This document shows, one piece after another, positions 1 to 35,337 of a stretch of DNA of 35,337 bases. Both the position numbers and the translations under genes were made by a program. Under the pieces are notes generated by a model, which saw only the letters and a program-made list of their open reading frames with translations, was not told where the DNA came from and made no database searches. The stretch comes from an uncultured Lachnospiraceae bacterium (GTDB lineage Bacteria > Bacillota > Clostridia > Lachnospirales > Lachnospiraceae): contig CALWLM010000059.1 in assembly GCA_944381515.1 (NCBI GenBank), positions 1-35,337 of the forward strand, read 5' to 3'. The stretch's first letter is position 1; every line of letters begins with the position of its first letter.

Positions 1-2328
1 ACATTCGCACTGGATACGGATATCGATCTGAGCAATGTCTCCGATATTACGGCGATAGGCGACCGGCTCTATATGATCGGAGCCGATTATATGACCGGCG
101 GCTTCTTCCTTCTGTCCTGCAATAAGGATGGTTCGGATGTACAGAACGTTTCGCTGGAATTGCCTAATTCCAATTCCGGCGGAGGAGGGGCGGTTATCAT
201 GCCGCGCACGGCTGTTGCCGAGACGGCTGCAGCTGAAGACGAAGAGACGGCGGAAGATGAAACGCTGGGAGATGCCACGGCTGTTCCGGCGGAGCCGGAA
301 TCAGATCCTTCGGCGATTTCCTACAGCAGCTGGGTCAATCAGCTGACCACAGATGGAACCAACCTGTATATGCTGGTGAACACTTCCTACAGCGATTATA
401 CCGATCCGGAGAATCCCATCTGGAGCGAGACCTATTCCCTCAGGGCCTTTGACACAGCTGGCAATGAGCTGTGGAGCGCAGATCTGGGGGGAAATGACCC
501 GCAGTCGCAGACCGACGGCGGAGCGATGTCTTATTTCTATGTGATGGACGTTGTCGGCGTAGCGCAGGGCGGAGCCTTGATCAGCGTTCAGGATGACGAA
601 GGAATAAAATACCGCACCTACGGAGCGGATGGCGCAGCAGCCGGTGAATTTACACTGGATGCCGAGGACGGCGGCTCCTTTTATACCAATGGAGAAGGCC
701 GTATTTTCATGAGCGTCTGGGAATACACAGATACCAGCAGTACTCAGACAGTCAGAGAGCTGAATGTGCAGAACCAGACATTGTCCGAACCTATTACGGT
801 TCCCGGTATGGATTCCTATCAGCTCAGTCTGTGCCCTTACGTCTTTGGCGGCAGTTATGATCTGTATCTGACTGACAGCATGGCAGTCTATGGATATAAT
901 ATCGGGGATGCGGACAAGACCAAGCTGTTGGATTTTATTGGTTCCGACATCGACTCCAACAACATGAACTATCTGGTGATTTTGGACGACACCGTCATGC
1001 TCACAAGCAACTGGAATTACGATGACGGCACCACTTACATATCTGTGTTAAACAAGGTTGATCCCGCAGATGTGAAGGATAAGATCACGCTGACACTGGG
1101 CTGTTATGGTTCCTACTCCATACGCAGCAACGTGATTACTTTTAACAAGACCAACGATCAGTATCGTATTCAGATTACAGACTATTCAACCTATGACACT
1201 TCGGACGACTGGACCGCAGGACTCACCCGTCTGAACAACGATATTGTTTCCGGCAATGTGCCGGATATCCTGGTTCTGGATAATAATATGCCGATTTCCA
1301 GCTATATCAGCAAAGGGCTGTTTACGGATCTCTACAAATTTATCGATGAGGACCCGGATATGAGCCGGGAAGATTTCCTGCCCAATCTCCTGGAGGCCTT
1401 TTCGGTGGACGGAGCTCTCTATCAGATGGTTCCCTCCTTTGTGGTTTATTCCATGGCAGCCAAGACCAAGTATGTGGGCAGCGAACCGGGCTGGACAATG
1501 GCTGATCTGATGAATTTGCAGTCTACGCTGCCGGAGGGCATGGAGATATTAGGCGAAATGACGCGGGATGCTTTCCTTTCCAGTATGCTGTATTCTGCCG
1601 GCAGTCAGTTCGTGGACTGGAAGACAGGAGAGTGTACATTTGACAGTCAGGAATTCATCAATCTGCTGGAGTTTGCCAATACTCTCCCGGAGGAAATTGA
1701 CCCCAGCATTTATGAAGATGAAGATTATTGGATGGATTATGAGCTGATGTATCGGGAAGACAGGACTCTTCTGTATCCGCTGTACATGAATAACTTCCGA
1801 ACCTATAATATTGCCAAGGTAGTGAACTTCGGCGAGGATATTACGCTGATTGGCTATCCCACTGGCGAGGGAAACGGCGCTTTCATCTCAGCCAGTACTT
1901 CCATGGCGATTTCCGCTCAGTCCAAAAATCCCGATGGGGCCTGGGCCTTTGTCCGTCAGTACCTGCTGCCGGATTATCAGAGCACTATCACCTACGAGTG
2001 GCCTGCACGAATGGACCAGCTGAACGTTTTAATGGAGGAGGCCCAGCAGAGACCTTATTATATGGACGAGAATGGAGAAAAGGTAGAGTACGACGATACC
2101 TATTACATTGGCGATCAGGAAATTGTAGTTCCTCCCATGAGTGAAGCGGATGTAAATCTGGTGAAGGATTACATTACCTCGATTACGCAGGTGATCTCCT
2201 ATGATGAACAGCTGATTAACATCGTAACCGAAGAGGCGGCGGCCTATTTTGCCGGTCAGCGCTCCGCAGCTGAAGCAGCAGATATTATACAGAGCCGCGC
2301 CAGCATCTATATCAGCGAAAATCGCTGA
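1..2328 (+). CDS. Extracellular solute-binding protein with large N-terminal domain (5' partial)
   Basis: The reading frame is open from base 1, so the start codon and signal peptide lie outside the window and 775 residues are visible. The C-terminal half (from about base 1087) resembles a family 1 ABC solute-binding protein: it opens with a short beta strand followed by an 'ITFNKTNDQYRI'-like segment, then 'GNVPDILVLDN', and later has 'SASTSMAISAQSKNPDGAWAFVRQYL', split here as the typical SMAIS and AWAFVRQYL motifs. The first 340 or so visible residues are not part of that fold. They look like a repeat-rich beta domain with strand-turn patterns such as 'TDGTNLYMLV' and 'LRAFDTAGNELW', interrupted by an acidic, alanine-rich linker (residues about 55-80). 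The likely role is binding an extracellular ligand, probably a carbohydrate, at the cell surface. No transporter genes are visible next to it, although upstream genes are not seen. The family is fairly sure; the ligand is unknown. Confidence 0.8.
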   Translation, partial: TFALDTDIDLSNVSDITAIGDRLYMIGADYMTGGFFLLSCNKDGSDVQNVSLELPNSNSGGGGAVIMPRTAVAETAAAEDEETAEDETLGDATAVPAEPESDPSAISYSSWVNQLTTDGTNLYMLVNTSYSDYTDPENPIWSETYSLRAFDTAGNELWSADLGGNDPQSQTDGGAMSYFYVMDVVGVAQGGALISVQDDEGIKYRTYGADGAAAGEFTLDAEDGGSFYTNGEGRIFMSVWEYTDTSSTQTVRELNVQNQTLSEPITVPGMDSYQLSLCPYVFGGSYDLYLTDSMAVYGYNIGDADKTKLLDFIGSDIDSNNMNYLVILDDTVMLTSNWNYDDGTTYISVLNKVDPADVKDKITLTLGCYGSYSIRSNVITFNKTNDQYRIQITDYSTYDTSDDWTAGLTRLNNDIVSGNVPDILVLDNNMPISSYISKGLFTDLYKFIDEDPDMSREDFLPNLLEAFSVDGALYQMVPSFVVYSMAAKTKYVGSEPGWTMADLMNLQSTLPEGMEILGEMTRDAFLSSMLYSAGSQFVDWKTGECTFDSQEFINLLEFANTLPEEIDPSIYEDEDYWMDYELMYREDRTLLYPLYMNNFRTYNIAKVVNFGEDITLIGYPTGEGNGAFISASTSMAISAQSKNPDGAWAFVRQYLLPDYQSTITYEWPARMDQLNVLMEEAQQRPYYMDENGEKVEYDDTYYIGDQEIVVPPMSEADVNLVKDYITSITQVISYDEQLINIVTEEAAAYFAGQRSAAEAADIIQSRASIYISENR

Positions 2329-2355
2329 CGTTTCCCGGCAGAGCAGATAATGGAT

Positions 2356-2404
2356 GGGGCGTCCCAAAAGTCCAAAAGACTTGAGGGGCGCCCTCCCTTT
2401 TATC
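2356..2404 (+). terminator. Rho-independent terminator after the solute-binding protein gene
   Basis: A 10-bp stem (2356-2365 with 2385-2394, including G-U pairs) continues into an inner AAGUC/GACUU stem. It is followed by CCC and a short T run at 2398-2401. It lies 28 bases after the stop codon. Confidence 0.75.
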
Positions 2405-2583
2405 CATCTGTCCTTATTTATCCGATTTCGTCTGTTCATATATTGTATATCATATATTATATATGAAGAAACTCGTTATGAAGAAGCTCTCGCAGACTCT
2501 TTTCCTTTTCTCTGTTTTTGTCCGCATATTTGACTTTGGGCCCGCGTAATATGTGCTAAGGACATCTGGATGGAGAGTTTTTG

Positions 2584-5316
2584 GTGAACTGGCATAGTAT
2601 GACGCAAAAGCAGGTCCTTGAGGCTCTGCGCACGGACCGGGCTGCGGGACTTTCTTCTGGAGAGGCGGCCAGGCGTCTCCAGGCAAGCGGGGAAAACGTG
2701 CTGCGGGAAAAGCCTCACACCTCCCTGTTTGTCAAATTTCTGGAGCAGTGGAAGGATTTCATGATTCTGACTTTGATCGGGGCGGCTGTGATCTCCACAG
2801 TGGTCTCTTTTTTAAATGGAGAAAGAGATCTGACCGATCCGATCATTATTTTTGTCATCATCACGGTCAATGCGATTCTGGGGGTGATACAGGAGGCAAA
2901 GGCTGAAAAATCGCTGGACGCTCTGAAAAAAATGTCCGCCCCCGGCGCCCTGGTAATACGGGACGGCAAGAAACAGCACATCGATGCGGCCAGGGTGGTT
3001 CCCGGCGATATTGTCTGTCTGGAGACCGGAAGCTTTGTTCCGGCTGACGGAAGACTTCTGGAAGCAGCGGGGCTTAAGGCAGAAGAATCCGCGCTGACGG
3101 GAGAGTCTGTTCCGGTGGAAAAGGACGCCTCCTGGCAGGGGCCGGCGGATACGCCGCTGTCAGAGCGGCGCAATCTGGTTCTGTCCACTACCGTGATTAC
3201 CGCGGGGCGGGGACTTATGGCGGTGACAGAGACCGGAATGAATACGGAAGTAGGACATATCGCCAGCCTGATTATGGACGGAGAATCCCGCAGCACGCCT
3301 TTGCAGCGGAGACTGGCGGACACCAGCAAGATACTGGGGTTATTGTCTCTGGGAATCTGTCTGGTCATGTTCTTTGTGGGTCTGTGGAAAAAGCAGCCCC
3401 TTTTTGAAATGTTTATGACTTCCGTGAGCCTGGCTGTGGCGGCTATTCCGGAGGGCCTGCCTGCCATTGTGACCATTATGCTCTCTCTGGGGGTTCAGCG
3501 GATGGCCAAGAAAAACGCCGTCGTGCGCAAGCTTCCGGCGGTGGAAACTCTGGGAAGCGCCACCGTGATTTGCTCAGATAAGACCGGGACTCTGACGCAG
3601 AACAAGATGACGGTGACCCGTCTGGCCTCCGCTGCAGGAGAGGAGAGGGAGGACGGGGATTTTGCCGCCGGACTGCTTGCCTGCGCCGCGCTTTGCTCGG
3701 ACGCGGTCCTTCGCCGGGAGACGAGACGGTTCGGCAGGGCGGGAGGGAAAAAGGTAAAATACAGTCTGCTGGGGGAGCCTACGGAAAAAGCTTTGGTGGA
3801 GGCCGCAGCCGTCCGGGGCATATACAAGGATGACCTGGAAAAAAAATATCCCCGCACCGGTGAAATCCCTTTTGACTCATCCGTAAAAAGGATGACCACC
3901 TTTCATCGTACCAGCGAGGGCAGTATGCGGATTGTAAAAGGAGCCCCCGATGTGCTGGTCTCTTTGTGCTGCAGCTACCTGCACGGCAGAGAGGCGAGAG
4001 AGCTGGGGGCTCCTGTCCGGACACAGATTCTTCGCCGCAACGAGGCCATGGCAGGGGACGGCCTGCGGGTCATTGCGGTGGGAGCCGCCAGAGGAAAGGA
4101 GGAGCTGACCTTCATCGGTCTTATCGGCATGATGGACCCTCCTCGACCGGAGGCAGCTGCCGCGGTGCGCACCTGTCAGGAGGCTGGTATCCGCCCGGTT
4201 ATGATTACCGGAGATCATCCGGCCACGGCTGTGGCCATTGCCAGACAGCTGGGAATTCTCCGTGAAAATTCCTCTTCCACGGGAAACTCTGTGCCGGGCC
4301 GAAAGGAGCGGACTCTGCTGCGGGCGGCCTCTCTGGATGCAGCCCTGCATACCGGTGAGAGAGCGATTCCTGGCGGGAGAGTTCTTACAGGCAGGCAGTT
4401 AGACGAAATGAGCGAAGGAGATTTGATTGAGAGGGCCCCCGGTGTTTCGGTATACGCCAGAGTATCGCCGGAGCACAAGGTGCGGATTGTAAAGGCGCTG
4501 CAGGCCTCCGGTCAGGTGGTTGCCATGACAGGAGACGGGGTCAACGACGCGCCTGCCCTGAAGGCTGCGGATATCGGCTGCGCCATGGGGCTTGGCGGAA
4601 CGGATGTGGCCAAGAATTCCGCCGATATGATTCTGACCGACGACAATTTTGCCACGATTGTGGCGGCAGTGAAGGAAGGGCGGGTGATTTACGACAACAT
4701 TCGCAAGTCTATTCATTTTCTTTTGTCCAGCAATATCGGAGAAATACTGACGATCTTTACGGCCATTATCCTGGGGCATCCCTCGCCTCTTCTGCCGGTG
4801 CAGCTTCTGTGGATGAATCTGGTCACGGATTCCCTTCCGGCCATTGCGCTGGGAGTCGAAGGGCCGGACGAAGATATTATGCGCCGTCCGCCCATCGATG
4901 GAAAGAAAGGCATATTTTCCGACGGCCTGGCCTTTCAGATGTGTATTGAGGGAATTGTCATTGCCGCCCTGGCCCTCAATGCCTACTTGATCGGCTATGA
5001 TTTTTATGGCCTGGCAGCGGCCCGCACCATGGCGTTTTCCGTGCTGAGTCTGTCGCAGCTGTTTCATGTGCTCAATGTGCGCAGCAGCCGTTCCCTGTTC
5101 CATATAGGATGGTTTTCCAATACCCGTCTGGTTCTTGCCCTTGTTATCTGTATGGGGCTGCAGATCGGCGTGGTGTCCATACCGGTACTGGCCGGCGTGT
5201 TTGAGGTGCAGGCCATGAATCTCACGCAATGGGCGCTGGTCCTGGCCTTAAGCTTTGCGCCGATTCCGGTTGTCGAGCTGCAAAAGCTCTATAACCGGCT
5301 GCGGGATGGGAGGTGA
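2584..5316 (+). CDS. Calcium-type P-type ATPase (P2A family)
   Basis: A cation pump of about 910 residues that uses ATP to move Ca2+ (possibly Mn2+) out across the membrane. Visible in order are the actuator motif TGES (172-175), the M4 ion-site motif PEGLP (289-293), the phosphorylation site DKTGTLT (Asp332), the nucleotide-domain motif KGAPD, the hinge GDGVNDAP (650-657), M5 SSNIGE and M6 NLVTD (745-749). PEGLP with N/T/D in M6 matches the SERCA-like P2A group and not heavy-metal or K+ pumps. The length is normal. Start choice: TTG at 2581, GTG at 2584 and ATG at 2599 are all in frame. GGAGAG at 2572-2577 sits 6 nt before the GTG, so GTG is preferred. The stop overlaps the region where the DedA gene begins, so the two are probably co-transcribed. 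Confidence 0.92.
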   Translation: MNWHSMTQKQVLEALRTDRAAGLSSGEAARRLQASGENVLREKPHTSLFVKFLEQWKDFMILTLIGAAVISTVVSFLNGERDLTDPIIIFVIITVNAILGVIQEAKAEKSLDALKKMSAPGALVIRDGKKQHIDAARVVPGDIVCLETGSFVPADGRLLEAAGLKAEESALTGESVPVEKDASWQGPADTPLSERRNLVLSTTVITAGRGLMAVTETGMNTEVGHIASLIMDGESRSTPLQRRLADTSKILGLLSLGICLVMFFVGLWKKQPLFEMFMTSVSLAVAAIPEGLPAIVTIMLSLGVQRMAKKNAVVRKLPAVETLGSATVICSDKTGTLTQNKMTVTRLASAAGEEREDGDFAAGLLACAALCSDAVLRRETRRFGRAGGKKVKYSLLGEPTEKALVEAAAVRGIYKDDLEKKYPRTGEIPFDSSVKRMTTFHRTSEGSMRIVKGAPDVLVSLCCSYLHGREARELGAPVRTQILRRNEAMAGDGLRVIAVGAARGKEELTFIGLIGMMDPPRPEAAAAVRTCQEAGIRPVMITGDHPATAVAIARQLGILRENSSSTGNSVPGRKERTLLRAASLDAALHTGERAIPGGRVLTGRQLDEMSEGDLIERAPGVSVYARVSPEHKVRIVKALQASGQVVAMTGDGVNDAPALKAADIGCAMGLGGTDVAKNSADMILTDDNFATIVAAVKEGRVIYDNIRKSIHFLLSSNIGEILTIFTAIILGHPSPLLPVQLLWMNLVTDSLPAIALGVEGPDEDIMRRPPIDGKKGIFSDGLAFQMCIEGIVIAALALNAYLIGYDFYGLAAARTMAFSVLSLSQLFHVLNVRSSRSLFHIGWFSNTRLVLALVICMGLQIGVVSIPVLAGVFEVQAMNLTQWALVLALSFAPIPVVELQKLYNRLRDGR

Positions 5317-5321
5317 GCGGA

Positions 5322-5939
5322 TTGCGGGAACTGATGATGCTTCTGGTGGAGCAATGGGGCTATCTGGGTGTCCTGACCTTAATTGCAGTGGAGAATATTT
5401 TTCCTCCCATTCCGTCGGAGGTGATCCTGACATTTTCCGGCTTTCTTACTACCTGTACCTCTCTGGATAAATGGGGCGTAATCTGGTCTGCCACAGCAGG
5501 CTCCCTGACCGGTGCGCTGGTACTATATGGAGTCGGACGAATCCTGTCGGCCGAGCGGCTGGCCCGCCTCTTGGACGGTCCGGTGGGACGCTTCCTCCGC
5601 TTTGACGGCGACGAGGTTCGCAGCGCCTTCTCCTGGTTTAACGACCGGGGGAAAAGCACGGTGCTTTTCTGCCGCTGCATCCCCATTCTGCGCAGCCTGA
5701 TCTCCATTCCGGCGGGAATGGCGCAAATGAAGATGGGAGTGTTTCTTCCCTTCACGATCCTGGGATCTTTTCTGTGGAACGTAATTCTGGTAAATCTTGG
5801 CGTTATTGCAGGGGGAGCCTGGGAACAGGTGGTGGAAAAAACGGGAATTTTGGGACAGATCGTTACCTGGGCGCTGGTGGCAGCCGTATTTGCCGGGACA
5901 GCCGCGCTGATGAAACGCTTTAAAAAGAAGCTGCAATAG
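5322..5939 (+). CDS. DedA family membrane protein
   Basis: An integral membrane protein of the DedA/VTT superfamily, members of which act as lipid scramblases or transporters (undecaprenyl phosphate recycling in some) and in membrane homeostasis. The N-terminal motif 'ENIFPPIPSEVIL' and the central 'CRCIPILRSLISIPAGMA' are diagnostic, and the protein has several hydrophobic segments and a basic C-terminus (KRFKKKLQ). Start choice: a GTG at 5313 overlaps the ATPase stop codon, but the Shine-Dalgarno GGGAGGTGA overlaps that GTG. TTG at 5322 is 5-6 nt after the Shine-Dalgarno and gives the usual family N-terminus, so I prefer it. Translation is probably coupled to the upstream calcium ATPase gene. 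The substrate is unknown. Confidence 0.88.
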   Translation: MRELMMLLVEQWGYLGVLTLIAVENIFPPIPSEVILTFSGFLTTCTSLDKWGVIWSATAGSLTGALVLYGVGRILSAERLARLLDGPVGRFLRFDGDEVRSAFSWFNDRGKSTVLFCRCIPILRSLISIPAGMAQMKMGVFLPFTILGSFLWNVILVNLGVIAGGAWEQVVEKTGILGQIVTWALVAAVFAGTAALMKRFKKKLQ

Positions 5940-6016
5940 GAATAAAAACGACAAAGAGTATCATAGAAAATGCGCAAAATTAAAGAATAATAATGCAAAG
6001 CAAACTCAAATTTCTT

Positions 6017-6044
6017 GATATCTTTTGGTTTTATACCCGATATC
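6017..6044. promoter_or_regulatory. Pair of GATATC sites, possible operator
   Basis: Two identical palindromic hexamers, at 6017-6022 and 6039-6044, have starts 22 bases apart, about two helical turns. They lie just upstream of the promoter at 6079. The spacing fits a dimeric regulator on one face of the helix, but I do not see the pair upstream of the other two paralogous genes, so this is weak. The rest of 5940-6078 is AT-rich with no other clear feature. Confidence 0.25.
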
Positions 6045-6078
6045 TGAAAAAATGTTCATAAAACTTTAAAAAAAGCAC

Positions 6079-6107
6079 TTGCAAAATTACAAATGAACTG
6101 GTATCCT
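6079..6107 (+). promoter_or_regulatory. Sigma-A promoter of solute-binding gene 1
   Basis: The -35 TTGCAA (6079-6084), a 17-bp spacer and the -10 TATCCT (6102-6107) preceded by TG (extended -10) form a good promoter. The same elements with the same spacing recur at 15806 and 17733 before the two paralogous genes, which strongly supports the call. Predicted start near 6114. Confidence 0.8.
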
Positions 6108-6155
6108 ATTTAATATTCAGAGGATGATTTTTGAGAATGCATAAGATGGCGAATG

Positions 6156-6179
6156 GGCGCCAAGAGGGCGCCTGTTTTT
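6156..6179 (+). terminator. Attenuator-like hairpin in leader of solute-binding gene 1
   Basis: GGCGCC (6156-6161) pairs with GGCGCC (6167-6172) around loop AAGAG, with one more G-U pair outside, and is followed by GTTTTT. It lies about 40 nt after the predicted transcription start and 93 nt before the ATG, so it sits inside the transcript and could act as an attenuator. It corresponds in position to the hairpins at 15878 and 17805. Confidence 0.65.
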
Positions 6180-6271
6180 ACAACCAGATAACTTAGTACA
6201 GTGAAGCAGTACAACAGTATCAAGTCGATGCAGAGAAAGCAATCTTCTACGAAATACGAAAGGAGAAAGTT

Positions 6272-7930
6272 ATGAAAAAGTTTCTTGCACTGATTCTTGC
6301 ACTTGTCATGGCTCTGTCTGTAGCAGCCTGTGGCAGCGATGCAGGCAGCAGTACGACTGCGGCAAACGGCGGTGAGACCGCTGGAGCTGGCGAGACTGTC
6401 GGTACAGGTGATAATACCGGAAGCGACTCGTCTGATATCTATGGCGGCGTAGCCATTCAGGAAGGAGGCACCTTTGTTATCGGCGCTTCTGGAGATCCGC
6501 AGAGCTTCAACCCGGACTACCTGTCGGATGACAATCTGTGGCCCATTGCTCAGAATATTTTCAATCGTCTGGTAAAACTGACTGCCGCTGATACGGTTAT
6601 TCCCGATCTGGCGGAGTCCTGGGAGTTCTCCGACGATGGCATGACTCTGACTTTTCATTTGAGAGAGGGCGTCAAGTGGCATGACGGCATAGATTTTACT
6701 TCCGCCGACGTTAAGTGGACTTATGACACCATTATCAACGAAAGCTGGAACAGATCCACGAGCCTGGAGTCTGTGGACTCTATTGAGTGTCCCGATGACA
6801 ACACGGTTGTTTTCAATCTGAACGCTGCCGATGTGACCATTATCTCCAAGCTTGGCTGGTACGGCATGTTTATCCTGCCTCAGCATCTGTATGAGGGACA
6901 GGACCCCGCCACCTGCGAGGCAGCTACCACCAATCCGGTAGGTACCGGCCCCTTTAAGTTCGAGTCTTATGAGAACGGCGTGGGCACCGTCCTGGTCAAG
7001 AATGAGGAGTATTGGGGAGACGAACCCAATCCCGATGAGCTGATTTTTGCTATTTATTCCGATCAGGATTCCATGTATCAGGCGTTTTTGAACGGCGAGA
7101 TCGATCTGATGAACGGCAGCCTTCCTACGGCCAATGTTCACGATCTGGATGAGGACCCGAATTACCATGTTCTTGCACAGCTTGGCCAGAACCGTACTTA
7201 TATCACCTTCAATTTTGAAGATCCCGATTTCGGCAAGCAGGAGGTCCGCAAGGCTGTACAGCTGGCTGTAGACACCCAGGGCATCTATGACCGCGTAGGC
7301 GGAGTCGGCGCCAAGGCCGAATATTTTGTATCCCCTGTACAGACCGATTTCGTGGATGAAAATTATGTGCAGCCTGAGCGCAATGTAGAAGAGGCAAGAG
7401 CTCTGCTGGAATCCGCCGGTTATACGGCTGACGCGGACGGCTTCTATATCCATGCAACGATGGATGTATTTGAGGATGGTAACTTTGCCAATATTGCTCA
7501 GATCGTCAAGGCGAACCTGGCGGAGGCCGGTATCGACATTACCATCAATATGATGGAAATTTCGGCCTGGACAGAGAAGGTGCAGCAGAACAAAAACTTC
7601 TCCATCACCATGCTGGCCGGTTATCAGGGTCCTGACATTTCCGGTCTGGCCGGACGTATTCAGACAAACGGAGCAACCAACCTGGGCGGCTACAGCAATG
7701 AAAGAGTTGACGAGCTCTTTGCCCTCAGCAATGTAGAGACGGATCTTACGCAGAGAGCCGCTTACTACAGCGAAATCCAGCAGATCATGTCTGAGGACAT
7801 TCCGATGGTCTTCCTGCTGGACAACGGCTATCGCTATGCGATCCCCAACGAGATCCTGGGTTCTCCCTATGAGATGACGGACCGCGCTGCTTCCAGCGAG
7901 TATACCTATCTCGCCCGCGCAGCGGAATAA
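6272..7930 (+). CDS. Peptide-type ABC transporter solute-binding lipoprotein 1 (family 5)
   Basis: A 552-residue surface lipoprotein that would bind peptides and deliver them to the DppBCDF-type transporter encoded just downstream. The signal peptide 'MKKFLALILALVMALSVAAC' ends in a lipobox with Cys20 as the lipidation site, followed by a Gly/Ser/Thr/Ala-rich linker to about residue 55. The mature protein has the family 5 signature region: 'GDPQSFNPDYLSDD', 'NRLVKLT', 'PDLAESWEFSDDGMTLTF', 'REGVKWHDG' and 'TSADVKWTYD'. Start: ATG with AAAGGAGA upstream. It is paralogous to the genes at 16002 and 17929 but the most diverged of the three, for instance 'GSLPTANVHDLDEDPNY' where the others have 'PVANVGDLDG'. 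A hairpin after the stop separates it from the permease genes. The transport class is sure; peptide as ligand is inferred from family and the neighbouring peptidases. Confidence 0.92.
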   Translation: MKKFLALILALVMALSVAACGSDAGSSTTAANGGETAGAGETVGTGDNTGSDSSDIYGGVAIQEGGTFVIGASGDPQSFNPDYLSDDNLWPIAQNIFNRLVKLTAADTVIPDLAESWEFSDDGMTLTFHLREGVKWHDGIDFTSADVKWTYDTIINESWNRSTSLESVDSIECPDDNTVVFNLNAADVTIISKLGWYGMFILPQHLYEGQDPATCEAATTNPVGTGPFKFESYENGVGTVLVKNEEYWGDEPNPDELIFAIYSDQDSMYQAFLNGEIDLMNGSLPTANVHDLDEDPNYHVLAQLGQNRTYITFNFEDPDFGKQEVRKAVQLAVDTQGIYDRVGGVGAKAEYFVSPVQTDFVDENYVQPERNVEEARALLESAGYTADADGFYIHATMDVFEDGNFANIAQIVKANLAEAGIDITINMMEISAWTEKVQQNKNFSITMLAGYQGPDISGLAGRIQTNGATNLGGYSNERVDELFALSNVETDLTQRAAYYSEIQQIMSEDIPMVFLLDNGYRYAIPNEILGSPYEMTDRAASSEYTYLARAAE

Positions 7931-7960
7931 GCATTGAATAGAAAAGCTAAATGAGTGACG

Positions 7961-7993
7961 GAAAAAGTCCGATGTTTCCTGTCGGACTTTTTC
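7961..7993 (+). terminator. Hairpin between solute-binding gene 1 and the permease genes
   Basis: A perfect 12-bp stem, GAAAAAGTCCGA (7961-7972) with TCGGACTTTTTC (7982-7993), closes a 9-nt loop and ends in a T-rich arm. It is a partial terminator or 3'-end stabiliser. This would give more binding protein than permease, as is usual in such operons. Confidence 0.7.
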
Positions 7994-8031
7994 TTACATT
8001 CGATTTGAATCTTATAGAGGAGGATGATAGA

Positions 8032-8997
8032 ATGAAACGATACATTCTGAAACGAGTTCTGACAGGTATTGTCATCGTGCTGGTCTCCGTGTGCATCAAT
8101 TTCGTGCTGATCCGCTGTGCCCCCGGCGATCCGGTTCGCATTCTGGCCGGCCTGGATGATCCCAATGAAGACCAGATTGCGGTATTGACTGCTCAGTATG
8201 GGTTGGACAAGTCGATTCCGGAACAGTTTGTCGTTTATATCGGCAATGTATTGCACGGTGATTTCGGCTTTTCTTATGTGAATCAAAAACAGGTCATCGA
8301 TCTGATCAGCGAAAAGGTGTTCCCTACGCTTTTGCTGTCCTTGTCTGCTCTGACGATAGCGGTGCTGGGCGGCACGCTTTTGGGAATATACTGCGCGCGC
8401 AAGAACGGCAAACTGATAGACAAGCTTATGTGTACGGTTTCCTATGTTTTTGACGCGACCCCCAGTTTCTGGCTGGGCCTGATGCTGATTCTGATTTTTG
8501 CTTCCTGGCTGGGCATCCTGCCTACCTCCGGAATGGAAAATCTGCGCGGACATTATACCGGCATGCGCCGTGTGTTGGATATTTTGCAGCACTTGGTTCT
8601 GCCTGTGGGAACCCTGGCGCTGATTCAGTTCCCCTATTATTTCCGTATCGCCCGGTCCTCCGTGCTGCAGGTTATGTCGGAGGATTTCATCACGACGCTG
8701 CGCGCCACCGGTATGAAGGAAAAGAAAATCTTCAACAAGTATGTGCTGCGCAACGCACTGATTCCTACGGTAACGATTCTGGGCTCCAGCCTGGCGTTTT
8801 TGCTGTCCGGCTCGGTATATATTGAGACGGTGTTCTCCTGGCCCGGTATGGGACGTCTGCTCTTTGATTCCATTGGCAAGCGCGATTATCCTGTACTTTC
8901 CGGTATCTACCTGATCCTGGCCATAACCGTTGCGGTGATGATGATTCTGGTGGATGTGGTGTACAGTCTGATCGATCCGCGAATCAAATACGACTAG
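8032..8997 (+). CDS. dppB: Dpp/Opp-type ABC transporter permease (DppB-like)
   Basis: A 321-residue inner membrane subunit that forms half of the peptide translocation channel. It begins 'MKRYILKRVLTGIVIVLVSV', with the first membrane helix near residue 10, then the typical 'CAPGDPVRILAG' periplasmic-type segment and a run of further hydrophobic segments. The EAA loop that docks with the ATPases is seen as 'TLRATGMKEKKIFNKYVLRNALIP'-type sequence in the last third. The frame is open 27 codons further upstream, but that stretch runs through the hairpin at 7961-7993, and ATG 8032 has a strong AGAGGAGG about 8 nt upstream, so I use it. It is followed after 11 nt by the second permease. The specificity (dipeptide or oligopeptide) cannot be told from sequence, so the symbol reflects type only. 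Confidence 0.93.
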   Translation: MKRYILKRVLTGIVIVLVSVCINFVLIRCAPGDPVRILAGLDDPNEDQIAVLTAQYGLDKSIPEQFVVYIGNVLHGDFGFSYVNQKQVIDLISEKVFPTLLLSLSALTIAVLGGTLLGIYCARKNGKLIDKLMCTVSYVFDATPSFWLGLMLILIFASWLGILPTSGMENLRGHYTGMRRVLDILQHLVLPVGTLALIQFPYYFRIARSSVLQVMSEDFITTLRATGMKEKKIFNKYVLRNALIPTVTILGSSLAFLLSGSVYIETVFSWPGMGRLLFDSIGKRDYPVLSGIYLILAITVAVMMILVDVVYSLIDPRIKYD

Positions 8998-9008
8998 GAG
9001 GAGGCCAT

Positions 9009-9854
9009 ATGAAGAAAAAATTAACTGCTTTTGGCAAGGAACTAAGGCGTAATTCTCAGCTGCGGACTGGCCTGATTCTTCTGGCGATTCTTTTGATCGG
9101 AGCAATTGGAGCCCCTGTTTTTGCAACGCATGATCCTTTCGCTCTGTATGACAGCATCCGGGTTGCCCCCGGCACCGATGGATTTATCTTCGGCACCGAT
9201 GCTCTGGGACGCGATATATTCAGTCAGGTACTCTATGGCGCGCAGACTTCGTTGAAGATCGGCGTTATCGCCGCTTCCATTTCCGCCATCGTGGGAACTT
9301 TGATCGGCGGCATCGCCGGCTATTTCGGCGGCGTGGTGGACAAGGTTATCGTAGAGTTTATTAATATCTTCGTTATGACCCCGTCCTTTTTCCTGATTCT
9401 GATTATTGTTGCTATCTACGGCAGCGATATTCGCTATGTAATGATCGTTATCGGACTGACCTCCTGGCCCAGCAATGCCAGGCTGATGCGCGCTCAGGCT
9501 ATTTCCCTGCGCCAGCGCACCTTCATCAAATCAGCCCAGGCCATTGGCGTAAGCCGGCTGAGCATTATGTTCAAGCATATTATTCCCAATGGTATCTTCC
9601 CGATCATTGCCAATACGACCATGCAGATTTCCGGCGCTATCCTGACGGAGGCTGGCCTGTCCTTTTTGGGTCTGGGCGATCCCAATATCGTCAGCTGGGG
9701 CCAGATGATCAGCGCAGGCAAGACCTACCTGACCAAGGCTCCCTGGATATCTGCCATTCCCGGCATCTTTGTGGTCATCACCGTTCTGACCTTCTTCCTC
9801 ATTGGTGAAGGCCTGAACCGCTTCATCTCTCCGAAGATGGAAAACAATAAATAA
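9009..9854 (+). CDS. dppC: Dpp/Opp-type ABC transporter permease (DppC-like)
   Basis: A 281-residue second permease of the peptide importer. It has a short cytosolic N-terminus with the membrane helix 'LILLAILLIGAIGAPVFA' (about 19-36), then 'HDPFALYD' and 'FGTDALGRDIFSQVLYGAQTSL', of which GTDALGRD is the classic DppC/OppC motif. The EAA loop appears as 'SAQAIGVSRLSIMFKHIIPN', followed by 'EAGLSFLGLGDPN', again typical. Start ATG has AGGAGGAGG directly upstream. The gene sits 11 nt after the DppB-like gene and 13 nt before the DppD-like gene, so these are one transcriptional unit. Length and motifs are all ordinary for the family. Confidence 0.94.
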   Translation: MKKKLTAFGKELRRNSQLRTGLILLAILLIGAIGAPVFATHDPFALYDSIRVAPGTDGFIFGTDALGRDIFSQVLYGAQTSLKIGVIAASISAIVGTLIGGIAGYFGGVVDKVIVEFINIFVMTPSFFLILIIVAIYGSDIRYVMIVIGLTSWPSNARLMRAQAISLRQRTFIKSAQAIGVSRLSIMFKHIIPNGIFPIIANTTMQISGAILTEAGLSFLGLGDPNIVSWGQMISAGKTYLTKAPWISAIPGIFVVITVLTFFLIGEGLNRFISPKMENNK

Positions 9855-9867
9855 GGAGGAGAGGCAG

Positions 9868-10833
9868 ATGGCATTATTAGAGATCAAAAACTTAAATATT
9901 ACCTATAAGATGAAAGACAAATCCGTCTATGCCGTTCAGGACGCCAGCCTGAAGCTGGAACCCAGAGACGCCGTCGGCATCGTGGGCGAATCCGGCTCCG
10001 GCAAATCCACCCTTGCCATGGGGGTATTGCGGCTGCTGCCCAAAACTGCGGTGACGGAGGGCGAGGCTCTCTTTGAGGGCAGAAACCTTCTGACTCTGAC
10101 TCCGGACGAGCTGTCCCAGGTTCGCTGGAACGAGATATCCGTTGTTTTTCAGAAGTCCATGAACGCTTTGAGCCCTGTGCATAAGATCGGCAAGCAGATG
10201 GAGGACGTCTATCTGATTCATCGTCCCAAGGCGTCCAAAACTGAGATCCGTGAGAGAATCTATGAGCTTTTCCGCATTGTAAATCTTTCGGAGCGGGTAT
10301 ACGAGCTGTATCCCCATGAGCTGTCCGGCGGTATGATGCAGAGAATCTCCATTGCTCTGAGCCTGATTCTCAACCCCAAGCTTCTGGTATTGGATGAGGC
10401 CACTACGGCTCTTGACGTAGTAACCCAGAGCCAGATTCTGCGCGAGATCATGCAGCTGCAGGAGCAGTTCCATCTGACCCGCCTGATGATTACCCACGAT
10501 GTATCCGTGGTGGCGTCCACCTGCAACAAAGTAGTGGTAATGTACGCAGGCCGCATTATGGAGAAGGGTCATGTGGAGGATGTGCTGGTAAATCCGAAAC
10601 ATCCTTACACCCAGGGCCTGCTCAAGTCCTTCCCCTCGTTCCACGGGGAGAAAACGGACCTGCGGGGTATCCCCGGCTCGCTGCCGGATCTGTCGGTGCG
10701 TCCCACCGGCTGTGTGTTTGCGCCCCGCTGTCCCTATGCGACAAAGGAATGCTCCGAACGGATACCGGAGCTTAAAGAAACCGGCAACGGCGAACACAGC
10801 TGGCAGGTAGCCTGCCACAGGAATGGGAGGTGA
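9868..10833 (+). CDS. dppD: Dpp/Opp-type ABC transporter ATPase (DppD-like)
   Basis: A 321-residue cytosolic ATP-hydrolysing subunit of the peptide importer. Visible motifs are Walker A GESGSGKST (40-48), the Q-loop 'SVVFQKSMNALSPVHKIG', signature LSGGMMQR (152-159), Walker B 'LLVLDEATTALD' (Asp176, Glu177) and the switch His in 'MITHDVSVV'. The C-terminal oligopeptide-transporter region includes 'PTGCVFAPRCPYATKEC', with cysteines that in some relatives hold an iron-sulfur cluster. A strong AAGGAGGAG precedes the ATG. The stop overlaps the Shine-Dalgarno of the next ATPase gene, so the two are probably translated in a coupled way. Confidence 0.95.
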   Translation: MALLEIKNLNITYKMKDKSVYAVQDASLKLEPRDAVGIVGESGSGKSTLAMGVLRLLPKTAVTEGEALFEGRNLLTLTPDELSQVRWNEISVVFQKSMNALSPVHKIGKQMEDVYLIHRPKASKTEIRERIYELFRIVNLSERVYELYPHELSGGMMQRISIALSLILNPKLLVLDEATTALDVVTQSQILREIMQLQEQFHLTRLMITHDVSVVASTCNKVVVMYAGRIMEKGHVEDVLVNPKHPYTQGLLKSFPSFHGEKTDLRGIPGSLPDLSVRPTGCVFAPRCPYATKECSERIPELKETGNGEHSWQVACHRNGR

Positions 10834-10838
10834 GCGCG

Positions 10839-11870
10839 ATGAGTCTGGAAGTGAATAAGACCACAATGGAAGACGATGAAAATTACGTCATTCAGTTAAA
10901 TGACGTAAAGAAATGGTACATCCAGAAGAAGGTCCAGAAAAAGGATGGAAAGACCGAGCGCAAGCAGCAGATCAAGGCTGTGGACGGCGTCAGCTTCAGC
11001 CTGAAAAAAGGCGAGACTCTGGGAGTCATCGGCGAGTCCGGATGCGGCAAGTCTACTCTGGGACGGCTGCTGATCCATCTGGAGGACCCTACAGGCGGAG
11101 AGATCCGGCTGTTTGGAGAGCCCAGCGACCGGCTTTTGAGGAAAGACCCGCTGAAGTTCAGACGCAATTGCCAGATGATTTTCCAGAATCCCTTTGATAC
11201 CTTTGACCCCCGCTATACGCTGCGCAAAATCCTGATGGAGCCTTTGAAGCTTCACAACATCGGAGCTACGCCGGAGGAGCGGCTGGATCTGATGCTGGAA
11301 ATACTGGAGAAGAGCGGTCTGACGCCGGCGAAGGACTATCTGGACCGGCATACGCACGAGCTGTCCGGCGGTCAGCTGCAGCGTATTGCCATTCTTCGCT
11401 CCATGCTTTTGAATCCCAGCTTTGTCGTGGCTGATGAGCCGGTGTCCATGCTGGACGTTTCGGTTCGTGCCGACATTATTAATATGCTGGAAACTCTGGT
11501 CAAGGAGAAGAATACCGCGCTGGTCTTTATCAGTCATGATATCGCCACGACCCGCTATATTTCGGACAAGGTGGCGGTGATGTATCTGGGCCGTATCGTG
11601 GAGATGGGGCCTACCGACGAGGTTCTGCACAATCCTCAGCATCCCTACACCAAGGTGCTGATCTCCAACTGTGCTTCGCTGAATCCTCTGGAGAGGCAGG
11701 AGGCCATCGAGATTCAGGGCGAGCCGCCCACACCAATCAATACGGGTCCCGGCTGCTATTTTGCACCCCGGTGCTATTGTGCAGAAGAAGGCTGCAGCAG
11801 GGAATATCCGCCTCTGGTGGATATTGGCGGAGGCCATCTGGTGTCCTGCTGTAAATGCTGCGGCGTGTAA
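10839..11870 (+). CDS. dppF: Dpp/Opp-type ABC transporter ATPase (DppF-like)
   Basis: A 343-residue partner ATPase of the DppD-like subunit. It has Walker A GESGCGKST (65-73), signature LSGGQLQR (from about 175), Walker B 'FVVADEPVSMLD' and the switch His 'FISHD'. A lysine-rich insertion near residues 25-45 ('QKKVQKKDGKTERKQQ') lies between the first strand and 'AVDGVSFSL'. The C-terminus is cysteine-rich ('CYFAPRCYCAEEGC' and 'SCCKCCGV'), more so than in the usual family. Start choice: GTG at 10830 overlaps the previous stop, but ATG at 10839 lies 5 nt after GGGAGGTGA and is preferred. The next gene starts 33 nt downstream without a terminator, so the peptidases are probably in the same operon. 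Confidence 0.94.
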   Translation: MSLEVNKTTMEDDENYVIQLNDVKKWYIQKKVQKKDGKTERKQQIKAVDGVSFSLKKGETLGVIGESGCGKSTLGRLLIHLEDPTGGEIRLFGEPSDRLLRKDPLKFRRNCQMIFQNPFDTFDPRYTLRKILMEPLKLHNIGATPEERLDLMLEILEKSGLTPAKDYLDRHTHELSGGQLQRIAILRSMLLNPSFVVADEPVSMLDVSVRADIINMLETLVKEKNTALVFISHDIATTRYISDKVAVMYLGRIVEMGPTDEVLHNPQHPYTKVLISNCASLNPLERQEAIEIQGEPPTPINTGPGCYFAPRCYCAEEGCSREYPPLVDIGGGHLVSCCKCCGV

Positions 11871-11903
11871 ATCCTATAATCGGAGAAAAATGAGGGGAAG
11901 AAT

Positions 11904-13280
11904 ATGAGAGATTTTACAAAGCTGATTGAAAATGTACCGGATTATAAAGAATTTCTCACAGTGGCCGAATTAGACGAGAGTACCTTCCGCCTGGCGAAGG
12001 AGTATCCCGATGTGGTTTCGGTCTTTGAAGCCGGAAAGTCCCGGAAAGGGCATCCGATCTATTGTCTTAAAATTGGAAACGGCAGTAAAAATGCTTTTCT
12101 GTTTGGCTGTCCCCATCCCAATGAGCCGATGGGCTGCATGATGCTAGAGTATTTGTCCAGAGCTCTGGCCGAGGATGATGAGCTGCGCAGGGATCTTGAT
12201 TATACCTGGTATATGATCAAGAGCATCGACGTGGACGGCACCATGCTCAACGAGAAGTGGTTCAAAGGTCCTTTTACACTGACCAATTATGCCCGCAATT
12301 ACTTCCGGCCGGCCGGATATGAGCAGGCAGAATGGACCTTCCCCTTCTCCTACAAGAATTACACCTTTGACAAGCCGATTCCGGAGACGCAGGCTCTGAT
12401 GAAGATCATCGACGAGGTGAAGCCCACCTTTATGTATTCTCTGCACAATTCCGGCTTTGGCGGAACCTACTGGTATCTGACCAAGGAACTGCCTCAGATC
12501 TGGGATAAGCTTCATGAGGCCAGCCGTAAGCAGAACATTCCTCTGCATCTGGGAGAACCAGAGGTCAATTATATCACGCCTTATGCTCCGGCCATTTTCC
12601 CGCTGATTGATCAGAAGGATACCTATGATTACTATGAGAAATTTGCGGATGTGCCTCCGGAGACCCTGATGAGCGCCGGAGGCAGCAGCGGCGGCTATGC
12701 CGGCAAATACGGTACGGTGACGCTGGTGACGGAGCTTCCCTATTTCTTTGAAGAGAGAATTCAAAGCGACCGCGAGATGCCCTTCACCCGGAGAGAAGCA
12801 GCTGTCAAGAAGCTTGATTTTAACCGGGACAATTACGAGGCGATCCGCGGCTATTATGAGCAGATCCGTCACCTGATTTCCGGCGACAATCCCTTTGCCA
12901 AGATGGTAGAGCTGTCCCTGGATCATGGGCTGAAAAACTATGAGGCGGAAAAGTCCTTTGTCGAGACCAGCGAGGATTATGCGGGTCCCTGCAAGGAATC
13001 GGAGGCCTTTGACAATCTGGATCTGCCCAAGTTCTTCTCCCTCTTTATGTGGACGCTGACCATTCGTTCCTGCGAGCACGAGCTGGAAAAGGAGCACAGC
13101 CCCCAGGAGAAGGAGCTGCTGCGCAAGGTCCACGATCAGTGCGAGGAAGAGTTTGCAAAGAGAGCAGAGGCCGCAGAGCGGGATATTCATTATGAGGTGA
13201 CTCCCATCAAGAAGCTGGTCAGCATTCAGCTGGAGAGCGGCCTTATTGTGGCTGACTGCCTGAATCCAAAGGAGGCGTGA
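11904..13280 (+). CDS. M14 family zinc carboxypeptidase-like protein, cytosolic
   Basis: A 458-residue metallopeptidase that would remove C-terminal residues from peptides, or a related amide hydrolase. The zinc ligands are visible: HPNE (His71, Glu74) and His181 in 'YSLHNSGFGGTYWY'. Glu277 in 'TLVTELPYFFE' is a good candidate for the catalytic glutamate, and 'NYARNYFRP' holds a likely substrate-binding arginine. There is no signal peptide or membrane segment, so it acts in the cytosol, unlike secreted M14 enzymes. After about residue 300 there is an acidic, helical C-terminal extension that I cannot assign. GAGGGG precedes the ATG. Its place between the peptide importer and an S9 peptidase points to breakdown of imported peptides. 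The family is confident; the exact specificity is unknown. Confidence 0.85.
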   Translation: MRDFTKLIENVPDYKEFLTVAELDESTFRLAKEYPDVVSVFEAGKSRKGHPIYCLKIGNGSKNAFLFGCPHPNEPMGCMMLEYLSRALAEDDELRRDLDYTWYMIKSIDVDGTMLNEKWFKGPFTLTNYARNYFRPAGYEQAEWTFPFSYKNYTFDKPIPETQALMKIIDEVKPTFMYSLHNSGFGGTYWYLTKELPQIWDKLHEASRKQNIPLHLGEPEVNYITPYAPAIFPLIDQKDTYDYYEKFADVPPETLMSAGGSSGGYAGKYGTVTLVTELPYFFEERIQSDREMPFTRREAAVKKLDFNRDNYEAIRGYYEQIRHLISGDNPFAKMVELSLDHGLKNYEAEKSFVETSEDYAGPCKESEAFDNLDLPKFFSLFMWTLTIRSCEHELEKEHSPQEKELLRKVHDQCEEEFAKRAEAAERDIHYEVTPIKKLVSIQLESGLIVADCLNPKEA

Positions 13281-13285
13281 CGAAA

Positions 13286-15079
13286 ATGGCAGAATTAAAA
13301 AATTATTATATGGCTGTGGAGAGCAGAGGAGGCGTCTGGACTGGTGAGGATGAGATCGCCTATCTGAGCGACAAAAGCGGCGTAAGCCAGATCTGGAAAA
13401 TATCTTTGTCCGATCGTACCCCCAGACAGCTCACTTTTTACAAAGAGAGAATCTGGCGGCTGGCAGCGGCGGCCAATGGCAAGGATCTGCTTTTTGCCAC
13501 CGATCTGGGCGGCAACGAGCAGGAGCAGATCTATCTGTTAAAGGACGGCGCCGGCGAGGCGGTGGATCTGACCCGGGACGGCAGCTCTCGCTTTTATCTG
13601 GGAGGTACCAACGCAGCCTCCGATACAGTCTATTTTTCCTGCAATCAGAGAGATAAGGCCAGCTTTGATATCTGCAAGCTGAAAATCGGTACGGACCAGA
13701 TCGAAACCGTTCTGGAAAATCATGATAACTACAATACGCCGGCCAGCGTCTCCCCGGACGGAAAATACATGCTTTACAATAAGTTAAAGGGAATGTCCGA
13801 CAACCGGATGTATATCATCGATATGGAGACGGGAGAGAGCCATGATCTCTATCCGGAGGGAAGCTTTGCCCAGTACGGCGATACAGCCTGGAAGCCGGAC
13901 AGCAGCGGATTTTTCGTCACCACCGATGAGGACAGTGAGTTCGAGTATGTGGCCTACTATGATGTGGCCGCCGGAAAGCTTACCGACGTCTACCATGCGG
14001 AGTGGGACGTCAGCGCTGTGGCCCTGAGCCGCGACGGCAAGTACCTGGCTATGGTGGTCAATGCCGACGGTTACGGAGAGTTCCGAATCATGGACCTGGA
14101 TACCGGAAACCTTATCTCGGCGCCCCGTCCGCCCAAGGGCTTTATCTACACCTATGCGGGCATGGACTGGTCTCCTTCGGGTCACAAGCTGCTGTTCTCC
14201 TTCTCCAGCGGCAGCCGTCCGGTGGGGCTGTGGGTGCTTGATCTGGACGCCGACAGCGTCTACGCCGTCACCGACAGCCATATTGACGGCATCAGCAAGG
14301 ACGAGCTGGTAGAGCCCAAGCTCTGTGAATTCCATTCCTTTGACGGACTGCGGGTGCCTTACTGGCTGTATCAGGCTCCGGGGACGGCCGGCAAGCCTGG
14401 CCCTGTTGTGCTGGAGATTCACGGCGGTCCTGAGGGACAGGAGTTCCCGATGTACTCGCCTCTGATCCAGTATCTGGCCGGTCAGGGATTTACCGTAGTG
14501 GCTCCCAATGTCCGCGGCAGCGTGGGCTACGGCAAGAAATACCATCACCTGGATGATGTGGAGAAGCGTCTGGACAGCGTACACGATGTGGCCTGCCTGG
14601 TTGAGCATCTGATTCAGACCGGAGTGGCAAGGCCTGAGAGCATCGCCGTCATGGGCGCCAGCTACGGCGGCTATATGACTCTGGCCAGCATTACCAATTA
14701 TCCGAAGCTCTGGGCGGCAGCCATCGATACGGTGGGTATGTCCGATCTGGAGACCTTCCTGGAGAATACGGCGGAGTACCGCCGCGCTCACAGAGAGTCT
14801 GAGTACGGCAGTCTGGCCCGCGACAGAGAGACGCTGCGCCGCGTTTCCCCGATTCACAAGGTGGATCAGATCGAAGCGCCTCTGATGGTAATCCACGGAG
14901 CCAACGATCCCCGCGTGCCGGTCAGCGAGGCCGATCAGATTGTCGCCAGCCTGGAAAAGAGGGGCGTAGCGGTCAAATATCTGCGTTATCCCGATGAAGG
15001 TCACGGTCTGACCAAGCTCAAGAACAAGCTGGACTGCTATCCTCAGGTGGCGGCCTTCCTGAAAGAGCATTTGATGTAA
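13286..15079 (+). CDS. S9 family serine peptidase (prolyl oligopeptidase/acylaminoacyl peptidase type)
   Basis: A 597-residue cytosolic peptidase. Residues about 1-345 form a TolB/WD-like beta-propeller ('DEIAYLSDKSGVSQIW', 'SVSPDGKYMLYN', 'MDWSPSGHKLLFS'), which usually restricts access to small peptides. Residues about 350-597 form an alpha/beta hydrolase domain with nucleophile Ser459 in GASYGGYM, Asp541 in 'GANDPRVP' and His573 in 'DEGHGL', a complete triad. No signal peptide. Start choice: GTG 13277 overlaps the M14 stop, while ATG 13286 lies 10 nt after GGAGG and gives the natural N-terminus 'MAELKNYY'. Together with the M14 enzyme it offers endo- or aminoacyl cleavage plus C-terminal trimming of imported peptides. 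Confidence 0.92.
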   Translation: MAELKNYYMAVESRGGVWTGEDEIAYLSDKSGVSQIWKISLSDRTPRQLTFYKERIWRLAAAANGKDLLFATDLGGNEQEQIYLLKDGAGEAVDLTRDGSSRFYLGGTNAASDTVYFSCNQRDKASFDICKLKIGTDQIETVLENHDNYNTPASVSPDGKYMLYNKLKGMSDNRMYIIDMETGESHDLYPEGSFAQYGDTAWKPDSSGFFVTTDEDSEFEYVAYYDVAAGKLTDVYHAEWDVSAVALSRDGKYLAMVVNADGYGEFRIMDLDTGNLISAPRPPKGFIYTYAGMDWSPSGHKLLFSFSSGSRPVGLWVLDLDADSVYAVTDSHIDGISKDELVEPKLCEFHSFDGLRVPYWLYQAPGTAGKPGPVVLEIHGGPEGQEFPMYSPLIQYLAGQGFTVVAPNVRGSVGYGKKYHHLDDVEKRLDSVHDVACLVEHLIQTGVARPESIAVMGASYGGYMTLASITNYPKLWAAAIDTVGMSDLETFLENTAEYRRAHRESEYGSLARDRETLRRVSPIHKVDQIEAPLMVIHGANDPRVPVSEADQIVASLEKRGVAVKYLRYPDEGHGLTKLKNKLDCYPQVAAFLKEHLM

Positions 15080-15124
15080 AGGATATAAAGAATTCAAAAA
15101 TCCCTTTTCGATTCCTCCGTTTTG

Positions 15125-15133
15125 TGGTATCAT
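15125..15133 (+). promoter_or_regulatory. Possible extended -10 promoter before the isochorismatase-family gene
   Basis: TGGTATCAT (15125-15133) matches an extended -10. The -35 region (TTTTCG, 17 bp upstream) is poor. The gap between the S9 and isochorismatase-family genes is 104 nt with no terminator, so read-through is also possible. Confidence 0.35.
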
Positions 15134-15183
15134 AGTTCAAACTCTATGGACAATGCCAAAGAACAGATACAGGAGGAAAGAGA

Positions 15184-15711
15184 ATGCTTCGGATTCTGGC
15201 TGTCATTGATATGCAGAAGGATTTTATCGACGGAAGTCTGGGAACGCCGGAGGCGGCGGCTATCACCGCCCCTCTGGCTTCTTTTGCTGCAAACTGGGAG
15301 GGACCGGTGATTTTTACCCGGGATACCCACGGTGCAGATTATCTGAATACACAGGAAGGACGCAGGCTGCCGGTGCCTCATTGTCTGAAGGACAGCGAGG
15401 GCTGGCAGCTTGCCGGCCCGTTGGAGGAGGTGCGCCGGTCCCGAAACTGCCCGGTTTTTGACAAGGAAACCTTCGGCAGCCGCTCTTTGGGAGAATATCT
15501 GGCTCTGCAAAATGAGCTCTGGGGAGTGGAAGAGGTGGTCCTGACCGGCGTATGCACCGATATCTGTGTTATTTCCAATGCTCTGTTAATTAAAGCTTTT
15601 CTGCCGGAAACTACGGTGTCCGTGATTTCTTCTCTGTGCGCCGGCGTAACGCCGCAGTCTCATGGGGTGGCGCTGGAGGCCATGAAGGCCTGTCAGATCG
15701 ACGTTAGATAA
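15184..15711 (+). CDS. Isochorismatase-family cysteine hydrolase (nicotinamidase-like)
   Basis: A 175-residue cytosolic cysteine hydrolase. The family triad is visible: Asp9 in 'VIDMQKDF', Lys94 in 'VFDKETFGS' and Cys128 in 'TGVCTDICV'. A metal site like that of nicotinamidases is suggested by Asp47 and His49 in 'TRDTHGAD' and His66 in 'LPVPHC'. The family cleaves amides such as nicotinamide or N-carbamoyl compounds. The gene has AGGAGGAAAG before its ATG. It lies between the S9 peptidase and the second solute-binding gene, but whether it belongs to the peptide pathway is not clear from sequence. Nicotinamidase is the best guess, with another small-amide hydrolase as the alternative. Confidence 0.85.
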   Translation: MLRILAVIDMQKDFIDGSLGTPEAAAITAPLASFAANWEGPVIFTRDTHGADYLNTQEGRRLPVPHCLKDSEGWQLAGPLEEVRRSRNCPVFDKETFGSRSLGEYLALQNELWGVEEVVLTGVCTDICVISNALLIKAFLPETTVSVISSLCAGVTPQSHGVALEAMKACQIDVR

Positions 15712-15805
15712 CCGGAGACAGCCTGAAATAACCGGTTTACGACCGGCTTGTTTCCATGGCTTTAAGCCAAAAGAAAGAAAAAATAAAGAAAATATCAAAA
15801 AGTTC

Positions 15806-15834
15806 TTGCAAAATCAAAAACAATCTGGTATCCT
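15806..15834 (+). promoter_or_regulatory. Sigma-A promoter of solute-binding gene 2
   Basis: TTGCAA (15806-15811), 17-bp spacer, TGG-TATCCT (-10 at 15829-15834). Nearly the same sequence as the promoters at 6079 and 17733, including the shared 'CTGGTATCCTAT'. The transcript start is expected near 15841. Upstream, 15712-15805 holds only small weak inverted repeats. Confidence 0.82.
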
Positions 15835-15877
15835 ATACCCATTCAGAGGATTGTTTTTAATATTGTTCAGATGGCGG

Positions 15878-15905
15878 ATGGGCGTCAAAACGACGCCCAT
15901 TTTTT
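15878..15905 (+). terminator. Attenuator-like hairpin in leader of solute-binding gene 2
   Basis: A perfect 9-bp stem, ATGGGCGTC (15878-15886) with GACGCCCAT (15892-15900), has loop AAAAC and is followed directly by TTTTT. It has the form of a full intrinsic terminator placed about 38 nt after the predicted start and 96 nt before the ATG. Confidence 0.78.
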
Positions 15906-15912
15906 GCAATCC

Positions 15913-15938
15913 TATTACTTTAACGGGGTAAAGTGATA
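15913..15938 (+). promoter_or_regulatory. Second leader hairpin of solute-binding gene 2
   Basis: TATTACTTTA (15913-15922) pairs with TAAAGTGATA (15929-15938) around ACGGGG; one pair is T-G. A related inverted repeat lies at the same place in the third leader (17845-17858). It could be a ribosome-access or stability element. Confidence 0.5.
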
Positions 15939-16001
15939 ATACAATGCCACGACAATATGCAGAGGCTGTCTCTGGATCGAAAACGGAAAGGAGAGAAGAT
16001 T

Positions 16002-17666
16002 ATGAAAAAGTTTCTTGCACTGATTTTATCACTGGCTATGCTGCTGTCGCTTGCTGCCTGCAGCAGTAACGCGGACACTGGCACTGCCGCTCCTACAGAA
16101 GGCGCCGGAACGGAAAGCGCGCAAGGCCAAGAAACAGACGGCGGCGAAGGGGAGGCCGCGGATACTTCGGATATCTACGGCGGAGTAGCCGTTCAGGAGG
16201 GCGGCACCTTCGTTATCGGCGCCAGCGGTGATCCTCAGAGTTTTAACCCGGATTATCTGTCCGACGATTATCTGTGGCCCATTGCCCAGAACATGTTCAA
16301 CCGTCTGGTCAAGCTGACCACGGAGGATACGGTCATTCCCGATCTGGCGGAGTCCTACGAATTTTCCGAGGATGGAATGACCCTGACCTTCCATTTAAGA
16401 GAAGGCGTCAAGTGGCATGACGGCGTGGATTTCACCTCTGCCGATGTAAAATGGACCTATGATACCATTATCGCAGAGAGCTGGAACAAATCCACCAGCC
16501 TGGAGTCTGTGGAGTCCATCGAGTGTCCCGATGACAATACTGTCGTCTTTAATCTGAAAACTCCCGATGTGACCATCATTTCAAAGCTGGGCTGGTATGG
16601 TCTCTTCATTCTGCCGCAGCATCTGTATGAGGGGCAGGACCCGGCTACCTGCGAGGCAGCCACCACCAATCCGGTAGGCACCGGTCCTTTCAAATTCGAG
16701 TCCTATGAGACCGGCGTGGGCGTTACACTGGTAAAGAATGAAGATTACTGGGGAGACGAACCCAATCCCGACGAGCTGATTTTTGCTATTTACAGCGATC
16801 AGGATTCCATGTATCAGGCTTTCTTAAATGGCGAGATCGATATAATGGGCAGCAGCGTACCGGTTGCCAATGTGGGCGATCTGGACGGCAACGATGCTTA
16901 CCGTACCTTTACGCAGCTGGCTCAGAACCGTACCTATATCACATTTAATTTCTCGGACCCCGATTTCAGCAAGGTGGAGGTGCGCAAGGCCATTGAACTG
17001 GCGATAGACCGCGAAGGTATCTTTACCCGTGTGGGCGGAGCCGGAGCAGCAGCTGAATACTATGTGTCTCCTTTGCAGACGGATTATGTGGATGAGAGCA
17101 TAACCATTCCGGACCGTAATGTGGAGGAAGCAAGAGCCCTGCTGGAATCTGCCGGTTACACCCTGGATGCGGACGGCTATTATCTGCATGCTACGCTGGA
17201 TGGCTTTGAGTCCGGCAACTTCTCCGACATTGCTCAGATTGTCAAGGCTAATCTGGCTGAGGCGGGCATCGATCTCACCATCAACATGATGGAGTATTCC
17301 GCCTGGGGCGACAAGGTAAAGGTCAACCAGAACTTCTCCATTACCATGCTGGCCGGTTATCAGGGCCCCGATATCTCCGGTCTGGCCGGACGTATCCAGT
17401 CCGACGGCAGCTCCAACTTCGGCGGTTACTCCAACGAGAGAGTGGATGAGCTTTTCGCCCTCAGCAACGTAGAGACCGACGTGACGCAGCGGGCAGCCTA
17501 CTACAGCGAGATTCAGCAGATTATGGCCGATGAAGTGCCCATGGTACTCCTGCTGGAGAACGGCGGCGAATACGCCTTCCCTAATAACGTACTGGGTACG
17601 CCTTATGATCTGCCGGAGCTGGCAGCCTCCAGTGAATATACATATCTGGCCTTTACCGCGGAATAA
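16002..17666 (+). CDS. Peptide-type ABC transporter solute-binding lipoprotein 2 (family 5)
   Basis: A 554-residue lipoprotein with signal peptide and lipobox 'LSLAAC' (Cys20), then an acidic linker rich in Gly, Thr and Glu to about residue 60. The mature part matches the family 5 pattern and is very close to the product at 17929, sharing 'NPDYLSDDYLWPIAQNMF', 'SWNKSTSLESVESIECPDD' and 'VTIISKLGWYGLFILP'. Differences concentrate in the linker and in the middle of the protein around 'IMGSSVPVANVGDLDGNDAY'. The frame extends 23 codons upstream, but ATG 16002 carries the AAAGGAGAG site and starts the signal peptide. No permease follows, so it probably shares the DppBCDF-type transporter encoded upstream. 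No terminator lies between it and gene 3. Confidence 0.92.
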   Translation: MKKFLALILSLAMLLSLAACSSNADTGTAAPTEGAGTESAQGQETDGGEGEAADTSDIYGGVAVQEGGTFVIGASGDPQSFNPDYLSDDYLWPIAQNMFNRLVKLTTEDTVIPDLAESYEFSEDGMTLTFHLREGVKWHDGVDFTSADVKWTYDTIIAESWNKSTSLESVESIECPDDNTVVFNLKTPDVTIISKLGWYGLFILPQHLYEGQDPATCEAATTNPVGTGPFKFESYETGVGVTLVKNEDYWGDEPNPDELIFAIYSDQDSMYQAFLNGEIDIMGSSVPVANVGDLDGNDAYRTFTQLAQNRTYITFNFSDPDFSKVEVRKAIELAIDREGIFTRVGGAGAAAEYYVSPLQTDYVDESITIPDRNVEEARALLESAGYTLDADGYYLHATLDGFESGNFSDIAQIVKANLAEAGIDLTINMMEYSAWGDKVKVNQNFSITMLAGYQGPDISGLAGRIQSDGSSNFGGYSNERVDELFALSNVETDVTQRAAYYSEIQQIMADEVPMVLLLENGGEYAFPNNVLGTPYDLPELAASSEYTYLAFTAE

Positions 17667-17732
17667 TAGAGGGCAAGTATCATAACGAAACGAGAACAGT
17701 ATTAAAAATCGAATTAAAAAACGAAATAGTTC

Positions 17733-17761
17733 TTGCAAAATGTCTGACAATCTGGTATCCT
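17733..17761 (+). promoter_or_regulatory. Sigma-A promoter of solute-binding gene 3
   Basis: TTGCAA (17733-17738), 17-bp spacer, TGG-TATCCT (-10 at 17756-17761). It matches the promoters of the two other paralogues. Expected start near 17768. Confidence 0.82.
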
Positions 17762-17804
17762 ATACTTATTCGAGGGGTGTTTTCCATATTGTACAGATGA
17801 CAAG

Positions 17805-17832
17805 TGGACGCCGGAAACGGCGTCCATTTTTT
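17805..17832 (+). terminator. Attenuator-like hairpin in leader of solute-binding gene 3
   Basis: A perfect 9-bp stem, TGGACGCCG (17805-17813) with CGGCGTCCA (17818-17826), is closed by a GAAA tetraloop and followed by TTTTTT. Compared with the hairpin at 15878, paired positions changed together (for example G-C to A-T and T-A to C-G), which supports selection for the structure. Confidence 0.8.
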
Positions 17833-17844
17833 GCACCCGAATCT

Positions 17845-17858
17845 TTTATCGCGATAAA
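17845..17858 (+). promoter_or_regulatory. Second leader inverted repeat of solute-binding gene 3
   Basis: TTTATCGCGATAAA is a perfect 14-bp palindrome. In RNA it could form a 5-bp stem with a CGCG loop; as DNA it could also be an operator. It corresponds in position to the hairpin at 15913-15938. Confidence 0.45.
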
Positions 17859-17928
17859 GCGGCAGTGCAGTGCCATGTCGATATGCGAAAGCCCTCCAGA
17901 ATGCGTAATGAAAGGAGAGAAGAATACT

Positions 17929-19575
17929 ATGAAAAAGTTCCTTGCACTGATCCTGGCACTTGCTATGCTGCTTTCCATGGCAGCCTGCGGCGGCGATGCC
18001 AATACGGATGCAACGGCTGCTCCGGACGGCACCGGTACGAGTGAGCCGGCACAAGGGGATGCGTCTGTGGACACCTCCGACATTTATGGAGGCGTAGAGA
18101 TCCAGAAGGGCGGCACCTTTGTCATTGGAGCCAGCGGCGACCCTCAGAGCTTCAACCCGGACTACCTGTCCGACGACTATCTGTGGCCCATCGCCCAGAA
18201 CATGTTCAACCGTCTGGTTAAGCTGACCACCTATGATACGGTTATTCCCGACCTGGCTGAGTCCTGGGAATTCTCCGAGGATGGCATGACCCTGACCTTC
18301 CACTTAAGAGAAGGCGTCAAGTGGCATGACGGCGTGGATTTCACCTCTGCCGATGTAAAATGGACCTATGACACCATCATTGCAGAGAGCTGGAACAAAT
18401 CTACCAGCCTTGAGTCTGTGGAGTCTATTGAGTGCCCCGATGATAATACGGTAGTCTTTAATCTGAAGGTTCCCGATGTAACCATTATCTCCAAATTGGG
18501 CTGGTATGGCCTCTTTATCCTGCCGCAGCATCTGTATGAGGGACAGGATCCGGCCACCTGCGAGGCAGCTACCACCAAGCCGGTAGGCACCGGCCCTTTC
18601 AAGTTTGAGTCCTATGAGACAGGCGTGGGCGTAACCCTGGTGAAAAACGAAGAGTTCTGGGGGGACGAGCCCAATCCCGATGAGCTGATCTTCGCTATTT
18701 ACAGCGATCAGGATTCCATGTATCAGGCTTTCTTAAACGGCGAGATCGATGTAATGGGCACCAGCATTCCTGTAGCCAACGTGGGCGATCTGGACGGGGA
18801 TGAGAATTACCGCGTGTTTACTAAGCTGTTCCAGAACCGTACCTACATCACCTTTAATTTCTCAGATCCCGACTTCAGCAAGGTAGAGGTGCGCAAGGCC
18901 ATTGAGCTGGCGATTGACCGTCAGGGCATTTTTGACCGTGTAGGCGGAGGCGGAGCTGCAGCTGAATACTATGTATCTCCTTTGCAGACGGATTATGTGG
19001 ATGAAAATATCAGAATCCCGGACCGCAATGTAGAAGAGGCGAGAGCCCTTCTGGAATCCGCAGGCTATACCCAGGATGCGGACGGCTTCTATCTGCATAC
19101 CCAGCTGGACGGCTTTGAGGACGGCAATTTTGCCAATATTGCACAGATCGTCAAAGCAAACCTGGCTGAGGCCGGCATTGACGTTACAATCAATATGATG
19201 GAATATTCGGCCTGGAGCGACAAGGTAAAGACCAATCATAACTTTACAATTACCATGCTGGCCGGTTACCAGGGTCCCGATATCTCTGGTCTGGCCGGAC
19301 GTATCCAGTCCAACGGCAGCTCCAACATGGGCGGCTACAGCAATGAGAGAGTAGACGAGCTCTTCGCCCTCAGCAATGTGGAGACCGACGTAACGCAGAG
19401 AGCAGCCTACTACAGTGAGATCCAGCAGATCATGGCTGACGAAGTGCCTATGGTAATGCTGCTGGAGAACGGCGGCGAGTATGTATTCCCCAGCAACGTG
19501 GTGGGTACTCCTTACGATCTGCCTGAGCTGGCGGCTTCGGACGAGTATACCTATCTTGCCTTTACGGCAGAATAA
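17929..19575 (+). CDS. Peptide-type ABC transporter solute-binding lipoprotein 3 (family 5)
   Basis: A 548-residue surface lipoprotein, the closest paralogue of the product at 16002. The signal peptide ends in 'LSMAAC' (Cys20), followed by a shorter Asp/Thr/Pro linker. Family 5 motifs are intact. It differs from copy 2 in the segment 'VMGTSIPVANVGDLDGDENY' and in 'TKLFQNRTY' against 'TQLAQNRTY', and also near 'GGGGAAAEYYVSP', positions that may line the ligand pocket. The frame is open 63 codons upstream through the leader, but ATG 17929 has AAAGGAGAG and begins the signal peptide. The gene ends 88 nt before a strong terminator, so it closes the locus. The ligand is probably a peptide; differing ligand ranges among the three copies are inferred. 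Confidence 0.92.
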   Translation: MKKFLALILALAMLLSMAACGGDANTDATAAPDGTGTSEPAQGDASVDTSDIYGGVEIQKGGTFVIGASGDPQSFNPDYLSDDYLWPIAQNMFNRLVKLTTYDTVIPDLAESWEFSEDGMTLTFHLREGVKWHDGVDFTSADVKWTYDTIIAESWNKSTSLESVESIECPDDNTVVFNLKVPDVTIISKLGWYGLFILPQHLYEGQDPATCEAATTKPVGTGPFKFESYETGVGVTLVKNEEFWGDEPNPDELIFAIYSDQDSMYQAFLNGEIDVMGTSIPVANVGDLDGDENYRVFTKLFQNRTYITFNFSDPDFSKVEVRKAIELAIDRQGIFDRVGGGGAAAEYYVSPLQTDYVDENIRIPDRNVEEARALLESAGYTQDADGFYLHTQLDGFEDGNFANIAQIVKANLAEAGIDVTINMMEYSAWSDKVKTNHNFTITMLAGYQGPDISGLAGRIQSNGSSNMGGYSNERVDELFALSNVETDVTQRAAYYSEIQQIMADEVPMVMLLENGGEYVFPSNVVGTPYDLPELAASDEYTYLAFTAE

Positions 19576-19656
19576 TGGCAGGGAAGTACCCTGTAAAAAA
19601 GGTCTTTGTCAGTGGATGGTTTCATCTGCTGTAAAGAAATCTTAAAAATTTATAAA

Positions 19657-19685
19657 TTGACACAAAGCCCTCTCGTATGTATTAT
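19657..19685 (+). promoter_or_regulatory. Near-consensus sigma-A promoter embedded in a terminator
   Basis: TTGACA (19657-19662), 17-bp spacer, TATTAT (19680-19685): a full -35 and a 5/6 -10. The spacer and -10 form the 5' arm of the terminator hairpin at 19664-19712. A transcript starting near 19692 would carry only the 3' arm and so escape termination. It would drive the ABC exporter genes at 19763. Confidence 0.75.
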
Positions 19686-19712
19686 TAGTTTAATACACGA
19701 GGGGGCTTTTTT
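19664..19712 (+). terminator. Strong terminator closing the peptide-uptake locus
   Basis: AAAGCCCTCTCGT (19664-19676) pairs with ACGAGGGGGCTTT (19697-19709), with one T-G pair. An inner stem GTATTA/TAATAC extends it, and a T run at 19707-19712 follows. It overlaps a promoter for the next genes. Confidence 0.82.
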
Positions 19713-19762
19713 CCGGCTCGGTTTTGTGTATTGACTGCAAACAGAGGAGAAAGGGGAATATT

Positions 19763-20479
19763 ATGCTTCAGATTATAGACTTATCAAAAAGCTACCGTAA
19801 GACTTTGGCAGTAGACCGGGTGAGCTTCACCGTTCCCGACGGCACGGTGGGTATTCTTCTGGGGCCCAATGGCGCAGGCAAGTCCACAATTATCAAAAGT
19901 GTAGCCGGGCTTCTGCGCTTCGACGGAGCGATCTCCATCCAGGGAATCCCCAATCGGGAACTGGAGGCCAAAAAGGTATTTGGATACGTACCGGAGATTC
20001 CAGCCCTTTTTGACGCGCTGACGGTACGGGAACATATCGAATATGTCCGCCGCGCTTATCACAGCGATATCACCGATGAGGAAATCAATGCTTATTTAAG
20101 ACGCTTTGAGCTTTATGATAAGCAGGATAAGCTGGGCAATGAGCTGTCCAAGGGCATGATGCAGAAGGTCAGCATCTGCTGCGCTCTGGCGGTAAAGCCG
20201 CGGGTGCTGATGCTGGATGAGCCCATGGTGGGTCTGGACCCGCAGGCGATCAAGGAATTAAAGGAGATTGTGCTGGAGTTAAAGGCGCAGGGCGTTACTT
20301 TGCTGATCAGCACGCATATGCTGGAGATGGTAGACGATCTGTGGGATGAGGTTTTTATTATGGACAAGGGGCATATCCTGGCTACTTACACCAGAGAGGA
20401 GGCAGGGGACAAGGACCTGGATGCCATTTTCTTTGGCGCTACGGCAGCGGAACACAGGGAAGAGGAGGAAGAAGCATAA
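19763..20479 (+). CDS. ABC transporter ATP-binding protein
   Basis: A 238-residue single ABC ATPase. It has Walker A GPNGAGKST (34-42), signature LSKGMMQK, Walker B 'VLMLDEPMVGLD' and the switch His 'ISTHML'. The order 'GYVPEIPALFDALTVREHIEYV' is typical of the CcmA/YxlF-like export-type ATPases. The frame runs 13 codons further upstream, but ATG 19763 begins the natural 'MLQIIDLSKSY' and is preceded by GAGGAGAAAGGGG, so it is preferred. One base separates its stop from the ATG of the permease gene, so both form one exporter. Substrate unknown. Confidence 0.92.
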   Translation: MLQIIDLSKSYRKTLAVDRVSFTVPDGTVGILLGPNGAGKSTIIKSVAGLLRFDGAISIQGIPNRELEAKKVFGYVPEIPALFDALTVREHIEYVRRAYHSDITDEEINAYLRRFELYDKQDKLGNELSKGMMQKVSICCALAVKPRVLMLDEPMVGLDPQAIKELKEIVLELKAQGVTLLISTHMLEMVDDLWDEVFIMDKGHILATYTREEAGDKDLDAIFFGATAAEHREEEEEA

Positions 20480-20480
20480 G

Positions 20481-22076
20481 ATGAGCGCTTTGATCTATAT
20501 TGTCCGGCGCAGCCTTATCAACCGGCTGAAAAACCGTCTGCGCCGTCCGCTGACATATGTATCGGTTATTTTTATCATCCTTTATGTTTGGATGCTTTTT
20601 GGCTCCTTTGGGACGATCTTTGAGAATTTCACCGTGACGGGGGAGGAAGCCTATGTGCTGCTGCTGTCCTTCTTTATTGTGTGGACCATCCCCATGTCCT
20701 TTTTGTCCTATGCCAGAAAGCGGGGACTGGCCTTTAAACACAGCGACGTTCATTTTGTTTTTTCCGCGCCGATCAGTCCCAAGCTGATTTTGCTTTATGC
20801 ACATATGAAAATGCTGCCGGCCTCCCTGCTGATCAACCTGATTGTGACCATAGGCGGAACAATCTGGTTTGATATATCGCCGCTGAAGATGCTTTTGTTC
20901 TTCTTGGTCGTCTTTCTTATAGAGAATATCCTGGAGGCCTCTCTGATACTCCTGATATTTGGCAGTGAATCCCTGGGAGAAAAAGGCTCCAAAGGGATTC
21001 GCGGCCTCATTTGGGCCTGCGTCATCTTCATGATTCTGCTTTTGATCTCGCAGATATTTACGCAGCCCTTCGGCTGGCAGATGGTGGCGGATACGCTGGC
21101 CCATCCCCTTTTGCAGCTGATTCCGGTGATCGGCTGGAATATCGCATTTATTCGCCTGCTCCTTTTGGGGCCCGATACCATCAATCTGATCTGCGCCGCT
21201 CTCTATCTGATCGCGGCTGTGGCGGCTCCCATTGCCGCCTGGAGGATGAAATGTACCGGCGAATATTTCGAGGATGCCATGACTTTTGCCGATGAATATG
21301 AGGAGACGCTGAAGCGCAAAAAGAGCGGAACGATGGAAGGCTCCGCACGCAAAAAAAAGTTCAAAAAAGCCCAGGTGGTTTACCGGGGCGGCGGAGCAAA
21401 GGCTATTTTCTACCGTCAGCTTCTGGAGTACAAAAAGAGCCGCTTCTTTCTGCTCAACTACAACAGCTTTATCCTGCTGGGCATCAGTATCATTGCAGCG
21501 GCGGCGGCGGTCCTGGGTATCTTTTCTTTTGACGATATGGGACTGGGCGAGGCAGCTGTATTTATCCTGCCCGGAATCAGCGCATACATGACCTTTATCT
21601 TCAGCGGAGTGACGCCCAAATGGAGCGCGGAGCTGAAAAATCCCTACACCTTCCTGCTGCCGGACACTCCTTTTCGCAAGCTGTGGTATTCAACCCTTCT
21701 TGAACATGTGAAGGCGCTGATGGATGGAGCTTTTCTGTGCGTCCCCCTGGGTATCGTCATGGGACTTACGCCGGTTCAGATCCTTTTGTGCATTCTGATA
21801 TACGCCTGCCTTCAGGCCAACCGTCTCTATATTTCCATGGTCTGCGACGGAATCCTGAGCCCTCTGTTCGGCAATTTTGGACTGTCGCTGATACGTATGA
21901 GCGGACAGGGAATCATCATGGTCCTGGGGATCATCGGAGCGGTCGTCGGAACCGTTTTGCTGGGACCGGAAGCAGGCTTTTTGATCCTGATTGCCATTGC
22001 CGTAGTCTTCTCGCTGCTTTTGGCCCTGCTGGGCTCCATACTGTTTGGCAAAATGGAGAGTCTGGAAAACTATTAA
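20481..22076 (+). CDS. Putative ABC exporter permease
   Basis: A 531-residue polytopic membrane protein, partner of the ATPase just upstream. I count about ten hydrophobic segments, with a soluble loop around residues 275-315 rich in Lys and Glu ('EEYEETLKRKKSGT', 'ARKKKFKKAQVVYRGGGAKA'). The overall pattern resembles the family annotated as putative ABC exporter in clostridia. The substrate cannot be inferred. The reading frame is open upstream inside the ATPase gene, but ATG 20481 is preceded by AGAGGAGG (12 nt) and gives the expected 'MSALIYIVRRSLINR' N-terminus. It ends 24 bases before the convergent SRAP gene, with no clear terminator between them. Confidence 0.85.
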   Translation: MSALIYIVRRSLINRLKNRLRRPLTYVSVIFIILYVWMLFGSFGTIFENFTVTGEEAYVLLLSFFIVWTIPMSFLSYARKRGLAFKHSDVHFVFSAPISPKLILLYAHMKMLPASLLINLIVTIGGTIWFDISPLKMLLFFLVVFLIENILEASLILLIFGSESLGEKGSKGIRGLIWACVIFMILLLISQIFTQPFGWQMVADTLAHPLLQLIPVIGWNIAFIRLLLLGPDTINLICAALYLIAAVAAPIAAWRMKCTGEYFEDAMTFADEYEETLKRKKSGTMEGSARKKKFKKAQVVYRGGGAKAIFYRQLLEYKKSRFFLLNYNSFILLGISIIAAAAAVLGIFSFDDMGLGEAAVFILPGISAYMTFIFSGVTPKWSAELKNPYTFLLPDTPFRKLWYSTLLEHVKALMDGAFLCVPLGIVMGLTPVQILLCILIYACLQANRLYISMVCDGILSPLFGNFGLSLIRMSGQGIIMVLGIIGAVVGTVLLGPEAGFLILIAIAVVFSLLLALLGSILFGKMESLENY

Positions 22077-22099
22077 ATTATTAATTATCCCGCGAACCT

Positions 22100-22729
22100 T
22101 TAGAGAAAAGGCAGCCGCAGCTGTTCATAGTCCTCGGACTTTGGGTCGTCCATCTGCTCCCGGGTCAGAGCAGGCTCGTGCGCAGCGTCCCGGTGCAGAA
22201 GAGACAGGGCATAGGTCTCGTCGGTAAGCCACCGGGCAAGCTCATCTGCGCGCAGGACTACCGGCTGGCGGTCATGGACATCAAGCATGGCTTCTCCTGC
22301 CGCTGTGGTCAAAATTACAAAGCGGCCGCCGGTTTCCGTAAGATCGTAGAGGCCTGCCATGTATAAAAGCTCTGTGCCGGGCCTGCGAAAACGATATTTT
22401 ATTTTTGTTCCGCTGTGACTCCATTCATAAAAGCCGGTGGAAGGAACGGCGCAGCGGCCGGCTGAAAGCCGCCTGCAAAACATGGGCCGTTCGTCTGCGG
22501 TTTCGGAGCGGGCGTTGATAATAAGGCCGGAACCCTTGGGCGAAAGAAAGCCCCAGGTCATGAAATCCGCCTGAATTTCTCCGCCCTGCATACGCAGAAT
22601 CGGAGCCGTATCCGACGGAAAAATCTCCCCGGACGGGGCCGTAAGGCCCTGTCTTTTTTCTGCCAGCCCGATCAGGCTGCTCAGCTCATAGCTCTGTTTT
22701 TTCCAGGCCCATTCGTATCTTCCGCACAT
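22100..22729 (-). CDS. SOS response-associated peptidase family protein (SRAP, YedK/HMCES-like)
   Basis: A 209-residue DNA-repair protein. The SRAP family crosslinks to abasic sites in single-stranded DNA through its N-terminal cysteine. The start is set by this chemistry: after removal of Met, Cys2 of 'MCGRYE' must be N-terminal, so ATG 22729 is chosen although the frame opens 11 codons earlier; AAAGGA lies upstream. The other active-site residues are visible: Asn72 in 'INARSET', Glu102 in 'TGFYEW' and His152 in 'DVHDRQPVVL'. It lies between the convergent exporter gene and pckA, which is on the same strand upstream. No LexA-box-like operator is evident in the short upstream gap. Confidence 0.92.
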   Translation of the reverse strand: MCGRYEWAWKKQSYELSSLIGLAEKRQGLTAPSGEIFPSDTAPILRMQGGEIQADFMTWGFLSPKGSGLIINARSETADERPMFCRRLSAGRCAVPSTGFYEWSHSGTKIKYRFRRPGTELLYMAGLYDLTETGGRFVILTTAAGEAMLDVHDRQPVVLRADELARWLTDETYALSLLHRDAAHEPALTREQMDDPKSEDYEQLRLPFL

Positions 22730-22791
22730 AGTGAATTCCTTTCTATGGTGAATTTCTGCCAAATTTCATGGTGGATGCTTTTTTTGTGTCA

Positions 22792-22827
22792 AATCGCCCC
22801 GTATGCAGGCTGCAAAACGGGGCGATT
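22792..22827 (-). terminator. GC-rich hairpin downstream of pckA
   Basis: AATCGCCCCGT (22792-22802) pairs perfectly with ACGGGGCGATT (22817-22827), and the loop has an internal TGCA/TGCA pairing. It lies about 50 nt after the pckA stop. On the minus strand only TTT follows, so it is a weak terminator or a transcript-end stabiliser, possibly allowing read-through to the SRAP gene. Confidence 0.55.
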
Positions 22828-22879
22828 ATAGGATAACCAATTATTTCTGCATCTAATCTCTGAAAGGGCCGCAGGGCTC

Positions 22880-24484
22880 TTACAGCTGAGGACCGGCGGG
22901 AACCAAAGCCTTGCCGGCTTCATTGCTTTCGTACTTGACGAAATTCTTCTGGAAGCGGGAAGCCAGATCCTTGGCCTTTGCCTCCCAATCAGCCGCATCG
23001 GCATAGGTGTCGCGAGGGTCCAGAATCTGCGAATCAACGCCGGGCAGTTCGGTAGGCACCTCGAAGTTAAAGTAAGGAATGGTCTTGGTAGGAGCGCTGC
23101 CGATGGAACCGTCCAGAATCGCATCGATGATGCCGCGGGTATCCTTGATGGAGATACGCTTGCCGGTGCCGTTCCAGCCGGTGTTGACCAGATATGCCTT
23201 GGCGCCGCTCTCCTTCATGCGCTTTACCAGCTCCTCTGCATACTTGGTGGGATGCAGCTCCAGGAAAGCCTGTCCAAAGCAGGCGGAGAAGGTAGGAGTG
23301 GGCTCAGTAATGCCGCGCTCCGTGCCGGCCAACTTGGCAGTGAAGCCGGACAGGAAATAGTATTCGGTCTGCTCAGGGGTCAGGATGGAGACCGGAGGCA
23401 GTACGCCGAAGGCGTCGGCCGACAGGAAGATGACGTTCTTTGCCGCGGGCGCTGCCGACACGGGGCGGACGATCTTTTCGATGTGGTCGATGGGGTAGGA
23501 GACGCGGGTATTCTCCGTAACGCTCTTATCGTCGAAATCGATCTTGCCGTTCTCATCCAGAGTCACGTTCTCCAGAAGGGCGTTGCGCTTGATGGCATTG
23601 TAGATGTCGGGCTCAGAATCCTTGTCCAGGTTGATGACCTTGGCATAGCAGCCGCCCTCAAAGTTAAAGATACCGTTATCATCCCAGCCGTGCTCATCGT
23701 CGCCGATCAGCAGACGCTTGGGATCGGTGGAAAGGGTGGTCTTGCCGGTACCGGACAGTCCAAAGAAGATAGCCGTATTTTCGCCGTTCATATCGGTGTT
23801 GGCGGAGCAGTGCATCGAAGCAATGCCCTTTAACGGAAGATAGTAGTTCATCATGGAGAACATACCCTTCTTCATCTCGCCGCCATACCAGGTATTGAGA
23901 ATGATCTGCTCGCGGCTGGTGATGTTGAAGACCACGGCTGTCTCGGAGTTTAAGCCAAGCTCCTTGTAATTGTCCACCTTGGCCTTAGAGGCATTGTATA
24001 CAACGAAGTCGGGCTCAAAATCTGCAAGCTCCTCCTCGGTGGGGCGGATAAACATGTTCTTTACAAAGTGTGCCTGCCAGGCTACTTCCATGATGAAACG
24101 GATCGCCATACGGGTATCCTTGTTGGCACCGCAGAAAGCATCCACAACAAACAGGCGCTTATTGGACAGCTCTTTCAGAGCGATCTCCTTAACCGCATTC
24201 CAGGTCTCGACCGAAGCGGGATGGTTGTCATTCTTGTACGCATCGGAGGTCCACCATACGGTGTCCTTGGAATTCTCATCCATGACGATGAACTTGTCCT
24301 TGGGGGAACGGCCGGTATAGATGCCGGTCATGACGTTTACGGCTCCCAGCTCGCTGACCTGACCCTTTTCGTAGCCTTCCAGGCCGGGCTTGGTCTCTTC
24401 CTCAAACAGCATCTCAAAAGAGGGATTATAAACAACCTCTGTTGTGCCAGTGATGCCGTACTTGCTCAGATCAATGTTTTTCAT
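22880..24484 (-). CDS. pckA: Phosphoenolpyruvate carboxykinase (ATP)
   Basis: A 534-residue cytosolic enzyme that interconverts oxaloacetate plus ATP with phosphoenolpyruvate, CO2 and ADP. In fermentative anaerobes it often runs in the carboxylating, ATP-forming direction. Signature parts are visible: '[11 protein letters not shown]' near residue 57, 'GGEMKKGMF', the P-loop '[11 protein letters not shown]', the metal and nucleotide region '[11 protein letters not shown]', and '[11 protein letters not shown]' in the last quarter. The length is normal. The start ATG has AAAGGAGG 11 nt upstream, and a promoter at 24531-24559 lies 47-75 nt upstream. Transcribed opposite to the polA cluster. Confidence 0.96.
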
Positions 24485-24530
24485 CGGGGAAAATGCCTCC
24501 TTTACTCTAGTCTTTTTTATGTCAAATAGT

Positions 24531-24559
24531 AGTATACCTTAATTCTCCAAAAACTTCAA
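24531..24559 (-). promoter_or_regulatory. pckA promoter
   Basis: Read on the minus strand: -35 TTGAAG (24559-24554), 17-bp spacer, -10 TATACT (24536-24531). It leaves a leader of about 40 nt before pckA. Confidence 0.72.
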
Positions 24560-24679
24560 TGTACAAAATGGGTGAAAAATGCAAACAAATTATAAAACTT
24601 TTATTCCTCAGCTGTAAAATCCGCTGAAAAAGCATCCGATATCGACATTAAAAGGAATGCCGTCAATAAAAAGGCCGCC

Positions 24680-24708
24680 TTGTAAAAGTCCCCCGCTTGG
24701 AGTATAAT
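24680..24708 (+). promoter_or_regulatory. Promoter of the zf-HC2/polA cluster
   Basis: TTGTAA (24680-24685), 17-bp spacer, perfect -10 TATAAT (24703-24708). Expected start near 24715, about 62 nt before the first ATG. Divergent from the pckA promoter. Confidence 0.8.
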
Positions 24709-24720
24709 AACGAAGAAAAT

Positions 24721-24740
24721 ACCATGAAACACCATGAAAC
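24721..24740 (+). repeat. Tandem 10-bp repeat in the leader
   Basis: ACCATGAAAC occurs twice head to tail (24721-24730, 24731-24740) in the untranslated leader, shortly after the predicted start. Each copy holds an ATG without a ribosome binding site. Confidence 0.7.
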
Positions 24741-24776
24741 CTATCACAAAGCATAAGCAAGAAGGAGAGCACAGGG

Positions 24777-25124
24777 ATGAAATGCCGCGAATTTGAATCC
24801 AGAATCCCGGCCTATGTCAAGGGCGAGATGGATATGGAAGAGATGCAGGATTTTCTGGAGCACGCTGACAGCTGCGAGGAGTGCTACGGGGAGCTGGAGA
24901 TCACCTACTCGGTCATGCAGGGTATCCGGCAGCTGGACAGTGAAGACGGCGTGGAAGATGGAGGAGGCACATCCCTGTCGCTGGATTCCAGCCTGTATTT
25001 TGCCAGAGAACGAATCAAGCGCTGGACTGCCGGCCGTATATTCAAATATGCTCTGAGCACGGCCGCCTTTTGGAGCGTGCTGTGCGCATTGTGGTTCCAG
25101 CTGCGCCTGTGGCTGGTGCAATAG
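24777..25124 (+). CDS. Small zf-HC2 (anti-sigma-like) membrane protein
   Basis: A 115-residue protein. The N-terminal half has the zinc-binding pattern of anti-sigma factors, Cys3 and then His29-x3-Cys33-x2-Cys36 ('HADSCEECYGELEI'). An acidic linker follows, and a single hydrophobic segment near the C-terminus (about 90-113, 'STAAFWSVLCALWF') anchors it. Such proteins usually hold an ECF sigma factor at the membrane, but no sigma factor gene is adjacent. The start ATG has GAAGGAGAG upstream. The stop is 12 nt before polA, so it is the first gene of the polA transcript. It may be an orphan anti-sigma factor or a small membrane protein that only reuses the zinc motif. Confidence 0.78.
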   Translation: MKCREFESRIPAYVKGEMDMEEMQDFLEHADSCEECYGELEITYSVMQGIRQLDSEDGVEDGGGTSLSLDSSLYFARERIKRWTAGRIFKYALSTAAFWSVLCALWFQLRLWLVQ

Positions 25125-25136
25125 AGGGGAGGCTAT

Positions 25137-27782
25137 ATGAGAGAAAAAATCGTTTTGATGGACGGCTACAGCATCTTAAACCGCGCCTTTTATGGGGTGC
25201 CAGAGCTGACCAATTCCGCCGGGCTGCATACCAACGCAGTCTACGGCTTCTGCAATATTATGTTCAAAATTCTGGAGGAGGAAAGTCCCCAGTACCTGGC
25301 GGTGGCCTTCGATGTAAAGGCTCCTACCTTCCGCCATGAGATGTATGCCCAGTACAAGGGAACCCGCAAACCGATGCCCCAGGAGCTCCATGAGCAGGTG
25401 CCTCTTTTAAAGGAGCTGCTGGCAGCCATGGGCATTCCGGCTGTGGAAATGGCCGGAATGGAAGCGGACGATATCATCGGCACTCTGTCGGTGCGCTGCC
25501 GCGACCAGGGGCTTGATGTGGTCATCGTTTCCGGCGACCGGGATCTTTTGCAGCTGGCGGATGAGCGGGTGCTGGTACGGATTCCCAAGACCCGTCAAGG
25601 AGGCACCGTCATTGAAAATTATTATCCCGATGATGTGCGGGCGCTCTACGGCGTCAGCCCCAGGGAATTTATCGACGTGAAGGCTCTGATGGGCGACAGC
25701 TCCGATAATATTCCCGGCGTTCCGTCTATCGGGGAAAAGACTGCCACAGCCATCATAAGCGCCTATCATTCTATTGAAAATGCCCGCGAGCATCTGGAGG
25801 AGATAAAGCCTCCCAGAGCCAAAAAGGCCCTGGAAGAGCACTACGATCTGGCGGTCCTCTCCAAAACACTGGCGATGATCCGCCTGGACTGTCCGCTGGA
25901 TTTTGCGCTGGAACAGGCCAGGCTGGGTGAAATTTATACCAGAGAAGCCTATGAGATCTGCCAAAAGCTGGAGTTTAAATCTCTGCTGAACCGCTTCGGC
26001 GACGCGGGGCAGAAAGGGCCGGCGGCCGTTCAGGCGGAGCTGGTTTGCGTAAAAAGCGCGGCGGAAATGAAGGAAATCTTCGGCCGGGCCGAAAAAGCAG
26101 AAGAGATCGGCATCGCTCTGGAGGCGGAGCATGGCCATATCCAATATGCCGCCCTGTCCTTCGAGGAGGAAAAAACCTACGTGCTGGAGGCGGAAGCGAT
26201 CGAAGAGGGAGCTTTGCGCAATGAACTGGAGAAGCTGGCGGCGGATTCTGCCCACAGAGCCGTTACCTTTATCGATGTAAAAAAGGCTTTGAAGGTTATG
26301 GATATCCCGGAGACTCCGGAAATCTGCGACGCGGGAATTGCCGCTTATCTTCTGAATCCTCTGAAAAACTCCTATGATTACGACGATTTGGCCCGGGACT
26401 ATCTGGGCGAGACTCTGCCTTCCCGCAGCGACCTGCTGGGAAAGGGAGTCGGCAAACTTACCGGCGAGGATCGCGCGGAAAAGCTGCGTCAGGCGCTGGC
26501 CATGGAGGCCCGGATATGCCGTCAGGTCCGCGGGCGGCTGCTGGCGGAGCTTGCAGATACCGGGATGGACAGACTCTACCGGGAGATTGAGATGCCTCTG
26601 GTCTATGCGCTGGACCGCATGGAGAAAGAAGGCGTCCATGTGGAAAAACAGAAGCTTATGGAGTATGGGGAGCGTCTGGCCGGACAGATCACCCGTCTGG
26701 AGCAGGAAATCTGGGCCGAAACCGGAGAAACCTTCAATATCAATTCGCCCAAGCAGCTGGGAGAGGTTCTTTTTGGCAAAATGCAGCTGCCCGGGGGCAA
26801 AAAGACTAAAACCGGCTACAGCACGGCGGCGGACGTACTGGAAAAACTGGCCCCCGATGTGCCGGTCATAGCCAAGATCCTGGAATACCGGCAGCTGACC
26901 AAATTAAAATCCACCTACGCCGACGGACTTTCCGCCTTTATCCAGGAAGACGGGCGGATTCACGGCACCTTCAATCAGACCATCACAGCCACGGGGCGGA
27001 TCAGCAGCACCGAGCCCAATCTCCAGAATATCCCCGTGCGGATGGAGCTGGGACGGGAAATCCGCAAGGTTTTCGTTCCCAGGGAGGGCTGCCTGTTTGT
27101 GGACGCGGATTATTCTCAGATCGAACTGCGGGTGCTGGCTCACATGTCCGCTGATCCGGGACTTATCGAGGCTTACCGGCAGGATCAGGATATCCACCGG
27201 ATTACCGCCTCCCAGGTGTTTCATATTCCTCTTGAGGAGGTGACGCCTTTGCAGAGGCGCAACGCCAAGGCCGTCAACTTTGGAATCGTCTATGGAATCA
27301 GCGCCTTTGGCCTCAGCGAAGGTTTAAGCATATCCCGTCAGGAGGCTCTGGATTACATTGACCGGTATTTTGCCACCTATCCCGGCGTAAAGAAATTCCT
27401 GGACGGTCTGGTGGAGCAGGCCAAAAATCAGGGCTATGTGACGACTCTGTACGGCAGGCGCAGGCCGGTGCCGGAGCTTAAATCCTCCAATTTCATGCAG
27501 CGCTCTTTTGGAGAGAGAATCGCCATGAATTCTCCGATTCAGGGTACGGCTGCCGATATCATGAAGATTGCCATGATTCGGGTGGATCGGAGGCTTCATG
27601 CGGAGGGACTGACCGCGCGGATTATTCTCCAGGTGCATGATGAGCTGCTGGTGGAGACGCCTCTTGAAGAGGAAGAGCAGGTACGGCGCATTCTGAAGGA
27701 GGAGATGGAATCGGCGGCGGAGCTGTCGGTAGCTCTGGAGGTGGAGATCGGTGCAGGCCCCAGCTGGTTTGAGACCAAATAA
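25137..27782 (+). CDS. polA: DNA polymerase I
   Basis: An 881-residue repair and Okazaki-fragment polymerase. Residues 1 to about 290 are the 5'-3' exonuclease (flap) domain, with 'LMDGYSILNRAFYG', 'MEADDIIGTLS', 'SGDRDLLQL' and 'GDSSDNIPGVPSIGEKTA'. About 300-480 is the 3'-5' exonuclease-like domain, but the catalytic Asp-x-Glu is missing: the corresponding segment reads 'EEIGIALEAEHG', so proofreading is probably lost, as in several Firmicutes enzymes. The polymerase domain is complete, with motif A DADYSQIELR (656-665), motif B RRNAKAVNFGIVYG (707-720) and motif C QVHDE (832-836). GAGGGGAGG precedes the ATG. Translation is probably coupled to the zf-HC2 gene. Confidence 0.97.
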   Translation: MREKIVLMDGYSILNRAFYGVPELTNSAGLHTNAVYGFCNIMFKILEEESPQYLAVAFDVKAPTFRHEMYAQYKGTRKPMPQELHEQVPLLKELLAAMGIPAVEMAGMEADDIIGTLSVRCRDQGLDVVIVSGDRDLLQLADERVLVRIPKTRQGGTVIENYYPDDVRALYGVSPREFIDVKALMGDSSDNIPGVPSIGEKTATAIISAYHSIENAREHLEEIKPPRAKKALEEHYDLAVLSKTLAMIRLDCPLDFALEQARLGEIYTREAYEICQKLEFKSLLNRFGDAGQKGPAAVQAELVCVKSAAEMKEIFGRAEKAEEIGIALEAEHGHIQYAALSFEEEKTYVLEAEAIEEGALRNELEKLAADSAHRAVTFIDVKKALKVMDIPETPEICDAGIAAYLLNPLKNSYDYDDLARDYLGETLPSRSDLLGKGVGKLTGEDRAEKLRQALAMEARICRQVRGRLLAELADTGMDRLYREIEMPLVYALDRMEKEGVHVEKQKLMEYGERLAGQITRLEQEIWAETGETFNINSPKQLGEVLFGKMQLPGGKKTKTGYSTAADVLEKLAPDVPVIAKILEYRQLTKLKSTYADGLSAFIQEDGRIHGTFNQTITATGRISSTEPNLQNIPVRMELGREIRKVFVPREGCLFVDADYSQIELRVLAHMSADPGLIEAYRQDQDIHRITASQVFHIPLEEVTPLQRRNAKAVNFGIVYGISAFGLSEGLSISRQEALDYIDRYFATYPGVKKFLDGLVEQAKNQGYVTTLYGRRRPVPELKSSNFMQRSFGERIAMNSPIQGTAADIMKIAMIRVDRRLHAEGLTARIILQVHDELLVETPLEEEEQVRRILKEEMESAAELSVALEVEIGAGPSWFETK

Positions 27783-27823
27783 GGGAGTCACTGTACCGGC
27801 ATCAAAGTACGAAATGAGGACAT

Positions 27824-28273
27824 ATGAATATAATAGAAGAACTTTTATCCAACAGAATACTGGTCTGCGGCTGCGTTGCCTGGCTGTGCGCCCAGGTATT
27901 AAAAACAGCCATTTACTCCCTGGTCAACCACCGGCTGGATCTGACCCGCCTCTACGGCGACGGAGGAATGCCCAGCGGCCATTCGGCTACGGTAGCCGCC
28001 ATGGCGACCATGAGCGCTGTGATCTATGGCCTGGGCTCCTTTGAATTTGCGGTGACGCTGCTCTTAGCCATCATCGTCATGCACGACGCCATGGGCGTGC
28101 GTCTGGAGACGGGCAAGCAGGCCAAGGTTATCAAAGAGATAGCGGAGCTGATGGAGTCTTTGGGTAAGGACGTTTCCAACGAGGAAAAACTGAAGGAATT
28201 TGTAGGCCATACGCCGGTGCAGGTGACGGCGGGCGCCCTTCTGGGAATTATCGTAGCCCTGCTGTGGCCGTGA
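27824..28273 (+). CDS. DUF212 family membrane protein (divergent PAP2-like, YuiD type)
   Basis: A 149-residue membrane protein. It carries the DUF212 core 'GDGGMPSGHSATVAAM' and 'MHDAMGVRLETGKQA', which resembles the phosphatase motifs of PAP2 acid phosphatases (SGH and a later conserved His/Arg), with about four hydrophobic segments. The biochemical role is not established; a lipid phosphatase activity is only suggested by the motif. GAGG lies 5 nt before the ATG. The final codons overlap the start of the MATE gene, so the two are translationally coupled. Confidence 0.88.
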   Translation: MNIIEELLSNRILVCGCVAWLCAQVLKTAIYSLVNHRLDLTRLYGDGGMPSGHSATVAAMATMSAVIYGLGSFEFAVTLLLAIIVMHDAMGVRLETGKQAKVIKEIAELMESLGKDVSNEEKLKEFVGHTPVQVTAGALLGIIVALLWP

Positions 28274-29631
28274 GCGCCCATCCGACTGACTTTTCCACTG
28301 GAAAGGTCAGCCGCGCCATATTGGAGCTGGCTCTGCCAATGACAATGGCTCAGTTAGTCAGCCTCCTCTATAACATTGTGGACCGGATGTACATAGGCAA
28401 AATCCCGGGAACCGGAGATATTGCTCTGGCCGGGCTGGGAATCTGTTTTCCCATTATTATGATTCTGAATGCCTTTGCCAATCTCTTTGGGATGGGCGGC
28501 TCTCCGCTTTTTTCTATGGAGAGAGGAGCCGGCAATGACGAAGAGGCAAGCCGTCTGATGAACACCTCCTTTGCCATGCTGGTGCTCACCGGGCTGGCGC
28601 TGATGACGGTCTGTCTGATCTTTTTGAAGCCTATTTTATATCTGTTCGGTGCCAGCGACGCCATCTACCCCTATGCCAGAGACTACGCGCTGATCTATCT
28701 CCTCGGCACGGTCTTTGTGATGGTAAGCCTGGGGATGAACGGCTTTATCAACGCGCAGGGCTTTGGGAAAATCGGTATGATGACCTCCCTGCTGGGGGCC
28801 GTTGCCAATATCATCCTGGACCCTCTGTTTATCTTTGCCCTGGATATGGGCGTGACCGGAGCGGCTCTGGCCACAGTGATTTCACAGTTTTTGTCCGCGG
28901 TCTGGGTTTTTGCCTTCCTGACCGGCCGGCAGACCCTGGTGCGGCTGCGGATAGCCCATATGAAGATAGCCGTCCAGCGGCTCAAGAAGATTGTAGGTCT
29001 GGGTCTGTCCGGCTTCATGATGCAGGCCACCAACAGCGTCGTACAGATTGCCTGCAACAATACGCTGCAGGCTTACGGAGGCGATCTGTATGTCAGCGTG
29101 ATGACGGTCATGACCTCCATTCGGGAAATCTTCAATATGCCGGTGCAGGGAATGACCAACGCGGCTCAGCCGGTGATCAGCTTTAACTACGGGGCGGGAG
29201 ACTACGACCGGGTGCGCCGGGCCATCGCTTTTATGTCGGCCTTCTGCGTGGCCAGCTGTCTGCTGTTCTGGTTTTTGATTATTATGTTTCCGGCCTTCTT
29301 TGTGCGGATATTCAATAATGAGCCCGCCATGGTGGAGGCCAGTGTAAACGCTATACATATTTACTTTTTCGGACTGTTTTTAATGGCGCTGCAAAGCGCC
29401 GGTCAAAGCGTCTTTGTCGCTCTGGGCAAGGCGAAGCGGGCGGTATTTTTCTCGATCTTTCGCAAGATCATTATCGTAGTGCCGCTGACGCTGATTCTGC
29501 CCCGCTTTATGGGAATCAACGGCGTGTTTGTGGCAGAGCCTATTTCCAATCTGATAGGAGGAGCTGCCTGCTATATCACCATGCTGTGTACGGTGCTTCC
29601 TGAACTGAAGCGAAAGGAGGGACGGGGATGA
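28270..29631 (+). CDS. MATE family efflux transporter
   Basis: A multidrug and toxin extrusion protein of about 453 residues with around 12 membrane segments. It exports cationic or other compounds using a Na+ or H+ gradient. The N-terminus 'ELALPMTMAQLVSLLYNIVDRMYIG' and the 'GMGGSPLFSMERGAG' segment are typical, as are the second-half 'NMPVQGMTNAAQPVISFNYGAG' and 'ALGKAKRAVFFSI'. Start: GTG 28270 overlaps the preceding stop as GTGA; GTG 28264 is two codons earlier and also possible. Neither has a clear Shine-Dalgarno, suggesting termination-reinitiation. The stop overlaps coaE by 4 bp. Substrate unknown. Confidence 0.9.
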   Translation: MSAHPTDFSTGKVSRAILELALPMTMAQLVSLLYNIVDRMYIGKIPGTGDIALAGLGICFPIIMILNAFANLFGMGGSPLFSMERGAGNDEEASRLMNTSFAMLVLTGLALMTVCLIFLKPILYLFGASDAIYPYARDYALIYLLGTVFVMVSLGMNGFINAQGFGKIGMMTSLLGAVANIILDPLFIFALDMGVTGAALATVISQFLSAVWVFAFLTGRQTLVRLRIAHMKIAVQRLKKIVGLGLSGFMMQATNSVVQIACNNTLQAYGGDLYVSVMTVMTSIREIFNMPVQGMTNAAQPVISFNYGAGDYDRVRRAIAFMSAFCVASCLLFWFLIIMFPAFFVRIFNNEPAMVEASVNAIHIYFFGLFLMALQSAGQSVFVALGKAKRAVFFSIFRKIIIVVPLTLILPRFMGINGVFVAEPISNLIGGAACYITMLCTVLPELKRKEGRG

Positions 29632-30227
29632 AGAGATGGATATTGGGGCTCACCGGCGGCGTGGGCTGCGGCAAAAGTACGGTTCTGGACGTACTGCGTA
29701 AGGAGTATCAGGCCCAGGTAATTGAGGCCGATCGGGTGGCCCATGAGCTGATGGGACCGAACGGAAAATGCAGCCAGGAAATCGCCCGGGCCTTTGGGAC
29801 AGAAATCCTGACCGAGGAGGGGGCCGTAGACCGGGCAAAACTCGCCCCCATTGTTTTTGCCGACGAAGAGAAAAGGCGGCTGTTAAATCGTCTGGTTCAT
29901 CCGGCAGTAAAACAGGAAATACGTAAAAGAATCAGAGAGAGCCAGGCCTCTCTGATCGTCATTGAGGCGGCCCTTCTTCTGGAGGAACACTACGAAGAGA
30001 TCTGCGATGAAATCTGGTATGTATATGCGGACCGGGAGACGAGGATACGCCGTCTGGAAATAAGCCGCGGCTATTCCAGAGAAAGGGCCCTGTCCATCAT
30101 GGACAGCCAGCTGACCGAAGAAGAGTTCCGGGCGGGATGCCAGGCCGTCCTGGACAACAGCGGCACGCCTCAGCAGACAGAAACAGCCCTGGCAAAGCTG
30201 ATGAGAGAAAGAGACATAAGACCATGA
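29628..30227 (+). CDS. coaE: Dephospho-CoA kinase
   Basis: A 199-residue enzyme that phosphorylates the 3'-hydroxyl of dephospho-CoA, the last step of coenzyme A synthesis. The P-loop GGVGCGKST (10-18) is followed by 'VIEADRVAHELM', and the later 'IRRLEISRGYSRERALSIMDSQ' is the typical lid and recognition helix region. AAGGAGG lies upstream. The ATG overlaps the MATE stop codon as ATGA, and its own stop overlaps the next start in the same way. Normal length for the family. Confidence 0.96.
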   Translation: MKRWILGLTGGVGCGKSTVLDVLRKEYQAQVIEADRVAHELMGPNGKCSQEIARAFGTEILTEEGAVDRAKLAPIVFADEEKRRLLNRLVHPAVKQEIRKRIRESQASLIVIEAALLLEEHYEEICDEIWYVYADRETRIRRLEISRGYSRERALSIMDSQLTEEEFRAGCQAVLDNSGTPQQTETALAKLMRERDIRP

Positions 30228-31027
30228 GAATGACAAGTATAGCCAGCGGCAGCAGCGGCAACTGTACCTATATCGGCTCCGACTCTACGCATATCCTGGT
30301 GGATACCGGCGTCGCCTACAAATGGATCGAGGCCGGATTAAACGGCATCGGTCTCACCGGACGGGATTTGTCCGGCGTACTGATTACCCATGAACATTCC
30401 GATCATGTCTGCGGCCTGGGCGTCGTTGCCCGAAAACTGGGAATCCCCATCTATGCGTCGGAGGGGACCATCGGTCAGCTGAAAAAGAACCGGGCTCTGG
30501 GCAAGATTGACGACAGCCTCTATCATGTGATTCGCGCCGATGAGGATTTCCAGCTGGGAGATCTGGCTGTGAGGCCCTTTGCCAACAGCCATGACGCGGC
30601 GGAGCCTCTGGCCTACCGGGTGGAAAAGGATGCTCAGAGCGTAGCCGTCTGTACCGATCTGGGCAATTATACGGATTATACGGTAAAAAAGCTGTCCCAT
30701 CTGGATGCGGTGCTCTTGGAGTCCAACCACGATGTAAGGATGCTTCAGGTGGGTCCTTATCCATACCCCCTCAAGCAGCGTATCTTAAGCGATTACGGTC
30801 ATCTCTCCAATGAGGCCTCCGGAAGATTGCTGTGCGAGATTCTCCATGACGGATTAAAGTATATTATCCTGGGGCATCTGAGCAAGGAAAATAACCTCCC
30901 GGAGCTGGCCTATGAATCGGTCCGCCTGGAGATTACCCTGGGCGATAATCCCTATGACGGAGGGGATTTTCCCATTATGGTAGCCAAGAGAGACGCGCCA
31001 TCCGATCTTATCACCATCGGACGCTGA
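30224..31027 (+). CDS. MBL-fold metallo-hydrolase (WalJ/YycJ-like)
   Basis: A 267-residue metallo-beta-lactamase fold enzyme. The metal motif THEHSDH (His56, His58, Asp60, His61) is intact; a later 'FANSHDAAEPL' and 'DLGNYTD' supply the next ligands, and 'YIILGHLSKENN' holds the C-terminal His. The N-terminal 'ASGSSGNCTYIGS' is characteristic of the WalJ/YycJ group, linked in Bacilli to cell-wall control and DNA exonuclease activity. Here it is not next to a walRK operon. ATG 30224 overlaps the coaE stop (ATGA); the upstream frame extension lies inside coaE and is not used. Confidence 0.9.
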   Translation: MRMTSIASGSSGNCTYIGSDSTHILVDTGVAYKWIEAGLNGIGLTGRDLSGVLITHEHSDHVCGLGVVARKLGIPIYASEGTIGQLKKNRALGKIDDSLYHVIRADEDFQLGDLAVRPFANSHDAAEPLAYRVEKDAQSVAVCTDLGNYTDYTVKKLSHLDAVLLESNHDVRMLQVGPYPYPLKQRILSDYGHLSNEASGRLLCEILHDGLKYIILGHLSKENNLPELAYESVRLEITLGDNPYDGGDFPIMVAKRDAPSDLITIGR

Positions 31028-31094
31028 AACCATACGTTACCCATTGATCTGCGCTGTAACCGTGCATCACCATTCATCTGCGAGGAGGTATGAA

Positions 31095-31367
31095 ATGAAG
31101 AAAACAATTATCACAGTAGTGGGAGAGGACACCGTAGGCATTATCGCCAGAGTGTGCTCCTATCTGGCAGACAGCAACATCAATATTCTGGACATCTCTC
31201 AGACCATTATCGACGGGTATTTCAATATGATGATGATTGTCGACGCCAACCGGTCGGTAAAGTCCATGGAAGAGCTGGTAAGCGATCTGAAGGCCCTGGG
31301 AGAGGAGATCGGCGTGATGATCCGCTGCCAGCATGAAGATATCTTCAATAAGATGCATCGGATCTGA
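31095..31367 (+). CDS. ACT-domain protein (UPF0237 family)
   Basis: A 90-residue protein made of one ACT domain with the pattern '[33 protein letters not shown]', which in other proteins binds amino acids and controls enzymes. The start ATG 31095 has GAGGAGG upstream; the frame runs 17 codons further but that stretch is not protein-like. It lies 11 nt before the UPF0210 gene. The same pairing is found in streptococci and other Firmicutes, so it is probably the regulatory partner of that protein. The ligand is unknown. Confidence 0.92.
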
Positions 31368-31378
31368 AGGGAGAGGCT

Positions 31379-32743
31379 ATGATAAATCTGTTTGAAGTAA
31401 GCGAAACAAACCAGATGATCGAGCATGAAAATCTGGATGTGCGCACCATCACCATGGGAATAAGCCTTTTGGACTGTATGGATTCCGATCTGGGACGGCT
31501 GTGCGCCAAAATATACGACAAAATCACCGCCTGCGCCAGAGATTTGGTAAAAACGGGCCGGGATATCGAGGTGGAGTATGGTATTCCCATCGTCAATAAG
31601 AGAATATCTGTGACGCCCATCGCTCTGGTGGGCAGCGCGGCCTGCGGGAGCCCTTCGGACTATGTGGAGCTGGCCAAAACTCTTGACCGGGCAGCCGAGG
31701 CTGTGGGCGTCAATTTTATCGGCGGCTATTCCGCTCTGGTGAGCAAAGGAATGACAGCGGCTGAAGAACGGCTGATTCGTTCGATTCCCAGAGCCCTGGC
31801 CAGTACGGAGCGGGTGTGCAGCTCCGTCAATATCGGTTCCACCAAAACTGGCCTCAACATGGACGCCGTACGCCTGATGGGCGATATGGTAAAGGCAACG
31901 GCCGAGGCCACCAAAGAGAGGGATTCGCTGGGCTGCGCCAAGCTGGTGGTCTTTTGCAATGCTCCCGATGACAATCCTTTTATGGCCGGAGCCTTCCACG
32001 GAGTAACGGAAGCCGACACAGTGATTCACGTGGGAGTAAGCGGACCTGGCGTGGTCAAGCACGCTCTTTCCCAGGTCCGCGGCGAGAATTTTGAAGTGCT
32101 CTGCGAGACCGTAAAAAAGACCGCCTTTAAAGTGACTCGCGTCGGTCAGCTGGTAGCTCAGGAGGCCTCTGCCCGGCTGGGCGTACCCTTTGGCATCGTA
32201 GATTTGTCCTTGGCTCCTACGCCGGCGGTGGGCGACAGCGTGGCGGAAATCCTGGAGGAGATGGGACTGGAATCCGTGGGGGCTCCCGGCACAACCGCAG
32301 CCCTGGCCCTTCTCAACGATCAGGTGAAAAAGGGCGGGGTGATGGCTTCCTCCTATGTGGGCGGCTTAAGCGGCGCCTTTATTCCGGTCAGCGAGGATCA
32401 GGGAATGATCGACGCAGTGCGCCGGGGTTCCCTGAATATCGAAAAGCTGGAAGCCATGACCTGCGTCTGCTCCGTAGGCCTTGATATGATCGCCATCCCC
32501 GGCGATACCTCTGCCTCCACCATCGCCGGTATTATCGCCGACGAGGGCGCCATCGGCATGATCAACCAGAAAACTACGGCGGTTCGCGTAATTCCGGTAA
32601 TCGGCAAGAAAGTGGGAGATACGGCTCAATTCGGCGGCCTTTTAGGCTATGCGCCCATTATGCCGGTGAGCTCCTACTCCTGCGAAGCCTTTGTAAATCG
32701 CGGCGGCCGCATACCTGCGCCGATTCACAGCTTCAAAAACTGA
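31379..32743 (+). CDS. UPF0210/DUF711 'PFL family' protein
   Basis: A 454-residue protein of a widely conserved but functionally obscure family. Family features visible are '[19 protein letters not shown]' near the N-terminus, '[17 protein letters not shown]', the Gly-rich '[13 protein letters not shown]', and '[27 protein letters not shown]' near the C-terminus, which looks like a ligand site. The family was named for a weak resemblance to pyruvate formate-lyase, but I see no glycyl-radical motif. GGGAGAGG is upstream of the ATG. It follows the ACT gene closely and is likely controlled with it. Function not assigned. Confidence 0.9.
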
Positions 32744-32769
32744 GAAAGGCAGGAAACAAAAACTTGGGA

Positions 32770-32798
32770 TTGAATAATGGCGTTTTAAGTGCTATAGT
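32770..32798 (+). promoter_or_regulatory. ilvE promoter
   Basis: TTGAAT (32770-32775), 17-bp spacer, TATAGT (32793-32798). It leaves a leader of about 65 nt, too short for a T-box or leucine-type attenuator. Confidence 0.72.
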
Positions 32799-32867
32799 AA
32801 TAAAATAGCATCAATGCAAAGCGCTAAAGGACAGGCTTTTGCATGAAGACAAAAGGGGGTTTCTCAA

Positions 32868-33929
32868 ATGGAAATCAAATTTCAAAAGGCTGCAAAACTG
32901 AAAGAAAAGCCGGATGCCCATGATCTGGGCTTTGGCAAATATGTAACCGATTATATGTTTGTTATGGACTACGACAAGGAGAACGGCTGGCATGACGCCA
33001 GAATCGTGCCCTATGACGAATTCATGCTGGACCCTCGCTGCGTTACCCTGCACTACGGCTCGGAAACTTTTGAGGGACTCAAGGCGTACCGCACAGACGA
33101 CGGCCGGATTCTTCTGTTCCGTCCGGAGGCCAATGCGGTTCGTATGCAGAATTCCAACGACCGCCTCTGCCTGGCCAAGGTGCCCACGGACATGTTTGTG
33201 GAGGCTGTCCGCGAGCTGGTAAAGGTAGAGCAGGACTGGGTACCGGATCAGCCGGAGACTTCTCTGTATATCCGCCCCGTGTGCTATGCAACGGAAAATA
33301 CCATCGGCGTACATCCCGCCGACAGCTTCCGGTTCTTTATTATTCTCTCCCCTGTGGGCTGCTATTACCCGGAGGGAGTAAATCCGGTGAAGATTTTCGT
33401 GGAGGACGAGTATGTCCGCGCGGTCATCGGCGGCACCGGAGCCTGCAAGTGCGGCGGCAATTACGCAGCCTCCGTCAAGGCGCAGGAAAAGGCTGAAAAG
33501 CTGGGATACACCCAGGTGCTGTGGCTGGACGGCGTACACAGAGAGTATGTGGAAGAAGTAGGTACGATGAACGTTATGTTCAAGATCGACGGCAAAATCG
33601 TGACGCCTCCGCTGGAGGGTTCCGTGCTGCCCGGCATCACCCGCGATTCCATTATCCGTATTCTGAAGGACTGGGGATATGAGGTGGAGGAACGCCGCCT
33701 TTCTATCCATGAACTGATGCAGGCTGCCCGCGACGGCAAGCTGGAGGAGGCCTGGGGCACCGGCACAGCCGCTGTGGTGTCTCCCATTGGTGAACTCAAT
33801 TACAAAGGCGAACTGACTACTATCAGCGATTTCAAGACCGGCGAGCTGACCCAGAAGCTCTATGATTATCTGACCGGTATTCAGTGGGGCAAGGTCGCAG
33901 ATCCCTACGGCTGGACCCAGGAGATCTAA
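32868..33929 (+). CDS. ilvE: Branched-chain amino acid aminotransferase (class IV, BCAT type)
   Basis: A 353-residue PLP enzyme for the last step of leucine, isoleucine and valine synthesis and the first step of their breakdown. It is of the larger eukaryote-like BCAT type: 'LHYGSETFEGLKAYR' near residue 61, the PLP lysine Lys194 in 'CKCGGNYAAS', 'QVLWLDG', and 'EEVGTMNVMF' with the phosphate-site 'GSVLPGITRDSI'. AAAAGGGGG lies upstream of the ATG. It has its own promoter and terminator, so it is monocistronic. Ketoacid removal could tie into amino acids released from imported peptides, but that link is inferred. Confidence 0.95.
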   Translation: MEIKFQKAAKLKEKPDAHDLGFGKYVTDYMFVMDYDKENGWHDARIVPYDEFMLDPRCVTLHYGSETFEGLKAYRTDDGRILLFRPEANAVRMQNSNDRLCLAKVPTDMFVEAVRELVKVEQDWVPDQPETSLYIRPVCYATENTIGVHPADSFRFFIILSPVGCYYPEGVNPVKIFVEDEYVRAVIGGTGACKCGGNYAASVKAQEKAEKLGYTQVLWLDGVHREYVEEVGTMNVMFKIDGKIVTPPLEGSVLPGITRDSIIRILKDWGYEVEERRLSIHELMQAARDGKLEEAWGTGTAAVVSPIGELNYKGELTTISDFKTGELTQKLYDYLTGIQWGKVADPYGWTQEI

Positions 33930-33966
33930 ATATGTGTTTATAGAATGCTGCCGCATTCTTCCAAGT

Positions 33967-34012
33967 AAACGACCTGCCGCAGGAGCATATCCCTTTGCAC
34001 GGCAGGTCGTTT
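33967..34012 (+). terminator. ilvE terminator
   Basis: AAACGACCTGCCG (33967-33979) pairs perfectly with CGGCAGGTCGTTT (34000-34012) over 13 bp, followed by a T-rich tract. It may also work from the other side. Confidence 0.8.
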
Positions 34013-34032
34013 GCTTATTAATGAGTTAAATA

Positions 34033-34061
34033 TTGACAGAAAACGGGCATTTTGTTATTCT
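34033..34061 (+). promoter_or_regulatory. Promoter of the small membrane protein/two-component genes
   Basis: TTGACA (34033-34038), 17-bp spacer, TATTCT (34056-34061). It begins 21 bases after the ilvE terminator. Confidence 0.75.
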
Positions 34062-34129
34062 TCAAACAAGAGGACAATGGGGATTACTTTCTGCATAGTC
34101 AGAGAATTAAAAGGGGGAGGGCGATATTA

Positions 34130-34312
34130 ATGAAGCACAGTATTCATGCTCTTGTTAACTTGGTTTTACTGGCGCTGGCCTGTATTCTTTTCTATTTATA
34201 TATACGTGCCGGGAGGCTGGATTGGTCTCGAGCCATCCCTTTAGGCTGTATTGCCGTCATTTCTCTTGTCCGTTTTATCTATCATTTGAAAAGGCGCGGG
34301 ACCGAAAGATAG
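34130..34312 (+). CDS. Small two-helix membrane protein, unknown function
   Basis: A 60-residue protein with two hydrophobic segments, about residues 7-24 and 32-50, and a strongly basic C-terminus ('YHLKRRGTER'), suggesting a hairpin in the membrane with the tail inside. ATG 34130 is preceded by AAAGGGGGAGG; a longer frame from 34052 includes the promoter region and is rejected. It lies 28 bases before a BceR-like regulator gene and may be an accessory to the sensor. I do not recognise a family. Confidence 0.65.
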   Translation: MKHSIHALVNLVLLALACILFYLYIRAGRLDWSRAIPLGCIAVISLVRFIYHLKRRGTER

Positions 34313-34340
34313 GATGTTACCTAAAAAAGTGTGATCCGGT

Positions 34341-35003
34341 ATGAAGATATTAATCGTAGAAGATGATTTAACCATACAGAAGCAATTAAAAACTCTCCTG
34401 TCAGGCAGCGGATATCAGGTTGAAGCAGTTGCCGATTTTTCAAAAGTAATCGAGCAGTTAAAAGCTTTTGGGCCTCATTTGGTTCTGCTGGATATAAAAC
34501 TGCCGGGAAACAGCGGTTTTGAAATATGCTCGCAAATCCGCAGTTTCTCCGATATTCCTATTGTGTTTGTCACAAGCAGCAGCACAGATATGGATGAGCT
34601 GAACAGCATCATGCTGGGCGGAGACGCGTTTATCACCAAGCCTTATAATACGGCGATTTTGCTTGCTAAAATTGCTTCCTTATTGCGGCGGGCCTATGCT
34701 TCCGAGAGAAGCGAAATACTTACATGGAATGGCGCAGCCTTGCGCTTGGAAAGCAGCTGCATAGAATACAGCGGAATGAAAGCGGAACTGACGAAAAATG
34801 AGCTGAAAATTCTCTACTATCTTTTTAAGAACGCGGGGAAAATATGCCCCCGCAGCGATATCGTGGATTTCCTTTGGGACAATCAGCTTTACGTTGATGA
34901 TAATGCTCTAAGTGTAAATATAACCCGTATCCGTGAAAAGCTGGCCTCCATCGGGCTGACCGGCTTTATCAAAACAAAGCACAGACAGGGGTACACATTA
35001 TGA
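34341..35003 (+). CDS. OmpR-family response regulator (BceR/GraR-like)
   Basis: A 220-residue transcription regulator. The receiver domain (about 1-118) has the acidic pocket Glu7-Asp8-Asp9, phospho-acceptor Asp51 in 'LLDIKLPG', the switch 'VTSSS' and 'ITKPY'. The C-terminal winged helix (about 125-220) includes 'LTKNELKILYYLF' and 'DDNALSVNITRIREKL' for DNA contact, ending 'TKHRQGYTL'. The pattern resembles regulators of BceAB-type antimicrobial-peptide resistance pumps. The start ATG is weakly served by a ribosome site. It overlaps the kinase gene by 4 bp. Confidence 0.9.
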   Translation: MKILIVEDDLTIQKQLKTLLSGSGYQVEAVADFSKVIEQLKAFGPHLVLLDIKLPGNSGFEICSQIRSFSDIPIVFVTSSSTDMDELNSIMLGGDAFITKPYNTAILLAKIASLLRRAYASERSEILTWNGAALRLESSCIEYSGMKAELTKNELKILYYLFKNAGKICPRSDIVDFLWDNQLYVDDNALSVNITRIREKLASIGLTGFIKTKHRQGYTL

Positions 35004-35337
35004 GCGGCAGGCAATATCTGAAAGATCAGTTACCGGTCATTTTGATCAATCTGCTGGGCATGCTTGGCCTTGCACTGTTTTTGATTGCAAGCGGCAGCCA
35101 TATTCAAACAGTCGTATTTATTCTTGCTGTCTGGCTGCTGGTCCTCATTTTATGTCTGCTGTTTTTCTGCTTCTCTCGAAAAAGGCATCTGAATAAATTG
35201 CTGGATATGGCAGAGCAATTAGAAGAACGGTACTTGCTCCCGGAAATTATGCCGGAGCCGAAAAGAGCCGATGAACGGGTATTCTTTCAGATTCTGAAAA
35301 TGGCCGAAAAATCCATGCTGGAGCGGATCGGCGAGGT
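35000..35337 (+). CDS. Sensor histidine kinase, N-terminal part (BceS-like, 3' partial)
   Basis: The gene starts at ATG 35000, overlapping the regulator stop (ATGA), and runs off the window end after about 112 residues. Visible are two hydrophobic segments (about 12-31 and 38-58) with a very short extracellular loop between them, then the cytosolic start 'KRHLNKLLDMAEQLEERY'. This layout is that of intramembrane-sensing kinases such as BceS, which sense through a partner ABC transporter. The catalytic domains are not in view, so the kinase call rests on the regulator pairing and topology. Confidence 0.75.
   Translation, partial: MSGRQYLKDQLPVILINLLGMLGLALFLIASGSHIQTVVFILAVWLLVLILCLLFFCFSRKRHLNKLLDMAEQLEERYLLPEIMPEPKRADERVFFQILKMAEKSMLERIGE

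Follow-up and report, generated by a model that had tools for sequence, protein, structure and literature searches.

The roughly 55 bp in front of a chromosomal ABC exporter of an uncultured Lachnospiraceae bacterium appear to carry three overlapping signals, namely a sigma-70-type promoter, the operator of a YtrA-like GntR repressor, and an intrinsic terminator. The operator would cover the -10 hexamer and the start site, and the terminator would be built from the spacer between the -35 and -10 hexamers, paired with the bases just past the operator. From sequence comparison, we consider it likely that this is a self-insulating, repressor-controlled promoter, with a predicted start site, predicted termination, putative GntR binding, and a proposed insulating role. 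We refer to the whole stretch of DNA that was analyzed, 35,337 nucleotides within a 2.9-Mb genome assembly, as the window.

RESULTS

The exporter locus and its promoter

Open reading frames, translations, and Pfam matches place a set of oligopeptide-transport genes in the window, followed by two genes for peptide-binding proteins (PF00496) and then by the ABC exporter. The gene directly upstream of the exporter encodes an SBP_bac_5 peptide-binding lipoprotein (17929 to 19575, plus strand; translation, PF00496, and sequence), and its true start is likely at 17929 (MKKFLALILALAMLLSMAACGG) rather than at 17740, where the listed open reading frame opens. The exporter ATPase (19763 to 20479, plus strand; translation and PF00005) is the first gene 3' of the promoter, and the permease follows it on the same strand (20481 to 22076; translation and PF16962, "Putative ABC exporter," E value of 7.9e-112). 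In the window, the SBP_bac_5 gene lies 187 nt from the ATPase gene; there and in the related locus L013, the two are neighbors with the same orientation. The gene 5' of the exporter varies among relatives: the window and L013 have a peptide-binding protein gene there, L014 has an isochorismatase-like gene, and other genera have other open reading frames. The leaders of the two peptide-binding-protein genes are alike (15806 to 15905 and 17733 to 17832), with a promoter-like TTGCAA...TATCCTATAC and, before the start codon, a G+C hairpin followed by six T (15880 to 15905 and 17806 to 17832), and each of these genes may have an attenuator-like leader of its own.

The exporter promoter consists of a -35 hexamer, TTGACA (19657 to 19662, plus strand), found in the sequence, in a promoter scan, and in relatives, and of a -10 hexamer, TATTAT (19680 to 19685, plus strand), found in the sequence and in relatives. 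The position of the -10 hexamer predicts a transcription start about 7 nt past it, at 19692 on the plus strand. The two hexamers match the consensus at 11 of 12 positions, and their 17-nt spacing is conserved and lies within the 16 to 18 nt of sigma-70-type promoters; in a Lachnospiraceae species whose promoters were mapped, the consensus hexamers are TTGACA and TATAAT (excerpt of PMC5171806). The scan of positions 15000 to 25000 returned 19 promoter-like sites, compared with 9.0 ± 2.7 in shuffled sequences, and two of its sites reached 11 of 12. An A/T-rich block directly 5' of the -35 hexamer (19640 to 19656, plus strand), which alignment shows to be conserved in L013 and L014, is a possible UP-like element.

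A predicted terminator hairpin that overlaps the promoter

The preliminary description had placed this promoter over the upstream half of a terminator hairpin, and sequence and folding bear this out (19657 to 19685 for the promoter, 19664 to 19709 for the hairpin). In the RNA fold, the 5' arm (19664 to 19684, plus strand) spans most of the promoter spacer and most of the -10 hexamer, and the 3' arm (19691 to 19709, plus strand) runs into the terminator T-run (19707 to 19712, plus strand), the leading three T of which are base paired with the A-run in the 5' arm. The hairpin has 13 + 6 pairs, a 2-nt bulge, a 6-nt loop, and a folding energy of -26.0 kcal/mol (z score of -5.8), and none of 200 shuffled sequences was equally stable. 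Positions 19664 to 19712 thus show what marks an intrinsic terminator in sequence, a stable G+C-containing hairpin and then a T-run. This hairpin was absent from the list of a simple terminator scan of positions 15000 to 25000, probably because of the 2-nt bulge, and an Rfam scan of the window found no family reaching its gathering score. The fold depends on where the RNA begins, with energies of -26.0 kcal/mol from 19657, -14.5 from 19672, and -5.9 from either 19686 or 19692, so that folding predictions give no such hairpin for RNA beginning near 19692, the predicted start. An alternative hairpin in the exporter's own leader, made of the 3' arm and downstream bases, folded no better than shuffles (z score of -0.23) and was dropped.

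Chance overlap was assessed with 108 promoter-like sites (at least 10 of 12 consensus positions) from 315 kb of the same genome. The window site alone showed spacer-downstream pairing of -18 kcal/mol or better (-22.9, the next being -17.5), and such an overlap is therefore no general trait of the promoters of this genome. Re-paired spacers from the same genome nevertheless reached -20 kcal/mol or better in 0.4% of 2,160 combinations, so that the one case in the window among 108 sites could be luck, and the argument against chance consequently rests on the relatives.

The operator-like palindrome and its candidate regulator

The top of the hairpin is formed by an operator-like palindrome of the GntR/YtrA type, TGTATTA-TTAGTT-TAATACA (19678 to 19697, unstranded), which was recognized by pattern search and by its copies in the genome and which overlaps the -10 hexamer. 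In the upstream alignment, a similar palindrome stands at the exporter of L009 and L010, two distant relatives that lack the G+C outer stem. Seven genomes of the same genus were searched for TGTAYTA-N6-TARTACA with at most one mismatch, the reversed pattern serving as the control, and this yielded 13 sites, compared with 6 for the control. In the genome of the window, the sole other copy found at this tolerance is exact and starts 64 nt 5' of a GntR gene. Six of the seven genomes have the operator, at the same tolerance, upstream of a GntR gene, the GntR match in G001 being only 34% identical; in G002, an incomplete assembly, an operator-linked GntR gene was not found. A short GntR gene of G002 (L086) was ruled out as the same regulator by its different palindrome: the locus (contig C103, around 1300 to 1345) has GTTATACC...GGTATAAC at the TTGACA promoter of this other short GntR gene. 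The candidate regulator (L034:1142-1627) has 161 aa with PF00392 at residues 14 to 76, and its best solved chains by sequence are 4r1h and 3neu. Its operon (G000:C44, L034 1142 to 3107) comprises the YtrA-like GntR gene, an ABC ATPase gene, and a gene for a hydrophobic protein without a Pfam match.

The pattern was then counted in 14 genomes of other genera, picked because their exporter has the operator, which held 49 exact matches, compared with none for the reversed pattern. Thirty-five of these sites are not at the exporter, and 14 of the 35 stand upstream of a GntR gene, with each of the 14 genomes contributing one; among the remaining 21, there is an ABC ATPase match downstream of 15 and neither kind of gene at 6 (neighbors assigned by BLAST at an E value of ≤1e-6 within 900 nt). 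The sites are long palindromes that lie 5' of short GntR genes and of ABC transporter genes and have their GT and AC well away from the center, as the excerpted text of a survey describes for the YtrA subfamily (PMC4494728); the Bacillus subtilis YtrA site is AGTGTA-13bp-TACACT in the excerpt of PMC8060467. Because this pattern of sites and genes fits the YtrA subfamily, the palindrome at 19678 to 19697 is probably the operator of a YtrA-like GntR repressor. With at most one mismatch, the operator is present in 55 of the 62 exporter promoters described below (20 of 22 genera). L015, L016, and L018 have the exporter without operator and hairpin, and in their genomes (G006, G005, and G003) the GntR gene has its own operator; L017 has the exporter without operator, hairpin, and promoter, and the operator-linked GntR gene of G001 is less sure.

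Conservation of the promoter in relatives

A first sample of 61 genomes yielded 9 with the exporter (E value of ≤1e-40). Among 397 genomes sampled from the family there were 35 (≤1e-60), and among 392 sampled from the order there were 8 (≤1e-50), all 8 belonging to the same family. Forty-one exporter upstream regions were readable, of which 32 had a clear promoter, 7 had none, and 2 had a weak one and were dropped; adding further members of two genera gave a final set of 62 promoters from 22 genera. The counts leave out L048, whose ATPase gene is cut by a contig end; L045 and L065, with weak promoter calls; L017, L044, L046, L050, L059, L063, L067, and L152, where a promoter was not found; L157, where it was miscalled; and L070 and L071, which repeat loci already counted.

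TTGACA is present 5' of the exporter in L013, L014, L015, L016, L018, L009, and L010 and absent in L017, and TATNAT or TACGAT follows at a spacing of 17 nt in L013 to L016, L018, and L009. The hairpin is less widespread than the promoter: within the genus of the window it occurs in three of seven genomes, and L015, L016, and L018 keep the promoter without it. It is also missing in L010, L038, and L042 despite a close co-oriented upstream open reading frame.

Stem pairing across genera

The outer stem is made of the promoter spacer, paired with bases past the operator. With one promoter per genus, the 22 genera average -9.04 kcal/mol for pairing between a spacer and its own downstream bases, compared with -5.77 ± 0.50 when spacers are swapped, and none of 20,000 permutations was as good. 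The window's own partner was better than all 26 partners from other genera, in both directions. Classification by minimum-energy folds was rejected, since it called even the window hairpin one without a T-tract, the tract being obscured by distal pairs and by A/T pairs that the T-run itself had formed. A helix score, controlled with chimeras, was used instead. A helix score of at least 11 together with a T-tract (here, T-type) was reached by 14 of 62 promoters, from 7 of 22 genera, but by only 10 of 2,914 chimeras; with any tail, the counts were 16 of 62 and 19 of 2,914. The threshold of 11 was chosen after the results at 9 to 12 had been seen, the T-type counts being 18 of 62 versus 114 of 2,914 at 9, 17 versus 45 at 10, and 6 versus 3 at 12. 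Forty-eight of the 62 promoters fall below the strict T-type definition. A lax threshold classes 26 of the 62 as T-type, 16 as a hairpin without a T-tract, and 20 as neither, but chimeras pass it too often (20.7% as T-type and 28.6% as hairpin only) for this count to be evidence, and the argument therefore uses a score of 11.

The seven T-type genera are that of the window, g76, g117, g147, g165, g200, and g332, and in two of them, g117 and g147, the arrangement occurs without the operator. Stem sequences are unrelated between genera (L039, L047, L056, and the window) and even between L040 and L047 of one genus. In L056, L057, and L064, the promoter lies within the terminator 5' of the exporter in the absence of the TGTAYTA-N6-TARTACA operator. 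Among promoters that share the operator, those of the exporter had a median pairing of -7.3 (n = 22), compared with -4.75 (n = 34) for the others when one weak site was excluded (P = 0.041), a marginal difference that became P = 0.050 when this site was included (n = 35).

Compensatory change and strand bias

The genus g332 allowed an ungapped alignment of 29 promoters (28 distinct), from 30 loci in 36 exporter genomes, six of these genomes yielding no locus and one locus being without a promoter. At the lax helix score, 13 of the 29 are T-type, 8 are hairpin only, and 8 are neither; this score undercounts the genus because only the first 15 spacer bases are scored, which makes counts of pairs the better test. 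Folds read by eye show the long hairpin in 26 of 29; in L138, L142, and L146, the outer 3' arm is missing, and the ribosome-binding site follows soon. Across 13 pairs outside the operator and all 29 promoters, 91.2% of cells are paired, and 8 of the 13 pairs have changed on both sides, a number never reached in shuffles (3.4 ± 1.2). The covariation score was 0.400, compared with 0.268 ± 0.016 after shuffling (0 of 500 as high) and at most 0.122 with the partner slid; related sequences can exceed such shuffles, and the count of pairs changed on both sides is less prone to this. RNAalifold predicted 15 pairs from the same alignment, 7 of them changed on both sides.

Columns 24 to 29 of this alignment are the -10 box, and within it column 27 is C, T, or G with a partner of G, A (or G), or C, respectively (pair 27-52: 13 CG, 10 UA, 4 UG, and 1 GC). 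In the genus of the window, the outer stem has A-U in the window and L014 and G-C in L013.

G-U and A-C mispairs were compared with an aligner that penalizes both equally, 28 of 32 family loci remaining after filtering. The spacer part of the stem had 21 G-U and 2 A-C mispairs (binomial P = 6.6e-5), and the whole stem had 42 and 3; the spacer count is the more trustworthy, since asymmetric operator halves add to the 42. Counted by hand once per genus, the numbers were 13 versus 2 genera (P = 0.007). A palindrome acting only as DNA predicts no such bias, and the hairpin in exporter-sense RNA thus seems to be under selection.

DISCUSSION

Our results lead us to propose that RNA polymerase arriving from the upstream gene would copy both arms, so that the hairpin forms and transcription stops, while polymerase starting at the exporter promoter would make only the 3' arm and proceed into the exporter genes. 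The exporter would thereby be shielded from readthrough, and its expression would be set by the GntR protein alone. Readthrough would otherwise defeat the repressor, and a terminator wrapped around the promoter would stop incoming RNA at the last possible point. The earlier proposal that the hairpin can be formed only by readthrough RNA gains support from the recurrence in 7 of 22 genera, the compensatory change in g332, and the G-U bias. In some relatives, the 3' arm reaches the ribosome-binding site instead of a T-tract, which would mask readthrough RNA from translation; in L051, the ribosome-binding site lies inside the 3' arm.

Recurrence with unrelated stems in several related gut bacteria suggests that the arrangement is under selection and not an accident. 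Weighing against insulation are the many relatives without the hairpin, L010, L038, and L042 among them despite their upstream open reading frames, and the marginal difference between the exporter promoters and others that share the operator. We lean, with somewhat less assurance than for the promoter of the window, toward the broader view that Lachnospiraceae have repeatedly evolved self-insulating promoters in which the -10 hexamer coevolves with the 3' arm, at other genes as well. Two loci away from the exporter bear on the latter point, with gene labels that come from reading the translations. In L116 (G177 C1:584700-586300), with the operator at 791, a 26-pair hairpin reaches the ribosome-binding site of a MutS-like gene, and in L094, with the operator at 1501, promoter and operator lie in a strong hairpin with a T-rich tail 5' of a MacB-like ABC ATPase gene.

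Other readings of the inverted repeat deserve consideration. It could be a DNA site only, an extended palindrome for the GntR repressor with the RNA hairpin as a by-product without a role, as the resemblance of the inner 20 bp to a YtrA-type operator and the symmetric extension of the palindrome past the operator in several relatives (e.g., L009, L042, and L049) would suggest; we regard this as unlikely, because the outer stems are unrelated across genera around a constant operator, the 21-to-2 excess of G-U over A-C is not what a DNA palindrome predicts, the T-tracts lie on the sense side, and the hairpin is present in L056, L057, and L064, where there is no operator. Nor do we find it at all probable that the hexamers overlap an ordinary terminator of the upstream operon by coincidence, or neutrally in a tight intergenic space. 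The window hairpin taken alone fits that explanation, as do the 187-nt gap, the presence of the hairpin in only three of seven genomes of the genus, and the 0.4% of same-genome re-paired spacers that reach -20 kcal/mol; relatives, however, keep the promoter without the terminator, 7 of 22 genera have terminators with unrelated stems around this promoter (14 of 62 promoters versus 10 of 2,914 chimeras), and columns of the -10 box covary with the 3' arm.

Two further readings give the upstream transcript a regulatory part. The preliminary description had linked the exporter inversely to the peptide locus, and insulation might indeed be combined with occlusion of the promoter by polymerase from that locus, which in the window and L013 must cross the promoter from a co-oriented adjacent gene to reach the terminator. 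The inverse link finds no support among relatives, since the upstream gene is not constant where the arrangement is kept; a terminator at this position would insulate without any interference, and the probable operator in the top of the hairpin, which that description had not included, already offers a simpler source of control, so that we think occlusion quite improbable. A leader attenuator, in which exporter mRNA from a promoter further upstream would be conditionally terminated by the hairpin, has a precedent before ABC exporter genes in the patAB system of pneumococcus (excerpt of PMC4319486). We give this reading very little credence, as the scan lists no sense-strand promoter-like site from 19208 to 19657, no Rfam family matches within the window, and a conserved promoter lies inside the hairpin, which its own RNA cannot form in folding predictions.

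If the self-insulating promoter is what we propose, a regulated gene would be governed by its own repressor alone, regardless of transcription from upstream, and a repressor-controlled gene could sit close behind an active operon, protected by a compact natural insulator. It would also mean that selection can act on one set of bases both as promoter and as terminator, so that pairing in the RNA constrains the -10 box. Such an element, small and portable, could escape programs that seek promoters in one stretch and terminators in another. The PF16962 exporter, only "putative" in Pfam, would gain a likely regulator in the YtrA-like GntR protein.

Comparison with known systems

Each part of this arrangement, the sigma-70 promoter, the intrinsic terminator, and the YtrA-type operator, is known. 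In the literature searched, we found no precedent for chromosomal genes at which these parts are nested in one another, for the repeated appearance of this design with unrelated stems, or for a -10 hexamer that coevolves with it; this search covered titles and the beginnings of abstracts, with few subscription journals, and found no published promoter-in-terminator arrangement, which does not prove novelty. One match to "promoter embedded" (PMC5826253) concerns, in its excerpt, a promoter within an sRNA gene and was set aside. Like other intrinsic (Rho-independent) terminators, the element has a G+C-containing stem and a T-run, but its 5' arm doubles as the core promoter of the next gene.

The transposase genes of IS10 and IS50 have their own promoter within or close to an arm of an inverted repeat, so that only RNA from outside folds, and the fold masks the ribosome-binding site of the transposase (fold-back inhibition). 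By sequence and fold, the window resembles them in having the promoter inside the 5' arm and in that only readthrough RNA would fold, and L051 and L116 resemble them further in showing a form that masks the ribosome-binding site. The window differs in that its fold is an intrinsic terminator with an operator palindrome at the top and belongs to a chromosomal ABC exporter, and masking of the IS10/IS50 type does not apply there, as the hairpin ends about 35 nt before AGGAG. In titles and the beginnings of abstracts, the literature on the protection of IS10 and IS50 gave no match to the window arrangement, and the excerpt of PMC8450116 does not describe that protection.

The regulatory side is in line with YtrA-subfamily systems as excerpted from PMC4494728, in which a short GntR gene lies in an ABC transporter operon with a long palindrome and the site stands 5' of its own operon and of other ABC transporter genes. 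Relative to the B. subtilis YtrA site (excerpt of PMC8060467), the palindrome here, TGTA-N12-TACA, is one base shorter, and the system departs from YtrA systems in that the exporter target is encoded elsewhere than the regulator and a terminator hairpin encloses the operator. The patAB attenuator of Streptococcus pneumoniae likewise has a terminator hairpin 5' of an ABC exporter (excerpt of PMC4319486). There, the predicted start lies upstream of the hairpin, and the transcript attenuated is the system's own, whereas in the window the start is predicted to lie inside the hairpin.
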